From a bacterium (lineage in GTDB: Bacteria > Elusimicrobiota > Elusimicrobia > UBA1565 > UBA9628): a stretch of DNA of 64,000 nucleotides. The stretch is taken from NCBI GenBank assembly GCA_021822495.1, contig JAKAQO010000006.1, positions 1 to 64,000 of the forward strand, in the 5' to 3' direction. Numbering within the stretch: position 1 is the first letter of the stretch; each line of letters opens with the position of its first letter. Position numbers and translations under genes: made by a program. The notes beneath the pieces were generated by a model, which had not been told where the DNA came from, ran no database searches, and saw only the letters and a list, made by a program, of their open reading frames with translations. This document shows positions 1 to 64,000 of this stretch, in pieces.

Positions 1-607
1 CCGAATCGTTTGGTTCGTCACTCCGGCGGTTCATAAGCCGGAGTCCAGAATATAAATTCTGGATTCCTGCTTTCGCAGGAATGACGGAGAAAGAGGTTCC
101 AGCCAGGGCCGGATGGAGACTCAATCCGTCGAAAAGACTCGACCAGTTCGCGATATGATTCAACACCGCTTGGTGAAATTTTTGGATCGCCTGGATGCCC
201 CGCGCCGCATGATGAGCCAAGATCGCCTTGAAACCGGAGATTTTGTTATTCGTCACGCCGGCGCCTGCGGCCTGCTCCGCCTTCGTCACGGCGGCAATTT
301 GGACGCCCAAGTCCAGAATCTTGGATTTGCTGGATTCCGGCTTACGCCGGAATGACGGCCCCTCAGTTTTTTCCAAGACATCGTTCGCGGAAACACTGAG
401 GAGGTCCTTACTCAGGAAATTCTGCATGGAGCCTTCGCCGATACTTTGCATTTGCGCGTTTAGGCCGGTGGGAACAATCTCCACGCCTGTGGGGATTTGG
501 TGGAAGGTCTCGGACATCTCGGCCCAGCAATTAAGCCCCGGACTCATCAACACAATCGCTAAAGACAACATCCAGGAAATTGTTTTCATCACCGCTTCTT
601 TTTTCAT
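1..607 (-). CDS. Exported hypothetical protein, 3' end outside window, with REP-like inserts
   Basis: I read this frame by hand from ATG at 607 leftwards; it stays open for 202 codons to base 1, so the end is missing. A ribosome site GGGAG (complement, about 617-621) precedes the ATG. Residues 1-30 begin MKKEAVMKTISWMLS and continue through a hydrophobic stretch ending LNCWA, a plausible Sec signal peptide, possibly with cleavage after CWA. An in-frame second ATG lies at 589. No family is recognised. Residues about 85-91 (SFRRKPES) and 173-182 (SVIPAKAGIQ) are translations of REP-like palindromes at 330-357 and 16-87, read in different frames, so the repeats have been absorbed as coding sequence, or the gene is decaying. 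Sequence between the repeats (AAVTKAEQAAGAG, then an HH-containing helix-like part) shows no known motif. Confidence 0.55.
   Translation of the reverse strand, partial: MKKEAVMKTISWMLSLAIVLMSPGLNCWAEMSETFHQIPTGVEIVPTGLNAQMQSIGEGSMQNFLSKDLLSVSANDVLEKTEGPSFRRKPESSKSKILDLGVQIAAVTKAEQAAGAGVTNNKISGFKAILAHHAARGIQAIQKFHQAVLNHIANWSSLFDGLSLHPALAGTSFSVIPAKAGIQNLYSGLRLMNRRSDEPNDS
16..87. repeat. REP-like pair of inverted palindromic units (BIME-like)
   Basis: Two related units face each other. Unit A (16-50) starts CGTCACTCCGGC and ends GCCGGAGTCCAGAA. Unit B (57-87) read on the minus strand starts CGTCATTCCTGC and ends GCAGGAATCCAGAA. Each unit is itself an inverted repeat, and the two meet at an AT-rich centre (CCAGAA TATAAA TTCTGG). 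This is the widespread extragenic palindrome type that translates as VIPAKAGIQ or SFRRKPES. Here it lies inside the minus-strand reading frame at the window edge. Confidence 0.75.
330..357. repeat. REP-like palindromic unit
   Basis: The minus strand reads CCGTCATTCCGGC, a short loop, then GCCGGAATCCAG: the same family as units A and B at 16-87. A further degenerate stretch (249-300, beginning CGTCACGCCGGC) may be an older copy. It sits inside the left-edge minus-strand frame. Confidence 0.7.
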
Positions 608-693
608 TTCGTTTATCTCCCGTCCTGGATTAAAAAATCTTGGACAAACAGATTCTACCGCCAAGCGTCGGCGCGAAAAAAGGGTCTAAAGTC

Positions 694-1896
694 CTATTTG
701 TGGTCTAGGCCTTTGGACCTATTCCGGCGGTCAGGAGCGGGCGGGGGAGAAACGAGGACGGCGCTCATCTCGCCTTCAAGGCCCATGCGGTGATTTTCTT
801 CTTCCATGGCGATGACGAGCGAGTCGAATGATTTTAGGAGGGCGGCGACGACCTCGGGATCAAAAAGTTTTCGCTCGTGGGCTTTGATGTATTGTTTTGC
901 GTCCTCAATGGTCCAGGCTCCTTTATAAACTCTTTCCGAAACCAGGGCGTCGAAAACATCCGCGACCGAAACAATTCGGGCTTCCAATGGGATTTCTTCT
1001 CCCTTGAGTCCGTAGGGGTATCCCGAACCATCGTAACGTTCATGATGAGCGACGGCGATCTTAGAGGCGATGCGCAGGAGTTTGCTCTCGGCGTTGGCCA
1101 ACATCTTGCTCCCATAGATTGTGTGCTTTTTCATTTCCTCGTATTCTTCGGGGGTCAGTTGTCCCGGTTTCCTTAGAATAGAATCGGGAATGGCGACTTT
1201 GCCGATATCGTGCAAGGGAGCGGCATAGCGAAGATCCTCCGCTTCCTGAGGAGAAAACCCCATGGTCAGGGCTAGAATTTCGGAAAAGCGGCTCATTCGT
1301 CGGAGGTGCTTGGCCGTGTCTTTTTGATCGCGAAACTCGGCAACCAAGGCCATTCGGTAGATGGTTTCTAAATGGGATTTTCTTAATTCCTCATAAAGAG
1401 TGGCGTTCTCAATAAAGGACGCCGCCATGGTCGAGAGAATGGATAGAAGTCCTTCGTCTTCCTCGGTGAATGTTCCGCGGACTTTATTAACGACTTCGAA
1501 GACCCCTCTGACTTTTCCATCTCGGTTTTTAAGAGGGACCGCGAGCACCGCGCGCGTTTTATAATTGATGATGCGATCCAAATCTTCCTTGAACCTGGGA
1601 TCTTTATATGCGTCTTTTAAATTGATGGTCTTTCCGGTTTTTGCAACCTGGCCCGCTACGCCTTGACCGATGGGCATTCTAAAAATTTTTTCTTCCATGC
1701 CCAAAGCGACGGTGGTCCACAATTCTCCTTTCGTTTGATCGATTAGGAAAACCGAGCAACGATCGGCGTTGAGAACCTGACAGACCTGCTGGGCGATGCG
1801 GCTTAAAAGGCTTTCCAGCCTGTTTTCAGAGGCGATAGCGGCGCCAAAGCGCGACAATAGCGATTGTTTTTTCTCCAGTTCTTGCCTGCGTCCCAT
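694..1896 (-). CDS. GAF domain / HD-GYP cyclic-di-GMP phosphodiesterase-type response protein
   Basis: A 400-residue cytosolic protein. Residues about 25-165 form a GAF domain (RCSVFLID, MPIGQGVAGQVAKTG, AVLAVPLKN), which usually binds a small ligand. Residues about 185-360 form an HD-GYP domain: H197, the HD pair H229-D230 in APLHDIGKVAIPD, HHERYDGSGYP at 284-294, and DVFDAL at 313-318. HD-GYP proteins of this class hydrolyse cyclic di-GMP at a metal centre. All the usual metal ligands appear present, so activity is expected. No receiver domain or membrane segment is visible. It stands alone, divergent from ccdA at 1983. Function as a c-di-GMP phosphodiesterase is inferred from the family; the signal sensed by GAF is unknown. 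Confidence 0.9.
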   Translation of the reverse strand: MGRRQELEKKQSLLSRFGAAIASENRLESLLSRIAQQVCQVLNADRCSVFLIDQTKGELWTTVALGMEEKIFRMPIGQGVAGQVAKTGKTINLKDAYKDPRFKEDLDRIINYKTRAVLAVPLKNRDGKVRGVFEVVNKVRGTFTEEDEGLLSILSTMAASFIENATLYEELRKSHLETIYRMALVAEFRDQKDTAKHLRRMSRFSEILALTMGFSPQEAEDLRYAAPLHDIGKVAIPDSILRKPGQLTPEEYEEMKKHTIYGSKMLANAESKLLRIASKIAVAHHERYDGSGYPYGLKGEEIPLEARIVSVADVFDALVSERVYKGAWTIEDAKQYIKAHERKLFDPEVVAALLKSFDSLVIAMEEENHRMGLEGEMSAVLVSPPPAPDRRNRSKGLDHK

Positions 1897-1982
1897 AGAA
1901 TTTCAAGTAACCTTGAGAAAGCGTAGTATTTATTCGGCTCATAGGTAAATGACCTTGTTCGCAAAGATGCTAAAATATAAGG

Positions 1983-2693
1983 ATGAGTTCTTCCTTGGGG
2001 CTTGGAACCGCTTTCCTGGCGGGTTTAGCTTCATTCTTATCTCCTTGCGTTCTACCTCTGATTCCCGGTTATTTGTCTTTTATTTCCGGCTTATCTCTTG
2101 ATGACTTATCTCAAGAGGCTGCGCCTGGAATTTTAAGAAGCGCGGGTCTTGGGTCTATTTTTTTTGTTCTTGGGTTTTCCGTCGTGTTTATCGCTTTGGG
2201 CGCGTCCGCTTCGGCGCTTGGGCGAGAGCTTTTCCAGCATCGCCTTTTTCTCGACCGATTGGCCGGGAGCGTGATTATTCTTTTTGGCCTGCACATGAGC
2301 GGGCTTCTTCCGATTCGGCTTCTCTATTATGAAAAACGGGCCCAAGCTCGCATCGCTCCCGGTTTTTGGGGCGCGTTCGTTATGGGGCTTGCCTTTGCTT
2401 TCGGCTGGACTCCTTGTATCGGGCCGATTTTAGGCGCTATTTTGGCCTTGGCCGCGACTCAAAAGACATTGATTGAGGGGATGGGGCTTTTAGCGGTTTA
2501 TTCCTTGGGACTGGGAATTCCCTTTATTTTGTCGGCTTTCGGTCTCGGTTCATTTTTACAGCTTTTCAAGCGCTATAAGAAATTTCTGCCTTGGGTGGAG
2601 CGTATTTCGGGACTTTTCTTGGTGTTGATGGGGCTTTTGATTTTCTTTAACCGCTTGCCGATTCTCTTGTCATGGTTTGAAGGGCATATTTAG
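1983..2693 (+). CDS. ccdA: Cytochrome c biogenesis / thiol-disulfide transmembrane protein CcdA
   Basis: A 236-residue polytopic membrane protein with about six transmembrane segments. It passes electrons from cytoplasmic thioredoxin to extracytoplasmic thiol-disulfide proteins. The two conserved cysteines of the family are visible: C22 in FLSPCVLPLIPGY and C145 in GWTPCIGP, placed in the paired repeats of the fold. The length is usual for bacterial CcdA. The ribosome site (AAGG just before the ATG) is weak. A TlpA/ResA-like thioredoxin follows after a 167-base gap at 2861. That pairing is typical and supports a periplasmic redox role, for example in cytochrome c maturation, although no cytochrome gene is in the window. 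Confidence 0.93.
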   Translation: MSSSLGLGTAFLAGLASFLSPCVLPLIPGYLSFISGLSLDDLSQEAAPGILRSAGLGSIFFVLGFSVVFIALGASASALGRELFQHRLFLDRLAGSVIILFGLHMSGLLPIRLLYYEKRAQARIAPGFWGAFVMGLAFAFGWTPCIGPILGAILALAATQKTLIEGMGLLAVYSLGLGIPFILSAFGLGSFLQLFKRYKKFLPWVERISGLFLVLMGLLIFFNRLPILLSWFEGHI

Positions 2694-2860
2694 TCCCTTT
2701 CTTCGATAATCTGAGGGGTGGGACAATGCCGACCTTATAGTTATTTGAGGAGAGGCATTAGAATAATTTAAAATAGATTGTTGGACTTAACTTTATGGTT
2801 CAGATTTGGCGGGATGAGGATGATTCAAAAAAAGCGGCGGTATCTTCTAGGAGGTCTGTG

Positions 2861-3367
2861 ATGATTAAAAAATGGTTGGGAGCTGTTGCCGCATTGATTT
2901 TAGCTGGATTTATTTTTTGGTTTTTCATTGGTAGCGGAGGCGGAGAATCCCGGGACGGAAGTTTTCCGGCCCCCAATTTCACTCTTCCTGGCGTTTCCGG
3001 GGATAATATCTCCCTGTCTCAATATAAAGGGAAAGTTGTGTTCTTGGATTTTTGGGCGACCTGGTGCGACGCTTGCCGGGAAGAAATTCCTGATTTAATC
3101 CGTCTCTACAACGATAAGCATTCGAAAGGGCTTGTGGTTCTGGGCGTATCCGTTGACGCCTTGGGGCAATCGGTGGTTCAGCCTTTCGTTAAGGATGCTC
3201 AAATTCCTTATCCCGTTGTCATTGCCGGAGACCATGTCCCGGCGGGGTATGATATTTCTGGCCTTCCGACCGCGTTCCTCATTGACAAGAACGGCATCGT
3301 TCGGCATGAGTATATTGGAACTGTTTCCTACGAGGATGTGGTTAAAGATATCAACTCGCTTCTGTAA
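2861..3367 (+). CDS. TlpA/ResA-like membrane-anchored thioredoxin
   Basis: A 168-residue protein: residues 1-24 are an N-terminal membrane anchor, and residues about 33-168 are a thioredoxin fold of the AhpC/TSA-Redoxin type. The active site is WATWCDAC (C69, C72), and the cis-proline loop is GLPTAF. I chose the ATG at 2861 because AGGAGG lies at 2849-2854 with ideal spacing. An in-frame ATG at 2795 would add 22 polar residues before the anchor and lacks a ribosome site. It probably receives electrons from CcdA just upstream and reduces disulfides in the periplasm. The downstream gene overlaps its 3' end by 32 bases, which suggests coupled translation. Confidence 0.9.
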   Translation: MIKKWLGAVAALILAGFIFWFFIGSGGGESRDGSFPAPNFTLPGVSGDNISLSQYKGKVVFLDFWATWCDACREEIPDLIRLYNDKHSKGLVVLGVSVDALGQSVVQPFVKDAQIPYPVVIAGDHVPAGYDISGLPTAFLIDKNGIVRHEYIGTVSYEDVVKDINSLL

Positions 3368-4244
3368 AATTGCCTTTTTAGGGGCGTTAGTCCTTTTTTT
3401 TCTCGACATTTTCTCCGCCTCTTCTTTTGCCGCGGTTGCGGCGGTGTCCTCTTCGAGCTCGGCGGTCGTTTGTCAGCCTGAAAATAGCCCGGGCCTTTAT
3501 CCAGACGGACACCTTTTTCATAAACTTTTGGCCGATCCTCGGCAGGTTCAGCTCATGATGTCTTATTATCGCCTCCATGGAGAAAACATGGGGGATGTGG
3601 CCCTGGGACACCGTTGGGGCATGGACCGTTGGAGCGATCGTTTTGGAAACCAATATCAATGGGATTTGGAGGGAATGGCGTATTCTCGTTTCCAGGTTGG
3701 CTTGGACCTTAACTACTTGGAAACCATTGACTACATCGCCAATCTTCCGTTGGAAATTCGTCACGGTCCTTATTCGGGAGAAATCATGCTTTTTCACCAG
3801 AGTTCGCATCTGGGAGACGGCTATATTCGTCAGACTGGAAACCTGGGATTTAATTTTAGCGTCAACGGGCTTCGGGCGGTTTTTTCCCGCAACTTCTGGA
3901 AAATTTTGAGAGTCTACGGTGGAGGCTATTACTTGTTGGATGTAGCCCCAGCCTCTCTTGGTCGAGGATCGGTTCAGGGCGGGTTTGAACTCAAAAGCCC
4001 TGAATTTCACGCGCCTAAAATCAAGCGGCCTCTCTTTGCTTATTTAGCCGAGGATATTCAATCTCACCAATATAATCAGTGGAACATTAACTCAAATGCG
4101 GTGGCCGGTATTGGGCTCATCAGCCGAAGAACGGGCCGCGTGGTGCGCCTTCAATTAGGCTATTTTGACGGGCATTCGCCTTACGGCCAGTTTTATTTCG
4201 AGCGCGAACATTACGCCAATGTCGCCCTGGCCTTCGACTTATAA
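3336..4244 (+). CDS. DUF1207 family exported (probable outer-membrane) protein
   Basis: About 302 residues. The chosen ATG at 3336 lies inside the end of the thioredoxin gene and gives a clean signal peptide (MWLKISTR, a hydrophobic core, then SASSFAA). Longer in-frame starts further upstream are unlikely. The mature part matches the DUF1207 pattern: LYPDGHLFHKLLADPRQ near the start, MMSYYR, then repeated short beta-strand-like segments, with GYFDGHSPYGQFY and a C-terminal phenylalanine-aspartate-leucine. The C-terminal ALAFDL resembles an outer-membrane beta-barrel signature. The function of the family is not known. Its overlap with the thioredoxin suggests co-expression; whether it is a client of the CcdA/TlpA system is not shown. 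Confidence 0.8.
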   Translation: MWLKISTRFCKIAFLGALVLFFLDIFSASSFAAVAAVSSSSSAVVCQPENSPGLYPDGHLFHKLLADPRQVQLMMSYYRLHGENMGDVALGHRWGMDRWSDRFGNQYQWDLEGMAYSRFQVGLDLNYLETIDYIANLPLEIRHGPYSGEIMLFHQSSHLGDGYIRQTGNLGFNFSVNGLRAVFSRNFWKILRVYGGGYYLLDVAPASLGRGSVQGGFELKSPEFHAPKIKRPLFAYLAEDIQSHQYNQWNINSNAVAGIGLISRRTGRVVRLQLGYFDGHSPYGQFYFEREHYANVALAFDL

Positions 4245-4274
4245 CAGCGGCGAATCTGGTAAAATCATAGTGAT

Positions 4275-6908
4275 ATGGCGATAGCCTCCGGCGTTGAATC
4301 TTCCGTCGATACTCCCTTGATGCGTCAGTATCAGGAAATTAAGAAATCTTATCCCGATGCAATTGTTTTTTTTCGTTTGGGAGATTTCTATGAGATGTTT
4401 GGGGAAGACGCGAAAATAGCCTCGCCGATTTTGGGCTTGGTTTTGACGGCTAGACAAGAAATACCGATGTGCGGAATCCCTTTTCACAGCAGCTCTCAGC
4501 ATATCGCCAAATTGCTTAAGGCGGGATATAAAATCGCTATTGCCGAACAAATGGAAGAGGCTTCCGCCGGGAAGAAACTCGTTCGTCGCGAGGTTATTCG
4601 AGTCATTACCCCGGGAACGGTCATTGAAGACGAGCTTTTGAATCCCAAGAACGTCAATTTTCTCCTCTCGATTTCATCAGACATCGTGGGCTGGGGGCTT
4701 TCCTGGCTGGATATTTCAACCGGAGAATTTTGGGCCGCCGAATCTTTAAATGAAACGACCCGTTCTCTGGAAACCTGGATTGCCCAGATTAAGCCATCTG
4801 AGATTATCGCCCCCGAAGAAACAATTCGCTCTCTTAGTTTGAGAAATTGGCGGATTCCCGGCGTTTGCCTGACGGCGATTTCCGCCGAAAACAAGACCAT
4901 TCCCGATTGGGCTACTCAGTCTCAGTGGCAGAATCATCCCTTAGCCAGGCGCGCGGCTTTGGACTGCCTTTCCTATGCCGTGCGCTCAAAACTTATTGAA
5001 TCTCTTCCCGTTCCTTCTTTTCGGGAGGGGAAAACGGAAATGCTCATTGATGCGACCGCCATTAAAACCTTGGAGCTTATCGAGTCTTCTTCCGGAAAAC
5101 CCCAGCACAGCCTTTGGGGGTTTTTGGATCTTTGCGATACCGCCATGGGAAGCCGTTTGCTCAAGGATTGGATTTTGCGTCCCCTTTTGGATGTTCAGGA
5201 AATTCGCCGACGCCTTGACTGCGTTGAAGAGCTTGTGCTTCGTATGGAATTGAGAAATTCCCTATCCTCAGTCCTTAAGAAATTTTCCGATATTCCGAGA
5301 ATTTTAACGCGCCTTCAAAGCTTTCAACTCCTTCCGCGGGACTTGGGAGGCATTCGCGATTCTTTGAAATATCTTCCAGAACTTCTTTACGCCCTGGCGC
5401 CAGTTGCGGAAGCGGAAAGCGCGGGGTTAAGCCCAACGGAAAATTTGTCCGAGGTTTACCAGTCCCTTCAAGGCTTGATGAAGGCCTTAAATCCCGCTTC
5501 TGAGCTTTTGTCCAAAGCCCTGGCGGAGACTCCGCCGATTAGAATTTCTGAAGGAGAAGTTATTAAAACCGGTTTTAACGCGGAGTTGGATGAATTGCGC
5601 TCTTTAAAATCAGACAGCCGGAAGCATTTGGAGGATTTGGAGGCGCGGGAGCGCGAGCTCAGCGGAATTTCAAATCTTAAAGCCGGGTTTAACGGTATTT
5701 TCGGTTATTATTTCGAGGTGACAAAATCCCAAATCTCCAAGGTTCCCGCTCGCTATACGCGTAAGCAAACCTTGGCCAATGCCGAGCGCTATATCACCAG
5801 CGAATTAAAAGAACTGGAAAATAAGATTTTGGGCGCGGAAGAAAAAATCGCTCGGCTTGAGAAAAAAATATTTGAAGAAGTGAAAAATCAAATTCTGTCT
5901 TACCGTGATTCTCTTTCCCTTTTGTCAAAAATCCTGGCCGAACTAGACGTATTTTTGGCTTTGGCTAAAAACGGGGGGCTTAACGGCTGGGTCAAGCCTC
6001 AAGTGGACTTAAGCTGCGATTTGGAAATCGTAGATGGAAAGCATCCCATCATCGCCGCGGTTTTGCCGCCGGGGTCATTTGTCTCCAATTCCCTGACCTT
6101 AAATGGACGAGATTTGCAGATTATGATTCTCACCGGGCCCAATATGTCCGGGAAATCAACTTATCTGAGGCAAAACGCCTTGATTGCCTTGATGAGTCAG
6201 ATAGGCTCTTTTGTGCCCGCCAAATCCGCCCGCGTGGGAGTGGTGGACCGAATTCTCACCCGAGTGGGGGCTTCGGACGCCTTGGCCGAGGGTTCTTCCA
6301 CTTTCATGGTCGAGATGAAAGAGACTGCCAATATTCTTAAGAATGCGACTTCCCGGAGCCTGATTATTCTTGATGAGGTCGGGCGCGGGACTTCGACTTT
6401 TGACGGAATTTCCATTGCCTGGGCCATCCTTGAATATCTCAATTCCCATTACCGATCTCAAAAACCCGAGGACATTCGCGGCCCCAAGGTTCTTTTTGCG
6501 ACTCACTATTTTGAATTGACGGAACTCTCTGAAAATCTTTCAGGCGTTTTTAACGCGAACGTTTCCGCGAAAGAATGGATGAACCCTGAAGGTCAGATGG
6601 AACTCATTTTTCTTCACAAAATTTCCCAGGGCCCCGCGGATAAATCTTACGGAATCCATGTCGCGGCTTTGGCCGGTCTTCCGGCTCAGGTGTTAGCCCG
6701 CTCCCAGGAAATCTTAGACCGGCTCGAGAAAGAGTCTCATGACGGCGCCTCCGTCACAAATTCAAACGCTTCCCGGCAGATGGAATTGGATTTCTCCGGG
6801 TCTCTTCCTGTTGTTCAGACGCTCAGGCTTTTAAACCCCGAACGCATGACGCCTCTCGAAGCCTTGTCGGCCTTGATTGAGCTTAAGAAAAAGGTGAGCG
6901 ATGCCTAA
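4275..6908 (+). CDS. mutS: DNA mismatch repair protein MutS
   Basis: An 877-residue protein of normal MutS1 length. The mismatch-recognition motif is intact: FFRLGDFYEMF near residue 34, with the Phe-x-Glu-type residues that stack on the mismatch. The connector, lever and clamp regions follow. The ATPase domain has Walker A GPNMSGKST from G621, the DEVGRGTSTFDG Walker B/signature region, and ATHYFELTEL. A C-terminal tail follows (MTPLEALSALIELKKK). It recognises mismatches and recruits MutL. The stop overlaps the mutL start by 8 bases, so the two are translationally coupled. Confidence 0.98.
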   Translation: MAIASGVESSVDTPLMRQYQEIKKSYPDAIVFFRLGDFYEMFGEDAKIASPILGLVLTARQEIPMCGIPFHSSSQHIAKLLKAGYKIAIAEQMEEASAGKKLVRREVIRVITPGTVIEDELLNPKNVNFLLSISSDIVGWGLSWLDISTGEFWAAESLNETTRSLETWIAQIKPSEIIAPEETIRSLSLRNWRIPGVCLTAISAENKTIPDWATQSQWQNHPLARRAALDCLSYAVRSKLIESLPVPSFREGKTEMLIDATAIKTLELIESSSGKPQHSLWGFLDLCDTAMGSRLLKDWILRPLLDVQEIRRRLDCVEELVLRMELRNSLSSVLKKFSDIPRILTRLQSFQLLPRDLGGIRDSLKYLPELLYALAPVAEAESAGLSPTENLSEVYQSLQGLMKALNPASELLSKALAETPPIRISEGEVIKTGFNAELDELRSLKSDSRKHLEDLEARERELSGISNLKAGFNGIFGYYFEVTKSQISKVPARYTRKQTLANAERYITSELKELENKILGAEEKIARLEKKIFEEVKNQILSYRDSLSLLSKILAELDVFLALAKNGGLNGWVKPQVDLSCDLEIVDGKHPIIAAVLPPGSFVSNSLTLNGRDLQIMILTGPNMSGKSTYLRQNALIALMSQIGSFVPAKSARVGVVDRILTRVGASDALAEGSSTFMVEMKETANILKNATSRSLIILDEVGRGTSTFDGISIAWAILEYLNSHYRSQKPEDIRGPKVLFATHYFELTELSENLSGVFNANVSAKEWMNPEGQMELIFLHKISQGPADKSYGIHVAALAGLPAQVLARSQEILDRLEKESHDGASVTNSNASRQMELDFSGSLPVVQTLRLLNPERMTPLEALSALIELKKKVSDA

Positions 6909-8676
6909 AATACTCAAGATGGATGAGGCGGTTTTCTCAAAAATCGCGGCAGGGGAAGTCGTTGAGCGGCCGGCTTCCGTCCTTAAGGAACTTATTGAAA
7001 ACTCGATAGATGCCGGGGCTACTCGCATCGAGATTGAAATCCAGGGAGCTGGGAAAATACTTTTGCGGGTATCGGACAACGGAACAGGCATGGACCGCGA
7101 GGATTTAAGGCTTTGTCTTGAACCTCATGCGACCAGCAAAATCAAATCCATTGAGGACTTGGACTCTCTCTCGACCTTTGGCTTTCGAGGAGAAGCCTTG
7201 GCGGCCGTTTGCGCTGTCTCCGAGGTGACGATCCTAAGTTCTTTACAGGGCGAATCTCAAGGCTGGAGGGTTAAAGCCCAGGCGGGAAAAATTAAAGAAG
7301 AATCTCCGGCGGCGGGAACGGGCGGAACGACGGTTGAAGTGCGAAATTTATTTTTCAACACTCCGGCCCGGCTTAAATTTTTAAAGTCAGATGAGTTTGA
7401 GCGCGGGAGAATAATCTCCGTTATTGAAGAAGCGGCTCTCGCAAACCATGAGGTCGCCTTTTTTCTCCAAGCGGAAGGAAAAAAACGACTGGGTTTTGAA
7501 GCGGCTCAAGAAGGAAAAGAGGGAGAAAAAAGCCGGATTGCCATGGTCCTGGGCGAAGCCGTTGGGCAGTACCTTGCTTTCGGAGAAGAATCGGAAAAAA
7601 GCATCAACCTGCGTCTTTTTGTTTCCACGGAAGCTGGGCTGGTGAGCAACCGCAAATATCAGCATTGGTTTGTTAATCGCCGTCCTATTGATTCGCGTCT
7701 TTTACAACAGGCTCTCTACCGGGCCTTTGGTCCGCACATACTTCAAGGCCGGCATCCAGTCTGCGTTGGATATTTGGAAATTAGCCCCGCCGATTTTGAC
7801 GTCAATGTGCATCCCGCTAAACGAGAAATTCGATTTAAAAATGAAGGAGATGTTTTCAATCTCATCATGCGCGCCGTCTCAAGAGCCTTGGCTCAGTCTT
7901 TGCGGCCTCAGGTTTTAGTCAAAGACTCTTATTTGCCGCCCCTTCGCCCGGGGTCTCATCTAGAAAGCCTGGCTTTAGAACCCGCTTCTTCTTATTCCGC
8001 TCCGCTTCGGACGGCCGCGGCCGTTTCCCTGCCGCTGGGAGAACCGGCTCTTTCTCAAGAAGAAGATCGTCGCACTCCCGATTGGTTTACTCCGCCCTAC
8101 CGCTATTTAGGACAAATTGAGCGAAGCTATCTCGTCTTCGAGGCTGCGGGCGGAATCTTTGTTCTTGATCAGCATGCGGCGGCTGAATGCGTTCTCTTTG
8201 AGAGATACGGAGACCTTTTGCTTCAAGGGCGGGTGCTTTCTGAACGCTTGATTTTACCTGTCGCGGTATCTTTGCCGGCTTCCCTGGTTTCTCTCATTAT
8301 GGATCAGAAGAAAAATCTTTTTGATTTAGGGTTTGAAGTCGAATCTTTTGGGAAAGGGATGATTCAGGTGACGGCGACCCCTCCGATGCTCAAGAAAGAG
8401 AAAGACGTCGAAGAAGCTCTTCATAAAATCGCGGAAGACTTCTCGGATTTAAAGACAAGCCTGGCCGAAGTTCGCCGCAAGAGTTTGGCGACCATGGCGT
8501 GCAAGGCGGCGGTCAAAGCGCATGACTTTCTAGGAGAAGAGGAGGCCAAGGCCCTTCTTCTGGATTTATCCAAGGCCAGGCAGGCTCGAAATTGTCCGCA
8601 TGGAAGGCCTACGATGCTTGCTTTAAACCGCATAGAACTTGCGCGACGTTTTGGCCGGCCTGGGGCGATTTCTTAA
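6901..8676 (+). CDS. mutL: DNA mismatch repair endonuclease MutL
   Basis: A 591-residue protein. The N-terminal GHKL ATPase shows IAAGEVVERPASVLKELIEN, DNGTGM and FRGEAL. The C-terminal domain has the metal-dependent nicking motif DQHA(x)2E(x)4E starting at D423, an ACKAAVKAHD stretch, and CPHGRP at C565. This marks it as the endonuclease type found in bacteria without MutH. It nicks the strand to be repaired after activation by MutS. It overlaps the end of mutS. Confidence 0.97.
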   Translation: MPKILKMDEAVFSKIAAGEVVERPASVLKELIENSIDAGATRIEIEIQGAGKILLRVSDNGTGMDREDLRLCLEPHATSKIKSIEDLDSLSTFGFRGEALAAVCAVSEVTILSSLQGESQGWRVKAQAGKIKEESPAAGTGGTTVEVRNLFFNTPARLKFLKSDEFERGRIISVIEEAALANHEVAFFLQAEGKKRLGFEAAQEGKEGEKSRIAMVLGEAVGQYLAFGEESEKSINLRLFVSTEAGLVSNRKYQHWFVNRRPIDSRLLQQALYRAFGPHILQGRHPVCVGYLEISPADFDVNVHPAKREIRFKNEGDVFNLIMRAVSRALAQSLRPQVLVKDSYLPPLRPGSHLESLALEPASSYSAPLRTAAAVSLPLGEPALSQEEDRRTPDWFTPPYRYLGQIERSYLVFEAAGGIFVLDQHAAAECVLFERYGDLLLQGRVLSERLILPVAVSLPASLVSLIMDQKKNLFDLGFEVESFGKGMIQVTATPPMLKKEKDVEEALHKIAEDFSDLKTSLAEVRRKSLATMACKAAVKAHDFLGEEEAKALLLDLSKARQARNCPHGRPTMLALNRIELARRFGRPGAIS

Positions 8677-8697
8677 ACTTGAGGGAGAAAATTAAAA

Positions 8698-9183
8698 ATG
8701 AAAACTTTAAACAAGGAATTGAGCGTGGGAGATATGGCGGTTCAGTTTCAAGCGATGGATGAAACTGGAAAAACACACTCTCTTAAAAACTATCGGGGAA
8801 AAACTGTCATTTTGTATTTTTATCCCAAAGATCAGACGTCTGGCTGCACCAAAGAGGCCTGTGATTTTCGCGATTTCTCCAGTCAATTTTCAAAAAAAGG
8901 CGCCGTCGTCTTAGGAGTGAGTCCGGACTCGGCAAAATCGCATCAGAACTTTAAAGACAAATATTCTCTTTCTTTTCCGCTTTTGGTGGATGAAGATAAA
9001 ACTCTTTGCAAGGCCTACGGGGTTTGGAAGGAAAAATCAATGTACGGGCGGAAATACATGGGCATTGAACGCTCAACCTTTGTCATTGGCCCCGATGGGC
9101 GCATTGAGGAAGTTTTTCGCAAGGTTAAAGTTCCTGGGCACGTCCAGGAATTGCTCGGAAAGATGGGGACTGTCCCTAATTAA
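8698..9183 (+). CDS. bcp: Thioredoxin-dependent thiol peroxidase (Bcp/PrxQ)
   Basis: A 161-residue peroxiredoxin of the Bcp/PrxQ class. The peroxidatic cysteine C50 and the resolving cysteine C55 are five residues apart in PKDQTSGCTKEACDF. The fold residues VILYFYPK and ERSTFVIGPDG are also present. It reduces hydrogen peroxide and organic peroxides with thioredoxin. It starts 21 bases after mutL and has an adequate ribosome site (GAGGGAG). Its last codons (KMGTVPN) are encoded by a degenerate copy of the GGGGACTGTCCCC palindrome, so the natural C-terminus may have been replaced by repeat insertion. The stop codon overlaps the convergent oxidoreductase gene. Confidence 0.95.
   Translation: MKTLNKELSVGDMAVQFQAMDETGKTHSLKNYRGKTVILYFYPKDQTSGCTKEACDFRDFSSQFSKKGAVVLGVSPDSAKSHQNFKDKYSLSFPLLVDEDKTLCKAYGVWKEKSMYGRKYMGIERSTFVIGPDGRIEEVFRKVKVPGHVQELLGKMGTVPN
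9165..9176. repeat. Short copy of GGGGAC(A/T)GTCCCC palindrome
   Basis: GGGGACTGTCCC followed by TAATT, lying in the last codons of the peroxiredoxin gene, a few bases from the convergent stop codon of the oxidoreductase. The flanks are AT-rich but lack the A-run/T-run of the longer copies elsewhere in the window. Hence it belongs to a variant subtype, together with the copy at 28224. Confidence 0.75.
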
Positions 9184-10247
9184 CGCGCCCTCAAGTATTG
9201 CGGCGGGTAAGAGATTTCTTCGTTTAAGACCTTGGCCGCGTTCATAGGCCAGTAAGGTGTTCGCAAAAACTCTCGCGCCATTAAAACGGCGTCGGCTTTG
9301 CCCGAGGCGATAATTTCTTCGGCTTGATGAGGGTCCGTAATCATTCCCACTGCTCCGGTCATGACTGCGGCCTTTTTTCGGATTTCTTCCGCGAAGGGAA
9401 CTTGATATCCCGCGGCCACGGGAATTTTAGCGTGGGGGACAAGGCCGCCGCTTGAACAATCAATGAGATCAACGCCGATGGATTTTAGTTTTTTTGAGAG
9501 TTCAATGGAACTGGGAACGTCCCATCCGCCTTCAACCCAGTCGGTTGAAGAGAGGCGGGCAAAGAGGGGATAGTCTGCGGGCCAGACCTTTCGGACGCGT
9601 GTGGCGATTTGAACGGCCAGTCTCATTCGGTTTTCGAGACTTCCTCCGAACTCATCGGTTCGGTGATTAGAAAGAGACGACAAAAAGGAATGAATCAGAT
9701 ATCCATGCGCGAAATGAAGTTCCAGAGTTTCAAAACCAGCTTGAACGGCAAGTTCCGCGCTTTTTTCCCATTGCACTATCAGCTTGTCAATTTCTTTGAG
9801 ACTCAGGGCGTGAGGGATGGGGTAGCCTTCGCTAAAGGGAATTTCTGAAGGCGCCAAAGTGGTCCAGCCGCCATTCGAGAGGGGAACAAAAATCTTGTGC
9901 TTTGTGTCCCAAGGCCTTGGAGTAGAGGCTTTTCTTCCCGCATGGGCGATTTGAATTCCGGGAATTGAGTTTTGGCTTTTAATGAAAGAGGTGATTTTTT
10001 TAAGAGGCGCGACTTGCGCTTTAGACCAAAGCCCCATGTCCTGGGGAGAAATCCGACCTTCGGGAGAAACCGCAGTCGCCTCCATGATGACCAAGGCCGC
10101 GCCTCCAACGGCGCGGCTACCCAAATGAACTAAATGCCAATCGGTCGCTTTACCGTTTTCGCTTGAATATTGGCACATGGGCGAGACAAAAATGCGATTC
10201 TTAAAAGTGATCTCGCGGATTTTAAGCGGAGAAAAAAGAAAAGACAT
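9180..10247 (-). CDS. NADH:flavin oxidoreductase, YqjM-type Old Yellow Enzyme
   Basis: A 355-residue FMN-binding TIM barrel. YqjM-class markers are visible: C25 and Y27 in SPMCQYSS near the flavin, IQIAHAGRKAS, the histidine-containing ELHFAHGYLIHSFLSSLSN segment, and the FGGSLENRMRL signature. Enzymes of this class reduce activated C=C bonds using NAD(P)H; the physiological substrate is not evident. Its stop overlaps the peroxiredoxin stop by four bases in a tail-to-tail arrangement. A terminator-like hairpin lies just upstream, separating it from rpmF. Confidence 0.93.
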   Translation of the reverse strand: MSFLFSPLKIREITFKNRIFVSPMCQYSSENGKATDWHLVHLGSRAVGGAALVIMEATAVSPEGRISPQDMGLWSKAQVAPLKKITSFIKSQNSIPGIQIAHAGRKASTPRPWDTKHKIFVPLSNGGWTTLAPSEIPFSEGYPIPHALSLKEIDKLIVQWEKSAELAVQAGFETLELHFAHGYLIHSFLSSLSNHRTDEFGGSLENRMRLAVQIATRVRKVWPADYPLFARLSSTDWVEGGWDVPSSIELSKKLKSIGVDLIDCSSGGLVPHAKIPVAAGYQVPFAEEIRKKAAVMTGAVGMITDPHQAEEIIASGKADAVLMAREFLRTPYWPMNAAKVLNEEISYPPQYLRAR

Positions 10248-10255
10248 GGCCGGTG

Positions 10256-10288
10256 AAAAAAACGGGCGAGGTTAAAACCCCCGCCCGT
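10256..10288 (-). terminator. Rho-independent terminator after rpmF
   Basis: On the minus strand ACGGGCGGGGG, a TTTTAA loop, then CCTCGCCCGT is followed by a run of T (complement of 10256-10261). One mismatch is present in the stem. It lies just after the rpmF stop and before the next minus-strand gene. Confidence 0.8.
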
Positions 10289-10300
10289 CATTCTTTAAGT

Positions 10301-10528
10301 TTAAGATCCTGATTCGCCTTCGCTCTGGGGTTTTGTTTTCTCCATTTTGGGCATGACGGCGATGCGCCCTTTATAGAACCCGCAGTGAGGGCAGACAACG
10401 TGAGCGGGCCGCATCTTTTTACAGTCCGGGTTCGGGCACGGGCTTAAAGACGGGCGCTCAAGCTTCCAGTTTTGAGAGCGGCGGCTGTCTCTTCTGGAAC
10501 GGGTATGTTTTCTTTTTGGATTTGGCAT
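10301..10528 (-). CDS. rpmF: 50S ribosomal protein L32
   Basis: A 75-residue basic protein. The N-terminus MPNPKRKHTRSRRDSRRSQ is diagnostic of L32. The C-terminal half has a zinc-ribbon arrangement (C52 and C57 in CPNPDCKK? spacing loosely matched; CPHCG further on). AGGAG precedes the ATG by nine bases. The protein is somewhat longer than the usual 56-60 residues because of a polar C-terminal tail (MPKMEKTKPQSEGESGS). The gene usually neighbours fatty-acid genes; here it follows a GT2 glycosyltransferase and is closed by a terminator. Confidence 0.93.
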   Translation of the reverse strand: MPNPKRKHTRSRRDSRRSQNWKLERPSLSPCPNPDCKKMRPAHVVCPHCGFYKGRIAVMPKMEKTKPQSEGESGS

Positions 10529-10557
10529 GGCAATAATCTCCTGAGAAGATATTTTAC

Positions 10558-11514
10558 TTAAAAACCGACCGTTTCGCGAATGAAATAAGGGTTTTTATCC
10601 TTGATGTCAAAATAGGTGCGGACTAATATTTCAGCCAACAGCCCCAAGAGAAGAAGCTGAAAACCGATTAAAGAAAAGAAAATGGCCACTTGGAAAAGAG
10701 GCTGATCCTTGACGAAAATCCCCAAAGCAAATTTTTTGTAGAGAGTGAGCGCCGCGGCCGCCATTCCCAAAAACATCATGAGAATTCCGCCTCCGCCGAA
10801 AAGGTAAATGGGTTTTCCCATGTAGGAATCCATGAATTTGACGGTGGCCAAATCCAAAATGACTTTGAGCGTCCGCGAAATGCCGTATTTGGATTTGCCT
10901 TTGAGTCGCGGGCGATGATTGACTTCCATCTCCGCGATTTTAGCCCCCAAAAATCCGGCAAAGGCGACGACAAAGCGGTGCATTTCTCCGTAAAGGCGAA
11001 TGGGCTTTAAGTATTCGGCTTTGTAGAGTTTAAGGCTGCATCCGTAATCGTGAAGATGAACGCCGGTGACGCGAGAAATCAGGGAGTTTGCGATTTGAGA
11101 GGGAAGTCTTCGGTTAAGCCAGGGGTCTTTCCGGTCTTTTCTCCAGCCGCTGACGACATCAAAGCCCTCATCTAACTTTTCGATGAGGCGAATTAAGTCC
11201 TTGGGGTCGTTTTGGCCATCGCCGTCAAGAAAAGCGATGAGACTTCCTGATGATTTTTGAATTCCCGCTGATAGGGCTGCGGTTTGCCCCGAGTTGCGCC
11301 CTAAAAACACTCCCCGAACGCGGGAATCCTTGGCGGCGATTTTTCTAATCACTTCGCGCGATTTGTCTGAGGAGCCGTCATCAACAAAGATGATTTCTGA
11401 CGGCATGGGAATTTTGGAGACCGCATCCAATAATTCCTCAGCAAACGCAGGGAGACTTTCCTCTTCGTTGTAGATAGGGATAATGACGCTGAGTTTTCGA
11501 TTGAGCTCGTTCAC
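10558..11514 (-). CDS. Polyprenyl-phosphate GT2 glycosyltransferase (DPM1/ArnC-like)
   Basis: A 318-residue protein. The N-terminal GT-A domain shows [22 protein letters not shown], and the metal-binding [10 protein letters not shown] (DxD-like). Two C-terminal transmembrane segments follow (about residues 235-260 and 265-295), the arrangement of enzymes that transfer a sugar onto undecaprenyl or dolichyl phosphate at the inner face of the membrane. The donor sugar cannot be told. Its start overlaps the end of icd by four bases, so it is likely co-translated with it, and rpmF follows. Confidence 0.88.
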
Positions 11515-12884
11515 GCCGCAACAGAAGCCGCTTTGTCCATGTGAGAGACGATGGCTTTTCCAAATTCCGAGGTCTTGAGTTTTTTGGCTCCCGCCATTTG
11601 CCTCTCAAGATCATAGGTCACCGTTTTTTCTTGAATTGTTTTTTCAAGGGAGGAGACAATTAAATTTGCCGCTTCCTGCCAGCCGAGATGTTCGAGCATC
11701 ATAACTCCCGACAAAATCAAGGAACCAGGGTTGACCATGTCCTTGTCGGTATATTTTGGCGCGGTGCCGTGGGTGGCTTCAAAGAGAGCCGCTTGGTCTC
11801 CAATGTTTGCGCCGGGGGCGATTCCGAGCCCTCCTACCTGGGCCGCGGCGGCATCCGAAATATAATCGCCGTTGAGATTCGGAGTCGCTAAAACGCTGTA
11901 TTCATCCGGCCTCAAAAGAAGTTGTTGGAAAGTTTGATCGGCAATGCGGTCTTTGATGAGGATTTTTCCCGCGGGCATTTTTCCATTGTGTTTATCCCAC
12001 AGTTCCGCTTCGGTGACGATTTTGTCGCGGAATTCAGTTTTAGCGACTTCGTATCCCCAATCGCGGAAAGCGCCTTCGGTAAATTTTTGGATATTTCCTT
12101 TATGAACCAAAGTGACCGACGGTTTTTGGTGATCAACGGCGTATTGAATGGCCATGCGGACCAGACGCTGGCTTCCAGTCTTGGAGATGGGTTTAATGCC
12201 GATCCCGCTGTCAGCGTTAAATTTTTTCCCCATTTCCTTGGTTAAAAACTCATAGACTTTTTTTTGTTCCGGCGTTCCATTTTCAAACTCAATGCCCGCG
12301 TAAACGTCTTCGGTGTTTTCGCGGAAGATGACGATGTTAAATTTTTCCGGCTCTTTAACGGGGCAGGGAACGCCCTTAAACCAACGGACGGGCCTGACGC
12401 AAGCGTAAAGATCCAGTTTTTGCCGGAGTTGAACGTTGACTGAACGAAAGCGCGGAGTGACCCATTCTGATCCGCATTTGACGCATTTTTCAGGGCGACG
12501 GCCGTTTTCTTCATTTTGCTCAGCCGAACAAACCAGACACACGAATTTGTGTCCGCCCACAGGCGTGGTCAAAGGGCCTTTGATGGCGACGCGAAACTCA
12601 TTGATGGCGTCCAAGGTCTCTTGCGGCAAAACGGTGTCCTTGTCGTAATGTTGGAGGGCCGAAAGGCCGGCGTAAATTTCCATCCAGGCGATTTTTTTCT
12701 TGCCGGAATAGGCGGTTTTGACGGCTTCATCTAAAACATGGCGCGTGGCTTTCCAGATATCGGGGCCCGTTCCGTCGCCGGCAAAAAAAGGAATGATGGG
12801 AAAATCGGGAACGGAAAGCTTTCCATTTTTTAATTCAATTTTTTTTCCTTCTTTTGGAATTTGAACTTTTTGATAAGAAGCCAT
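11511..12884 (-). CDS. icd: NADP-type isocitrate dehydrogenase with zinc-ribbon-like insert
   Basis: A 457-residue TCA-cycle enzyme converting isocitrate to 2-oxoglutarate. Family motifs: [31 protein letters not shown], the catalytic-lysine region [16 protein letters not shown], and NLNGDYISD...[13 protein letters not shown] with ATHGTAPKY at the cofactor site. Odd feature: between TTPVGG and the substrate-binding SVNVQLRQ, where related enzymes have a short link, about 30 extra residues carry C116-x2-C119 and C134-x2-C137 (CLVC, then CVKC), a treble-clef or zinc-ribbon pattern. The arginines after the insert are retained, so activity is plausible. AGGAG lies just before the ATG. Confidence 0.93.
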
Positions 12885-12899
12885 GTTTTTCTCCTCGGA

Positions 12900-13349
12900 T
12901 TAAGGTCTGCAAGAGCCGCCGGGGCCTTGTTCCATTTCTTCGGTTTCAACGGAAGCGTAGCGGCCGGAAGCCTCCCACGGTTTTTCATTGAGAACGGGTT
13001 TGTGTTTTTGAAAGAGAGAAGCCGCGATGTCTTTGAGGTCTTCCGCGGATTCAATATCTCCGCCGGCGATGAAATCAAAATAGACATCGTGAGTTTTTTG
13101 GAAGAGGACATCGGCCTTGGGGGACATTTCGTTTTCCAGATGCTGTCTCAGGGCTTCATGAATGGTCATGGGCGGAAGAGCCAAGCCGACATAGAGAACA
13201 GTTCCATTTCCCTGTTCATCAAAAACCACGAACTCATAAATTCCCGGGGCATGGGGCGCGTGATTCATGAGCGCTTCCGGCTTAAAACGAAAACAGCGTT
13301 TGGACATCTTGATTTTAAAAACACGTTTTTCGGCGGTCGGTTGGGTCAT
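12900..13349 (-). CDS. Small GIY-YIG-like domain protein
   Basis: A 149-residue protein of no firmly known function. A GIY-YIG-type core is visible: GIYEF at 36-40, VLYVGLA at 52-58, a helix EALRQHLENE, and SAEDLKDIAASLFQKHKPVLN, ending with N121 where GIY-YIG nucleases have a conserved asparagine. The catalytic arginine is not certain, so it may be structural rather than a nuclease. The C-terminus ends in a glycine-rich GPGGSCRP tail. The start lies two bases after the stop of the chlorite-dismutase-family gene, indicating a two-gene unit; icd follows after 15 bases. Confidence 0.6.
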   Translation of the reverse strand: MTQPTAEKRVFKIKMSKRCFRFKPEALMNHAPHAPGIYEFVVFDEQGNGTVLYVGLALPPMTIHEALRQHLENEMSPKADVLFQKTHDVYFDFIAGGDIESAEDLKDIAASLFQKHKPVLNEKPWEASGRYASVETEEMEQGPGGSCRP

Positions 13350-13351
13350 GG

Positions 13352-14101
13352 CTAATCCTCCAGTTTTGAACTTTTCCAGATGGCGCGTCCTATGAAAAAA
13401 GGACCCATATTTTGAATATAGGTCGAGGTCTGTTGCGTTGGCCGCATTTTTTCTACTAAAGCGGAAAGAGGGAAAAGCTCTTTTCCAATGAGGCCGATCA
13501 CAAAATCATTGTCATTTTCGTCAAGACCAGTGCAGGAAAGGCGTATGTCCTGGGCAAGGCCTGAATCTCCAAAAAGGCGGCCAATTTGCCCGTGTTCTTT
13601 TAAAATTTGCATCTGTTCCTGATGGCTTAATTTCGCGAAGGCCCCGGTTCGCCTGAGTGGATACCACACTGCCCAGGGAAATTGAGCGTCTAAAATCACG
13701 CGCTGCGGCCGCTTGAGAAGCCAGTCTTCCAGATTCGGTTCATATCCAAGGGAATACGTGCGGCCAAAAAAAGAATATCCGGGTTTAAGAGAAAGTTCTT
13801 TCCAGGGACTTGAGGCAAAAAGCTCGCGTGCGCGGGTAAAAAAATGATCGGGGTTTTTGCTCAGGGTCAAAAGCCCGACTCCTTTGGGGTCGTGCAGGCT
13901 TTCATAAATGACGCCTGTAATGTTTGATTTTTCAAAAGAAGAGATTAGGGCCTTTAAGTCCTCGCATCTGGTAAAGGCCTGAATTTGAATAAACAGCCTT
14001 TGATCCAGAAACTGCGCTTGGCCGTCTTTAACGCCGCCCTTTTCCCTTAAGTCGAGTTTTTTCTCCTCTTTCTCCATGGTCGCGCCTTGAACGGAGCTCA
14101 T
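13352..14101 (-). CDS. Chlorite dismutase / HemQ family protein
   Basis: A 249-residue protein. The C-terminal half carries the family core: WYPLRRTGAFAKLS, the proximal haem-ligand region LKEHGQIGRLFGD with H170, then DIRLSCTGLDENDNDFVIG and STYIQNMGPFFIGRAIW. This core fits a dimeric alpha-beta barrel that binds haem; relatives either decarboxylate coproporphyrin-haem (HemQ) or dismutate chlorite. Which chemistry applies cannot be decided here: no other haem gene is adjacent and the first 25 residues are charged and probably disordered. A second ATG eight codons in (M9) has an AAGG at better spacing and is a possible start. It is directly upstream of the GIY-YIG-like gene. Confidence 0.82.
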   Translation of the reverse strand: MSSVQGATMEKEEKKLDLREKGGVKDGQAQFLDQRLFIQIQAFTRCEDLKALISSFEKSNITGVIYESLHDPKGVGLLTLSKNPDHFFTRARELFASSPWKELSLKPGYSFFGRTYSLGYEPNLEDWLLKRPQRVILDAQFPWAVWYPLRRTGAFAKLSHQEQMQILKEHGQIGRLFGDSGLAQDIRLSCTGLDENDNDFVIGLIGKELFPLSALVEKMRPTQQTSTYIQNMGPFFIGRAIWKSSKLED

Positions 14102-14146
14102 GGGGATATTTTACCTTTTTAAGAGACGGGTTTGACTTTGAAAGAA

Positions 14147-15631
14147 TTACCGGCCGGATAGAATATCTTGTTTTGGAATAGCGACAATCCAATCCCAAGT
14201 ATTTGACAGATAAACCGTTCCGCCGACAATGGTGGGACTGATAATTCCCATGCTTCCACCAATATCTATGTGTCCCATTTCTTTTCCAGTGCGTGGGTCC
14301 AGCGCATAAACGCTTTTCGCGCCCGCGATATAAAGGATATTATTGTCCATCGTGGGGGCGCTTCTTGCCGAAGAAATTTTATTCCACTTCCAGATTAGTT
14401 TTCCGGTTTTTAAATCACGAGCTTCATAGTATCCATTTACAGGCGAACCGACATAAACTGTTTTCCCGTAAATCATGGGGACTCCGCCTTTAAAAGCGGG
14501 CGGTTTAGGGCCGCGTCCCATGGAAGCGGTCCAAAGCGCGGCGCCGGAATTGGCATCAAAAGCCCGAATGACGGGATTAAGAGTCTCTTTGCCTTTCACG
14601 ATCTTGGGACTGGTCACCGCATCCATGACAACGATGCCGTTTGAAACAGCGGGAGAGACGTCCCCCATTCCGGTGTTGGCCGCGCCCGGTATTGAGTTTT
14701 TCCATAGAACTTTTCCAGTCTTGGCGTCGAGACAATAAATGCGCGGCTTGATGGCCATAGCAAGATAAATTTTACCTTGATAGTAGGCGGGGCTGGACAT
14801 ATTATCTCCGCCCAGTAAATGAGTCGTCCATATCGTTTGGCCCGTGCGGCGATTGAGAGCATGAACAGAGCCGCTGCCAGTCGCGAAATAAAGGACGTCC
14901 CCAGAGACGGCTGGCGTTGGCATGGCTTCGCCTACGCTTGAATGGCGCCAAATGAGACGCCCGGTCAAACGATCCAAAGCGTAGATTCCGTTGTAGCTAA
15001 AATCCATTCCCCGGACGGATTTGTAGGGGTTTTTTGCGTATTGGACGACATTGGCGAAATTAAATCCCACTCCTCCCGCTGATAAATAGACAAAACGGCC
15101 TTTTACGATGGGGTTTCCCATGAGGTGGTTTCCCACGGGACTTGTGCGCCAGATCAACTGCCCGGTTTTCATGTTTAAGGCATAGGCGAACATATCATCG
15201 CTTTCGGCGTATAAAATCCCATCGACAACGGAGACTCCGAGGGCATTTCCATAAAACTGAGTTTGAACCGCGCCTGCTTCAACTTCTCCATAGATATGAA
15301 CGCCGAATGGGTCTTTATTTCCCAAGGGCCAGGCCCTCGCCTCGGCAAATCTCCAGGAAACTCCATTTTTAGCCCAAAGCGGAGCTTGTTCTGAAAGAGA
15401 AACATCCGCATTGTGATCGGCGCCCAAATTCATTTGCGTCCATTCCGTCGGGCCGACATTCATGTCGGGGCCGATAGGCGAGTTTTGCGGGTAGTAAACC
15501 CGGGCAAAAGGCCCCTCGGGCGCGACGGGAACCATCCAGGTCTTGGCGGCAGAAACGCGCGGAAAAATAAGAAGAGAACAGGCAAACAGTGCCGAGCACA
15601 AGTAGAAATAAGAATTTTTTTTCTGGTTCAT
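14147..15631 (-). CDS. Exported PQQ-repeat beta-propeller protein
   Basis: A 494-residue protein with a signal peptide (residues 1-29, ending RVSAA). The mature part is made of repeats of the type ALNRRTGQTIWTTHLLGG, CLDAKTGKVLWKNSI, ARDLKTGKLIWKW and ALDPRTGKEMGHI, each of which contributes a propeller blade. Such proteins include quinoprotein dehydrogenases and the scaffold BamB. The dehydrogenase-specific calcium site and a cytochrome domain are not seen, so an enzymatic role is doubtful. A periplasmic scaffold or electron-transfer role is possible. It is a single gene, followed downstream by the chlorite-dismutase-family gene after 45 bases. Confidence 0.82.
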   Translation of the reverse strand: MNQKKNSYFYLCSALFACSLLIFPRVSAAKTWMVPVAPEGPFARVYYPQNSPIGPDMNVGPTEWTQMNLGADHNADVSLSEQAPLWAKNGVSWRFAEARAWPLGNKDPFGVHIYGEVEAGAVQTQFYGNALGVSVVDGILYAESDDMFAYALNMKTGQLIWRTSPVGNHLMGNPIVKGRFVYLSAGGVGFNFANVVQYAKNPYKSVRGMDFSYNGIYALDRLTGRLIWRHSSVGEAMPTPAVSGDVLYFATGSGSVHALNRRTGQTIWTTHLLGGDNMSSPAYYQGKIYLAMAIKPRIYCLDAKTGKVLWKNSIPGAANTGMGDVSPAVSNGIVVMDAVTSPKIVKGKETLNPVIRAFDANSGAALWTASMGRGPKPPAFKGGVPMIYGKTVYVGSPVNGYYEARDLKTGKLIWKWNKISSARSAPTMDNNILYIAGAKSVYALDPRTGKEMGHIDIGGSMGIISPTIVGGTVYLSNTWDWIVAIPKQDILSGR

Positions 15632-15777
15632 GTTAAGCCTCCAAGTAATCGCTATCCTTTAGATTCATAAACTCTAAAAAAGATTCGCCGACGTGTCAAT
15701 TAAAAGAGAGGGTACCTTTTTAAATCCACGCTTTCGCGCGAAAATAAGGCCTGCCTTTCTTTTGCGCTAAAATTATT

Positions 15778-15814
15778 CCTTGAAAAATGAAACATTATAT
15801 TTCATAATTCAAGG
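15778..15814 (+). promoter_or_regulatory. 37-bp palindrome abutting the ATPase start codon
   Basis: CCTTGAAAAATGAAA, a 7-base centre, then TTTCATAATTCAAGG: the arms match at 13 of 15 positions. It ends at 15814, directly before the ATG at 15815, and the AAGG that would act as ribosome site is the end of the right arm. It can be an operator, or an RNA hairpin that hides the ribosome site. A TAAAAT box lies about 15 bases upstream. Confidence 0.6.
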
Positions 15815-16963
15815 ATGAAGATTATTAAACGTCCCACCCTTATTAGCCGCCTAATGAAGTCGCTTTCGCGCTCGCCTGTCACAGCCCTTTTAGGGCCTAG
15901 GCAGTGCGGCAAGACGACGCTGGCTCGGGCGGCGTCGTCGCGGATTTCTCGCGTTCATTTCTTCGACTTGGAAAGCGAGCGCGATCAAGCTCGTTTGTCC
16001 AGCCCACAACGCGCCCTGGAGAAATTGCGTGGCTTGGTTGTTTTGGATGAAATTCAACGGGCTCCGCGCTTGATGCCGATTCTGCGCGTTCTGGCTGATC
16101 GCCGTCCGAATCCTTGTCGATTCTTGATTTTGGGAAGCGCCTCTCCGGAATTGGCGCAAAAATCATCGGAAACATTGGCGGGGCGCGTTGAGTTCGTCGA
16201 GATGGGAGGCTTCTCGCTTGATGAAATTGGCGAACGCGCTCAGGATTTTCTTTGGCTCCGGGGAGGTTTCCCGCGTTCTTTTTTGGCCGCGCGGGCAACA
16301 GACAGCCGCGCTTGGCGGGAGAATTTTATCAAGACTTTTCTCCAGCGCGATTTTCCGCAAATGGGTATTCGAATTCCATCCGCCCATTTATTGCGCTTTT
16401 GGCGCATGACGGCTCACCTGCACGGACAATTCTGGAACGGCGCGCAAATCGCCGGATCTTTAGGAGTCAGCCATCCAACCAGCCGACATTATCTGGATAT
16501 TCTAACGGGGGCTTTCATGATCCGGCAACTTCCCCCTTGGCATGAAAATGCGGGAAAAAGAATCGTCAAGGCTCCAAAAATTTATCTCCGCGATTCCGGA
16601 ATCCTGCATGCCCTTTTGGGGCTCTGGAGTCGAGACGATCTTGAGGGATATCCTCAATATGGATTCTCCTGGGAAGGCTTTGCCTTGGAGCAGATTTTAA
16701 GCCGTTGGGGAGATTCAGACGCCTATTTTTGGGCGACTCATGCGGGCGCAGAACTGGATTTATTACTTGTCCGCGGTGAAAAGCGATGGGGATTTGAGTT
16801 TAAAGCGGGCGAGGCCCCGACGGCAACGAAATCAATGCGCGTCGCACTTTCGGACCTGCGCCTGAATCGTCTTTGGGTGATCTATCCAGGAAAAGAACGT
16901 TATCCCTTGGATCAAAAAATTGAATGTCTCGGACTTGGCGACGCGCTCAAACTGAAAATTTAA
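15815..16963 (+). CDS. AAA-type ATPase with DUF4143 domain
   Basis: A 382-residue protein. Residues about 20-150 form a P-loop domain: Walker A GPRQCGKTT from G27 and Walker B LVVLDEIQRAP with D78-E79. GSASPEL is the sensor-like strand. Residues about 180-340 match the DUF4143 C-terminal domain, with a winged-helix-like segment (IAGSLGVSHPTSRHYLDIL) and a nuclease-like fold end (ELDLLLVRGEKRWGFEFKAG, with D/E and K placed as in restriction-endonuclease-like domains). The biological function of this large family is unknown; members are frequent in accessory regions. It is a single gene preceded by a palindrome that touches the ATG, and followed by a GGGACTGTCCC palindrome. Confidence 0.85.
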   Translation: MKIIKRPTLISRLMKSLSRSPVTALLGPRQCGKTTLARAASSRISRVHFFDLESERDQARLSSPQRALEKLRGLVVLDEIQRAPRLMPILRVLADRRPNPCRFLILGSASPELAQKSSETLAGRVEFVEMGGFSLDEIGERAQDFLWLRGGFPRSFLAARATDSRAWRENFIKTFLQRDFPQMGIRIPSAHLLRFWRMTAHLHGQFWNGAQIAGSLGVSHPTSRHYLDILTGAFMIRQLPPWHENAGKRIVKAPKIYLRDSGILHALLGLWSRDDLEGYPQYGFSWEGFALEQILSRWGDSDAYFWATHAGAELDLLLVRGEKRWGFEFKAGEAPTATKSMRVALSDLRLNRLWVIYPGKERYPLDQKIECLGLGDALKLKI

Positions 16964-16985
16964 AAGCGGTGGAAGGATAAGAAAT

Positions 16986-17008
16986 AAAAAAGGGACTGTC
17001 CCCTTTTT
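16986..17008. repeat. GGGGAC(A/T)GTCCCC palindrome with A/T-run flanks
   Basis: AAAAAAGGGACTGTCCCC followed by TTTTT; one G is missing in the left arm. It lies 22 bases after the DUF4143 ATPase stop and can fold as a terminator with a T-run. It is the one long copy not placed between convergent genes. Confidence 0.8.
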
Positions 17009-17077
17009 AATATCATCGAAAAGAGAAAGAGAAGTGCGGCATATGTCAATTGATACGCAAGTGTCTGGGGAGGGGAA

Positions 17078-17233
17078 ATGACTAGAGAGCAAAAACTAGA
17101 AGTAGTTGAAAAACTATTGTGTAGAAATTCAGAAGACTCGGATACGTTCTTTGGAATTCTTGACGACAAAACAGTTCAGGGACTTGCCGCTATCGCGAGG
17201 GACTTGAGAAAAAACTCTACGCGGAGAAGATGA
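17078..17233 (+). CDS. Small hypothetical protein, 51 residues
   Basis: A short frame found by hand. ATG at 17078 is preceded by a strong GGGGAGGGG ribosome site (17067-17075), and it ends TGA at 17231-17233. It begins MTREQKLEVVEKLLC and ends in a basic NSTRRR tail; the middle contains GILDDKTVQGLAAIARDLR, a probable helical segment. No family is recognised. The charged, helical character would suit a small regulator or accessory factor, but nothing proves this. It lies upstream of the DpnI-like gene, which has its own promoter. Confidence 0.5.
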   Translation: MTREQKLEVVEKLLCRNSEDSDTFFGILDDKTVQGLAAIARDLRKNSTRRR

Positions 17234-17328
17234 AAAAGGAGACTTAAACGAAAGAGATATACAAGGATTGTGAAATCGAAATAGCGCGTGATCTCCGATT
17301 CTTTTGATCCGCGTTATTGGGAATGCTA

Positions 17329-17356
17329 TTGATTAATGGGAAATTTCTGTTATCCT
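17329..17356 (+). promoter_or_regulatory. Probable promoter of the DpnI-like gene
   Basis: TTGATT at 17329-17334, a 16-base spacer, then TATCCT at 17351-17356. Transcription would begin near 17363, leaving a leader of about 28 bases before the ATG at 17391. The region is AT-rich compared with its surroundings. Confidence 0.5.
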
Positions 17357-17390
17357 AAAATTCATCGCCAAAAAACTCAACTAGAAAACT

Positions 17391-18227
17391 ATGCAATTGC
17401 AGATGGGAAGTATTCAATCAATCGTTCGAAGTCGTGACTTCACCGATAAGCTTTCAGATGATAAAGTTATTCGTGAACACGGCAACTCTTATGCGAACGA
17501 ATACCGAAGCCCGTCCCAGAAAGCGCGGGTGTTAACGGAGTCCTGGGTTCGGGCAGAGGTCTATTGTCCAGCTTGCTTCCATAAAATAGATCAAGCGCCG
17601 AATAATCAGCCTGTTTTAGATTTCTTTTGTTCTTCTTGCGGAGAAGGTTATGAGCTAAAGAGTAAAAAAAGCGCTTTAGGCGCGAAAATTGTTGACGGAG
17701 CCTATGCCACGATGATTGAGAGGCTTCAATCTAAAGATCAGCCTAATTTTTTCTTGCTTCGATATTCCGCGATTGAAAATTCTGTTATCGATTTTTTTGT
17801 GATCCCGAAACATTTCATGGCTGTTGATATAATCGAAAAACGTAAACCTTTACCTTCTTCTGCGCGAAGACATGGCTGGGTTGGATGTAATATCTTGTTG
17901 AGCCGAATTCCGCAATCCGGCAGAATCGCGTATGTGAAAGACCGAAATATTCTACCTCCTTCGGAGGTTCGCAACAACTGGGAGAAAACTCTATTTTTGC
18001 GCGATAAGGATTGTTTGCCTCAAAAAAGTTGGATACTCGATACCATGTCTTGTATTGAAAGATTAGATAAACGATTTTCTCTTAAGCAGATGTATGAGTT
18101 CGCCGATCATTTGCGCGCGTTGCATCCCGGGAACAGTCATGTTAAAGAGAAAATCCGGCAGCAACTTCAAGTTCTTAGAGATAGAGGCTATATTCGATTC
18201 TTGGGAGATGGCACGTATGAACGGTGA
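17391..18227 (+). CDS. DpnI-like methyl-directed restriction endonuclease
   Basis: A 278-residue protein closely matching DpnI along its length. The PD-(D/E)xK site is D77, E88 and K90 in LDFFCSSCGEGYELK, with the same spacing as DpnI D53/E64/K66. Four zinc cysteines are C59, C62, C80 and C83. ARRHGWVGCNILLS and the C-terminal winged-helix part (KEKIRQQLQVLRDRGYIRFLG) match the DpnI DNA-reading domain. DpnI cuts GATC only when the adenine is methylated, so it needs no partner methylase and the host must lack Dam-type methylation. About 25 extra N-terminal residues precede the DpnI-like start; the true start may be later, and no good ribosome site is seen. AT-rich, atypical base composition suggests transfer. 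Confidence 0.93.
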   Translation: MQLQMGSIQSIVRSRDFTDKLSDDKVIREHGNSYANEYRSPSQKARVLTESWVRAEVYCPACFHKIDQAPNNQPVLDFFCSSCGEGYELKSKKSALGAKIVDGAYATMIERLQSKDQPNFFLLRYSAIENSVIDFFVIPKHFMAVDIIEKRKPLPSSARRHGWVGCNILLSRIPQSGRIAYVKDRNILPPSEVRNNWEKTLFLRDKDCLPQKSWILDTMSCIERLDKRFSLKQMYEFADHLRALHPGNSHVKEKIRQQLQVLRDRGYIRFLGDGTYER

Positions 18228-18345
18228 AGCTGGATGATAAGAACTCGCGAGAGTCAAACTGAGAAGGTTAAGAGAAGCGAGGATTAGATTAATATTGTTC
18301 GCGCAACGATAAATGTTCTCCGGCCCCGCTTGAAACCTCTAGGGC

Positions 18346-18531
18346 CTAAACCTCATCGAAGTTTGTTTCTGAGAGGTAATCATTTTGGGTGACAAGATAC
18401 TTAAGGGCGTCTCGCGCGGTATTTCCTTCACTAAAACCAATGACTTGAAGGTTTTCAGTATCCGGGTCAATGCTGGTGCTACCTGGCTGATAAGTGCTGC
18501 CTTCAGAACTCAAAAAAATAAAAGTCTTCAT
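18346..18531 (-). CDS. Small conserved-looking hypothetical protein, 61 residues
   Basis: Begins MKTFIFLSSEGSTYQPGS and ends SETNFDEV. I chose the ATG at 18531 because GAGAGG stands about ten bases before it; a longer frame to 18564 adds an unconvincing MTLWNKRGIST. The first strand (TFIFLSSEG) and the QVIGFSEGNTARDALKYL segment resemble a widespread small protein of unknown function found in many bacteria, often beside toxin-antitoxin or mobile genes. I recall such sequences but cannot name the family. It lies between the DpnI-like gene and the BrnTA pair, in the accessory stretch. Confidence 0.6.
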   Translation of the reverse strand: MKTFIFLSSEGSTYQPGSTSIDPDTENLQVIGFSEGNTARDALKYLVTQNDYLSETNFDEV

Positions 18532-18614
18532 CGTTGATATACCTCTCTTATTCCATAGGGTCATTCTTTATTTTAGAATTCTTAAGTCCGCACAAAATAA
18601 CAGGCATCCTGACC

Positions 18615-18854
18615 CTAGGCCATTGGGTGATGGCTGGCGTAGGCGTCCAGCAGGGTTCGAATCATTCCTTGATAGGGAGCGTGGTATTTGCGCGCCGCTT
18701 TTTTAAAGAAAGCGACGCTTGACTTGCTCAGGCGGATGGTGACTTTGACATTTTCTTCCTTTTTGAGGGCCAATTGTCTCGCCGGCGGTAAGAAATCCCG
18801 CACGACTTGAATCTTTCCCAGCGGTTCATCGGTATATTTTATTTTCTTTTTCAT
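18615..18854 (-). CDS. brnA: BrnA-type antitoxin
   Basis: A 79-residue protein. KVTIRLSKSSVAFFKKAARKYH is a ribbon-helix-helix-like DNA-binding stretch and YQGMIRTLLDAYASHH is the dimer helix end typical of BrnA. BrnA binds and neutralises the BrnT toxin and represses the operon. The start (ATG at 18854) overlaps the end of the toxin gene by 29 bases, so the antitoxin is translated from the same message. The toxin-first order matches known brnTA operons. Confidence 0.85.
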   Translation of the reverse strand: MKKKIKYTDEPLGKIQVVRDFLPPARQLALKKEENVKVTIRLSKSSVAFFKKAARKYHAPYQGMIRTLLDAYASHHPMA

Positions 18855-19110
18855 AAATCGATTTTCCCTTTCTCCAATATCCCGCCCCGATAATTCTAAT
18901 CGCGTCTCGTCTTATTGTAAAGCGAACGGTTAAAATTCCATCTCCGACTTTCCCGAAGCAGAAGAATCTTTTTTCTGCCTCGCTGTGTTCCAAATCTCTC
19001 GCGATGACGCGCCGTAAATCTAAGAACGCTTCTTGAGCCTTCTCAAAGGATACCCCGTGTTTCAGCTGATTAAGATCATCCTTTGCGCTGTCCCATTCAA
19101 AACTCAACAT
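18826..19110 (-). CDS. brnT: BrnT-type toxin (ribonuclease-like)
   Basis: A 94-residue protein with the BrnT layout: FEWDSAKDDLNQLKHGVSFE near the start, AQEAFLDLRRVIARDLEHSEAEKRFF, then RFTIRRDAIRIIGAGYWRKGKSIYEK. BrnT has a RelE-like fold and cleaves RNA; the basic C-terminal arginines and lysines correspond to that surface. AAAGGA lies just before the ATG. A TATACT box (complement of 19120-19125) and a palindrome at 19131-19152 lie upstream, pointing to autoregulation by the BrnT-BrnA complex. Confidence 0.87.
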   Translation of the reverse strand: MLSFEWDSAKDDLNQLKHGVSFEKAQEAFLDLRRVIARDLEHSEAEKRFFCFGKVGDGILTVRFTIRRDAIRIIGAGYWRKGKSIYEKENKIYR

Positions 19111-19130
19111 CTATCCTTTAGTATACATTA

Positions 19131-19152
19131 GATATGGCTATTCTGCCATATC
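19131..19152 (-). promoter_or_regulatory. Operator palindrome of brnTA
   Basis: GATATGGC, six bases, GCCATATC: a perfect 8-base inverted repeat. It lies just upstream of the TATACT -10 box (19120-19125) of brnTA on the minus strand and so covers the expected -35 position. Binding there by BrnA or the complex would block RNA polymerase, as in known type II toxin-antitoxin operons. Confidence 0.65.
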
Positions 19153-19158
19153 ACTACT

Positions 19159-19755
19159 TTATGAATTCAAATTTCGAGCGCCGTTTCCCTTGTTTTTCAG
19201 TTTCCGAAAAAGCCGGGCGTAATCGCGAACCTGGAAATGGGCGTTGAGACCGCTGGGGTTGGGAAAAACCCAGAGGCGGCTTTGTCCGATTCTTTCCTCT
19301 TGGAGGCCGACTTGGGCCTTAGGGCGGTCAAAGGCGTCCCGGTAAAGCCCAAGCCCCAGAAAAGCGACTTCGCGGGGTTGAGTGCGGAGAATTTTAAGAG
19401 TGAGTTTTTTTGCGCCTTCACGCAATTCATCAAGCGTGAGTTCATCGGCTCTGGCGGTGGCGCGTTGGACGATGTTGGTGATGCCGAGATTAGAATCCAG
19501 AAGACGCTCTGAATCATGCGGCGTCAAGGGGCTTTTTAAAAGGCCCGAGGCGTTGAGGGCCGGCCAGAAGCGGTTTCCGGGCCGCCCGAAATGGTGGCCA
19601 ATGGCGGCGGTATAAAGCCCGGGGTTGATGCCGACAAAAAGAACGTCAAGATTTGGGCCGATGATATCCTTAACGGTCTTGTGTCTCGCGGCCTCAAGGT
19701 CTTTCTTGGTTGGCCGAAATGGTTTTTGGGGCGAATTAATTTTTTCGGCGCTCAC
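19159..19755 (-). CDS. mug: G/U(T) mismatch-specific DNA glycosylase (Mug/TDG)
   Basis: A 198-residue protein of the uracil-DNA glycosylase superfamily 2. VGINPGLYTAAIGHHFGRPGNRFW contains the GINPG catalytic/pocket motif and the base-binding segment; PNPSGLNAHF is the second conserved loop. It removes uracil or thymine mispaired with guanine. The first 35 residues are polar. Its 3' end ends 46 bases from brnT, beyond the accessory island, and tRNA-Asp lies just upstream on the same strand. Confidence 0.92.
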   Translation of the reverse strand: MSAEKINSPQKPFRPTKKDLEAARHKTVKDIIGPNLDVLFVGINPGLYTAAIGHHFGRPGNRFWPALNASGLLKSPLTPHDSERLLDSNLGITNIVQRATARADELTLDELREGAKKLTLKILRTQPREVAFLGLGLYRDAFDRPKAQVGLQEERIGQSRLWVFPNPSGLNAHFQVRDYARLFRKLKNKGNGARNLNS

Positions 19756-19770
19756 GGGTTGGGAAAAGAC

Positions 19771-19847
19771 TGGCGGGGCCGACGGGACTTGAACCCGCGA
19801 TCTCCGCCTTGACAGGGCGGCGTGTTAGCCAACTACACCACGACCCC
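19771..19847 (-). tRNA. tRNA-Asp (GTC)
   Basis: The minus strand folds as a cloverleaf: acceptor GGGGTCG/CGGCCCC, anticodon stem CCGCC/GGCGG with loop CTGTCAA (anticodon GTC), T-arm CGGGTTCAAGTCCCG. The discriminator is G and a 3' CCA is encoded in the genome (complement of 19771-19773). Confidence 0.95.
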
Positions 19848-19934
19848 AACTGGAGGTATTCTAACATTTTTCCCGCCGTTTCGTTTTTTTTATTTCAAAT
19901 TACGGGAGTAATGCAAGAAAAGCGTCCAATTCTG

Positions 19935-19951
19935 CGGAGAGGGTGGGATTC
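19935..19951. repeat. Partial duplicate of the tRNA-Ser 3' end
   Basis: CGGAGAGGGTGGGATTC, 17 bases, identical to the discriminator/acceptor/T-stem end of tRNA-Ser at 20059-20075. After it the sequence differs, running CCTCCTCGCCCGGCCT. The two copies lie 124 bases apart in the same orientation, as would direct repeats left by integration or a slipped duplication. No integrase is present in the window. Confidence 0.7.
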
Positions 19952-20004
19952 CTCCTCGCCCGGCCTCAGTGTCGCTTCGGCCTCCTTCGGAGCCCGCTGC
20001 GGAC

Positions 20005-20028
20005 AAAAAGCCAAATCGTTGGCTTTTT
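20005..20028 (-). terminator. Terminator downstream of tRNA-Ser
   Basis: AAAAAGCCAA, ATCG loop, TTGGCTTTTT: perfect 10-base inverted repeat with a T-run in both directions. It lies 30 bases after the tRNA-Ser 3' end on the minus strand. Confidence 0.85.
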
Positions 20029-20058
20029 TCCGTCAGCTTCGAATTCCAAGCCTGAAAA

Positions 20059-20145
20059 CGGAGAGGGTGGGATTCGAACCCACGAGAGGCGTGAACCCCT
20101 ACCGGTTTTCAAGACCGGCGCCTTAAACCGCTCGGCCACCTCTCC
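20059..20145 (-). tRNA. tRNA-Ser (TGA)
   Basis: The minus strand folds as a class II tRNA: acceptor GGAGAGG/CCTCTCC, anticodon stem CCGGT/ACCGG with loop CTTGAAA (anticodon TGA), a long variable arm, T-arm GTGGGTTCGAATCCCAC. Discriminator G. The 3' CCA is not encoded. Confidence 0.95.
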
Positions 20146-20159
20146 AAATTAACGCGCCC

Positions 20160-21095
20160 TTATGCGGAAACTTTTTGAAATTGCTCCTGCCAGTCGTGGA
20201 GTTGCTTAAGGCCCACTCCGACTCCGCCGCAGACAATCGCAAGAATGGATGAGAACTCTCTTAAGATGGAAGCATTTTTATAAAGAGGAGCCAAGGCCGC
20301 GCCACAGGCGGGCTCGACTAAAACCTTGTGATCGTCGGCGAATTTAACGCAGGCATCTACCGCGTCAGCGTCAGAAACTGTCTCATCAATGATTCGGTGC
20401 TTTTGAGTCCACTCCCAAAGGGCCGGGGTGATGACCTTTGTGCCGAGGCTGGTCGCGATGGTCTCGACTTTATTGACGGAAACCAGTTTTCCTTCTTTTA
20501 GAGAAGCGTTGAGCTTGGCCGCGCCTTTAACTTCGCAGGCGATGACAGGAATGTCTTTGAGCCCGTGCGCGTGAAGACCTTGTAAAATGCCGCAGAGAAG
20601 CCCGCCTCCACCGACCGCGACCGCAATCGCGCCGGGTTTAAGGCCGGCTTTGACGATTTCATCAATCAAGCTTGCGTGTCCGTCCCAAATGAGCGGATTG
20701 TCGAAGGGATGAACATAGCCGACCTTGGGGTCTCGGGCCAGGCGAGAAGCCTCTTGATGGGCGTCGTCCCAAACCTTGCCGAAAACCCGTACTTCTGCGC
20801 CTTCAAGAGCGATGCGTTCTCTCATGATGGTTGGGGTTGTCTCAGGAACAATCACGGTTGTTTTGATTCCTAATTTTCGTCCAGCATAAGCGGCGGCAAG
20901 GCCCGCGTTTCCGCCGGAAGAAGAAATAAAATGAGTTTTTCCCGCTTTCGCGAGTTGTTCGCAGAGGTGTCCAATCCCCCGGATTTTAAATGAGCCAGAC
21001 GGCTGAAGCGCGTCCATCTTCAGATAAACCGGTTTTTTAACGATGCGGGAAATGGCCAGCGATTCAAGCAGCGGCGTGTCAAAGTGAAGCGGCAT
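20160..21095 (-). CDS. PLP-dependent L-serine/threonine dehydratase, SDH type
   Basis: A 311-residue fold-type II PLP enzyme. The lysine that binds PLP is in SGSFKIRGIGH, SSSGGNAGLAAAYA is the substrate/phosphate loop and AVGGGGLLCGI is the glycine-rich phosphate cup. The overall pattern (FDTPLLES near the start, HPFDNPLIWDGHASL, VEPACGAALA) resembles the single-domain serine dehydratases that lack a regulatory ACT domain. It deaminates serine or threonine to pyruvate or 2-oxobutyrate and ammonia. Its start overlaps the end of ruvC by 17 bases, so it probably belongs to the yebC-ruvC message, in the place where ruvA or ruvB would be usual. Confidence 0.9.
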   Translation of the reverse strand: MPLHFDTPLLESLAISRIVKKPVYLKMDALQPSGSFKIRGIGHLCEQLAKAGKTHFISSSGGNAGLAAAYAGRKLGIKTTVIVPETTPTIMRERIALEGAEVRVFGKVWDDAHQEASRLARDPKVGYVHPFDNPLIWDGHASLIDEIVKAGLKPGAIAVAVGGGGLLCGILQGLHAHGLKDIPVIACEVKGAAKLNASLKEGKLVSVNKVETIATSLGTKVITPALWEWTQKHRIIDETVSDADAVDACVKFADDHKVLVEPACGAALAPLYKNASILREFSSILAIVCGGVGVGLKQLHDWQEQFQKVSA

Positions 21096-21639
21096 TTAGA
21101 TTCTCCTTAATATTCTTTTTGGGTTTTTTAGAATTTCCAAATTGTTCAAGCACTTTAAGGCGCGAGCTTCGGCTCGATTTGTGATGACAAAGGGCGATGG
21201 CGGCGGCGTCGGCGACGTCGGCGGGATGAAGAATTTCTTTAAGGTTGAGCGCGCGTTGGACGGCCCACTGCATTTGAGATTTCATGGCCGTTCCACTGCC
21301 GGTCAAGGTTAATTTTACGGTGCGCGGATTGTATTCTTTAATCTCTTGGTTAGCCAAGGCGGCGGCGAGTACAATAACCCCGCGCGCTTGAAGGGTCGCC
21401 CGCACGGTGGGAGCGGCTTTTAAAAAAAACATTTCTTCTATCGCGACGGCGTTAGGCGCGTGTTGTTTAATCACGCGCTTGACCTCGTTGTGAATTTGGA
21501 CCAAGCGTTCGGTCAAGGATTGGGAGGGAAACGTGCGAATAAGACCTGAGGCAATCAGTTTTGGGGTAGCGGCATTTTCTCCGTTTAAAACGGCCCATCC
21601 GGTTTCAGAGACGCCCGGATCAATTCCTAGAATGATCAC
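21079..21639 (-). CDS. ruvC: Holliday junction resolvase RuvC
   Basis: A 186-residue endonuclease. Catalytic acids are D7 in GIDPG, E68 in AIEEMFF, and the aspartates of HPADVADAAAIALCHH near residue 140. It cuts Holliday junctions symmetrically. The C-terminus is longer and basic (KSSRSSRLKVLEQFGNSKKPKK). The start is six bases from the yebC stop, so they form one unit. No ruvA or ruvB is nearby. Confidence 0.96.
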   Translation of the reverse strand: MIILGIDPGVSETGWAVLNGENAATPKLIASGLIRTFPSQSLTERLVQIHNEVKRVIKQHAPNAVAIEEMFFLKAAPTVRATLQARGVIVLAAALANQEIKEYNPRTVKLTLTGSGTAMKSQMQWAVQRALNLKEILHPADVADAAAIALCHHKSSRSSRLKVLEQFGNSKKPKKNIKENLNAASL

Positions 21640-21645
21640 CTGAAG

Positions 21646-22401
21646 CTAAGCCTCAAGCTTGGCTAGAATTTCATCGGGAATATCGAAATTGGCGTGGACA
21701 TTTTTAACGTCATCATGTTCTTCGAGAGCGTCCACCAGCGCCAAGACTTTTTCAGCGGTCGCCTGGTCCAAAGTGATGGTGGTGTCCGGCTTCATAATCG
21801 AAGAAGCCGATTCAATTTCATATCCCGCCTTGGTTAAGGCCTCTTTCGCTTTGTCGAGGTTGAGGGGAGAAGTGATCACCTCGCAAAATTCGGCGTCCTC
21901 CATCGAAATGTCGTCGGCTCCCGCTTCAAGCGCGTGGGAGATTAAAGAGTCTTCATCTTTAACGGAAGATTTTTTGACGCGAATAAGGCCCTGGGGTTTG
22001 AACATCCACGCCACGCAACCCGCTTCCCCTTTGTTTCCGCCGTTTTTAGTGAAAATGGTTGCGATCTCGGAACCCGTGCGGTTGCGGCTGTCGGTCGTGA
22101 CCTCAACTAAAATCGCGACTCCGCCGGGGCCATAGCCCTCATAAGTCAATTCTTCGTAGGTCGCGCCGGGAATTTCGCCGGTTCCTTTTTGTATGGCGCG
22201 TTTGATGGTGTCTAGGGGCATATTGGCTGCCCGTCCGTCGTCAATCGCGCGGCGCAACCGTGGGTTTCCGGCGGGGTCGCCGCCGCCCATTTTGGCCGCG
22301 ATAGTGATTTCGCGGCTGATTTTCGTCCAAACTTTTCCGCGCTTTGCATCCAAGAGCGCTTTTTTATGTTTGATTCCCGCCCAGTGAGAGTGTCCGCCCA
22401 T
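21646..22401 (-). CDS. yebC: YebC/PmpR-family protein
   Basis: A 251-residue protein matching the family from end to end: GGHSHWAGIKHKKALLDAKRGKVWTKISREI at the N-terminus, ARAANMPLDTIKRAIQKGTG-type segment, YEGYGPGGVAILVE and the acidic C-terminal ALVDALEEHDDVKNVHANFD. Family members act as DNA-binding regulators or as factors that relieve ribosome stalling. The next gene on the strand is ruvC, a classic pairing. Divergent from the permease at 22507. Confidence 0.95.
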   Translation of the reverse strand: MGGHSHWAGIKHKKALLDAKRGKVWTKISREITIAAKMGGGDPAGNPRLRRAIDDGRAANMPLDTIKRAIQKGTGEIPGATYEELTYEGYGPGGVAILVEVTTDSRNRTGSEIATIFTKNGGNKGEAGCVAWMFKPQGLIRVKKSSVKDEDSLISHALEAGADDISMEDAEFCEVITSPLNLDKAKEALTKAGYEIESASSIMKPDTTITLDQATAEKVLALVDALEEHDDVKNVHANFDIPDEILAKLEA

Positions 22402-22506
22402 AAAGCCTCCAAAAATTTTTTACGGCGCCATTTGATGATGCGCTTTCCTTCATTTTAGCACATCGCGCGCGGGAGCGCGCCGCAGAATTGATATAATTAT
22501 TTCATT

Positions 22507-24024
22507 ATGTGGAAAAATCTTTTCGCGGCTAAACCCCTTTCCTTGATAATGGAGGAAATGAAAACCGGCAAGCGTTTAAATCGCGTGCTGGGCCCCTGGC
22601 AGTTGGCGGGCGTTGGAATTGGCGGAATTATTGGAACAGGGATTTTTGTTTTGACGGGGGTCGCCGCCCATGATAAGGCGGGGCCGGCCTTGATTCTGTC
22701 TTTTGTCGTGGCTGGAATTGCCTGTATTTTTGCCGCTTTGTGTTACGCGGAATTTGCCGCGATGGTTCCCGTGGCTGGTTCCGCCTACACTTATGCCTAC
22801 GCCACATTGGGAGAGCTTTTTGCCTGGATCATCGGCTGGGATCTGGTTTTGGAATACACCGTCGCTTCCGCCGCGGTCGCCCATGGTTGGTCGCATTATT
22901 TCCAGGATTTTATCGGTATGTTTGGAATTTCCATCCCGCATATTTTGACCAATGCTCCTTTTGACTTTAATCCTATTCTAGGGAAATTCTTTTTGACCGG
23001 AACAGTTTGTGATTTTCCTGCGATTGTTATCACATTTCTTATCATGGGTATTTTGGTCGTGGGGGTTCAGGAAAGCGCTTCATTTAACACGGTGATGGTG
23101 TTTATCAAGTTATCTGTGGTTCTATTTGTGATTGTGGTTGGCGCGTTCTATATTCATCCCAAGAACTGGGTTCCCTTCGCGCCTTATGGCTATACGGGCA
23201 TCGGTTTTTTCGGGAAGACGCTGTTGGGAAGAACTGATTCTGCCGGAAATCCGTTGGGGGTTTTCGCGGGCGCGGCGATCATTTTTTTCGCCTATATCGG
23301 TTTTGATGCGGTGTCCACCCAGGCGGAAGAAGCGATTGAACCCCAGAAAAGCGTTCCCTTTGGAATCATCACATCCTTGATTGTCTGCACCATTCTCTAT
23401 ATAGCCGTGACTGCGGTTTTGACCGGGATGATCCCATATAAGCAAATCAACGTGGACGCTCCTATTGCCGAAGCCTTTAAGCAAGTAGGGCTTCCCTGGG
23501 CTCAGGGCTTGATTTCCATTGGCGCTTTGGCTGGAATCACCTCCGTTTTACTGGTCATGATGCTCAGCCAGCCGCGCGTATTTTTGGCGATGGCCCGGGA
23601 CGGGCTTTTGCCCCGGAAATTTTTTGGGGCCATTCATGATAAGTTTAAGACTCCTTATAAATCGACGATTTTAACGGGCATTGTCGTGGCCACGATGTCG
23701 AGTTTGATTCCACTTCGCGTCTTGGCGGAGTTGGGCAATATCGGAACCTTGCTGGCTTTCCTCATTGTTTGCGCCGCGGTTCTCATTATGCGAAAAACCC
23801 ATCCGCATACGGAGCGTCCGTTTGCGTGTCCCATGGTTCCTTGGATTCCTGCTGGGGGAATTGTGACATGCCTTCTGCTTATGTTCTCCTTGCCGGTGGA
23901 AAATTGGTGGAGCCTTTTTATCTGGCTTTCTATTGGTCTTGTCATTTACTTTTTCTACAGCCGCCACAATAGCGTTCTAGCCGAAGAAAGGCGGCGAATT
24001 GCCGCGCGCCCGGATCCCGCGTAA
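22507..24024 (+). CDS. APC-superfamily amino-acid permease (CAT type)
   Basis: A 505-residue membrane protein with about 12 transmembrane segments. The first helix has the APC substrate loop GIGGIIGTGIF, and the sixth has FFAYIGFDAVSTQAEE, both characteristic of the cationic-amino-acid-transporter group. It takes up amino acids using the proton gradient or by exchange; the substrate is not clear. A TATAAT box lies at 22492-22497, very close upstream, so the leader is short, or the real start is an internal ATG (22549 or 22558). It is followed by a paralogue after eight bases. Confidence 0.92.
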   Translation: MWKNLFAAKPLSLIMEEMKTGKRLNRVLGPWQLAGVGIGGIIGTGIFVLTGVAAHDKAGPALILSFVVAGIACIFAALCYAEFAAMVPVAGSAYTYAYATLGELFAWIIGWDLVLEYTVASAAVAHGWSHYFQDFIGMFGISIPHILTNAPFDFNPILGKFFLTGTVCDFPAIVITFLIMGILVVGVQESASFNTVMVFIKLSVVLFVIVVGAFYIHPKNWVPFAPYGYTGIGFFGKTLLGRTDSAGNPLGVFAGAAIIFFAYIGFDAVSTQAEEAIEPQKSVPFGIITSLIVCTILYIAVTAVLTGMIPYKQINVDAPIAEAFKQVGLPWAQGLISIGALAGITSVLLVMMLSQPRVFLAMARDGLLPRKFFGAIHDKFKTPYKSTILTGIVVATMSSLIPLRVLAELGNIGTLLAFLIVCAAVLIMRKTHPHTERPFACPMVPWIPAGGIVTCLLLMFSLPVENWWSLFIWLSIGLVIYFFYSRHNSVLAEERRRIAARPDPA

Positions 24025-24032
24025 GTTTGCCG

Positions 24033-25688
24033 ATGGATTTATCCAGGCTTTGGAAACGAAAAGGGCTGAGTGAATTATCCTCCGAAGCGGAGACTACTCA
24101 TGGTCTTTCGCGCTCTCTAGGTCCTACCGATCTTATTTTTCTGGGCATTGGCGCCATTATCGGCGCGGGAATCTTTTCTACGATAGGGACTGCCGCCGCC
24201 GGCCAGACTGACGCCGCCGGTCACGTCGTTCGCTTGGGCGCGGGGCCTGCGATTATTCTCTCCTTTGTCGTGACCGCCGTAGTCTGCGGGTTTGCCGCCA
24301 TCTGTTACGCTGAAATGGCCTCCATGATTCCTATTTCAGGTTCGGCCTATACTTATGCTTACGCGACGATGGGAGAACTGGTCGGGTGGATTATCGGTTG
24401 GGATCTTCTCTTAGAATATGCCGCTTCAAACGTGGCTGTCGCCATTTCCTGGGCGGGATATTTCAATGAACTGGTCCATAATGCCGGGCTTTTAATGGGC
24501 TCTTTCTTGGGACATCCGGGCTTAAATTGGGGCGTGCCGGTTTGGCTGAGCACTTGCCCACGAGGAGCCCCGGCCGAGGTTTTTACGGCGGCTCCGCATT
24601 TTTTTGGAATTCCCATTGTCTTTAATCTGTTCGCCGTTCTCATCATGGCCGGCATTACCTGGATTACGGTCGTTGGCATCAAGGAGTCCAGCCGTTTTAA
24701 CGCCATCATGGTCCTCATCAAATTAGTGATTCTTTTGTTTTTTACCGCCGTGGGGATCAGTCTTTTTAAGATGAGACATTGGGTTCCGGCGGGTTCGGTT
24801 TCGGCATGGAAAGGTTTCGCGCCCAACGGTTGGGGCGGAATTTTCTCCGGAGCGGCGATCGTCTTTTTTGCCTACATCGGTTTTGACGCGGTCTCAACGG
24901 CTTCAGAAGAAAGCAAAAACCCCAAGCGCGATATTCCGATTGGGATTATCGGTTCTCTCATCGCCTGCACCGTGATTTACATCGTGGTCGCCGCGGCTTT
25001 GACCGGAATGGCGCCTTATGCGAGTTTAAACAATGCCGAACCCTTGGCCTCGGCTATTGAGCGCCATGCGGCTGTTTCAAGCGGGCTCTGGATTACCTTT
25101 TGCGCCTTTTTGGTTTCAGTCGGGTCGGTTGTCGCCAATACGGCGGCCCTCTTGGTTTATCAGATTGGTCAGCCGAGAATTTTTTTCTCGATGTCGCGGG
25201 ACGGGCTTTTGCCGTCCTGGTGCGCGAAGATTCATCCCAAATATAAAACGCCGGTCGTGACCACCGTTCTTACGGGCGTCGCCGTCGCGGTTTGCGCCGC
25301 TTTTTTCCCGATTGATGAAATCGTGGATTTGACCAATATTGGAACCCTCTTTGCCTTTATCTTGGTGTGCGGCGGGGTCATGATTTTGCGCGTGACTGAT
25401 CCTGAGAGGCCGCGTCCTTTTCGCGCGTCCTGGGTTTGGCTGACGGCCCCGGCGGGAATCATTTCCTGCTTTCTCCTCATGGTTTACTTGCCCAGAGTCA
25501 CCTGGGTTCGTTTTTTTGTCTGGCTTTTAATCGGGCTTGCCTTTTATCTTGCGATGGTGGTGTGGAAAGAAAATTTGCGCCAGGACGGAATGTCTGAAAG
25601 AAAATCTTTCTGGTTGACTGGGCTTGCGGCTGCAATTCTTACGGCGATTGTGACCGGCGGCAGCATCTGGCTGGGATTGTGGAAATGA
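24033..25688 (+). CDS. APC-superfamily amino-acid permease, second paralogue
   Basis: About 551 residues, with about 13 transmembrane helices. It shares the motifs GIGAIIGAGIF and FFAYIGFDAVSTASEE with the gene before it, pointing to a tandem duplication, and has longer loops (an insert rich in small residues at about 45-60 and an extracytoplasmic stretch near 170). I prefer ATG 24033; an in-frame TTG at 24027 is the alternative, and neither has a clear ribosome site. Probably the two permeases are transcribed together; the substrates may differ. Confidence 0.92.
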   Translation: MDLSRLWKRKGLSELSSEAETTHGLSRSLGPTDLIFLGIGAIIGAGIFSTIGTAAAGQTDAAGHVVRLGAGPAIILSFVVTAVVCGFAAICYAEMASMIPISGSAYTYAYATMGELVGWIIGWDLLLEYAASNVAVAISWAGYFNELVHNAGLLMGSFLGHPGLNWGVPVWLSTCPRGAPAEVFTAAPHFFGIPIVFNLFAVLIMAGITWITVVGIKESSRFNAIMVLIKLVILLFFTAVGISLFKMRHWVPAGSVSAWKGFAPNGWGGIFSGAAIVFFAYIGFDAVSTASEESKNPKRDIPIGIIGSLIACTVIYIVVAAALTGMAPYASLNNAEPLASAIERHAAVSSGLWITFCAFLVSVGSVVANTAALLVYQIGQPRIFFSMSRDGLLPSWCAKIHPKYKTPVVTTVLTGVAVAVCAAFFPIDEIVDLTNIGTLFAFILVCGGVMILRVTDPERPRPFRASWVWLTAPAGIISCFLLMVYLPRVTWVRFFVWLLIGLAFYLAMVVWKENLRQDGMSERKSFWLTGLAAAILTAIVTGGSIWLGLWK

Positions 25689-25709
25689 TACTGAAATTTC
25701 AGAAATAAT

Positions 25710-25976
25710 ATGGACCTTAAACTCATGTGGGGCGCTTTTATCACCTTATTTCTCGCTGAGATGGGAGACCGGACTCAATTTGCCGCTTTGGCCTTGGCGG
25801 CGTCAACCCACAAGCCCTGGTCTGTTTTCCTGGGAGCCTTGGCGGGATTAGCCTTGGCGCTTTTACTTGCGGTTATTTTCGCTGATATCGCGGGTCATTA
25901 CCTTCCAGAAACTCTGCTTAAGAAAACCGCGGCCCTTCTCTGTGTTGTGATGGGCGCGTGGATGTGGTTTCACTAA
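25710..25976 (+). CDS. Half-size GDT1/TMEM165 (UPF0016) family membrane protein
   Basis: An 88-residue protein with three hydrophobic segments. The signature E-x-G-D-(K/R)-(T/S) is present as E17-M-G-D-R-T. Full-length family members have two such halves and exchange calcium or manganese ions for protons; this is a single half, which would have to dimerise. The start is 21 bases after the permease. Its stop codon TAA (25974-25976) is the first three bases of a perfect GGGGACTGTCCCC palindrome. Confidence 0.88.
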   Translation: MDLKLMWGAFITLFLAEMGDRTQFAALALAASTHKPWSVFLGALAGLALALLLAVIFADIAGHYLPETLLKKTAALLCVVMGAWMWFH

Positions 25977-26000
25977 AAAAGGGGACTGTCCCCTTTTTTA
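25974..26000. repeat. Perfect 27-bp GGGGACTGTCCCC palindrome between convergent genes
   Basis: TAAAAAAGGGGAC, T, then GTCCCC and TTTTTTA: every base pairs across the centre. It serves as a bidirectional terminator. The first three bases are the stop codon of the GDT1-type gene; the last three, read on the other strand, are the stop codon of the convergent gene at 25998-26393. Confidence 0.9.
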
Positions 26001-26393
26001 TTCATCCGGCCAGTGAGACAGAATTTCTTTTCCGGCTTCGGAATCGGGCTTGATTCCCGCTTTGTCGAGATAATCAGCGACATCCTTGCGGGTGGGGGCA
26101 TGATCCTTAAGCCAGCTGTGGGCTTCTTGAGTGGGGTTTCCCTGTGGAATTTTAGGAAGCGTCGCCCCTAAATAGAAAAAAACCAAGATCGCAAAGCCCG
26201 CTTCGATGGCCAGCTTAACCAGCTTAGAGCCAATGTCAATGAGTTTAATGGCGATAAAAACCCCGATAGCCGAGACTAAAATCAAGAAAAATTGAGCCAG
26301 GTGATATCCGTGCGCGTGCCATTGCGGGAAGTGAAACAGGAAAAATAAATATCCAGCGACGGCATAGATGATGAGGCGCAAAAGTGTCAGCAT
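25998..26393 (-). CDS. Hypothetical small membrane protein
   Basis: A 131-residue protein with three predicted membrane segments (about 4-20, 32-51 and 62-82) and a soluble C-terminal part (PTRKDVADYLDKAGIKPDSEAGKEILSHW). No family is recognised. The start follows the TonB-like gene after a few bases, so it is the last gene of the exbB-exbD-tonB unit. It may be a helper of the energised system, or simply co-transcribed. The stop codon is supplied by the palindrome at 25974-26000. Confidence 0.7.
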   Translation of the reverse strand: MLTLLRLIIYAVAGYLFFLFHFPQWHAHGYHLAQFFLILVSAIGVFIAIKLIDIGSKLVKLAIEAGFAILVFFYLGATLPKIPQGNPTQEAHSWLKDHAPTRKDVADYLDKAGIKPDSEAGKEILSHWPDE

Positions 26394-26399
26394 AAAGTT

Positions 26400-27113
26400 T
26401 TAGTTGGAAGTGAGGGTCAGATGGATTTTTAAAAACGGTTGATGAAAATCTTGCGGTAAAGGCGGAAAGGGAGAGGCGTCTTGAACCGAAGAGAGGGCCG
26501 TCAAATCAAAATCCGAACTGCCCGAGCTTGATTCCGTTTTCAAATCTACAATCCTTCCATCCGGCATAATCTCAAAAACGACCTCGCATTTCCCCGAAAC
26601 GGAAGGGAGATTTTTCGACCATTGGTCCCATAGGGCCGCGCGCAACTCGCTAATATACCAAGGGTAGGGGAAGTTTGGCAAGTCCGCCGAGACGTTCGCG
26701 CTCGCTGCGGGGCCGTTGGCGCTGTTTTGTTTGACCGGAACGACATTTGAATGAACCTTGGACTTTTCAGGAGTGGCGAGCGAAGAGTCTGAAGAAAGAA
26801 GGCTGGGTTTGGGTAAAACGAAATGTCTGGATTTTTTTGGGAAAGAAATTTCTTTGCTGGCGGTTTGGATTTTTGCGTTTTTTTTGGAAGAGTTTTGCGG
26901 GGATTTTTCCGCTTCCGCGCCTTGAATTTTAACCGCGCTGGGACCGACAAAATCGATGGCGTAAAAATGAGGGGTTGTGGAAGCGTAATGGCGGGCAATC
27001 AGAATGAAAGAAATGAGGAGAACGAAATGCGCGAGAAAAGAGCCGACAATGTAGGGAGATAAGTCGGAACTCCAGAGTTTTAACGGATGATCAATGGGCA
27101 TTTCTCTAGTCAA
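26400..27113 (-). CDS. TonB/TolA-like energy-transducing protein
   Basis: A 237-residue protein. Residues 18-42 are a single membrane anchor. Residues 60-140 are low-complexity, lysine-, serine- and proline-rich, as in the periplasm-spanning arm of TonB or TolA. Residues about 150-237 form the C-terminal domain (YISELRAALWDQWSKNLPSVSGKCEVVFEIMPDGRIVDLKTESSSGSSDFDLTAL), with a pattern closer to TolA/TonB-family C-termini. It links the inner-membrane motor ExbB/ExbD to the outer membrane. Whether it is a TonB or a TolA cannot be decided, as no TonB-dependent receptor or tolB is near. It overlaps the exbD end by four bases. Confidence 0.83.
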   Translation of the reverse strand: MTREMPIDHPLKLWSSDLSPYIVGSFLAHFVLLISFILIARHYASTTPHFYAIDFVGPSAVKIQGAEAEKSPQNSSKKNAKIQTASKEISFPKKSRHFVLPKPSLLSSDSSLATPEKSKVHSNVVPVKQNSANGPAASANVSADLPNFPYPWYISELRAALWDQWSKNLPSVSGKCEVVFEIMPDGRIVDLKTESSSGSSDFDLTALSSVQDASPFPPLPQDFHQPFLKIHLTLTSN

Positions 27114-27523
27114 TGCGGGGTTTGTGAGACGCCCACCCCTAGCTTTCCAACTCCCAGTCGTTTAGCGGTGTCCATGACATAGACGACTTTTTCAATCGGC
27201 ACCGAATGATCGGCTTCGACCAAAACCGTTTTTTGGGCGGCATGGGCCAGCTTAAGAATGAGTTCTTGTTTGAGGTTTCCCCAAGGGATGGCGTTCCCGC
27301 CTACAAGAAGAGCCCCGGAAGAGGTGATTTGGACCGTGAGCGCGTTTGAACTGGAAACGGGGTTGGCCGATTTCGACTTCGGAAGCTTGACAGTCAGTTC
27401 CGAACGGACGAGCATGGGGGTTAAGACCATGAAGATGATGACTAAAATCAAGGATACGTCGATGAGCGGAATCATGTTGGGTTCCGCGAATAAACCTCGA
27501 GGGTTTCTTCGCCGGGCCTTCAT
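27110..27523 (-). CDS. exbD: ExbD/TolR-family biopolymer transport protein
   Basis: A 137-residue protein. One membrane segment (about residues 17-40, IPLIDVSLILVIIFMVLTPML) contains the functional aspartate D23, needed for proton flow. The periplasmic domain follows (LTVKLPKSKSANP, VLVEADHSVPIEKVVYVMDTAKRLGVGKLGV). It works with ExbB to energise TonB/TolA. It overlaps both neighbours by four bases, so the three genes form a tightly coupled operon. Confidence 0.93.
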   Translation of the reverse strand: MKARRRNPRGLFAEPNMIPLIDVSLILVIIFMVLTPMLVRSELTVKLPKSKSANPVSSSNALTVQITSSGALLVGGNAIPWGNLKQELILKLAHAAQKTVLVEADHSVPIEKVVYVMDTAKRLGVGKLGVGVSQTPH

Positions 27524-28146
27524 GGGGAGGCTTTTCCGGAGAGATGATCAATGATTTCTTCCGCGATCCAGTCCATCTCGTTTGAAAATTGTCCCGCCTT
27601 GTTGGTGAAATAATTATAAGCCCAGACGGCGGGAATGGCGACTAAAAGCCCGGCGGCGGTTGAGACCAAGGCCTCCGATATTCCGACCGCGACAATTCCC
27701 GGCCCCGCTCCGGCGGCGCCGGCCAAATCTTGAAAAGCGCGAATGACTCCGACGACGGTTCCGAAAAGTCCGATAAAGGGCGCGGTTGAGGCAATCGTAG
27801 CGAGAAAATTAAGCCTTCTTTCAAGAAGGGCTGTCGCTCTTGAAGTGGCGCGATCGGCTTGGCGTTTTCTCTCCTGACGGTTGGAGGAACCGACCAGGCT
27901 TGCGGTCACGATGGAGGCGGCGATACCTTTATAATTTTTGCTCGCCGTCAAGGCTTGGGAGAGATTTTCATCCTCGATATTTTTTCGAATTTTTTCCAAA
28001 AACAAGTCCATGTCGGCAAGAGATTCCTTAAAGAATTTCCAGCGCTCCCAGACCAAGGCCAGCGAATAGACCGACAAGAGAATGAGAAACCCCAAAGGGA
28101 ATCCCCCCGAAACTAAAATTTCTTTGATTGAGATGTGAAAGCTCAT
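27520..28146 (-). CDS. exbB: ExbB/TolQ/MotA-family proton channel protein
   Basis: A 208-residue protein with three membrane helices: one near the N-terminus and two in the C-terminal half, with the MotA/TolQ/ExbB signature (LATIASTAPFIGLFGTVVGVIRAFQDL... GISEALVSTAAGLLVAIPAVWAYNYF). It forms the ring that houses ExbD. It is the first gene of the operon, with an AT-rich upstream region shared with the divergent hopanoid operon. Confidence 0.93.
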   Translation of the reverse strand: MSFHISIKEILVSGGFPLGFLILLSVYSLALVWERWKFFKESLADMDLFLEKIRKNIEDENLSQALTASKNYKGIAASIVTASLVGSSNRQERKRQADRATSRATALLERRLNFLATIASTAPFIGLFGTVVGVIRAFQDLAGAAGAGPGIVAVGISEALVSTAAGLLVAIPAVWAYNYFTNKAGQFSNEMDWIAEEIIDHLSGKASP

Positions 28147-28167
28147 GGAGTTTGACCCATTTTAAGG

Positions 28168-28187
28168 TATAATAATAAATTATTATA
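28168..28187. promoter_or_regulatory. AT-rich divergent promoter region with two TATAAT boxes
   Basis: TATAAT on the plus strand at 28168-28173 and on the minus strand at 28182-28187 face each other in an inverted repeat. Neither has a good -35 at the right distance, so these are weak candidates for the start of the shc and exbB operons. Confidence 0.35.
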
Positions 28188-28223
28188 TGCCTGAGCGCAA
28201 GTCCATCGTCTTTTGCCGGAATT

Positions 28224-28235
28224 GGGGACTGTCCC
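28224..28235. repeat. Short GGGGAC(A/T)GTCCC copy
   Basis: GGAATTGGGGACTGTCCCTCATTC: same variant as the copy at 9165 (without A/T runs). It lies in the leader of the hopanoid operon, 31 bases before the shc start. Confidence 0.7.
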
Positions 28236-28266
28236 TCATTCTCTTTTCGCGAGAAGAGGCGGTTTA

Positions 28267-30318
28267 ATGATCGGCGACATTGTCTCTAAATGGATGCCGT
28301 TTCCCGAACGCTATTATCATAAGCCCAAGGACTGGGCCAATAATCTGCGCCCGGATTCCGAATTCTCCGACACTGGGCATGTGCCTCATTTGCTGAAAAA
28401 TACCGTTCTCAAAGCCCAAGAAGCCTTGCTGAGAATGCAGAACCATAAAGAAGGATTTTGGTGCGGCCCGCTTAAATCCGATACGACAATCGTTTCCGAT
28501 TCCGTCATGCTGTTTAACTTTCTGGGCCGGGGCCAAGATGCCAAGGTTCAAAAAATGGCCGCCCATATTATTCGAGAGCAGGCTCCGGACGGCGGTTGGC
28601 CGATTTATAAAAACGGTCCCTCAGATGTTTCCGCGACGGTCAAAGCGTATTGGGCTTTAAAATTCGCCGGATACTCTCCTCAAGACGCGCGGATGCAGGC
28701 GGCGCGAAAGAAAATTCAGGATCTCGGCGGCATCCACAAGGTCAACACCTATACAAAATTTTACATGGCCGTTTTCGGACAGTATGACTGGAAGGGCGTT
28801 CCAACGATTTTGCCGGAATTGATGCTGTTTCCGAAATGGTTTTATTTCAGCATTTATGCGATGAGCTCCTGGACGCGGGCCATCGTCATTCCGCTTTCCA
28901 TTGTTTGGGCCAAGCCTCCGAAAATTTCCTGTCCTCCTCATGCCGCTTTAGATGAGTTGTTTCCGGATTCTCGCCGCTATGTGCCGCTCAAGGACACGAT
29001 GCCGCCGCATGGATTTTTTTCCTGGACGAATTTCTTTTTGTTGTGGGACCAGGGCCTGAAAAAACTAGAAGGCCACGGCGGACATTGGATTCGCCAATGG
29101 GCTCTGCGCTTGGCCGAGGATTGGATTTTGCATCGTTTAGAAGGTTCTGATGGTCTTGGCGCTATTTATCCCGGCGTCATCAACACCATCATGGCCATGA
29201 AGTGTTTGGGATATCCAGATACCGATCCGCGTTTCATCGAACAAATGCGGGTGTTGGAGCGCTGGGAATTAGATGACGGCGAGGCCTTGCAGTATCAGCC
29301 TTGCCAATCTCCGATTTGGGATACGGCGATTTCCATTATTGCCCTGGCCGAATCAGGGCTTGAGAGAAACCATCCGGATCTCATTGCGGGCGCTCGTTGG
29401 CTGATTTCCAAGGAAATTCGCGTCGCGGGCGATTGGCGGGCGACCAACCCCTTAGCTCCCATCGGCGGCTGGTATTTTGAATTTAACAACACCCATTATC
29501 CCGATATTGATGATACGGCGATGGTGATGTTGGCCCTTCGGCATGTTGAGATGGATGAGTCATTAGGGCAAGCCCGAGAACGGTCGTGTTTGCGCGGCAT
29601 CAACTGGCTTTGGGGCATGCAGTCCCGTTCCGGGGGCTGGGCGGCGTTTGATAAAGATAATACAAGGGCGATTCTGACGAAAATCCCTTTTGCCGATCAT
29701 AACGCGATGATTGACCCGCCCACGGCGGACGTCACGGCCCGGGTTTTGGAATTTATGGGTTATGTCGGTTATGATTTGAGCTATCCACGAATTGAAAAAG
29801 CGGTTCAATTTTTGCGCCAATGTCAGGAAAAAGACGGTTCTTGGTTTGGGCGTTGGGGCGTCAATTACATTTACGGAACCTGGCAGGTCTTGAGAGGCTT
29901 GTCGGCGATTGGAGAAGAGATGAGTCTTCCCTATGTTCGTAAGGCCGTTGATTGGCTGAAATCCGTTCAGTTAGATGACGGCGGCTGGGGGGAGCGTTGC
30001 GACACGTATAATGATCCCTCGCTTAAGGGTCAAGGGCCTTCGACTCCTTCTCAGACGGCCTGGGCTCTCATGGGCCTTTTAGCGGCAGGTGAAAGCGTGG
30101 AGAGTGAACCCGTTCGCCGCGCCGTGGATTATTTGATTCGGACCCAAAAAATCGACGGAACCTGGGATGAAAACGAATGCACGGGAACCGGGTTTCCGAA
30201 AGTTTATTATTTGGAATACACGATGTATCGCCAATATTTCCCGCTTCAAGCCTTGGGGAGTTATTTAAAAATTTTATCGTCGAAAACAAAAAAGTCGTCG
30301 GTCGTTCAAGTCGCATAA
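28267..30318 (+). CDS. shc: Squalene-hopene cyclase
   Basis: A 683-residue monotopic membrane enzyme that cyclises squalene to hopene. The catalytic DxDD motif is D413-I-D-D (PDIDDTAMVML). QW repeats are visible, such as QEKDGSWFGRWGVNYIYGTW and LDDGGWGER near the C-terminus. An in-frame start further upstream (28213) would run through the GGGGACTGTCCC copy and is less likely; the ATG at 28267 has GAGG about eight bases before it. It is the first gene of a seven-gene operon, followed by hpnH. The squalene-forming genes hpnC, hpnD and hpnE are not in the window. Confidence 0.97.
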   Translation: MIGDIVSKWMPFPERYYHKPKDWANNLRPDSEFSDTGHVPHLLKNTVLKAQEALLRMQNHKEGFWCGPLKSDTTIVSDSVMLFNFLGRGQDAKVQKMAAHIIREQAPDGGWPIYKNGPSDVSATVKAYWALKFAGYSPQDARMQAARKKIQDLGGIHKVNTYTKFYMAVFGQYDWKGVPTILPELMLFPKWFYFSIYAMSSWTRAIVIPLSIVWAKPPKISCPPHAALDELFPDSRRYVPLKDTMPPHGFFSWTNFFLLWDQGLKKLEGHGGHWIRQWALRLAEDWILHRLEGSDGLGAIYPGVINTIMAMKCLGYPDTDPRFIEQMRVLERWELDDGEALQYQPCQSPIWDTAISIIALAESGLERNHPDLIAGARWLISKEIRVAGDWRATNPLAPIGGWYFEFNNTHYPDIDDTAMVMLALRHVEMDESLGQARERSCLRGINWLWGMQSRSGGWAAFDKDNTRAILTKIPFADHNAMIDPPTADVTARVLEFMGYVGYDLSYPRIEKAVQFLRQCQEKDGSWFGRWGVNYIYGTWQVLRGLSAIGEEMSLPYVRKAVDWLKSVQLDDGGWGERCDTYNDPSLKGQGPSTPSQTAWALMGLLAAGESVESEPVRRAVDYLIRTQKIDGTWDENECTGTGFPKVYYLEYTMYRQYFPLQALGSYLKILSSKTKKSSVVQVA

Positions 30319-30334
30319 ATCGAGGAAACACACT

Positions 30335-31444
30335 ATGCCATCACCAATGTCGATGCAGTTGTCCGTTCTTAAACACATCCTCAAACAGAAAATTAAGGGA
30401 AACAAAAAGTATCCACTTGTCATGATGCTCGAACCCTTATTTGCCTGCAACCTGGAATGCGCGGGATGCGGGAAAATTCAATATCCGACCGATATTTTGC
30501 GAAAGCGCCTAAGCCCGGAAGAGTGCTGGGAGTCTGCTGAAGAATGTGGGGCGCCGGTTGTCTCTATTGCGGGCGGGGAGCCCTTGGTTCACCCCCAAAT
30601 TGACACAATCGTGGAGGGGCTTATTGCGCGCGGCAAGTATATCTATCTTTGTTCAAACGCCATTTTGCTTGAGAAAAACATTCATCGCTTCAAACCTTCG
30701 CCCAAGCTCATTTTTTCAATTCACTTAGACGGCGTTGAAAAGACCCACGACCGGATGGTTTGCCGGGACGGAGTTTATAAGACCGCCGTTTCCGCGATTA
30801 AGCTCGCCAAATCAAAAGGCTTTAACGTGATGACCAATTCGACGATTTTCCAGGGAGAATCCTCCGAGGAATTCCGCCGCTTCTTTGACGAAACGATGGC
30901 CTTGGGGGTTGACGGGATGATGATTTCTCCCGGATACGCCTATGAGAAAGCCCCGGAGCAGGCTCTTTTTCTCAAAAACGAACAGACCAAATCCTGGTTT
31001 AAAGAGACGCTTAAGGACTGGAGAAAGATGGGGTGGGACTTCAATCACAGCCCCTTCTATCTTGACTTCCTGGCTGGTCTACGCGATTATGATTGCACGC
31101 CCTGGGGAACTCCGCTTCGTAACATTTTCGGCTGGCAAAAGCCCTGTTACCTAATGGCTGACGGCGGCTACGCGAAAACCTATAAAGAACTTTTGGAGAC
31201 GACGGACTGGTCTCAGTACGGCCATGCCTCCAAAAATCCAAAATGCGCCAACTGCATGGTCCATGTCGGCTTTGAGCCTTCGGCGGTTGTGGAAGGCTTT
31301 TCGAGCTTGCCGCGCTTTATGGAAATGGTTCTTGATTTCGCGACCATCAAGGGGCCTAAAAAAGCTCAAAGCGCTTATCCGAGAAGAATCGAGACGGATG
31401 AGAAATTAGTTTCTGTCGGGAGCAAGGATTCTTCCGCGCATTAA
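30335..31444 (+). CDS. hpnH: Adenosyl-hopene transferase HpnH, radical SAM
   Basis: A 369-residue radical SAM enzyme. The iron-sulfur cluster cysteines are C38, C42 and C45 in CNLECAGC. Further markers are IAGGEPLVHP and SIHLDGVEKTHDR. HpnH joins the adenosyl group of SAM to the hopene skeleton, giving adenosylhopane, the first step of bacteriohopanepolyol side-chain formation. It begins 16 bases after shc. Confidence 0.97.
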   Translation: MPSPMSMQLSVLKHILKQKIKGNKKYPLVMMLEPLFACNLECAGCGKIQYPTDILRKRLSPEECWESAEECGAPVVSIAGGEPLVHPQIDTIVEGLIARGKYIYLCSNAILLEKNIHRFKPSPKLIFSIHLDGVEKTHDRMVCRDGVYKTAVSAIKLAKSKGFNVMTNSTIFQGESSEEFRRFFDETMALGVDGMMISPGYAYEKAPEQALFLKNEQTKSWFKETLKDWRKMGWDFNHSPFYLDFLAGLRDYDCTPWGTPLRNIFGWQKPCYLMADGGYAKTYKELLETTDWSQYGHASKNPKCANCMVHVGFEPSAVVEGFSSLPRFMEMVLDFATIKGPKKAQSAYPRRIETDEKLVSVGSKDSSAH

Positions 31445-31447
31445 TTA

Positions 31448-32476
31448 ATGGAAACCTGTTTTCTCACCGGAGGGACGGGCTTTGTCGGCGCCAATCTCGC
31501 GAGGCTTTTAATTGAGAAAGGTTTTCATGTCCGCGCCTTGGCCCGAAAAGGTTCGAACCGTAAGAATCTTGAAGGTGTTCCGATTGAGATTATCGAAGGC
31601 GGTTTGTCGGATGAGGCGGCTCTAAAAGCGGGGTGCAATGGCGCAAAATACGCTTTTCACTGCGCGGCGGATTACCGGCTGTGGGTCCGAAATCCCGGAG
31701 AGATGTATAAATCCAACGTTCAAGGCGCCGTCTCCGTGATAGAAGCGGCGGCAAAAGCGGGATGCGAAAAAATTGTCCATTGTTCGTCAGTGGCCGTGGT
31801 TAAGCCCAGGCATGACCATCGTCCGGCGGATGAAACTTCCGAATACTCATCCGAGACTGAAATTGTCAGTCACTATAAAAAATCAAAGTTTTTAGCTGAA
31901 AAAGAAGCTTTGAAACTGGCTCAAAAAGGCGCTCCAGTCGTGGTCGTCAATCCCGCCGCGCCCATCGGTCCTTATGACATTAAACCGACGCCGACTGGAA
32001 AAATCGTCGTTGATTTTTTAAACGGGCGCATTCCTTCTTATATCGAGACCGGGCTCAATGTGGTTTTTTCCCGAGATGTGGCCTTGGGGCATTTTTTAGC
32101 CGCGGAGAAAGGACGCATCGGCGAACGTTACATTTTGGGCGGAGAAAACATTACCTTTAAAGCCATGCTTGAAATTTTAGCCGACATCAGCGGTTTGCCC
32201 GGACCTCAATTTAAAACGCCTTATTCCGTGGCTTATGTTTTCGCGGCCCTTGATTCCGCGCGCGCGCGCCTGATGGGCTCGGAACCCTTGGCGCCATTAG
32301 ATGCCGTTAAAATGGCTAAATATTATATGTGGTTTGATTCTTCCAAGGCTGAAAAAGAATGGGGATATCGTCCTGTTTCTGCGCGTGAAGCCCTCAAAAG
32401 CGCGGTGGACTGGTTTGTCAAGAACGGATATGTTTCCAAAAAAATTGAGGAACGGATGAAAGTATGCCCTTCATGA
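31448..32476 (+). CDS. hpnA: Hopanoid-associated sugar epimerase HpnA
   Basis: A 342-residue short-chain dehydrogenase of the NAD-dependent epimerase type. Glycine-rich LTGGTGFVGANLARLL at the N-terminus binds the nucleotide, and SHYKKSKFLAEKEAL supplies the YxxxK catalytic pair. hpnA is found beside hopanoid genes; its exact substrate is not established, though it may act on a sugar of the side chain. It starts three bases after hpnH and overlaps the start of hpnG by 13 bases. Confidence 0.93.
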   Translation: METCFLTGGTGFVGANLARLLIEKGFHVRALARKGSNRKNLEGVPIEIIEGGLSDEAALKAGCNGAKYAFHCAADYRLWVRNPGEMYKSNVQGAVSVIEAAAKAGCEKIVHCSSVAVVKPRHDHRPADETSEYSSETEIVSHYKKSKFLAEKEALKLAQKGAPVVVVNPAAPIGPYDIKPTPTGKIVVDFLNGRIPSYIETGLNVVFSRDVALGHFLAAEKGRIGERYILGGENITFKAMLEILADISGLPGPQFKTPYSVAYVFAALDSARARLMGSEPLAPLDAVKMAKYYMWFDSSKAEKEWGYRPVSAREALKSAVDWFVKNGYVSKKIEERMKVCPS

Positions 32477-33210
32477 CTGATTCGCCCCGCGCCTTTCAAA
32501 AAGAAACCGTTTCCCAGATGTTTCCGACTCTCATTTGCGCGGCGACCGCCTGGGAAGCTCGCCCTATCGCTCAAGCCCTCAATCTGAAGGAGACGGTTTC
32601 TGATTCCTTCTTCGGAAAATGGGGGGGGCGTTCGATTCTTCTCGTGAAAACGGGAATGGGCGAAGCGGCTTTGAACAAAAGACTTTCAGATTTGCCCGAG
32701 AAAAGCGTGTTCTCCCGCGTTATTTCCACGGGCTTTTGTGGCGCTTTAAAACCGGAACTTTTGACCGGGGATATTGTCTGTGACGGTGATCTCGATTCTT
32801 TGTCCGAGAAGATAAAAAAAACAGGAGACGCCCTTAGACTTAAAGCGTATCTTTCTTCGATAGCCCATACGGGTGAAGTTCTTTATTCTCCAAAACTTAA
32901 GAAGTCTTTCGCGGAAAAAACCGGGGCCGCGGCTGTTGATATGGAGACCGCGCCTTTAAAATCTTGGGCCAAGAAAACAAACCCCGACTGCGAATTTATC
33001 TCCATTCGCGCGGTTTTGGATTGCCTAGATGATTCTCTTCCCGCTGATTTACCTCAAAGCGAGAATTTTATCTCTTTTATTTGGTATTTTCTTTCTCATC
33101 CCCTTTCCTGGGCGAGTTTTGGGAAACTTTACTTTAAACAGAAAAAAGCCGCAAAGGCCTTGGTTCAATTTTTAGGACATCTTTTAGAAAATTCGGGAGA
33201 TTTTAAATGA
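32464..33210 (+). CDS. hpnG: Adenosylhopane nucleosidase HpnG
   Basis: A 248-residue nucleoside-phosphorylase-like protein. The core ILVKTGMGEAALNKRL, VISTGFCGAL and GAAAVDMETAPL fit the family of phosphorylases of this fold. HpnG removes adenine from adenosylhopane, giving a ribosylhopane intermediate. It overlaps the next gene by four bases. The C-terminal part (ISFIWYFLSHPLSWASFGKLYFKQKKAAKAL) is hydrophobic and basic, perhaps for membrane contact. It sits within the operon. Confidence 0.93.
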   Translation: MPFMTDSPRAFQKETVSQMFPTLICAATAWEARPIAQALNLKETVSDSFFGKWGGRSILLVKTGMGEAALNKRLSDLPEKSVFSRVISTGFCGALKPELLTGDIVCDGDLDSLSEKIKKTGDALRLKAYLSSIAHTGEVLYSPKLKKSFAEKTGAAAVDMETAPLKSWAKKTNPDCEFISIRAVLDCLDDSLPADLPQSENFISFIWYFLSHPLSWASFGKLYFKQKKAAKALVQFLGHLLENSGDFK

Positions 33211-34145
33211 GAAAGACCCTCATCCGGGAAGCGGAGATTTCCTTGGAGTCCTATCTTTCCGCTTATTCAAAAATGGTGGATGCTGAATTGAAAAAACTGT
33301 TTGTCCGACATGCGGAAGAGCCGGCTTCTATTCTTAAGGCGATGAGTTATTCCATTTTCGCCGGCGGCAAGCGCCTGCGCCCGATTTTGGTTTTGGCCGC
33401 TCATGAGTGCTGCGGGGGAAAAGCAAAAGACGCGCTTAAAACCGCAGCGGCTTTGGAAATGATTCACACCTACTCCCTCATTCATGACGATTTGCCGGCG
33501 ATGGATGACGACGATTTAAGGCGCGGACGCCTGACCAACCACAAGGTTTTTGGAGAGGCGCTGGCGATTTTGGCGGGAGACGGGCTTTTGACCTATGCCT
33601 TTGAAGTCGCGGCCCAAAACAGCGCGGAGATGGGGCTTGATGGAAAGCGCGCGTCGGCCCTCATTCAAGCGATTGCTTGCGGCGCCGGGTCTTCCGGGAT
33701 GGTGGGAGGGCAGGTCGCGGATTTGGAAGCGGAGGATTGGCAAAATAAGAATCACGGCTTTAACCCCAAGCGCCATTTGGAATACATTCACCTTCACAAG
33801 ACCGCTTCTTTGATTATGGCGAGTTTGGAAGCGGGTGGGATTTTGGCCCGCGCGTCCGAGAGTCGTCTTAAGGCCTTGTCCGATTATGGCCGTTCTTTGG
33901 GACTTGCCTTTCAAATCGCCGACGATGTTTTGGACGCGGTCGGGGACAAAAAGAAAATGGGTAAAATGGGTTCGGATGCCGCCAATCACAAGCTCACCTA
34001 TGTTTCTCTTTACGGAGTGGAAAAGGCGCGGCAAATGGCCCGGACAGAAGCGGAAAAGGCCAAAGCGGCCTTGGGCGTTTTTTCGGCGCAGCAAAATCAA
34101 TGGCTTAAACGGATCGCAGATTATACTATCGAGAGGGATAAATAA
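33207..34145 (+). CDS. ispA: Polyprenyl (farnesyl/geranylgeranyl) diphosphate synthase
   Basis: A 312-residue trans-prenyltransferase. The first aspartate-rich motif lies at 94-102 (DDLPAMDDD) and the second in FQIADDVLD, with KRLRP nearby for diphosphate binding. It condenses IPP with allylic diphosphates to make C15 or C20 chains, and so feeds squalene and hopanoid synthesis. It lies between hpnG and dxs, overlapping each by a few bases. The product length cannot be told with certainty; residues before the first motif (HTYSLIHDD) fit short chains. Confidence 0.93.
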   Translation: MRKTLIREAEISLESYLSAYSKMVDAELKKLFVRHAEEPASILKAMSYSIFAGGKRLRPILVLAAHECCGGKAKDALKTAAALEMIHTYSLIHDDLPAMDDDDLRRGRLTNHKVFGEALAILAGDGLLTYAFEVAAQNSAEMGLDGKRASALIQAIACGAGSSGMVGGQVADLEAEDWQNKNHGFNPKRHLEYIHLHKTASLIMASLEAGGILARASESRLKALSDYGRSLGLAFQIADDVLDAVGDKKKMGKMGSDAANHKLTYVSLYGVEKARQMARTEAEKAKAALGVFSAQQNQWLKRIADYTIERDK

Positions 34146-36082
34146 TGTCACAAGAAAATTCGCGCGCGTCTTTAGGAAATGAATGGCCGCTTTTAACGAC
34201 GATTAACGATCCGGCGGATTTAAGAAAACTTCCGGTTGAAAAATTACCGCAGGTTTCCTCTGAGTTGCGTGATTATCTTATCAATACAGTGTCTCAAATC
34301 GGCGGTCATTTCGGCTCAAGCCTCGGCGCGGCCGATATCGCGGTCGCTTTGCACTACGTTTTCAATACTCCCAAGGATAAATTGGTTTGGGATACCGGAC
34401 ATCAAACCTATGGACATAAGGTTTTGACCGGCCGCCGGGACGCCTTGAAAAAAATTCGCCATTTTAGCGAAATCTCCGGATTTTTAAAGCGCGCGGAATC
34501 GCCTTATGACTCTTTCGGCGCGGGGCACGCTTCGACTGCGATTTCCGCGGCCTTGGGAATGGCCGCGGCCCGCGATATTCAAGGTGAGAGTAATAAGGTC
34601 GTGGCGATTGTTTCAGACGGCTGCATGACCGGAGGAGAATCCTACGAGGGCCTTCAAAACGCCGGTCAAATTCAAAGCGACATGATTGTCGTTTTAAACG
34701 ATAATCAAATGTTTATTTCCCACCGGGTCGGAGCCTGGGGAGTCTTTTTGACCCGGCTTTTGACCTTGGGCGCGGTTCAAGGCGCGCATAAACAAGTCGA
34801 AAAATTTTTGGCGCGCTTTAAGTTTTGGGGCGGGGTTGTCATGCGGGTGGCCAAGCGCGCGCGGGTGCTCCTCTTTCCCGGAATGCTTTTTGAAGAAATG
34901 GGATTTTCCTATTTTGGGCCGGTGGACGGCCACGACGTGAAGGGCTTGGTCGAGGTTTTTCGGCATGTCAAGGAACTCAAGGGCCCGATTCTTGTTCATT
35001 GCGTGACTAAAAAGGGAAAAGGCTACGCTCCCGCGGAAGCGGACGCGATTACCTGGCACGGCCCGGGCAAATTCGACGCGAAAACCGGAACGATGCTCAA
35101 ATCAACTGCGAAAGCGCCGCCGTCTTACACAGCGGTTTTTTCAAAGGCGATTCTCAAAGAGGCCGAAGCGGATCCCAAAATCGTTGGAATTACGGCCGCG
35201 ATGCCGGAGGGAACCGGAATGGACGCTTTTAGGGATAAATTTCCAAAGCGTTATTTCGACGTAGGGCTGGCCGAAGAACATGCGGTCACTTTCGCGGGCG
35301 GCCTTGCCGCTTCGGGGCAAAAACCCGTCGTCGCGATTTATTCGACTTTTCTTCAAAGAGGCTTTGATCAAATCGAGCATGATATCTGTCTGCAAAATCT
35401 GCCGGTGGTTTTCTGTCTTGACCGCGCGGGACTGGTGGGCGAAGACGGGCCGACCCATCATGGGGTTTTCGACTACAGTTATCTCCGGATCATTCCGGGG
35501 ATGACGGTCATGGCTCCGGCGGATGAAAACGAATTGCAGCACATGCTCAAAACCGCCTTGCATCTCAATGCGCCGGTGAGCATTCGCTATCCGAGAGGCG
35601 CGGGGCAAGGAGTCGAGATGGAGCCGGAAGCGAAGCTCCTTCCCATTGGAAAAGCTGTGCGTCTGCGGGACGGCCGAGACGTAACAATTCTAGCGATTGG
35701 AAACCGGGTACATCCGTCTCTTGAGGCCGCAAAGATGCTGGACGAGCGCGGAATTTCCGCCGGCGTCGTCAATATGCGCTTTGTGAAACCCTTGGACGTC
35801 GAAATGATCAAGGAATGCCTGCGCATCAGCCCTCATTTAGTGACGGTGGAAGACAACGTTCTTCAGGGCGGCTTTGGAAGCGCGGTGTTAGAAGCGTTGG
35901 GAGACGCTCCCGCTTCGGTTTTGCGAATTGGAATTCCCGATCGTTTTGTCGAGCATGGAGCGTCGGCTCTCCTTTATGATCATATCGGCCTTTCGGCGCC
36001 CAAGATTGCCGAACGCGTGGGAGAGTGGATGAAAGGAAAAGCTGCCAGCGGTCTCAAAGTCGGGGCGGGACAAGGAGCGTAA
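34145..36082 (+). CDS. dxs: 1-Deoxy-D-xylulose-5-phosphate synthase
   Basis: A 645-residue transketolase-like enzyme that uses thiamine diphosphate to join pyruvate and glyceraldehyde 3-phosphate, the entry step of the MEP isoprenoid route. Markers: SSLGAADIAVALHYVF, DTGHQTYGHKVLTGR, the ThDP/magnesium motif read SDGCMTGGE...NDNQ, VDGHDVKGL, and AEEHAVTFAGGLA with GEDGPTHHGVFD in the C-terminal half. The usual GDG of the ThDP motif is SDG here. The start overlaps the prenyl synthase stop by one base. Confidence 0.96.
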   Translation: MSQENSRASLGNEWPLLTTINDPADLRKLPVEKLPQVSSELRDYLINTVSQIGGHFGSSLGAADIAVALHYVFNTPKDKLVWDTGHQTYGHKVLTGRRDALKKIRHFSEISGFLKRAESPYDSFGAGHASTAISAALGMAAARDIQGESNKVVAIVSDGCMTGGESYEGLQNAGQIQSDMIVVLNDNQMFISHRVGAWGVFLTRLLTLGAVQGAHKQVEKFLARFKFWGGVVMRVAKRARVLLFPGMLFEEMGFSYFGPVDGHDVKGLVEVFRHVKELKGPILVHCVTKKGKGYAPAEADAITWHGPGKFDAKTGTMLKSTAKAPPSYTAVFSKAILKEAEADPKIVGITAAMPEGTGMDAFRDKFPKRYFDVGLAEEHAVTFAGGLAASGQKPVVAIYSTFLQRGFDQIEHDICLQNLPVVFCLDRAGLVGEDGPTHHGVFDYSYLRIIPGMTVMAPADENELQHMLKTALHLNAPVSIRYPRGAGQGVEMEPEAKLLPIGKAVRLRDGRDVTILAIGNRVHPSLEAAKMLDERGISAGVVNMRFVKPLDVEMIKECLRISPHLVTVEDNVLQGGFGSAVLEALGDAPASVLRIGIPDRFVEHGASALLYDHIGLSAPKIAERVGEWMKGKAASGLKVGAGQGA

Positions 36083-36083
36083 A

Positions 36084-37070
36084 ATGGGAAAAGAAAACGA
36101 CGAGATTAAAATTGAAAAACTCATTTTAGCCCGTTTGCGTGGGTTTTGCGCCGGGGTTGTCCGCGCCATTGACGTCGTTGAAAAAGCTCTGGAAGTGTGC
36201 GGGCGCCCGGTCTATGTTCGTCATGAGATCATCCACAACCGCTATGTGGTGGACGGCTTAAGAGCGAAAGGCGCCATCTTTGTCGAAGACTTATCCGAAG
36301 TTCCGCCCGGGTCCTGGCTGATTTTTTCCGCGCACGGGGTTTCTCCGGCGGTGGTTCAGGAAGCGAAAGACCGGAATCTCAAAGCTATTGACGCGACTTG
36401 CCCTTTGGTGACCAAGGTTCATTTGGAAGCCAAGGCCTTGGCTAAAAAGGGTTATTCCATTTTACTCATTGGCCATGCCGATCACGTAGAAACGATTGGA
36501 ACCTTGGGTGAAGCTCCGGAGCATATCCGAGTCATCGGTAGCGCGATGGAAGCCGAAAAAGTTTCCGTTCCTGATCCCAATCGCGTCGCTTATTTGACGC
36601 AGACGACTCTTTCCCTGGATGATACGCGAGAAATCGTCGCAGTTTTAAAAAGACGATTTCCGAATCTTCATGCTCCTTCTAAAGACGATATTTGTTATGC
36701 GACTCAAAACCGTCAAAACGCGGTTAAGGCGATGGTCCCGCACATGGACCTTTTACTCGTTTTGGGCGCGCCGAATAGTTCCAACTCCATTCGTCTTTGC
36801 GAGGTGGCCAAGGCCAAGGGCCTGCGCTCGTACTTAATTGAGCGCGCGGCGGACATTAAGAAAGAATGGTTGAAAGGCGTTCGGATTTTGGGGCTCACCG
36901 CCGGGGCTTCCGCCCCTGAGGTTTTAGTCCAGGAAGTGGTTAAATACGTGAGAGATCATTTTGGCGTCAGCCAGGTTGAAGAATTTGAGACGGTGGAAGA
37001 AAATATGCACTTCTCTCTTCCCTACGAGCTCGATCAAATCGTCAAATCCGCTTCCCTCGCCAAGAAATAA
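36084..37070 (+). CDS. ispH: 4-Hydroxy-3-methylbut-2-enyl diphosphate reductase IspH
   Basis: A 328-residue iron-sulfur enzyme that makes IPP and DMAPP in the last MEP step. Three cluster cysteines: C22 (GFCAGV), C106 (DATCPLV) and C204 (ICYATQ). The active-site histidines H51, H84 and H131 and the ATQNRQ loop are present. An extra N-terminal segment of about 10 residues is normal. It is the last gene of the hopanoid operon. Its stop codon falls inside a perfect GGGGACAGTCCCC palindrome. Confidence 0.97.
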   Translation: MGKENDEIKIEKLILARLRGFCAGVVRAIDVVEKALEVCGRPVYVRHEIIHNRYVVDGLRAKGAIFVEDLSEVPPGSWLIFSAHGVSPAVVQEAKDRNLKAIDATCPLVTKVHLEAKALAKKGYSILLIGHADHVETIGTLGEAPEHIRVIGSAMEAEKVSVPDPNRVAYLTQTTLSLDDTREIVAVLKRRFPNLHAPSKDDICYATQNRQNAVKAMVPHMDLLLVLGAPNSSNSIRLCEVAKAKGLRSYLIERAADIKKEWLKGVRILGLTAGASAPEVLVQEVVKYVRDHFGVSQVEEFETVEENMHFSLPYELDQIVKSASLAKK

Positions 37071-37092
37071 AAGGGGACAGTCCCCTTTTATT
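37066..37092. repeat. Perfect 27-bp GGGGACAGTCCCC palindrome between convergent genes
   Basis: AATAAAAGGGGAC, A, GTCCCCTTTTATT: all pairs match. It provides the ispH stop TAA (37068-37070) and, on the other strand, two of three bases of the orn stop (37091-37093). It acts as a terminator for both. Confidence 0.9.
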
Positions 37093-37630
37093 ACCGGAAA
37101 ACCGTCTTTCGGTAATAGGTGAGTTCCGCGATGGACTCGCGGATATCTTCCAGGGCTTGGTGCTTTTTGTTTTTCTGGTGCTCGTATTTTTTATCCGGGT
37201 ACCAGCGCGCGACCAGCTCTTTAACCGTGCTGACGTCCACCGAACGGTAATGGAAAAACTCATTGAGAAGGGGCATATATTTGGCCAGAAATCGGCGGTC
37301 TTGCCCGATGGTGTTTCCGCAAAGAGGAACCTTTCTCTGCGGGCAGTATTTGGCGACAAATTCAATCGTGCGCGCCTGGGCTTCGAGAACTTCAACGGTT
37401 GAACTGCGCACGCGTTCGATAAGGCCGGATTTAGCGTGAGTTTCCCGGCACCAAGCGTCCATCAAAGCCAAGGCGTGTTCGCTTTGGCGGATGGCGATGA
37501 CTGGGCCTTCCGCGATGAGGTTGAGTTCGCTGTCGGTGACAATGGTCGCGATTTCCAGGATCGCGTCTTTTTCCGGATCCAAGCCGGTCATTTCTAAATC
37601 GAGCCAGGCGAGATGGTTCTCTTTTTGCAT
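37091..37630 (-). CDS. orn: Oligoribonuclease
   Basis: A DEDDh-type 3'-5' exonuclease, 179 residues from the ATG at 37630. The catalytic residues D12 and E14 lie in AWLDLEMTGLD, with the later D and H in SVDVSTVKEL and EHQKNKKHQALEDIRESIAEL. It degrades short oligoribonucleotides, including pGpG from cyclic di-GMP, which may link it to the HD-GYP protein at 694. Other start codons at 37639 or 37666 are possible; no clear ribosome site is seen for any. The start I chose gives the usual Orn length of about 180. Confidence 0.93.
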   Translation of the reverse strand: MQKENHLAWLDLEMTGLDPEKDAILEIATIVTDSELNLIAEGPVIAIRQSEHALALMDAWCRETHAKSGLIERVRSSTVEVLEAQARTIEFVAKYCPQRKVPLCGNTIGQDRRFLAKYMPLLNEFFHYRSVDVSTVKELVARWYPDKKYEHQKNKKHQALEDIRESIAELTYYRKTVFR

Positions 37631-37659
37631 AAGAGTTATCATAGCTAAAGTTTTAGGAC

Positions 37660-37688
37660 TTGACAACGAAATCTTTCTCTGCTAGACT
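37660..37688 (+). promoter_or_regulatory. Sigma-70-type promoter of the lipoprotein operon
   Basis: TTGACA at 37660-37665, a spacer of 17 bases, TAGACT at 37683-37688. The spacing is ideal and both boxes are near consensus. It reads into the lipoprotein gene at 37732. The same two hexamers with 17-base spacing recur at 60716-60744. Confidence 0.8.
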
Positions 37689-37731
37689 TGCGGGAGAGGG
37701 TATAAGGCTTCGTTAATAAAGGAGAATGTTT

Positions 37732-38334
37732 ATGAAAAGCTTCGAGAGTTTTAAGTTTGTGGTTCCTACAGTCGTTTTGGGAGCGCTGATTGGCATTGCC
37801 GGTTGCGCTCATTACGCGCCGTTGGTTTCTTCCAATGCCCCAGCGTGGGTCAATAAAGGGAGTGGGGCCTTTAAGGATTCTCAAGGCCAAGGCGTTTTCT
37901 ACGGAGTCAGCGGCTTTAAAGGAAGCCAAAACCCCATCTTAGCGCGCCAAGCCGCCGGCGATCGGGCTTGCGCTCAAATTGCTCAGACCATGAACCGCTA
38001 CGTCGCCATCTTGGATAAAGACTATATGTCGGCGACTACCGCTGGAAATCAATCAAAAACCGCCGATGAGCAGTTTGTCAGTCAAACCCAGAAGACCTTC
38101 ACCCAATTCACCTTGACTGGGGCCCATGTGGTGGATTACTGGAAAAGTTCTGGCGGCACGATCTACGCTCTTTGCAAAATGGACTTGAATGGTTTCCTTA
38201 AAAATCTTGACCAGGCCAATCAACTCAGCAGCCAGGTCCGAGATTTTGTTCGTAAGGATGCCCAAAAAGCCTTTAGCGACTTGAGCAAGAACGAAAAAGA
38301 ACACTCGAACGGCACCATTTCCGGCGGCCTTTAA
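37732..38334 (+). CDS. LPP20-like lipoprotein
   Basis: About 200 residues. The signal peptide ends in a lipobox (GIAGC) with the lipidated cysteine at about residue 24. AAAGGAG seven bases before selects the ATG at 37732 over that at 37726. The mature part begins with a variable stretch and has an APAWVNKGSGAF segment and YALCKMDLN, both similar to LPP20-type lipoproteins, and related to the last lipoprotein of this cluster. The role is not known; this cluster places it next to LpoB. Confidence 0.78.
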   Translation: MKSFESFKFVVPTVVLGALIGIAGCAHYAPLVSSNAPAWVNKGSGAFKDSQGQGVFYGVSGFKGSQNPILARQAAGDRACAQIAQTMNRYVAILDKDYMSATTAGNQSKTADEQFVSQTQKTFTQFTLTGAHVVDYWKSSGGTIYALCKMDLNGFLKNLDQANQLSSQVRDFVRKDAQKAFSDLSKNEKEHSNGTISGGL

Positions 38335-38358
38335 TCTGGAAAGATAAAAGGATAGCCT

Positions 38359-38949
38359 ATGCGAAAGAGTGTGTTGTGGGTGGCGGCTCTTGTGTCTCTC
38401 TCCGGGTGCGGGATGAGCGTTCAACGTCTAAATACCAATGCCGTTGTTGATTTGAACGGCCGTTGGGATTCGACCGATGCGCGCTTGACCGCGAAAAAAA
38501 TGATCTCGGACTGTCTGGCTCGTCCTTGGTTGTCCAACTTCCAGCAGAAAGATAATCGCGAGCCCGTGGTCATCGTCGGAGACATTTATAACAAGAGCTT
38601 CGAGCACATCAACACCGATATCTTTATCCAGGATATTGAAAGCGAGCTGATTAATTCCGGCAAGGTGAAATTTGTCGCCGATGACAAGCAGCGCGCGCAG
38701 TTGCGCCAAGAGCGCCTAGACCAGGACGTCAACGCTTCCGCGGCCACTCGAAAGGCGATGGGAAAAGAATTGGGCGCCGATTATATGCTTGAAGGCACCT
38801 TGGACGCGATTAAGACCCAAGAGGGCGGGCGCGAGGTCATGTATTATCAAGTCAACCTTCAGCTCATCAATATCGAGACCAATAATATCGCCTGGATTGG
38901 GCAGAAGAAAATCAAGAAGTATATTTCTCGGCCCGGTTGGACTCTTTAA
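38359..38949 (+). CDS. lpoB: LpoB-like penicillin-binding protein activator lipoprotein
   Basis: A 196-residue lipoprotein with lipobox LSGC (cysteine near 17). The mature domain fits LpoB: VVDLNGRWDSTDARLTAKKMISD, VVIVGDIYNKSFEHINTDIF, SGKVKFVADD, MGKELGADYMLEGTLDAIKTQ and IAWIGQKKIKKY. LpoB reaches through the peptidoglycan and activates the bifunctional synthase PBP1b; no PBP gene is in the window. AAGGA is seven bases before the ATG. It follows the LPP20-like gene directly. Confidence 0.9.
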   Translation: MRKSVLWVAALVSLSGCGMSVQRLNTNAVVDLNGRWDSTDARLTAKKMISDCLARPWLSNFQQKDNREPVVIVGDIYNKSFEHINTDIFIQDIESELINSGKVKFVADDKQRAQLRQERLDQDVNASAATRKAMGKELGADYMLEGTLDAIKTQEGGREVMYYQVNLQLINIETNNIAWIGQKKIKKYISRPGWTL

Positions 38950-38974
38950 GACGGTAGGGGCTCTTCCCAGCTAA

Positions 38975-40339
38975 ATGGATTTTTTTTTAAGGGATAATTG
39001 GTGGGAGTCTTTTCGGTCTTTTGTCCCAGCGGCGTTTGTGGGTGGAATTGTCCTCTTTTCCGCCTGCGCGACCGAGCCGACCACCGCCTATCGCGATCAG
39101 CTTAATCACCTTATTGCCCTTCAAGAATATCCCGCCGCTCTTAAAGACGTTCAAGATCACAAAAATAGCGATTACGGCCCCAAAAGCGTCGTTCTCTATC
39201 ATTTAGACGAAGGAACGATTCTCAACAACGGCGATCAATACAAAGAAAGCGATCAAAAATTCGCAGATGCCGAACACACGATGCAGGACCTCTACACTAA
39301 GAGTATCCTTCAGGCGGGGGGGATGCTTCTTCTCAACGACACGACTATGGATTATGCCGGAGAGCCTTTTGAACGAGTGCTTCTCCACGTTTTCCGCGCG
39401 ATGAACTGGATTTTCATGGGCCATCCCCATGGCGCCGCGGTTGAGGCCAATAAGGCCGAATTTTTCCTTCAACAATTACATGATCACTTTGGCGATAAGT
39501 TGGGATACAAAGACGACGCCTTTGTCCGCTATTTAGACGCGATGCTTTATGCCGACATTGGAGATTACAATGACGCCCGCATCTCCTTGGAGGCGGCCAA
39601 GCGCGCCTACCTTTGGTACGCTTCTTATTACAATACTCCGCAACCAGAATTTCAGTTTCCTAAAGACGCGCGCAAGGAGGGAGACGGAGAACTTGTTTTC
39701 ATCCATTACAACGGCGTCTCTCCGATTAAAATTTCAAAGACGATCCAGATCGCTTGGAACCAGGCCGTTTTAGCCGTTCAGGAAAGTAATGACACCAGCC
39801 AAGACGCTCAGCGCGCCAAAAATGCGCTGGTCGCGGGTTTTGTCGGAAACGCGATTACGGTGGCCTACCCTCAATACATCCAGCCACCTTACCGGATTGT
39901 ATCTTCGGAAGTTTTTGTTGATTCAAAACTCGCCGGCCAGACGCTTTTAATGGAGGATGTGAGCGCGATTGCCTTCAAGAATTTAAAAAATCGCATGGAC
40001 ATGATTATGACCCGCGCCATCGCCCGCGCCGCGATTAAATATATTTTGGCGCACGCGGCCAGCCAAGCCGTCGCCAAGCAATTTGGCCAAGGATGGGGGC
40101 TTTTGACCCAGGTGGGGTCCAATATCCTGGCCGCCGCGACCGAAGTCGCCGATACCCGGAGTTGGACGACCCTGCCGTCTCAGATTCGCATGGCGCGCAT
40201 TAAGGTCCCGCCGGGCGTTCATCAGGTTCGGGTTGATTTTAAGGATCAAGCGGGTTTTGTCGTTGAATCCCACGTTTTTTCCAACGTGAGGATTAAAAAA
40301 TCCACGCGCACGTATCTTGCTTTTCGCACGGCTTTGTAA
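38975..40339 (+). CDS. COG3014-like lipoprotein with TPR-like helices
   Basis: A 454-residue protein. The signal region is followed by a lipobox-like SAC at about residue 32. The N-terminal half is helical with repeat-like segments (YPAALKDVQDHKNSDYGPKSVVLYHLDEG, GDYNDARISLEAAKRAYLWY). The C-terminal half contains a long hydrophobic helical stretch and a strand-rich end. The sequence matches the uncharacterised COG3014 family, which often accompanies LpoB and LPP20-like lipoproteins. The exact role is unknown; a periplasmic scaffold near cell-wall synthases is an inference. Confidence 0.8.
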   Translation: MDFFLRDNWWESFRSFVPAAFVGGIVLFSACATEPTTAYRDQLNHLIALQEYPAALKDVQDHKNSDYGPKSVVLYHLDEGTILNNGDQYKESDQKFADAEHTMQDLYTKSILQAGGMLLLNDTTMDYAGEPFERVLLHVFRAMNWIFMGHPHGAAVEANKAEFFLQQLHDHFGDKLGYKDDAFVRYLDAMLYADIGDYNDARISLEAAKRAYLWYASYYNTPQPEFQFPKDARKEGDGELVFIHYNGVSPIKISKTIQIAWNQAVLAVQESNDTSQDAQRAKNALVAGFVGNAITVAYPQYIQPPYRIVSSEVFVDSKLAGQTLLMEDVSAIAFKNLKNRMDMIMTRAIARAAIKYILAHAASQAVAKQFGQGWGLLTQVGSNILAAATEVADTRSWTTLPSQIRMARIKVPPGVHQVRVDFKDQAGFVVESHVFSNVRIKKSTRTYLAFRTAL

Positions 40340-40360
40340 AAAAAGAGGAGGAGAAATCTT

Positions 40361-41410
40361 ATGATTCGTAAAATCTACCCCTTAGCGCTTTTTGGGTTTT
40401 TAGCCAGCGCTTGCGCTTCGTTTCCAAGAGCCAATAATTCTTTTACTGTTCAAAAGCCCGATTGGGTGAACGGAAGCGATGCGCAGTATCCCAATAGTTT
40501 TTACCTGACTGGAGTTGGCACTGGAGGCAGCCAGGCTTCTGCGGGAAATTCAGCGCGGGCGGAAATCGCGAAGGTTATTTCTAGTCGCGTGACGGTGCAT
40601 GATACCGTTTCTGAGTCCCAGGGAACTCAGATGAAAAATGGCCGCTCAAAAAATACTTTTTCTCAATCCGTGGCTCAGGCGGTCGAGGTTGCGTCCCAGA
40701 AAGTTTTGCGGGGAGTCAGAATTGTCAAATATTGGGAAAATCCGGTGACAAAAAATTATTACGCTTTTGCGGTCATGGACCGACAAAAAGCCTCGATCGG
40801 CCTTAACGACAAAATTTCAAGAATTGACAAGGAACTGAAGGATTGGGATGACCAACTCAGCGGTTCGAAAGAAAAATTTGAGCGCGCTCGCGCGGCGATG
40901 AAGGTCTTGGCTCTTCTTAAGGCCAGGGATCATTTAGCCCAGGAGCTTGAGGTCATCTCGGCCATGGGGCAAGTTCCTCCTCTTCCGATTGACGAGTCAA
41001 AAGCGAAATTCATGATTTCCCGAGCCCTTTCGGCCTTGCTTGTTTCCGTCCATATCACGGGAGAAAACGCCGGTTCCATTGAAACCGGGGTCGTTGAAGG
41101 CCTTAACAGCTTGGGAATTTCGGCGGCTGTTGACTCTTCGACCAAAAACCCGGATATTCTCATCGAAGGCCATGTTTCATCCGAAAAACTGACCCAGCTG
41201 CCTCCGCCCTGGAAATGGGGAAAGTCTCAGGCGACAATTTCAATTGAAAACGCGCGTTCTAAAGAGATTTTTTCCCAATTTGGCGCCGAATCCCGCCAGG
41301 CTTCTTCTATCAGCCATTCCGACGCCGTCTCTCGTTCCGAAACAGCCTTGGGCAATAAAATTTCACGGAAAATTCACGACGCGATTGCGTCTTATTTCGA
41401 GAATATTTAG
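40361..41410 (+). CDS. LPP20-domain lipoprotein
   Basis: A 349-residue lipoprotein with lipobox-like ASAC (cysteine near residue 18) and strong GAGGAGGAG before the ATG. The LPP20-like domain covers about 30-155 (KPDWVNGSDAQYPNSFYLTGVGTGG, RAEIAKVISSRVTV, NYYAFAVMDRQKA). Residues 155-220 are charged and helical, possibly a coiled coil. The C-terminal half is mixed. It ends one base before the AsmA gene, facing it. The role is unknown. Confidence 0.8.
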   Translation: MIRKIYPLALFGFLASACASFPRANNSFTVQKPDWVNGSDAQYPNSFYLTGVGTGGSQASAGNSARAEIAKVISSRVTVHDTVSESQGTQMKNGRSKNTFSQSVAQAVEVASQKVLRGVRIVKYWENPVTKNYYAFAVMDRQKASIGLNDKISRIDKELKDWDDQLSGSKEKFERARAAMKVLALLKARDHLAQELEVISAMGQVPPLPIDESKAKFMISRALSALLVSVHITGENAGSIETGVVEGLNSLGISAAVDSSTKNPDILIEGHVSSEKLTQLPPPWKWGKSQATISIENARSKEIFSQFGAESRQASSISHSDAVSRSETALGNKISRKIHDAIASYFENI

Positions 41411-44230
41411 TTATTTCCCAAACAGGCCGTTAATCAGATTTTTGGTCGGCCCGAGCAACAGGGAAGCCAAATCCACATGGACTTTTGGCTTGTCGAATTT
41501 CCCCTGGACCGTGATTTTCATTGGCGCGATGTTGGCGACTTGGGCGATGACGTGCATATCCAGGTTTTCTTTGGGGATGTCAATTTTTCCTTTCGCGCTG
41601 ACATTGGCTGCGTCGCTATAAACGTGGCTTTCGTTGACCGCCATGATCCCATCGGCGAAATTGTAATCGCCCGCGAGTTCTTTAAAGGTGATGTTGTTGA
41701 AATTAGGAAAAAGCCGAATTCCACCGAAACTCGTGATTTTTTGGATTGCGATTAAGGGTGAAGCCAAAATCTTAACCAAAATTGATTTGTCCACCAAATT
41801 TCCCAAATCCTTGAGTTTTCCGTGACTCGCGAGAATATGCGCGTGTCCCGTCAGCGTCTTTAAATCAGGGGTAATTCCCTGGACGTTCCAAGTGACATGG
41901 ACGCCGTCGGCGCGAAATTTCGGGTGAATGAGATGATCAATATTGAGGATACCCTTGGAATCTATTGGGGGCTCGGGTTTTTCTTTCTTTTCCTGTTTGC
42001 CGGATGAGACCTGCGATTTTTCCGTTCCTTCCTTGAGGGAAGACAGGATTTGGACGAATTGGTCTCTTGCCGCGAAAAAATGATCGAGATTAAATTTTGA
42101 CAAGTCTATTTCCATGTCGATATAGGGACGCTGGACATAATTTTTGACAGTCAGATCAATATGGGTTTGGGAACCGTCAAATTTCCCATAGATGTCCGGC
42201 GCGTCAATTCTCTGTTCGTTAAAGGACGCAACCCCGGTAAAATGGGATACGTCAACCCCCAATTCTTTAATGCCCAAATCCTCGAATTTTATTTTTCCTT
42301 CAAGTATCGGGCGTTCCAGGGGACCTGAGGCGGCCAGAGCAAAAAACCCGTGTCCGACGATTTTTAATTTCCTGGTATTGGGAAAAATAGGCGTTAATTC
42401 TGGCAGGTCAAACGACGGGCATTTGACCAAAACCTTTAAGGCAGGGTTTTTCCCGGCGATGTCCACAAATTCGCTGTTGGAAAGTTCAATGGTATTTCTT
42501 TTAAAAGATAATTTAAGCTGTTTGACGCGGATGTTTTTGGGGCCGAGATAGAAGCTTCCGTCCCATCGGGAAGGTGGGAATTTAATTCCCGGCGGCAGTT
42601 GATGAAAAGGGATATCTGAGGACTCAAAGGCCGGAAGGTTGATGGCCGCGCTAATCATCAGATGAGGCTTTGGATGATGCGAGGCATAACCTTCGATGGG
42701 GCCGGAGAAACTTAAAGCTCCAAAATGGGTCAAGGCGCTGGCCTGGTAAAAAGTCAATAAGTCTTTTTTGAGATTAAGCTTGGCTTGAATATGGGTTGAG
42801 GGAATCACCAGTTCCTTAGATAAATGTGCCCAGGGCATATCATGGGAAGAAAGACGCGGAAATTTAAGATTCGCTTCGATATCCAGGTTCGGCGTCGGGG
42901 CTTTGGAAAGAATATTCTTGACCTTCCCTTGAATAGACAAAGTTCCAGGAGAGGACGTCAACGTCGCGGATGCGATACTGAAGGTCTGATCTTTTAAAGA
43001 GGCTTGTCCGGCAAGTTGAATCGCCGGGATGGGAAGAGTAGGCGGCAAGGCGGCGAAAGAAACGTCCTTGCCTTTGAGCGCGGGCATTTGAATGAAACAG
43101 TTTAGTTTCAGATCGGGCTTAGGGTTTTTGTCTAAAAAGTTCTGAATACTTCCTGAAATATTGAGGGTTGAGGAAGAAAAAGCGATTGAAGTTCTTGGGG
43201 TTGAAATTTGCCCATGTTTGAGGAGAAACTTGCCATCAATGGCCAGCGGCGGGATTGTGGAAAGAGGAATTTTAGGCCAAGGCGTTTGGGCGGGAGTAAG
43301 AGTCGGAGTCTTAAGTGAAATCATTCCGTTTGCGCCAATTTGATTGAGAGTCCAAGGGGGGGTGAGAACCCCTTTCCACGCGGCGGAAATAAGAGAGTGG
43401 CCGGAATAAGATATTCGACCTTTAACATTGGAAATGACCTGGTTTTTTCCGGCTTGTATTTGACCGGAGAAAGACGCGGCGTAGGGCTTGCTTTGGAGAG
43501 TAAAACGGGTGAAATGAAGCGCGATAAGGCCTTGACGCGCGGCTTTTAAATCAACGTTCCCAGCGTATTGAAAATTTCCTTTAAGCTCTTGGGTTTGACT
43601 CGAGATATTGGCCGAGAAATCAGATACAAGGGACAAGGAAAAGGGTCGGCCAATTTCGATGTTGGAAGATTTGAGCTTGATTTTAGAAAAGCTGATTTGG
43701 GTGTGATTAAGCGGATCGGCATAGGCGAGGCTTCCGTTTAAAATATCGATTCGGCGAATTTGGAATTGACTTCCCCATTTTTGCGAGGGATAGGGGATTT
43801 TTGGCGTGGAGGTGGATTGGGAAGGGAGGTTGGAAACGGCTAACAAATCGGAAAAATTATAAGAAGAAGGGCTGGTTTTTTTGATGGATAAGGAGAGACC
43901 CTCAACCGTGATTCCGGAGACCACGATTTTTTTTTGGAGAAGTTCTCGCCATGACAGTTGCAGGTTGGAAGATCGAATTTGGGCGAAGGTTCCATGGGAA
44001 AAATCGGGATATTCGGAAACCGCAAAATCATTAATGGTCAAACCCTTGACCAGGGACCAGGAAATTTTTCCAATTTTAATTTGCCGGTGAAATTGAGTCT
44101 GGGCTTCGTTAATCAAGGCCGCGCGAAATTTCGCGTAAGGAAAGAAATAGGCGATGAGAAGAGACGCGGCCAAAAAACCGGTCGCGGCCAGGGTCGCCAG
44201 AGCTAATATTACTTTCAGTCGCCGATTCAC
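41411..44230 (-). CDS. AsmA-family inner-membrane/periplasmic protein
   Basis: About 939 residues. The N-terminal membrane helix (residues 7-32) is followed by FPYAKFRAALINEAQTQFHRQIKIGKISWSLVKG, the AsmA start. A long beta-rich body of repeated blade-like segments follows, and the C-terminus has the AsmA-like conserved region (FGGIRLFPNFNNITFKELAGDYNFADGIM). AsmA proteins of this size are thought to form bridge-like lipid grooves between the two membranes. I prefer the GTG at 44230, because it begins the anchor and follows GGAGGA; a longer frame to 44302 is less likely. Confidence 0.85.
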   Translation of the reverse strand: MNRRLKVILALATLAATGFLAASLLIAYFFPYAKFRAALINEAQTQFHRQIKIGKISWSLVKGLTINDFAVSEYPDFSHGTFAQIRSSNLQLSWRELLQKKIVVSGITVEGLSLSIKKTSPSSYNFSDLLAVSNLPSQSTSTPKIPYPSQKWGSQFQIRRIDILNGSLAYADPLNHTQISFSKIKLKSSNIEIGRPFSLSLVSDFSANISSQTQELKGNFQYAGNVDLKAARQGLIALHFTRFTLQSKPYAASFSGQIQAGKNQVISNVKGRISYSGHSLISAAWKGVLTPPWTLNQIGANGMISLKTPTLTPAQTPWPKIPLSTIPPLAIDGKFLLKHGQISTPRTSIAFSSSTLNISGSIQNFLDKNPKPDLKLNCFIQMPALKGKDVSFAALPPTLPIPAIQLAGQASLKDQTFSIASATLTSSPGTLSIQGKVKNILSKAPTPNLDIEANLKFPRLSSHDMPWAHLSKELVIPSTHIQAKLNLKKDLLTFYQASALTHFGALSFSGPIEGYASHHPKPHLMISAAINLPAFESSDIPFHQLPPGIKFPPSRWDGSFYLGPKNIRVKQLKLSFKRNTIELSNSEFVDIAGKNPALKVLVKCPSFDLPELTPIFPNTRKLKIVGHGFFALAASGPLERPILEGKIKFEDLGIKELGVDVSHFTGVASFNEQRIDAPDIYGKFDGSQTHIDLTVKNYVQRPYIDMEIDLSKFNLDHFFAARDQFVQILSSLKEGTEKSQVSSGKQEKKEKPEPPIDSKGILNIDHLIHPKFRADGVHVTWNVQGITPDLKTLTGHAHILASHGKLKDLGNLVDKSILVKILASPLIAIQKITSFGGIRLFPNFNNITFKELAGDYNFADGIMAVNESHVYSDAANVSAKGKIDIPKENLDMHVIAQVANIAPMKITVQGKFDKPKVHVDLASLLLGPTKNLINGLFGK

Positions 44231-44364
44231 TCCTCCATTATAACAATCTGTAACAATCAGGCTTGGGAAATTTGAGCAAGGCTTGCTATGCCTTTTCCTC
44301 ATGATTCTTAGATGGCATTGTCTCTACCTTTTAAACTTATGCGGAAAGAGACTATAATGGATAG

Positions 44365-44943
44365 GTGATATCTTTAGCGAAATGCCGTTATCTGGCCAGC
44401 GAGACCAAGCCCGAGCGCGTCAAAGAAGCGGTTTCAGAAGTGGCCTTTGTCGGGCGCTCGAATGTGGGGAAAAGCAGTTTGATTAACGCCCTGTGCGGGC
44501 GCGCGCTTGCGCACGTTTCCGGAACCCCGGGGCGGACGCGGGCGATTAATGTTTTTGAGGCGGCGCCGGGGAGGTTTCTCGTTGATTTGCCAGGATACGG
44601 TTTTGCCAAAGGCCCGATTCAAGAAGTCCTCAACTGGGGACCGATGATTGAGACTTATCTTCTCTCAAGGCCAAGCCTTCGGCTGACGGTTTTAGTAGTT
44701 GATGCCAAGGTGGGCCCGACCCCTTTAGACGCTCAAATGGCTCTTTGGCTGAGCGACCATCGGATTGATTTTTGCGTTGCGGCGTCCAAGACCGACAAGG
44801 TCAAACCTTCTGAATCTTTCGCGCAAAGAAAAAAGGTCGCGGAGTTTTTTGAACTATCCCCGGAAGAGCTTTTTTGGATGAACTCCGAAGATCATAAGAG
44901 CGTCGCGCCTTTAAGAGTCGAGATACTCAAGGCCTTGGAATGA
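44365..44943 (+). CDS. engB: Ribosome-biogenesis GTPase EngB (YihA/YsxC)
   Basis: A 192-residue GTPase. G1 GRSNVGKSSL, G2 TPGRTR, G3 DLPGYGFA, G4 SKTDK(V) and a typical N-terminal half. It acts in the maturation of the large ribosomal subunit. The start is GTG (44365); no ATG is suitable in the frame. The stop overlaps rluE by four bases. Confidence 0.95.
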   Translation: MISLAKCRYLASETKPERVKEAVSEVAFVGRSNVGKSSLINALCGRALAHVSGTPGRTRAINVFEAAPGRFLVDLPGYGFAKGPIQEVLNWGPMIETYLLSRPSLRLTVLVVDAKVGPTPLDAQMALWLSDHRIDFCVAASKTDKVKPSESFAQRKKVAEFFELSPEELFWMNSEDHKSVAPLRVEILKALE

Positions 44944-45548
44944 AAAAAGAAGGAAAACGTCCTTCGGGCGGACGAGTCGTTTTGTTTTACAAACCCTACG
45001 GAGTTCTTTCCCAATTTACTTCTTCGGACGGTCATCCTGCTCTATCCGGTTTTGGACTCCCCAAAGGGGTGTATCCAGCGGGAAGGCTTGATTTAGACAG
45101 CGAGGGGCTGTTGCTTTTGACCGATGATGGCCAATTTCAGCGCCGTCTGACCGACCCTCGCTTTGAGCATCCTCGCGCCTATTGGGTTCAAGTCGAAAAT
45201 ATTCCTTCGGAAGAGAGTCTTAAGCGCTTGGCCAGTGGAGTTTTACTTCAAGACGGAATGACTAAACCGGCCGTTGTTCGAGCTATTTCCGATCCCGCTT
45301 TGCCGCCAAGAAATCCGCCCATTCGCTTTCGCCGCAATATTCCCACGTCTTGGATTGAAATCGTGCTCAAGGAAGGGCGAAACCATCAAGTTCGGCGGAT
45401 GACCGCGAGCGTAGGGCACCCCACTTTGCGGCTTATGCGCGTTCGCATCGGCAATTATTCTCTGACGGGACTTCTCCCGGGACAGTGGAAATTCGCTAAA
45501 ATAGAGTTATATGACTCGCCAAAAGAAAGAAACTCCTCGCCTCATTGA
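44940..45548 (+). CDS. rluE: Pseudouridine synthase RluE (RsuA family)
   Basis: A 202-residue enzyme. The catalytic aspartate is D51 in AGRLDLDSEGLLLLT. RRNIPTSWIEIVLKEGRNHQVRRMTASVGHPTLRLMR is the conserved C-terminal part. It is the short RluE form without the S4 domain and modifies U2457 of 23S rRNA. It overlaps engB by 4 bases and the next gene by 38 bases, the frames being different. Confidence 0.93.
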   Translation: MKKEGKRPSGGRVVLFYKPYGVLSQFTSSDGHPALSGFGLPKGVYPAGRLDLDSEGLLLLTDDGQFQRRLTDPRFEHPRAYWVQVENIPSEESLKRLASGVLLQDGMTKPAVVRAISDPALPPRNPPIRFRRNIPTSWIEIVLKEGRNHQVRRMTASVGHPTLRLMRVRIGNYSLTGLLPGQWKFAKIELYDSPKERNSSPH

Positions 45549-46143
45549 TAAATACGGAACCTGGAATGAGGTTTACCGAAAGACCTCGCCTGCGGAACTC
45601 CCATGGAACGCGGGAAACCCAGACCCGGAACTGGTAAGGCTCATTGAATCTCAAGTCATTCCCGTGGGGCGCGCCATTGATGTTGGAACCGGCCCCGGGC
45701 ACGACGCGATTTTTTTAGCCCAAAAAGGGTTTAAGGTTTTGGCTTTGGATATCGCTTCTTCCGCGATCGAGTTGGCAAAACTCAACGCCAAAAAAGCGGG
45801 CTTTGAGGTCGCCATTGATTACCGGGTTGAAAGCGTTTTGGAACTTTCTTCTCCCGCGGGAACCGCGACCTTTGTCAACGACCGGGTTTGTTTCGAGGTT
45901 TTGGATAAAGAAGACCGCGAGGACTACGTCCGGAAAATTTCAGAGGTGCTTATTCCCGGAGGGCATCTTTTCTTGAGAACCTTTTCGGAAAAAGAGCCGC
46001 CCGGGCCGGGGCCGCATCGCTTTACCCGGGAAGAAATTGAGAGCGTATTCTCTAAAAAATTTGAGTTTCTTGATTTTCGGGACGGGGTTTTGGCCGGTCC
46101 TCGGCAAGCCAAAATCTATGTCGCGCTTTTGCGTAAAAAATAG
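45511..46143 (+). CDS. Class I SAM-dependent methyltransferase
   Basis: A 210-residue protein. Motif I is DVGTGPGHDAIFLA (about 59-72), motif II follows at LALDIASSAIELAK, and VNDRVCFEVLDKEDREDYVRKISEVLIPGGHLFLRTF is the post-motif region. The N-terminal segment (WNEVYRKTSPAELPWNAG) resembles thiopurine- and tellurite-type small-molecule methyltransferases. The substrate is unknown. It overlaps the end of rluE by 38 bases. Confidence 0.87.
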   Translation: MTRQKKETPRLIDKYGTWNEVYRKTSPAELPWNAGNPDPELVRLIESQVIPVGRAIDVGTGPGHDAIFLAQKGFKVLALDIASSAIELAKLNAKKAGFEVAIDYRVESVLELSSPAGTATFVNDRVCFEVLDKEDREDYVRKISEVLIPGGHLFLRTFSEKEPPGPGPHRFTREEIESVFSKKFEFLDFRDGVLAGPRQAKIYVALLRKK

Positions 46144-46161
46144 ACCACCTCATTCGGTTCC

Positions 46162-47298
46162 GTGAAAAAACGACTCTTTCTAATCCTTGCTATCGCCTTC
46201 TTGATCGCTTTCTATATCGGCGTTAATTTGGCGGAAATCTCTCCGGCTCATCTGTGGGAGATGATGGGAATTTCATTTTTCATCGTTTTTTTGTTTATCG
46301 GTTGGCAATGGAGCTACCGCTTGTCTTCTTTTTCCCAGGGCCCCTGGTCCTTGGCTCTTGCGTGGACGGCCAATATTGGTATCGGGGTTTGGGTGACCTT
46401 TCTTTTTTTTGCCGCGCTTAAAGACGCGGTTATTTTGGCGCTTCCGAGAAGATTTTTACCCCTCATTCCTTGGCCGAGCGTTATTTTAGGGATGCTTCTC
46501 ATTTCGGTTGTCTTTGCCGCCATCGGCCTTTGGCAGGCCTTGGCGGGGCCTTTCATTCGGCGCGTGTCAGTTCCCATTCAAGGTTTGCCCAAATCTTTAG
46601 AAGGGCTTAAAATTTTGCAAATTAGCGACTTGCATATCGGTCCAACCATTCGAAAACTCTATGTGGAAAAAACCGTTGAACGGGCTCTAAGTCTCAATCC
46701 TGACTTAATCGCCCTGACCGGCGATATTTTTGACGGGACTTTCGAGGTTTTGGCGCCTCACCTGGAACCCCTGCGCCGTTTAAAAGCCCCCTTGGGCCTT
46801 TTTTATGTGACGGGAAACCATGAATATTTTTGGGGCGCTCGGATGTGGACTCAAAAAGCCGTTGAATATGGTCTGACGCCTTTAAACAATGAAAATCGCG
46901 TCCTGACTTTTAAAGGCGAAAAATTTCTCATTGCGGGAATCCCTGATGAAATGAGCCGTTTTTTTGATAAGGACAATAATCCCGATTGCGCCAAGGCCGC
47001 CAAAACACAAGACGGGGAACTGTTTAAAATATTGCTGGCCCATCGCCCCGGGGTTTATGCCGAGGCCGCGGCTGCGGGGTTTCATCTTCAGTTGTCGGGC
47101 CATACGCATGGCGGCCAATTTTTTCCCTGGAGTCTCATGATTGGCTTTTTTCATCGCTTTTACCGGGGGCTCAACTGCTACAAAAATTTATGGATTTACG
47201 TCAGCCCTGGAACCGGCTATTGGGGGCCGGCCCAGCGCTTGGCTGTTCCCGCTGAAATCACCCTTTTGACGCTAAAAGCCCAAGATTCTAAGAGCTAA
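46162..47298 (+). CDS. Membrane metallophosphoesterase
   Basis: A 378-residue protein with GTG start. Four hydrophobic segments in the first 130 residues anchor it. The phosphoesterase domain has DLHIGP, GDIFDG, GNHEY and GHTHGGQ, with metal ligands in the usual order. It resembles YkuE/YaeI-type phosphodiesterases. Its substrate is unclear. The stop codon's last base is the first base of the 268-base inverted-repeat element. Confidence 0.9.
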   Translation: MKKRLFLILAIAFLIAFYIGVNLAEISPAHLWEMMGISFFIVFLFIGWQWSYRLSSFSQGPWSLALAWTANIGIGVWVTFLFFAALKDAVILALPRRFLPLIPWPSVILGMLLISVVFAAIGLWQALAGPFIRRVSVPIQGLPKSLEGLKILQISDLHIGPTIRKLYVEKTVERALSLNPDLIALTGDIFDGTFEVLAPHLEPLRRLKAPLGLFYVTGNHEYFWGARMWTQKAVEYGLTPLNNENRVLTFKGEKFLIAGIPDEMSRFFDKDNNPDCAKAAKTQDGELFKILLAHRPGVYAEAAAAGFHLQLSGHTHGGQFFPWSLMIGFFHRFYRGLNCYKNLWIYVSPGTGYWGPAQRLAVPAEITLLTLKAQDSKS

Positions 47299-47565
47299 GG
47301 ACTCTTGACAAAATAATATGGACATTTGGCTAAGCCGATTTTGGAGCGAAACAAGGAGAGAGGAGCGCGCATGGCTTAAGCCATGTAAGCGACGAACGAC
47401 GCGGTTGCAGCCCAAAAGCGGCTCAGCCCCTTCGGGGGAGGCCCATCTTCGGCCCATTTCTTCGTTGCTCGGCGCTTACATAACTCGTTATGCTCGCTTC
47501 TCGCGCCTCGAATTGGGCTCGAACCTGGGCCTCCCAAATGTCCATATTATTTCGTCACGAGTCCT
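47298..47565. mobile_element. 268-bp MITE-like element with 32-bp terminal inverted repeats
   Basis: Left end (47298-47329) begins AGGACTC and ends GGACATTTGG; right end (47534-47565), read in reverse, is the same except at two of 32 positions. Inside are small hairpins: CATGGCTTAAGCCATG (47370-47385), CATAACTCGTTATG (47479-47492), and GCCCCTTCGGGG in the centre. The two arms pair again around ATGTAAGCG, and the hairpins sit at equivalent places in the arms but with different stem sequences. No coding frame is convincing. It lies between the phosphoesterase and the amine oxidase. No certain target-site duplication is seen. Confidence 0.72.
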
Positions 47566-47571
47566 AAAGAC

Positions 47572-48843
47572 ATGACACAAAAAAAAGATTGCAAGGCGCT
47601 TATTATCGGCGCCGGAGCGGCGGGGCTTGCGGCGGCAGAGGCCTTAACGCGGGCGGGAAAGAGATGCGTGATTCTTGAAGCGCGAAATCGCATTGGCGGG
47701 CGAATTTGGACTGTGAAGGGTCCGGATCAGTCTCCGATTGAATTGGGCGCGGAGTTTATCCACGGTCGTCCCCGCGTGACTTGGGATATCCTCAAGCGTT
47801 TCAGGATCAAGGCTATTCCGGTCTCGGGGGTTCGCTGGCGCAAGGGCGAAGAGGGTTTGAAACGAGATTCCAACTCTTGGGGAAGTCTTTCCAAAGTTTT
47901 CTCGCGGCTTAAATCCACGAGGAAAGACCGTTCTTTTCTCGATGCTTTGGAGAAAATGAAACTTTCTCCCGCATCCAAAGAGATGGCCGAGCGTTTTGTG
48001 AGAAGTTATCACGCCGCGGACACTCGTAAAATCAGCGTCAACGATCTCGTATTTCAACAGGAAGTATCCGGAGAATCGGGTATGCAGGGGTACCGCATTC
48101 CGCAAGGTTACGGGTCTTTGATCAAAAATTTGGCGGCAGCCTTGCCTCCCGGTTCAATTCAGTTGAATCAAGCCGTGCGGGAAATTCGCTGGTCTCGAAA
48201 TAAGGTGGAGGTTGTCACTCAAAAATCGCGCTTCAAGGCCGAGCGCGTCTTGGTGACCGTGCCGCTAGGGGTTCTAAAATATCCCGGGGCCTTTGTTTTC
48301 TATCCCGCCTTGAAAGCAAAAGAAGCGGCCTTGAAAAAACTGGAGATGGGACTGGCGGCTAGAGTTTCTTTCTTTTTTCGGGAGCCTTTCTGGCAAAAAG
48401 GGGGGAGAAAAAATCTTTCCGGCTTTTTTCAATTAGAGAAGACGGCAATTCCGGTTTGGTGGACCGGACTCTTTAAGGATTCTCCGGTCTTAACTGGTTG
48501 GCTGGGTGGGCCGGAGGTTCAAAAACTGGGGGCCCCGAAGCTTTTTACTCGCCGAGGGCTTGAGAGTTTAAGCGGTCTTTTTTATTTTGATCAAAAATTC
48601 TTGAAATCAAAACTCCTCCGGACTTATTTTCACGACTGGAGTTCCGACCCTTTTTCCCGCGGGGCTTACAGTTACTGTGGAGTGGGTGGAATGCCGGCTC
48701 GAAAAGAGCTTGCGCGTCCCGTTGATAAGACCTTGTTTTTTGCCGGAGAAGCAACCGATGATTCCGGTGAGGCCTCGACCGTGGCCGGCGCTTTTTCAAG
48801 CGGTCTTCGCGCCGCTGAAGAAATCATCTCATCTTTAATTTAG
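47572..48843 (+). CDS. FAD-dependent amine oxidase (monoamine oxidase-like)
   Basis: A 423-residue flavoprotein. The Rossmann FAD-binding motif is IGAGAAGLAAAEAL (11-24) followed by LEARNRIGGRIW. The C-terminal FAD segment is FFAGEATDDSGEASTVAGAFSSGLRAAEEI. The family oxidises amines or related substrates and makes hydrogen peroxide. The substrate is unknown. It starts six bases after the inverted-repeat element; no good ribosome site is visible, so it may read from a promoter within or before the element. The initiator tRNA follows. Confidence 0.9.
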   Translation: MTQKKDCKALIIGAGAAGLAAAEALTRAGKRCVILEARNRIGGRIWTVKGPDQSPIELGAEFIHGRPRVTWDILKRFRIKAIPVSGVRWRKGEEGLKRDSNSWGSLSKVFSRLKSTRKDRSFLDALEKMKLSPASKEMAERFVRSYHAADTRKISVNDLVFQQEVSGESGMQGYRIPQGYGSLIKNLAAALPPGSIQLNQAVREIRWSRNKVEVVTQKSRFKAERVLVTVPLGVLKYPGAFVFYPALKAKEAALKKLEMGLAARVSFFFREPFWQKGGRKNLSGFFQLEKTAIPVWWTGLFKDSPVLTGWLGGPEVQKLGAPKLFTRRGLESLSGLFYFDQKFLKSKLLRTYFHDWSSDPFSRGAYSYCGVGGMPARKELARPVDKTLFFAGEATDDSGEASTVAGAFSSGLRAAEEIISSLI

Positions 48844-48849
48844 TATAAT
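48844..48849 (+). promoter_or_regulatory. -10 box of the initiator tRNA gene
   Basis: TATAAT immediately upstream of the tRNA; the tRNA 5' end is six bases further on. No convincing -35 box is found 17 bases before it. Confidence 0.45.
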
Positions 48850-48854
48850 AGAGT

Positions 48855-48928
48855 TGCGGGGTAGAGCAGCCTGGTAGCTCGCAAGGCTCATAACCTTGAG
48901 GTCGCTGGTTCAAATCCAGCCCCCGCAA
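48855..48928 (+). tRNA. Initiator tRNA-fMet (CAT)
   Basis: Acceptor TGCGGGG/CCCCGCA, D-arm with AGCAGCCTGGTAGCTC typical of initiators, anticodon loop CTCATAA, T-arm GCTGGTTCAAATCCAGC. Position 1:72 is T:A, a weak pair. The anticodon stem is CAAGG/CCTTG, so positions 29-31 read AGG rather than the usual GGG and 39-41 read CCT rather than CCC. CCA is not encoded (ACG follows). Confidence 0.92.
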
Positions 48929-48950
48929 CGTCTTCAAGGGAAAGATTCGA

Positions 48951-48983
48951 ACCGGGAGAGGAAAATTCTCTCTCGGTTTTTTT
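48951..48983 (+). terminator. Terminator after the initiator tRNA
   Basis: ACCGGGAGAG, seven bases, CTCTCTCGGT followed by a run of T (48977-48983). The stem has one G:T wobble. Confidence 0.8.
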
Positions 48984-48999
48984 ATTTCCAATTTTCTTA

Positions 49000-49028
49000 T
49001 TGAAATTGAGTCTCAATAAGGTTATAAT
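49000..49028 (+). promoter_or_regulatory. feoAB promoter overlapped by a Fur-like box
   Basis: -35 TTGAAA (49000-49005), a 17-base spacer, -10 TATAAT (49023-49028). TTGAAATTGAGTCTCAA at 49000-49016 fits the 17-base Fur box pattern TTGAGAATGATTCTCAA at 14 of 17 positions and lies over the -35. A wider 25-base inverted repeat (48995-49019, CTTATTGA/TCAATAAG) encloses it. Repression by Fur-iron is expected. Confidence 0.72.
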
Positions 49029-49071
49029 AAAAGTGATGGAGGTCGGCTTTGCCGGCCAAAGAGAGGAATTT

Positions 49072-49311
49072 ATGACCTTAGAGGAAGTCGCGCTGAATCA
49101 GGCGGTTCGAGTCGAAGAAATTCAGGGCCTTGGCGAAAAAGACCTCGCCTGTCTTTTGGGGATGGGAATTCGTTCTGGCGTCTCCGTGACCAAGGTGATT
49201 ACGACCCCGCTTAAAGACCCGGTTGAATGTTTGGTCGGTTCCCAGTTGTTGGCCGTTGAAAAGAGGCTTTTTAAGCATATTCGGGTCAAAGAAGTCTCGC
49301 CGGTTTCGTGA
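49072..49311 (+). CDS. feoA: Ferrous iron transport protein FeoA
   Basis: A 79-residue SH3-like cytosolic protein. It assists FeoB. I chose the ATG at 49072, with GAGAGGA six bases earlier. A typical FeoA pattern: VEEIQGLGEKDLACLLGMGIRSGVSVTKV and DPVECLVGSQLLAVEKRLFKHIRV. The 43-base leader has a GGTCGGC/GCCGGCC hairpin. It overlaps the feoB start by four bases. Confidence 0.92.
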   Translation: MTLEEVALNQAVRVEEIQGLGEKDLACLLGMGIRSGVSVTKVITTPLKDPVECLVGSQLLAVEKRLFKHIRVKEVSPVS

Positions 49312-51293
49312 AAACGGTTGTCGCTATTGCTGGGCGTCCTAACACCGGCAAAACCACGCTTTTTAATTCCTTGACTGGCCTCAGCCAGCGGGTGGCTAAT
49401 TTCGCGGGCTGCACGGTTGACAGCGCCGTCGGCAATTTAAAAGACGGAGACGATTCTCTTGAGATTGTTGATTTACCGGGAACTTATTCCTTGCGGGCCA
49501 TTTCGCAAGACGAGAAAATCGCCTTCCAATTTTTGGAAGATTCTTCCCGAGATGAAAATTTAAAAGGTCATTTCTTTGTTCTTTGCGTGGCCGAAGCTTC
49601 CAATTTAGCCAGGGACCTCACCCTGGCCGAGGCTTTAAAAGAGCGCGGCTATTCCGTTGGGGTCGTGATCAATATGATGGATGAGGCGCGCCATAACGGA
49701 ATTGAAATTAATTTCAGCGGCCTTTCCCAAGAGTTGGGCTTTCCCGTGTTTCCAGCTTCGGCGCGTTATGGAGAAGGAGTGCCTGAGATTCGTTCTTTCA
49801 TTGCCTCTTTGCCGGAAAAATCTAATTTGAGCTTGAGCGTAGACAAGTCTTTTGCCTCTATTGACGAGGAAGAAAAAAAATCCCACGCGCGGGTGGAAGA
49901 GGCTCTGTTGAAAATGGTGTTCCTGCCTGACGGAGAAATCCTTTCCACGGTCGAGCGTTCGATTCAAATTGATCGCAAACTCTTTCATCCGGTTTTAGGA
50001 CCCTTGATTTTAGCCGCGACGCTTTTTTTTGTCTTTGAATCTCTTTTCACCTTGGGGCGTCCTCTCTCGGATGCCTTGGGTCTCTGGTTTAGCGCCGGAA
50101 CGGAATGGTTGCGGGGGCAAATTCCCGGCAGTTTTCTTTCCAGTCTTGTGTGCGATGGAATTTTGGCCGGAATTTCGGCTGTGGCGACTTTTATTCCGCA
50201 GATTGCGATTTTATTTACGCTGATCGGCTTTTTGGAACAGAGCGGATATTTGCCGCGCGCGGGAGTGATGCTTGACCGCGCTTTCAGGCCCTTTGGGTTG
50301 GATGGAAAGGTCTTTGTTCCATTTCTGTCTTCTTTTGCCTGCGCTATTCCCGGGGTTATGGCCGCAAGAACTATCGCCGATGAAAAAAAGCGTTTGGCCG
50401 CGATTTTTCTTTGTCCTCTCATGACCTGTTCAGCCCGCATTCCCGTCTATACGCTCATTATCGCGGCTTTTGTTCCGGCGTCTCTTAGGATTTTTGGATT
50501 GAGCGCTCAGGCTCTTGTGATGGCGGGTCTCTACGTTTTTGGCATTGTCGCGGCCCTTCTTTTCGCTTTGGCCTTAAAATTGGGTCGGGCCGAGGACCAT
50601 TTCACCATCCCTTTGACCGTTTTGCCGCCCTACCGCTTTCCGCATCTGCGGGAAATGGCCATCTACGTCTGGGTGCGTTCCTCTCATTTTTTAATTAAGG
50701 CGGGAAAGATTATTTTTACCATTAGCCTTATTCTTTGGGTTGTGGCCTCTTTCCCTAAAAATCCCCAAAGCGTGCCGATTAAGGCGGAGATCGCGAACAT
50801 TCGTTCCTCCCAGGTTCTATCCGAGGCTTCCAAGGCGAAATTGGCGGACCTTCAGTTTCAGGCGCAGTCCTTGGATTTAGAGTCCAGCCTCTTAAGCCAT
50901 ATCGGAAAATTCATCGAACCTGTCTTTAAACCCATTGGCTATGATTGGCGCATCAGCGTTGCGGTCATCGCGTCTTTAAGCGCCCGGGAGGTTTTTGTCG
51001 GGACCTTGGGCACTCTTTTTTCCGTCAGCGGAGAGGCGGAGCCTTCCCGGGGCTTGATTGATAGTTTGAGAAATGCGCGTAATGCCGCGGGAGGGCCGGC
51101 TTACACCTTGGCGACGGCGGTGAGTTTGCTCATTTTCTTTGCGATCGCGCTACAGTGTTTGTCTACTTTTATCGTCGTTGGTCGGGAAACCGGCGGTTGG
51201 AAATGGCCGCTCATTCAGTTCTCAAGTTTCTTTGTGGTGGCCTATTCCTTGTCCTGGGTGGGTTTTCATCTCACGTCTTATTTGATGAAATAG
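49308..51293 (+). CDS. feoB: Ferrous iron transporter FeoB
   Basis: A 661-residue protein. The N-terminal G domain has G1 GRPNTGKTTLF, G3 DLPGTYSL, and NMMDEA for G4. The membrane part has the two Gate repeats: AGVMLDRAFRPFGLDGKVFVPFLSSFACAIPGVMAAR with the conserved cysteine, and the C-terminal SLSAREVFVGTLGTLF. It takes up Fe(II). The start is GTG. A little shorter than E. coli FeoB because the G-domain tail is reduced. The stop is followed by a palindrome pair. Confidence 0.96.
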   Translation: MKTVVAIAGRPNTGKTTLFNSLTGLSQRVANFAGCTVDSAVGNLKDGDDSLEIVDLPGTYSLRAISQDEKIAFQFLEDSSRDENLKGHFFVLCVAEASNLARDLTLAEALKERGYSVGVVINMMDEARHNGIEINFSGLSQELGFPVFPASARYGEGVPEIRSFIASLPEKSNLSLSVDKSFASIDEEEKKSHARVEEALLKMVFLPDGEILSTVERSIQIDRKLFHPVLGPLILAATLFFVFESLFTLGRPLSDALGLWFSAGTEWLRGQIPGSFLSSLVCDGILAGISAVATFIPQIAILFTLIGFLEQSGYLPRAGVMLDRAFRPFGLDGKVFVPFLSSFACAIPGVMAARTIADEKKRLAAIFLCPLMTCSARIPVYTLIIAAFVPASLRIFGLSAQALVMAGLYVFGIVAALLFALALKLGRAEDHFTIPLTVLPPYRFPHLREMAIYVWVRSSHFLIKAGKIIFTISLILWVVASFPKNPQSVPIKAEIANIRSSQVLSEASKAKLADLQFQAQSLDLESSLLSHIGKFIEPVFKPIGYDWRISVAVIASLSAREVFVGTLGTLFSVSGEAEPSRGLIDSLRNARNAAGGPAYTLATAVSLLIFFAIALQCLSTFIVVGRETGGWKWPLIQFSSFFVVAYSLSWVGFHLTSYLMK

Positions 51294-51295
51294 CA

Positions 51296-51318
51296 AAAAA
51301 GGGGACAGTCCCCTTTTT
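51296..51318. repeat. GGGGACAGTCCCC palindrome (copy 1 of an inverted pair)
   Basis: AAAAAGGGGACAGTCCCC then TTTTT, perfect apart from the centre base. Placed three bases after the feoB stop. The centre base is A. Confidence 0.88.
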
Positions 51319-51330
51319 GGCTAAGGTTAT

Positions 51331-51357
51331 AAAGAAAGGGGACTGTCCCCTTTTCTT
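51331..51357. repeat. GGGGACTGTCCCC palindrome (copy 2 of an inverted pair)
   Basis: AAAGAAAGGGGACTGTCCCC then TTTTCTT; the centre base is T, so it is inverted relative to copy 1 about 13 bases away. It ends inside the stop codon of the convergent ankyrin-caspase gene. Confidence 0.85.
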
Positions 51358-52936
51358 ACCGGAAGGTAAACAGGGTGCCGGAGGTGTTTCCAGCCAAAAC
51401 TGGAACTTGGTCTCGACCTTGGGCGGCGGCTTTTTCCCGTACGCGGATTTTAAGATAATCAAATAAGGACCTCGGGGTTAAATTCCGATGCTTTTGATCT
51501 GCGCGGTCAATTCCCCGAAGATAATAATACGTGAAAAGCCCGTGGCCCTGGCTTTCCAAGATGCCCGCCGTCTCATCGCCCTTGGCCGCCGCAAAGACCA
51601 GGAGTTTCCCGGCCGGAGGGGTGAGCGATTCGACTTTAGAGACTAAGGGCTTGACATTGTCGGCGATGACGGATCTTTCTCCGCTTCCGGAAAAACAGCT
51701 GTCTAGGACGACGATAACCCGTTTGGCGTTTAAGGAATTTAAGTCCTTGTAAAGCTCGGAAATGGAAAGGGCGGTTTGAGCGAGGAAATTAGGATCCCCG
51801 TCTACAGGAACCAGATAGGCCGCTCCCGATTTAACATCCGGCGCCCCGTGTCCTGAAAAGTAGATAAAGACTCTTCCATCTGATTTTGCGTGTTTGGGAA
51901 GCCAGTCCTCGACGTAGCCTAGAATATCGCTTTTAGTGGCCTGGTCGTTAATGAGGGTTTTGATTTGCCATTCGGGAAAGCCCAGAGCGATGAGATGCGC
52001 CTTGACCGCCTCGGCGTCCCGGTTGGCGAATTTGGCGTGGGGTAAATCATGAATATAGCGGTTGATGCCGATAACCAGCGCGATGTCGTGCGGACGCTCC
52101 GGCAGACGGTAAAGCGGAGAATCAACATCCGAGAAATAGATTTTCTTTGGCGGTGGGGGCGCGGACGGCATTTCGCTTGAGGCAGAGCTAATCAAAGAAG
52201 AGATATCCTCATGGCCGGCAATATTGGCGATGTCGGCGGCTGTTTCGTTTTGGGCGTTTTCAAGATTCGGGTCGGCGCCGTCTTTAAGGAGAGTTTTAAC
52301 TGCGTCGGCGTATCCGCTGCGAGCCGCATACATTAAAGCCGTCCAGCCGTTATTGTCACGCGCGTTGATATTGGCGCCCGCCTCCATCAATGGTTTGATG
52401 ACCCCGATATTGTCGTTTTGGGCCGCGACCATGAGAGCCGTCTTCCCGGATTTATTCTTGGCGTTGACATTGCCTTTGTGCTGGATTAAATCTTCCGCCA
52501 TTCCAGGATAGCCGCCTTCCGCCGCGATCATGAGAGAGGTCCATCCGGCGTTATTTTCCGCGTTGACCTTGGCGCCGGCGCGCAAAAGAACTCGAACCAC
52601 GTTGTCATGGCCATAATCGGCGGCCTGCATTAAGGCGGTCCATTTGCCGTCATCATGGGTGTCAACCTTTGCCCCCATCTTAATCAGGTATCGGGCGATG
52701 CGGGGATGCCCGGTCATAGCGGTCCACATAAGAGGAGTACGTCCGATGTCGTCTCTTAAATTGACGTCGGCCCCGCGGGATAAAGCGCGCTTAAGGGCTC
52801 CTAGGCGCCCTAGCATGGCAGCTTCGATGAGATCGTCGTTCGGGGTTGCGCGCGCGCGAGGGGCTGAGAACAAACTTAAGAGAAGCAAAAAAACCCCGGC
52901 AACTAAATTTCGGGAGATCGTAATTTTTTTATCCAT
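51356..52936 (-). CDS. Exported ankyrin-repeat caspase-like (peptidase C14) protein
   Basis: A 526-residue protein. The signal peptide (residues 1-30, ending PRARA) is followed by about six ankyrin repeats (35-250; RTPLMWTAMTGHPRIARYLI, WTALMQAADYGHDNVVRVLL and others). A proline-rich link leads to a caspase-like domain: H363 in YFSGHG and C414 in LDSCFSGSG form the catalytic pair. The order (HG, then DxCxxG about 50 residues later) is that of metacaspase-type C14 peptidases. Ankyrin repeats bind protein partners. It would act in the periplasm or outside the cell. The start GTG/ATG choice is clear (ATG 52936). No substrate is known. Confidence 0.9.
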   Translation of the reverse strand: MDKKITISRNLVAGVFLLLLSLFSAPRARATPNDDLIEAAMLGRLGALKRALSRGADVNLRDDIGRTPLMWTAMTGHPRIARYLIKMGAKVDTHDDGKWTALMQAADYGHDNVVRVLLRAGAKVNAENNAGWTSLMIAAEGGYPGMAEDLIQHKGNVNAKNKSGKTALMVAAQNDNIGVIKPLMEAGANINARDNNGWTALMYAARSGYADAVKTLLKDGADPNLENAQNETAADIANIAGHEDISSLISSASSEMPSAPPPPKKIYFSDVDSPLYRLPERPHDIALVIGINRYIHDLPHAKFANRDAEAVKAHLIALGFPEWQIKTLINDQATKSDILGYVEDWLPKHAKSDGRVFIYFSGHGAPDVKSGAAYLVPVDGDPNFLAQTALSISELYKDLNSLNAKRVIVVLDSCFSGSGERSVIADNVKPLVSKVESLTPPAGKLLVFAAAKGDETAGILESQGHGLFTYYYLRGIDRADQKHRNLTPRSLFDYLKIRVREKAAAQGRDQVPVLAGNTSGTLFTFR

Positions 52937-53066
52937 TTTTTGGCCGCGAATATAGTTTAGGGCCTTTATTTCTCTCTGTCAAGGGGAACTTTTTTTGGGG
53001 GTAAGCCGTAAGAGTAGTGACCGGAATAAATTCCGGAGACTTCAGGAAATAAAAGGAGGAGTAATT

Positions 53067-53516
53067 ATGGATAAGCATCGCAGAATCGTGACGGCTCAAG
53101 TCGGGGCGGCCTTGTTGGCCGCGCTTTTACCCTTCGGCGCGTGGGGGGCAAACTCGAAGAAGACGGGAGGACGAGGGCGTTGGATGGAGGAATTGGGGCT
53201 GAGCTCGACCCAGGTTCCCAAACTCTTGGAGGTTTTGGGAACCCATCGCGAGAAATTGTCTCCGCTTTTTTCGCGGAGACGGCAAATTCTCGCGCAATTA
53301 TCCCAGGAACTTAAGGCTAAAGCCCCCGAAAGTCAAATTGAGGCGACCCTCCAAGCCTTTGACCAAGTCAAGGAGCGCATGAGAAAAGCCAACGAAGAGT
53401 TTATCGAAGGGGAGAACGCGGTCTTAACACCCCTTCAACGAGCCAAACTCATTGTCTCGCGTTCCTTGAGATATCAGAAAAAGCGCGCGCAATTAAAGTC
53501 GAAAAAAACCTCTTAA
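53067..53516 (+). CDS. Spy/CpxP-like exported protein
   Basis: A 149-residue protein. AAGGAGG lies 6-10 bases before the ATG at 53067 (a frame from 52995 is not needed). The signal peptide ends AWGA (about 27-30). The mature helical domain has LGLSSTQVPKLLEV, a long charged helix (KAKAPESQIEATLQAFDQVKERMRKANEEF) and the LTPLQ motif (LTPLQRAKLIV) typical of LTxxQ/Spy/CpxP periplasmic chaperones. It ends with a basic tail. It may help in metal or envelope stress. Confidence 0.78.
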   Translation: MDKHRRIVTAQVGAALLAALLPFGAWGANSKKTGGRGRWMEELGLSSTQVPKLLEVLGTHREKLSPLFSRRRQILAQLSQELKAKAPESQIEATLQAFDQVKERMRKANEEFIEGENAVLTPLQRAKLIVSRSLRYQKKRAQLKSKKTS

Positions 53517-53523
53517 GGTTTAC

Positions 53524-53559
53524 GGGGAGGAATTGGGGGGCGGTTCCCAATTCCTCCCC
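53524..53559 (+). terminator. Long perfect hairpin after the Spy-like gene
   Basis: GGGGAGGAATTGGG, eight bases, CCCAATTCCTCCCC: a perfect 14-base stem. No T-run follows, so a terminator role is likely but not certain. Confidence 0.6.
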
Positions 53560-53584
53560 GGCAGGAAAGTGATAAAATTTCAGC

Positions 53585-54640
53585 GTGTGGAATTTAAAAC
53601 AATCCGCGAAACACCTGGAAGAAAGAAGTAAGGCTTATCTGCGCTCTCATTTGATAAGCCTTTTGCCAAATCCCCATCCAGTTGAGGGGGCGTTAGATGT
53701 AAAATCCGTTTCCCGAATCCTGGCCGTTCGCCCCGACGCGAGATTGGGAAATATTCTTCTTTTAACCCCGGCTTTGCGCTTAATCAAAGAGGCTTTTCCT
53801 TTCGCAAAGACAGAGGTTTTGATGCCGGGAGCCTATGCCGAGGCTCTTAAATTTAACCCTTGCGTGTCCCAAGTTTTGACTGTTCGGGAGTGGCCGCTGA
53901 CTCGGTTTTACGGCTATGATATTGTCTTTGATTTTTCTTCCTATCACGCATTTTCTTTATCCGGAGCGTTTTGGAGCGCCTGGTCCGAGGCGCGGAGGAG
54001 AATTGGTTACCGGCGGGGAGAAGCGGAAAAATTTCTTAACGATCTTGTCGATTGTCCGGTAGAAAAATTACATGAGACCGTTAATCTGGCGCGCTTGGTT
54101 CGTCACGCGGCGGCGGGGGCGGCTTTGACATCGGATGAAAATTTGAGGCTTGAGTGGCATTTCGGCCCGGGCGAAAAAGAAGAGGGAGAAAAATTTTGGC
54201 GAGAGCGCGGCCTGGATCAAGAAACGGTCGCTCTTTTTATTGGCGCGCGGGATCAAAAACGCTTGCCGGTTTCCTGGTTTTTGGAAATGGCTTCCCTTTT
54301 GCGCGCACAGGGCAGAAAAACGGCTCTTCTGGGGGGACCAGCGGAGAGGCGTATCATTCAAGATTTATCATTGCCAGAAGGCGTGGTCTTACTTCCTGAA
54401 ATGCCTTTGAGAAAATTTGCCGCGGCCTTGTCGAACGCAAGAGCCGTCTTAACGGCGGACACGGGGCCGATGCACTTATGCGTGGCTCTCAATATCCCGA
54501 CGGTTCAAATGTTTAGCCGTTCCGAACCCTGGCGGTATGGCTATTCTCATTGGCCGCCTCATCAAATCATTGAGACTCCCGGGCGGCTGGCCACCGTGGA
54601 AGAGGTCTGGCCAGTTCTTTTAAGGCTTCTTAACCGCTGA
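53585..54640 (+). CDS. GT9-family (heptosyltransferase-like) glycosyltransferase
   Basis: A 351-residue protein, GTG start. The RPDARLGNILLLTPALRLI start, the AVLTADTGPMHLCVALNIPTVQMF motif and SEPWRYGYS end mark GT9, which adds heptose to the lipopolysaccharide core from ADP-heptose. The exact acceptor is not known. Its 3' end overlaps the convergent DUF4340 gene by 21 bases, with no terminator between. Confidence 0.9.
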   Translation: MWNLKQSAKHLEERSKAYLRSHLISLLPNPHPVEGALDVKSVSRILAVRPDARLGNILLLTPALRLIKEAFPFAKTEVLMPGAYAEALKFNPCVSQVLTVREWPLTRFYGYDIVFDFSSYHAFSLSGAFWSAWSEARRRIGYRRGEAEKFLNDLVDCPVEKLHETVNLARLVRHAAAGAALTSDENLRLEWHFGPGEKEEGEKFWRERGLDQETVALFIGARDQKRLPVSWFLEMASLLRAQGRKTALLGGPAERRIIQDLSLPEGVVLLPEMPLRKFAAALSNARAVLTADTGPMHLCVALNIPTVQMFSRSEPWRYGYSHWPPHQIIETPGRLATVEEVWPVLLRLLNR

Positions 54641-55573
54641 AGTCCTGACTTTGGGGATAATTTTCCGAAGCGGGCTTGACATCATTGCACGGGTTCCCAG
54701 CTTTGCGCGAAGCGGCCGTTGCGGCTTTTGCGGAAGAAGACTCGTGATTTCATAGGCTGAAACCAGGACAATGATATTGCGGTCTTGTGATTTCGCGTAG
54801 TAATAAACCGGCTTTCCAGATTTAACAGGTTGTGGATTTCCAATGATCCACTCAATATTTTGTTTTCCAGCCGTGGCTTTAAAAATAAAAAGCGGTTTTT
54901 TAAAAGGATTTTTTTTCGGAAGGTCTTGATTGACAAATTCGGTAATCCTGAGCCCAAAGACCGTAGGCCAGGTGGGGCTTGAGGGAAATAAGGTGTAACT
55001 TTTTCCATGTCGCGGCGCGACTTCGATGGATTTCGGCATGCCATAGGTTCTGGGGAAAAAAGCGCGTTCTCTAAAGTTATCGGGGTCCTGGGTCAAGCGC
55101 GAAGAATTGAGGCCGGAGGTGATGTAAACTTCCGGGCGATTGGAATAGCGGAAATAGGCGGAGTTCCAGCCGAAGGCTTGGCGGCCAAAATAGCCGTCTA
55201 AAATGGGCTTAGGGCTGATGGCGGCATAGGCGATGAGGTGCGCGGCGGAAGTTGAAATTCCGTAATCGGAATAAGAGGCGGGGTCTTTAGTCGCGACATC
55301 TTCTAAAATAATGCTGGGCAGGGCTTGGACGATTTGGGACGTGGAATCTTGGTCCGCGACATCTTGCACCGGTTTTTTAACTTCCCAAATTTTTTGATTC
55401 TTGACGAGCTCAACTGATTTCCCCTGATAGGAAATTTCGAGACGCTCAATTTGATTAGGCTTAACTCCCTCAAGAATCGGCGCGCGGGTGATGCGCGCGT
55501 TGTCAATGGCGATCCAAATCAAGGCGCCGAAAGTCGCAACGAAAAGAGCGGAAAGAATTAAGATTTTCTTCAT
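54620..55573 (-). CDS. DUF4340-domain membrane-anchored protein
   Basis: A 317-residue protein. Residues 4-24 form a membrane anchor. The body (GVKPNQIERLEISYQGKSVELVKNQKIWEVKKPVQDVADQDSTSQIVQAL) matches DUF4340, which is often coded next to Gld-type ABC transporters. The function is not known. It follows the GldG-like gene after 15 bases, so it is the last gene of the transporter operon. Confidence 0.85.
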   Translation of the reverse strand: MKKILILSALFVATFGALIWIAIDNARITRAPILEGVKPNQIERLEISYQGKSVELVKNQKIWEVKKPVQDVADQDSTSQIVQALPSIILEDVATKDPASYSDYGISTSAAHLIAYAAISPKPILDGYFGRQAFGWNSAYFRYSNRPEVYITSGLNSSRLTQDPDNFRERAFFPRTYGMPKSIEVAPRHGKSYTLFPSSPTWPTVFGLRITEFVNQDLPKKNPFKKPLFIFKATAGKQNIEWIIGNPQPVKSGKPVYYYAKSQDRNIIVLVSAYEITSLLPQKPQRPLRAKLGTRAMMSSPLRKIIPKVRTSAVKKP

Positions 55574-55588
55574 ATTCGTTAAGACCTT

Positions 55589-57211
55589 TTAAGATGAGAT
55601 GGGCGTTGGTTCTTCTGGGCTCGGCGCATCTTGAGTTTCTTGCGCGGATTCCCCGCCGTAAAGCGCAATCATTTTGCGTCTTCGCCTCATTTGTCTCCAG
55701 TAGCTGAGTCCTCCATACGCCAAAAGCATGAAGGGCAGGAAAAGAATCATGCCGTATTTGACCAAAAGGCGCATTTTATCCGACAAGGGGCGAAGCGGGC
55801 GATAGGTCATGCCCTTGCCGCGAATGGACAATAAATCGCTGTCCTCGCAAGACCACTCAAGCAGGTTTTCTAAAAAGACTGAACTCGTTTGTCTATTGGC
55901 GAAATGCGAATCTAAAACGTAGGCGGTGGGCACGATAATCGCTCTTGAGCTTTTGTGCGGAGTCAAGGACGGGGTTCCTTCGGGCGCCGGAAATTCTCCA
56001 GAGACAAGACCCGCCAGAGAAAAGGGGCCGCGCTTGTCTTTGGCTAGATTGGCGGAACTTTGGGTGATTCCAATGCTATAGGAATTTTTAAGCCAGCTGT
56101 TGGGTGTGGAATCGGCCAGGGACTCATATTTGAGGCCTGACTCCGTGGAAGTCGAAGCGAAAATAGGATGAACAAAAGGGAGGGTTACGCCCTGAAGATG
56201 TTCGACCGCAGGGTTCGATTGGTTAAAGTGAGTGGCGACGGGAAGATAGGGATATTGCTGAATTCTCATCGCGACAAATTGGCCGATGTTCTGTTGAAAC
56301 TCGACGTTTTCTGATTGCGCGTCCACCACAAATCCATTCGGGATATCAAGTCCCCAATCTTTGAAAAGCGGGCTTAAGCCTAGACTCATCGGCGCGCTGT
56401 AAAAGGCCTGGAAATTGACCGAACGCCGGTTAAAAAGGATGCCAAGGGGCTTCCCTGAGAAGAGCCAGCTTCGCAAGGCTTGAATATCCTGGTCCTTAAA
56501 TTTTTGCGTAGGCCCCAAAATCCAAAGAGCCGAGACGTCCGACGGAACGGCGGAACTTAGGTTGACGGTTTTTAAATTGAGGTCTTCTCTCATTGGGGCG
56601 AAGAGGCTCGAGGCCGAAGGATCTCCCGGATTTTTTTCGCCGTGCCCAACGACAAAGCCGACGGTGGGTAAAACGGGATCGGCAAGTTTCTTAATGCGGC
56701 TTGTGATTTGATACTCCAAGTCCGAGGTGTCTTGAAGAAAAGGAATGACTTGGCTACGGCCCTTATAAAGGAGGGCTAGGCCCATATAAGCGGTCTTAAC
56801 CTCGAACTTGTCCTTGGCCATGACGTTGACCTGGATTGGGGAAATCCCCAAAGCCTGGGCGTCGTCTTTTCTTTTTTGCGACATGTTGGGGTCGAGAAAT
56901 TCGACCGTGATATGTCCGTGCGCGGCGGATTTATACTCGCCCAATAAATCGCGGAGATAATTCTCGTTAAGCCCGTAGGGGGGCGGAAGATTGGGCGTGA
57001 AGTAAACCTTGACGATCAGGTTGTCGGTCAATTTGGAAAGGATGTGCTTGGTTCCCTTGGAAATCGAATAAACATGTCCGGCGGAGAAATCCATTCGGGA
57101 ATAGACATAGTAAGAAATTCCGTTCACGGCGGCCAAGGTTCCAATGAGAAGCAAAGTGCCTAAGCCGGAAAACAAAAGCCGCCGAACTTTAGCCTTTAGT
57201 TCTTCGGCCAT
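55589..57211 (-). CDS. GldG-like protein of an ABC transporter
   Basis: A 540-residue protein with one N-terminal (17-38) and one C-terminal (490-510) membrane segment. The N-terminal region (YSRMDFSAGHVYSISKGTKHILSKL, VKVYFTPNLPP, EYKSAAHGHITVEFLDPN) is the GldG/ABC_transp_aux pattern, and the IQVNVMAKDKFEVKTAYMGLALLY and GHGEKNPG parts follow. GldG works with GldA and GldF in gliding bacteria, but relatives are widespread without gliding. It overlaps the permease gene by one base. Confidence 0.87.
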   Translation of the reverse strand: MAEELKAKVRRLLFSGLGTLLLIGTLAAVNGISYYVYSRMDFSAGHVYSISKGTKHILSKLTDNLIVKVYFTPNLPPPYGLNENYLRDLLGEYKSAAHGHITVEFLDPNMSQKRKDDAQALGISPIQVNVMAKDKFEVKTAYMGLALLYKGRSQVIPFLQDTSDLEYQITSRIKKLADPVLPTVGFVVGHGEKNPGDPSASSLFAPMREDLNLKTVNLSSAVPSDVSALWILGPTQKFKDQDIQALRSWLFSGKPLGILFNRRSVNFQAFYSAPMSLGLSPLFKDWGLDIPNGFVVDAQSENVEFQQNIGQFVAMRIQQYPYLPVATHFNQSNPAVEHLQGVTLPFVHPIFASTSTESGLKYESLADSTPNSWLKNSYSIGITQSSANLAKDKRGPFSLAGLVSGEFPAPEGTPSLTPHKSSRAIIVPTAYVLDSHFANRQTSSVFLENLLEWSCEDSDLLSIRGKGMTYRPLRPLSDKMRLLVKYGMILFLPFMLLAYGGLSYWRQMRRRRKMIALYGGESAQETQDAPSPEEPTPISS

Positions 57212-57963
57212 TAGCTGATTCTCCTATGGCTGAGTTTCTGGGCCGTTAAATAAAGGAAGATGAAGATAAACGAGGCGAAATAAAGCAGGTCCCGCGTATC
57301 CAAGACGCCTTTGCCGAGCGTCTGCATGTGAGAATCAAGACCGATGAAATCGAGAATTCCCGAAAGCCCTGCGGGAAGAAAGATGGCGAACTTGCCAATG
57401 ACGACAAAGCTAAACCCGATCAAAAACGCCGTGATAAAAGACACAATTTGGTTTTTGCTGAAAGAAGAAGTGTAGAGCCCCGCCGCCCCGATCAAAAGGC
57501 CTTCAAAAATGAGGGCCAGCAATGTTCCCATGGATTCGCCCCAATCTAAATGAGCTGGAGGGGCGACCAAAAATGCCAGACAAATGGCGAAAAACAAAAG
57601 CGCTGCGATGACCAACGCGTAAAGGGCGGCAAAGCCGAGATATTTTCCCAAAACGATGTCCCAGTCTTCCAGGGGAAATGTCGCCAGGGTCTCAAAGGTT
57701 CCGGATTTAAGTTCTTCCGACATGAGGCCCATGGTCAGCGCCGGAACGAAAAAAGAAAGGATGATGGGCTCAAAATCAATGAGAGTTTTAATGGTCGCTT
57801 GTCCAACCAGAAACAGGGGCGCCATGAATAAATATCCGGTTAAAAGATAAAAGACAAAAAGAGCGACGTAGGTGGACGGCGATTCCAGAGCGACGCGAAG
57901 GCCTTTGTGCGCGAGGGCCTTAACGGCATGAGCTTGAAACAGCGGTTCTTCTTTGGTTTTCAT
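57211..57963 (-). CDS. ABC-2 type permease (GldF-like)
   Basis: A 250-residue protein with six hydrophobic segments. Motif-like parts PSTYVALFVFYLLTGYLF, ALTMGLMSEELKSGTFETLATFPLEDWDIVLGKYLG match the ABC-2 export permease of the GldF type. It sits between the ATPase and the GldG-like gene. The exported substrate is unknown. Confidence 0.9.
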   Translation of the reverse strand: MKTKEEPLFQAHAVKALAHKGLRVALESPSTYVALFVFYLLTGYLFMAPLFLVGQATIKTLIDFEPIILSFFVPALTMGLMSEELKSGTFETLATFPLEDWDIVLGKYLGFAALYALVIAALLFFAICLAFLVAPPAHLDWGESMGTLLALIFEGLLIGAAGLYTSSFSKNQIVSFITAFLIGFSFVVIGKFAIFLPAGLSGILDFIGLDSHMQTLGKGVLDTRDLLYFASFIFIFLYLTAQKLSHRRIS

Positions 57964-57968
57964 GGCGA

Positions 57969-58901
57969 TTAGTTTTGGGTCAAGTTCCTGAATACCTCTT
58001 CCAAATCTTGACGGTCTTTTCTTAGTTCCAGAATCGGCCAGCGCTTTTCGACGGCCAAGTTAAAGAGGTCTTCTCTTACGTCGGTTTTGGCCGAGGCGTC
58101 AAAATAAAATCCCGGTTCTTTTGGGTTTCTGCTTGCTTCCTCGGCTGATAAAATTCCCGGCAGTTTTCTTAAGGAAGATAAAATCTCGCCAACAGGTCCT
58201 TTAAGGGAAACAAAAAATCTAATTTGGGAAGCGTGTCCGCCGGAGCTGATTTCTTCGGAACTCCCTTCCGCGACCAGGCGCCCGTTATTAATAATAACGA
58301 GCTTGTCGCAAAGAACTTTCGCTTCGGAAAGAATGTGGGTTGAAAAAAGAACGGTTTTTTCCCGTCCCAATTCGCGGATTAGATCTCGCACTTCATGGAC
58401 TTGATTGGGGTCCAGGCCCGAGGTGGGTTCATCGAGAATTAAAACTTCCGGATCGTGGAGAATCGCTTGCGCGAGCCCCACGCGCTGGCGAAAGCCCTTG
58501 GATAGTTCCCCAATTTTTCTTCCCACGGCGGTCTTGAGCCCGCAGGCCTTGACGGCGTAGGCGATGCGCTCGCGCTTTTTCTCGCCGGAAATACCCCGAA
58601 GATGAGCGGCAAGCTCTAAAGTTTCCGCGACTTCCAAATCTTCATAAAGAGGATTATTTTCAGGCAGATATCCCAAATGGCGCCGGGCCTCCATCGGGTT
58701 TTCCGCGACATCTAAATCCAAAATCCTTGCGCTTCCGCCGTCAAAGGGGAAAAAGGATGTCAAGAGGCGCATGGTGGTGGTTTTCCCCGCGCCGTTGGGG
58801 CCGAGAAAGCCGACAATACGGCCCTGCTCGACTTTGAAACTTAAATCGTCTACAGCGACTCTTTCGCCGAATTTCTTTTTTAAATGGATCGCTTCAATCA
58901 T
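57969..58901 (-). CDS. ABC transporter ATP-binding protein (GldA-like)
   Basis: A 310-residue ATPase. Walker A GPNGAGKTTT, the signature LSKGFRQRVGLAQ, and Walker B VLILDEPTSGLDP are intact. A C-terminal extra domain of about 90 residues is usual in GldA/multidrug-type subunits. It is the first gene of the operon of four. Five bases separate it from the permease. Confidence 0.95.
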   Translation of the reverse strand: MIEAIHLKKKFGERVAVDDLSFKVEQGRIVGFLGPNGAGKTTTMRLLTSFFPFDGGSARILDLDVAENPMEARRHLGYLPENNPLYEDLEVAETLELAAHLRGISGEKKRERIAYAVKACGLKTAVGRKIGELSKGFRQRVGLAQAILHDPEVLILDEPTSGLDPNQVHEVRDLIRELGREKTVLFSTHILSEAKVLCDKLVIINNGRLVAEGSSEEISSGGHASQIRFFVSLKGPVGEILSSLRKLPGILSAEEASRNPKEPGFYFDASAKTDVREDLFNLAVEKRWPILELRKDRQDLEEVFRNLTQN

Positions 58902-59017
58902 GGTCTCCTTAAATTAAAGAAAAATTAGGGGGGAATGTGTCAATGTGTTTTTAATTTTTTCAGCAATTTTGTTGACAGCGTTAATGTAAGATATTCGGTG
59001 TCGGGCTTCTCCGAGAA

Positions 59018-60661
59018 ATGAAATATATCAACCTGATTTTTTTATTGATTGCGTTTAACCTCGGGGTTTACTTTTTTTTAAGCTCGAATTTTGTCAATCC
59101 GGATGGAATTGGATACGTTTCTTATCTCCCGACGCTCCTGATGGGAAGGACGTTTAACTTTTTTCCGTTCTATCATTTTTTTCATTTACAGGTTCCAGAT
59201 TCCATTACCGCTTTAGGATGGCCGGCCAATATTTGGTCTTTTGGCGCCGCGTTTTTATGGTCGCCGATTTATTGGACGGGGAAACTTGGTCAAATCATCG
59301 CCGGGCAAAGAATGATTCCTTTTAATGCGATGGATATGGCCCTGGTTAATTTTTCCAGTATGCTCTTGGGGCTTGGGGCGTTTTGGTTTATGGTGGACAG
59401 TTCACGGAGATTGAATTTGCCTGGAAGGAAAATAGCCTCCTTAGCGGCCTTTTTGGGAACTCCGCTTTTCTTTTACGCTTTCATGGCGGGAACGACTTCT
59501 CATGCCGCCAGCGCTTTTATGACGGGCGGAGTGGTTTGGTTTTGGATCTCAACCCGCGAAGAGAGAGGCTTTCTTCGCTGGCTTTGTTTGGGAGTTCTTT
59601 GCGGAATTGCGGCGATGGTTCGCCCTCAGGAGGGTTTGGTTTTGATTCTTCCCTTGTGGGATATCGCGCGGAGGAGGGAAGAAGAAATCTCTGGCCTTGC
59701 GTTTAAGGCGGTTGGCGGCGTTTTTCTTGGTTTCACCTTCGGGTTTTTCCCCCAAGCCTTGATTTGGAAAATAATATATGGATCTTTTTTTCACGCGCCC
59801 AGCGCTTTTAATCTGAGATGGAGTTATTTCGCCTTGCCGGAGGTTTTGTTTTCGTCCTTTCACGGATTGCTTACTTGGACGCCGATTTTTCTTCTCTCCG
59901 CGATGGGGCTTGTTTGGGATATAGCGGGTGACGGCGGTCCGCTTTTGGCTTTTCTTTCCGCCCAGATATTTCTCAACAGCTTTAGCTTGGCCTGGTGGGA
60001 GGGATTTTCTTTTGGGCTGAGACAGATGACGGGGACCGCCGTCGTTGTCTCTCTGGGGATAGGTTTTTTTCTAAAAATGGCTGATGAAAGGTTTAAGGGA
60101 AATCTTCCGCGTCTATTGGCACGCCTGGGAATTGCGTTATGCGTTTTATGGACATTGTTACTCTCTCTCAATGTGGTAGTGGGAAATTTGCAGCTTCTTT
60201 TTTATGTTTCTCCCGCTTCCTTGGCCGCCTTGTCCTGGAAATGGGGAAATCTGTTTGAAGGGCTTCGCGCAAAAGGAGCGGGATTCTCCCAGCCTTTTTC
60301 TTCTCTATTCTTAATTTTGCTGTTCGTTGAGGCGATAGTATTGTCGATTTTATTGGGGTTTAGGAATTTTCTTGAAAAAAATAAGATTCCCTTGATTTTG
60401 GGAGGAATGGTTTTCCTCTTGTTCGCTTCCGATTTTTCCATCGCCCTTGCGAGGCTTTACGCCCAGCCGCCCGCCTATAGCCTCGCCTTAAATGAAAAAG
60501 AACTGGATTCATTTTTTAAAAGCCAGGTTGATTATGTCTATGGGAAGTATTATCTTGCTCGCGGGATAAATGAAGAAGCCATGGAATATCGCCAAAAGGC
60601 ATTAAGCGCCCTCCCGAAAAGCCCTTTGACCGATCTCTTTCGCCAGAAAATCCGACAATAA
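59018..60661 (+). CDS. Polytopic membrane protein, glycosyltransferase-39-like
   Basis: A 547-residue protein with about 10-12 membrane helices. An acidic loop with NPDGIGYVSYLPTLL near the start and the first helices resemble lipid-linked sugar transferases of the GT39/PMT or ArnT type, in which an early aspartate is catalytic (D30). No close family name can be given. The C-terminal soluble tail has repeated-looking helices (NEKELDSFFKSQVDYVYGKYYLARGINEEAMEYRQKAL), a TPR-like end. A TTGACA box lies before it, but no good -10. Confidence 0.65.
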   Translation: MKYINLIFLLIAFNLGVYFFLSSNFVNPDGIGYVSYLPTLLMGRTFNFFPFYHFFHLQVPDSITALGWPANIWSFGAAFLWSPIYWTGKLGQIIAGQRMIPFNAMDMALVNFSSMLLGLGAFWFMVDSSRRLNLPGRKIASLAAFLGTPLFFYAFMAGTTSHAASAFMTGGVVWFWISTREERGFLRWLCLGVLCGIAAMVRPQEGLVLILPLWDIARRREEEISGLAFKAVGGVFLGFTFGFFPQALIWKIIYGSFFHAPSAFNLRWSYFALPEVLFSSFHGLLTWTPIFLLSAMGLVWDIAGDGGPLLAFLSAQIFLNSFSLAWWEGFSFGLRQMTGTAVVVSLGIGFFLKMADERFKGNLPRLLARLGIALCVLWTLLLSLNVVVGNLQLLFYVSPASLAALSWKWGNLFEGLRAKGAGFSQPFSSLFLILLFVEAIVLSILLGFRNFLEKNKIPLILGGMVFLLFASDFSIALARLYAQPPAYSLALNEKELDSFFKSQVDYVYGKYYLARGINEEAMEYRQKALSALPKSPLTDLFRQKIRQ

Positions 60662-60715
60662 AACCCGTTGTTGCGCTGGTTTTTCCAGATTTCTTCGACG
60701 TGATAATTATAGCCC

Positions 60716-60744
60716 TTGACAATGTTGGGGGGCGGGGCTAGACT
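60716..60744 (+). promoter_or_regulatory. Sigma-70-type promoter of the TPR gene
   Basis: TTGACA at 60716-60721, 17-base spacer, TAGACT at 60739-60744. The same hexamers and spacing occur at 37660-37688. It precedes the TTG start at 60765 by 21 bases. Confidence 0.8.
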
Positions 60745-60764
60745 ATTTGTAAAAGGGGGGAACG

Positions 60765-63700
60765 TTGAATCTGTTCTTGTCAGTTGTTTTTTGGGGACAT
60801 TGCGCTTATGCCGCGGGGGTTCCAGCCGAAATGGCTCCCCATACGCAAGCCCAGGAGCTTTATCTCTCAGCCGGGCATTTTTTTCAAACCCAGGATTACG
60901 CCCATTCGGCCGATCAATACCAGGAATTCTTAAAACGCGATCGCAATCAGCCGGGAGAGCTTGAGGCCCAAATGATGCTTGCGGAAAGCCTTTACCGCGA
61001 AGGCGTCGCGCAGTTGTCCTTATCTCCCAAGCGCGCGGCTAAAATTCTCAAACAAGCCAAACAGGCGTACAAAAAAGTCGCGCGCGACGCCCCCAGCGGA
61101 GACTATCTGGCGGAAAGCGCTCGCTTTAGACTCGGAGAAATGGCGTTTAATCTCGGAGAATATGACGAGGCTATTTCGGATATGGAGCGTTTGGTTTCCG
61201 ATTATCCCTCAGGAACTCTTCGGGGAGAAGCTCGTTTGCTTGAGGCCGAGGCTTTGATGTCTCAAAAACAATTTTCCAAGGCGGAAACCCTGCTTGAGGA
61301 AGCTTTAAAAGAACAGCCGGCCTATGCCCATGATCCTCGGCTTAAGTTGGCGCGCGGCATTACTCTCTTTGAAATTGGAAATCCCTCCGCCGCTCTCTCG
61401 TCTTTGAGCGGCCTTGATTCTTCCTTGGCTCTTTTATATTCCGCTCGGGCCAATATGGATTTGGGAAAGCCCTTGATCGCGGTTGAGAATCTCAAAACGC
61501 TGATAGAAAAATATCCCGATGACCCTTCCGTCGAAACCAGCCGATATCTTGTGGGAGAAGCTTTTTTTGAAGCGAAGGATTACACCTCGGCCCTGCAAGT
61601 TTTTAATCAGTTCTTGATGGATTTCCCGCATAGTTCCCTTCGCGGGGCGGCGACCTATAAAATGGGGCTGTGCAGCTACGAACTTAAGGATTATATGGCG
61701 GCGCGAGGAGATTTCGAGTCGGTCGAGCAGATGAACCCTCCCGGAGAATTTGCCGAGCCCAGTCTCTACATGATGGGGGAATCTTTCTTAAAGGAAGGAA
61801 ACTATACAAAAGCCGGCTTTGACTATTCCGATTTGTCCTCGGCTTACGCCAATACCTTGGCCGGAACCGCTAAATTCAAACTCGGATGGACCCAATACAA
61901 ACGTCAGGAATATCCGGAAGCGGGGGTGACCTTGAATTCATTTATCGTTCAATATTCTTCCCATCCGCTGGTGCCGGCGGCGGCTTATTTAGATGGAAAC
62001 GTCCTTTTAAGCGAGAGCAAATACCGTCAAGCGGCCCACGCCTATCAAGAAACCCTGGATTTGGCGAGTTCTAGCGCTAATCCCTATCGAAATTTAATTT
62101 GGAACCCAGCCTTGGCGATGCTCAGCCGCTCGTATTTAGTAGCCGGTGAATATGGACATTTGATTTCGGGATACCAGTATATCTTGAAAGAAAACGCGCC
62201 GACCCAGGACCCTTGGCATGCGGCCGCTCTCCTTTATATCGCGGAGGGATATTATCGGCAGGGTCTTTACGATCAGGCCTTGGCGATTGATCATGAAATT
62301 ATTCACTCTTATCCCGCAACTCCGGAATCCATCGTCGCCAAGGACGGGATCGCGTGGTGTCTATTTAAACAAGGGCATTTTGAGGAGTCCTACCAAGAGC
62401 GCGTAAAACTGGAAGCCTTAAAAAACGCTTCCGCGATTGCCCCTTCAAAGACGGTCGTTGTGGATGAAAATCCGGGAGCGGATTTATTTGTCAACAATCA
62501 ATACGCCGAAGCCGTAACGCTTTTTAATCAGAAAAAATACGCCGACGCCTTGGACGCTTTTCAGCGATTTGAAAAAGATTATGCTCAAGACCCCAGAGCG
62601 GCGGACGCCGCTTTGGAAGAAGGTTGGTGCTATTACCGCCTCAACTATTACGGGGATGCCGTCAAGACCTGGGAGAAGGTCGAGTCAAGCTATGCTTCGT
62701 CTGAGGCCGCTAAATCCGCCGCGTGGGCGACAGCCGACACTTATTTTAGAGCCGCTCAATATGACAAAGCCGTTCTGGCCTATCAGCATATTCTTGAGGC
62801 TTATCCGGATGATGCCGCCTCTTCCTATGCGCGGCTTCGCATCGCCCAAAGCTACTACAACGCAAAAAATATCCCGCAGGCGATTGCCGCCTTTACGGAT
62901 GTTTTGAATAATTCTCCCGGCGAAAAAGAAGAAAAAGAGGTTTTGGATTACTTGACCCAGATGCTTTATCAGCCGGAGTCTAAAGACGCGGCCTTAAAGG
63001 CTCTTGAATCTTTGGCGGCTTCTCAAGTCTCAAACCCCATAGGAGCGAAGGCGGAACTGGGTCTGGGGCTTTATTTTTTCGAGACTGGCGATTACACGAG
63101 CGCGGTTCAAAATCTGGAGGAAGCCATTCCAAATCTTTCGCAGGATAAAGACATTCGCAACGCCCAGTACGATCTTGCCCAGTCCTATTACTCGCTTAAA
63201 CGCTATGAGGACGCCCAGCGGGCTTATGAACGCTTTACGGAAAATTATCCAGACGACCCGCGCTTTAGGGCGGCTTTATTTCGGATGGGGACTTCGGCTT
63301 TTAATCTCAAGAATTTTGAAAAAGCCGCTTCGGCTTTTCATCAGCTGGCGGCGCAATATCCCAAGTCTCACTACGCCGCTTTGGCCCTTTATAATTCCTC
63401 CTTGGCTTATCGAAAATTGGGGGACTGGGAAGCGGCGGCCTTGGCGCTGAAAAATTACATCAACCTTTATCCTGCCCAGGCTCAAAAGTCGAGCGCGGCC
63501 TCGGAACTGGCCTCCGTCTATGAACAGGAAAGAGACTATGCGAAGGCGATTAAGGATTTGAAATCGGTCAGAAGTTCGATGAAAAGCGATGACCCCGCGT
63601 TTTTAGCGACCAGTCTTGAGATCGCGAAAGATGACAAGGCGATGGGAGATGAGGCGGATTCTTTAAAGGAATATCAGGCGATTGAGGCTAGTCCCTTGAA

Positions 63701-63947
63701 AGATAATTCTTATCGCCTGAACGCCTTGGCGGATTTGGGCCGCTATTATGAAGATCAAAAGAATTGGGCTCTTGCGGCAAAAACCTATGACGAGTTGGCT
63801 TCAAGCGCTTCCGACCCAAGCTGGCGGGATCCCGCTCGGGCCCGGGCGGAAGCGGATCGTGAAAAGATTTCCAAGACCGCTTCGGCCAATTCCACTCAAA
63901 ATGAAGTTCAGAATTCTTCCGCGCCGGCGGGAGGAGGGGCGCAATGA
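60765..63947 (+). CDS. Exported tetratricopeptide-repeat protein, 1060 residues
   Basis: TTG start at 60765 after GGGGGG; the signal peptide covers about residues 1-17 (ending AYA). The whole mature part is made of TPR units of about 34-37 residues, with consensus such as A..YR..LE.YPDDP.....A...LG. Examples are AVENLKTLIEKYPDDPSVETSRYLVGEAFFEAKDY, ALQVFNQFLMDFPHSSLRGAATYKMG, and AQRAYERFTENYPDDPRFRAALFRMGTSAFNL. The pattern matches YbgF/BamD-type TPR proteins. It likely scaffolds an envelope complex. A partial gene follows, overlapping by four bases. Confidence 0.9.
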   Translation: MNLFLSVVFWGHCAYAAGVPAEMAPHTQAQELYLSAGHFFQTQDYAHSADQYQEFLKRDRNQPGELEAQMMLAESLYREGVAQLSLSPKRAAKILKQAKQAYKKVARDAPSGDYLAESARFRLGEMAFNLGEYDEAISDMERLVSDYPSGTLRGEARLLEAEALMSQKQFSKAETLLEEALKEQPAYAHDPRLKLARGITLFEIGNPSAALSSLSGLDSSLALLYSARANMDLGKPLIAVENLKTLIEKYPDDPSVETSRYLVGEAFFEAKDYTSALQVFNQFLMDFPHSSLRGAATYKMGLCSYELKDYMAARGDFESVEQMNPPGEFAEPSLYMMGESFLKEGNYTKAGFDYSDLSSAYANTLAGTAKFKLGWTQYKRQEYPEAGVTLNSFIVQYSSHPLVPAAAYLDGNVLLSESKYRQAAHAYQETLDLASSSANPYRNLIWNPALAMLSRSYLVAGEYGHLISGYQYILKENAPTQDPWHAAALLYIAEGYYRQGLYDQALAIDHEIIHSYPATPESIVAKDGIAWCLFKQGHFEESYQERVKLEALKNASAIAPSKTVVVDENPGADLFVNNQYAEAVTLFNQKKYADALDAFQRFEKDYAQDPRAADAALEEGWCYYRLNYYGDAVKTWEKVESSYASSEAAKSAAWATADTYFRAAQYDKAVLAYQHILEAYPDDAASSYARLRIAQSYYNAKNIPQAIAAFTDVLNNSPGEKEEKEVLDYLTQMLYQPESKDAALKALESLAASQVSNPIGAKAELGLGLYFFETGDYTSAVQNLEEAIPNLSQDKDIRNAQYDLAQSYYSLKRYEDAQRAYERFTENYPDDPRFRAALFRMGTSAFNLKNFEKAASAFHQLAAQYPKSHYAALALYNSSLAYRKLGDWEAAALALKNYINLYPAQAQKSSAASELASVYEQERDYAKAIKDLKSVRSSMKSDDPAFLATSLEIAKDDKAMGDEADSLKEYQAIEASPLKDNSYRLNALADLGRYYEDQKNWALAAKTYDELASSASDPSWRDPARARAEADREKISKTASANSTQNEVQNSSAPAGGGAQ

Positions 63948-64000
63948 TGAAGGAACGGAATTTTATTTGCGGGAAAAAAGTCTTGTCCGCTTTTCTTTTT
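63944..64000 (+). CDS. Start of a gene cut by the window end
   Basis: ATG at 63944 (or 63947) follows GGAGGAGGGG at 63930-63939. The 19 codons in the window read MMKERNFICGKKVLSAFLF, the start of a signal peptide or membrane segment. It overlaps the TPR stop and so belongs to the same operon. The product cannot be told. Confidence 0.6.
   Translation, partial: MMKERNFICGKKVLSAFLF

What the first reader, a model, noticed from the sequence alone, without database searches (positions are those of the whole stretch)
47298..47565. 268-bp non-coding element with 32-bp inverted ends and repeated hairpins in each arm
Ends match at 30 of 32 positions. The arms contain hairpins at the same place with different stem sequences (CATGGCTTAAGCCATG versus CATAACTCGTTATG), followed by the same ATGTAAGCG. 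Preserved structure with changed sequence suggests selection for pairing, either a MITE recognised by an unseen transposase or a structured RNA.
Basis: partly seen in the sequence, partly recalled or inferred. Interest (0 to 1): 0.66.

Follow-up and report, generated by a model that had tools for sequence, protein, structure and literature searches.

The report
Palindromic jumping DNA with conserved core
This is a small gene-less jumping DNA element that recently landed between two genes of an uncultured Elusimicrobiota bacterium; it belongs to a large, apparently undescribed family whose folded core is kept by matched mutations and is shared by elements with quite different ends, which is unusual for such elements.

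Summary
In detail: 47298-47565 has 30/32 inverted ends, the only such pair in the window, and folds far better than shuffles. It is a non-autonomous mobile DNA element (MITE class). A 98% copy lies elsewhere in the genome. All four congeners checked have the same gene pair without it. Its ends are flanked by a 3-bp TAA duplication, and 34 of 45 related copies have exact TAA or TTA duplications. The family occurs in 62 of 247 Elusimicrobiota genomes and in Omnitrophota, with faint relatives in Delta- and Zetaproteobacteria. Covariation is strong: 47 of 56 pairs change on both sides (0/500 shuffles). G-T pairs are no commoner than A-C, so the pairing is most likely kept at DNA level; a structured RNA is not supported. 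The two halves are homologous arms in inverted orientation. Unusually, the core is better conserved than the ends, and the same core sits between ends with different target duplications (TWA or TA), even within one genome. For one TA-type subfamily, an IS630-like element in the same genome has matching ends. The mobiliser of the TWA class, the window's own, was not found. New variant of a known kind; function of the core unproven.

The parts
47299..47564 (.). the mobile element proper (266 bp)
   Evidence: bounded by TAA duplications; absent from four congeners; 98% copy elsewhere
47296..47298 (+). left copy of the TAA target duplication; also the stop codon of the upstream gene
   Evidence: family-wide rule 34/45
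47565..47567 (+). right copy of the TAA target duplication
47298..47329 (+). left terminal inverted repeat (32 bp; includes 1 base of the duplication)
47534..47565 (-). right terminal inverted repeat (30/32 to the left one)
47329..47424 (+). left arm: palindromic module with conserved non-paired positions
   Evidence: model R1, 101.6 bits; covariation
47370..47385 (+). inner hairpin of the left arm CATGGCTTAAGCCATG
   Evidence: pairs covary in the family (helices 6 and 7)
47440..47534 (-). right arm: inverted homologue of the left arm
   Evidence: model R1 on the - strand, 56.2 bits, E = 1.4e-10
47479..47492 (-). inner hairpin of the right arm CATAACTCGTTATG
   Evidence: one search shows different stems in relatives
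46162..47298 (+). upstream gene: calcineurin-like metallophosphoesterase; its stop codon is the target site
   Evidence: Pfam PF00149; orthologues next to the empty sites
47572..48843 (+). downstream gene: flavin amine oxidoreductase
   Evidence: Pfam PF01593; orthologues next to the empty sites

Best explanation
A non-autonomous, palindromic mobile DNA element of the MITE class, moved in trans by a DDE-type transposase that cuts at TWA with a 3-bp stagger. Shown: copies at unrelated sites, empty sites in relatives, exact TWA duplications, matched ends. Inferred: the enzyme, most likely IS5/PIF-like from the TWA duplication and G-rich ends, but not found. Between the ends lie two homologous arms in inverted orientation, each a hairpin-rich module. 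The pairing is kept by compensatory changes at DNA level, and certain sequence positions are conserved across two phyla. Inferred: the arms are recognised as DNA, folded (cruciform or single-stranded hairpin) or double-stranded, by a protein that helps mobilisation or maintenance, because the same core recurs between ends that duplicate different targets.
For: 98% identical full copy at C2:21271-21538 with unrelated flanks, the same two mismatches between its ends, and its own TAA duplication. Four congeners carry the gene pair with only a short gap and no element. 19 TAA/TAA and 15 TTA/TTA of 45 independent insertions, none TAA/TTA, and 0-2 per offset in outward-shifted controls. Copies in 19 of 57 relatives by blastn, and in 62 of 247 Elusimicrobiota genomes with the arm model, often 16 or more (the scoring cap). 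Covariation: 94.8% of cells paired, 47 of 56 pairs with both-side changes, score 0.537 vs 0.160 shuffled and 0.08 or less when slid. DNA-level pairing: 47 G-T vs 63 A-C cells against 16 vs 0 in tRNA stems, Fisher p = 1e-5. Core better conserved than ends: 0.75-0.81 vs 0.61-0.64 mean column identity. Several end classes with the same core in one genome, G102.
Against: No transposase with these ends was found in 14 element-bearing genomes. IS4/IS5-type DDE_Tnp_1 genes are missing from ten of 16 element-bearing genomes, including the window's own and one closed genome, though IS copies are easily lost from metagenome assemblies. Quasi-palindrome correction could make compensatory changes without selection. 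The alignment set was chosen by similarity to the window and by a left-arm pattern, which inflates left-arm conservation (not that of the right arm).
Confidence: 0.8

Rival explanations
1. A structured non-coding RNA or cis-regulatory RNA dispersed in intergenic regions, with pairing selected in the transcript.
For: Strong fold and strong covariation. A Geobacter paper called a palindromic intergenic family with a similar central palindrome 'short RNA elements' (PMC2700814).
Against: G-T is not favoured over A-C in ends or left arm, nor in the right arm once the invariant T-G column pair is set aside. tRNA control 16 vs 0. No Rfam match. Perfect ends, target duplications and empty sites need transposition.
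Confidence: 0.08
2. A REPIN-like element moved by a single-copy RAYT (Y1/HUH) transposase.
For: Inverted hairpin modules resemble REPINs. Y1_Tnp genes occur in 116 of 247 genomes of the phylum, including the window's own.
Against: RAYT/IS200-type movement leaves no target duplication (established knowledge), yet TWA duplications are exact. Y1_Tnp was not found in element-rich G003. The RAYT of the window's genome is flanked by its own unrelated REPs, GGGGACWGTCCCC. Only one of the Y1 loci scanned has an arm-model hit nearby.
Confidence: 0.04
3. The covariation is a by-product of mutation (template-switch correction of quasi-palindromes) or of repeated capture of new matched ends, not selection on folding.
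For: Pairs are kept with no tolerance for G-T, as correction would give. All long palindromic parts behave alike.
Against: Specific mismatched and unpaired positions stay nearly invariant across two phyla instead of being corrected. The mismatches between the window's two ends are kept unchanged in its 98% copy.
Confidence: 0.3
4. An IS630/Tc1-type MITE like its sister class with TA-flanked ends.
For: In G274 an IS630 element has ends matching 18 of the outer 22 positions of the TA-class element in the same genome, with none as good in 800 kb of another Omnitrophota genome. The window's genome has one DDE_3 gene.
Against: The window's class duplicates TWA, 3 bp, not TA. DDE_3 was not found in several genomes rich in this class, e.g. 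G005 and G006. The DDE_3 locus of the window's genome lacks these ends.
Confidence: 0.08

Closest known systems
Bacterial MITEs such as Chunjie of Geobacter uraniireducens (reviewed in PMC10969869)
   Same: Short, non-coding, matched inverted ends, direct repeats, many intergenic copies (Chunjie 178-235 bp), derivatives lacking parts
   Different: No described family was matched. Here the core is better conserved than the ends, spans two phyla, occurs with several end classes and covaries strongly. The Chunjie sequence could not be read here, so kinship with it is untested.
Tourist / PIF-Harbinger and IS5-superfamily elements
   Same: 3-bp TWA target duplication and G-rich termini
   Different: No DDE_Tnp_1 gene in the window's genome and most element-rich relatives; no autonomous element with these ends found; DDE_Tnp_4 not searched
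REP/REPIN-RAYT systems
   Same: Inverted hairpin modules, many copies
   Different: Target duplications present; the RAYT of this genome has its own REPs
24-copy palindromic 'short RNA element' family of Geobacter metallireducens (PMC2700814)
   Same: Multicopy, intergenic; central palindrome GRCGTAGCGCTGCTACGCC resembles the arm hairpin of Omnitrophota copies (GGCGTAGC...GCTACGCC)
   Different: Only the palindrome is printed in the main text, so homology is a lead, not tested. Interpreted there as RNA.
IS630-family element of the Omnitrophota genome G274 (locus L494)
   Same: Ends match the TA-class sister elements of the same genome at 18/22 positions; TA target
   Different: Different target rule from the window's class

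Membership tests
MITE (non-autonomous TIR element) | short, no coding capacity, matched terminal inverted repeats | tested here: met
   266 bp, 30/32 ends; no Pfam match
MITE (non-autonomous TIR element) | target site duplication | tested here: met
   TAA/TAA at the site; 34/45 in the family
MITE (non-autonomous TIR element) | several copies and empty sites | tested here: met
MITE (non-autonomous TIR element) | autonomous partner with the same ends | tested here: inconclusive
   none found for the TWA class; candidate for a TA-class subfamily; metagenome assemblies lose IS copies
Tourist / PIF-Harbinger / IS5-like | 3-bp TWA duplication | tested here: met
Tourist / PIF-Harbinger / IS5-like | related DDE transposase with these ends | tested here: inconclusive
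   PF01609 absent from 10 of 16 element-bearing genomes, and loci that have it lack these ends; PF13359 not searched
REPIN-RAYT | no target duplication | tested here: not met
REPIN-RAYT | RAYT gene flanked by the same repeat | tested here: not met
IS630-derived MITE | TA duplication | tested here: not met
   window class is TWA; sister class has TA at both ends (TA was part of the search pattern there)
Known structured RNA (Rfam) | match to a covariance model | tested here: not met
   no match at E <= 1
Known structured RNA (Rfam) | G-U pairs tolerated over A-C | tested here: not met

The most novel reading that the evidence does not exclude
The core is an independently selected, folded DNA module that has been combined with the ends of several unrelated transposition systems (TWA, TA, perhaps a 4-bp type) across at least two phyla: a passenger structure that works with different transposases, or a second recognition code read as folded DNA by a host protein.
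Probability: 0.35. Interest if true: 0.75.

Novelty: new variant of a known kind. Interest (0 to 1): 0.5.

Why it matters
MITEs are usually defined by conserved ends around an arbitrary core. Here the core is the conserved, covarying part and the ends change. If the core is selected, it points to a DNA structure that several transposases or a common host protein can use. It also warns that strong covariation in intergenic repeats is not by itself evidence for an RNA: the G-T versus A-C count separates the two. The element is also a usable marker of recent mobility in Elusimicrobiota and Omnitrophota, whose genomes are known mostly from metagenomes.

Tried and rejected
Autonomous partner by end pairs in 14 genomes: only 50-330-bp pairs and contig-end breaks. 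DDE_Tnp_1 loci lack the ends. RAYT rejected. DDE_3: a partner-like element only for a TA-class subfamily. Closed genome of Ca. Velamenicoccus: 800 kb read, no arm hits there, so the rest was not fetched. Composite element suspected at G156:C101 turned out to be two separate copies. Phages, plasmids, viral contigs: none. A weak arm-model hit at window 33558 is chance. One search's pattern was too loose to use. Literature searches found no description of the family.

Full report
Observation. The 32-bp ends pair at 30 positions, and no other pair in the 64-kb window comes near. The stretch folds at z = -8.6 as RNA and -8.8 as DNA. A covariance model of the left arm finds the right arm on the other strand at E = 1.4e-10. 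The element is therefore two homologous arms in inverted orientation inside matched ends.

Mobility. The genome (2.2 Mb, 15 contigs) holds a 98% copy at C2:21271-21538 with unrelated flanks, an 83% core, a 68% copy and several end-only or deleted forms. In four congeners the same gene pair (metallophosphoesterase and amine oxidoreductase) is present with only a short gap. The element is flanked by TAA on both sides, and the left copy is the stop codon of the upstream gene. Over 45 independent insertions of this end class the flanking triplets are TAA/TAA 19 times and TTA/TTA 15 times, never TAA/TTA. Shifted controls give 0-2 each. This is a 3-bp TWA target duplication.

Taxonomic spread. 19 of 57 relatives match by blastn, and 62 of 247 Elusimicrobiota genomes match the arm model (16 is the scoring cap per genome). 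Weak but significant relatives lie in a Deltaproteobacterium and a Zetaproteobacterium, the former with quite different ends, GGGCACCTCTAAAAACT. No viral, phage or plasmid copy was found.

Structure. On 51 elements RNAalifold gives 56 pairs, of which 47 have changes on both sides. Counted on the given structure, 94.8% of cells pair, and every measure exceeds all 500 shuffles and all slid versions. The structure was derived from the same alignment, so the slid control flatters it; the many different pair types do not depend on that. Some copies replace the purine-rich flanks of the arm hairpin by plain complementary stems (L103, L104, L107). G-T and A-C cells number 47 and 63. Acceptor stems of 42 tRNAs from the fetched DNA give 16 and 0, although tRNA calling itself disfavours A-C. 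Pairing is therefore most likely maintained in DNA. Whether by selection on the fold or by correction of quasi-palindromes is open. Near-invariant unpaired positions speak for selection, and the two end mismatches kept unchanged in the 98% copy speak against routine correction.

Ends against core. Mean column identity is 0.61-0.64 in the ends and 0.75-0.81 in the arms. Other end classes carry the same core: TACTGAG...CTCAGTA flanked by TA and CTAGTGTA. One genome, G102, holds three such classes. Single-arm elements of 161-185 bp also exist. This is the unusual point: in ordinary MITEs the ends are the constrained part.

Mobiliser. End pairs in 14 genomes show no gene-bearing element. DDE_Tnp_1 is absent from the window's genome and nine more of 16 genomes, and where present it lacks these ends. 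RAYT genes exist, but in the window's genome they sit with their own REPs. DDE_3 was not found in several element-rich genomes. In the Omnitrophota genome G274 an IS630 element (L494) has ends matching the TA-class elements of that genome at 18 of 22 outer positions, in register with the TA; no position in 800 kb of another Omnitrophota genome does as well. The TA class is thus plausibly IS630-mobilised. The TWA class needs another enzyme, IS5/PIF-like by its duplication, which remains unfound. Absence from metagenome assemblies is weak evidence.

Known relatives. Rfam has no match. The prokaryotic MITE review (PMC10969869) describes comparable elements, e.g. Chunjie, whose own paper is not held. 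A Geobacter metallireducens family with a similar central palindrome was called short RNA elements (PMC2700814); kinship is a lead only.

Verdict. Ordinary in being a MITE, and recently mobile. Unusual in its conserved, covarying DNA core shared across end classes and phyla. A new variant of a known kind.

Noticed in passing
window 16989-17005, 25979-25995, 37071-37087, 51299-51315, 51336-51352: Five REP palindromes AAGGGGACWGTCCCCTT, none expected by chance; the same REPs surround the Y1_Tnp (RAYT) gene of this genome at L384:3701-4375.
   Followed up: partly
G000:C7:93077-93124 (L005) and G006:C22:40089-40136: 48-bp palindromes made of the two element ends alone, without the core; probably deletion products of the palindrome.
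   Followed up: no
L443, L448, L453 (Deltaproteobacterium G272): About 130-140-bp elements GGGGACCTCTAAAAACTGCC... whose interior (GATGCAAGGCGC...GTACGCC...GCAACGCCGCAGATGGGC) looks like the right arm alone.
   Followed up: partly
L185 / L440: Single-arm Deltaproteobacterial element apparently flanked by a 4-bp repeat, ATCA/TGAT; one example only.
   Followed up: no
window 47296-47298: The insertion used the TAA stop codon of the upstream gene as target, so the reading frame is untouched although a probable gene pair is split.
   Followed up: yes
L494:892-2045: IS630-like element in Omnitrophota genome G274; the DDE region is split over two frames (ORFs 920-1567 and 1591-2010), perhaps a frameshift.
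   Followed up: no
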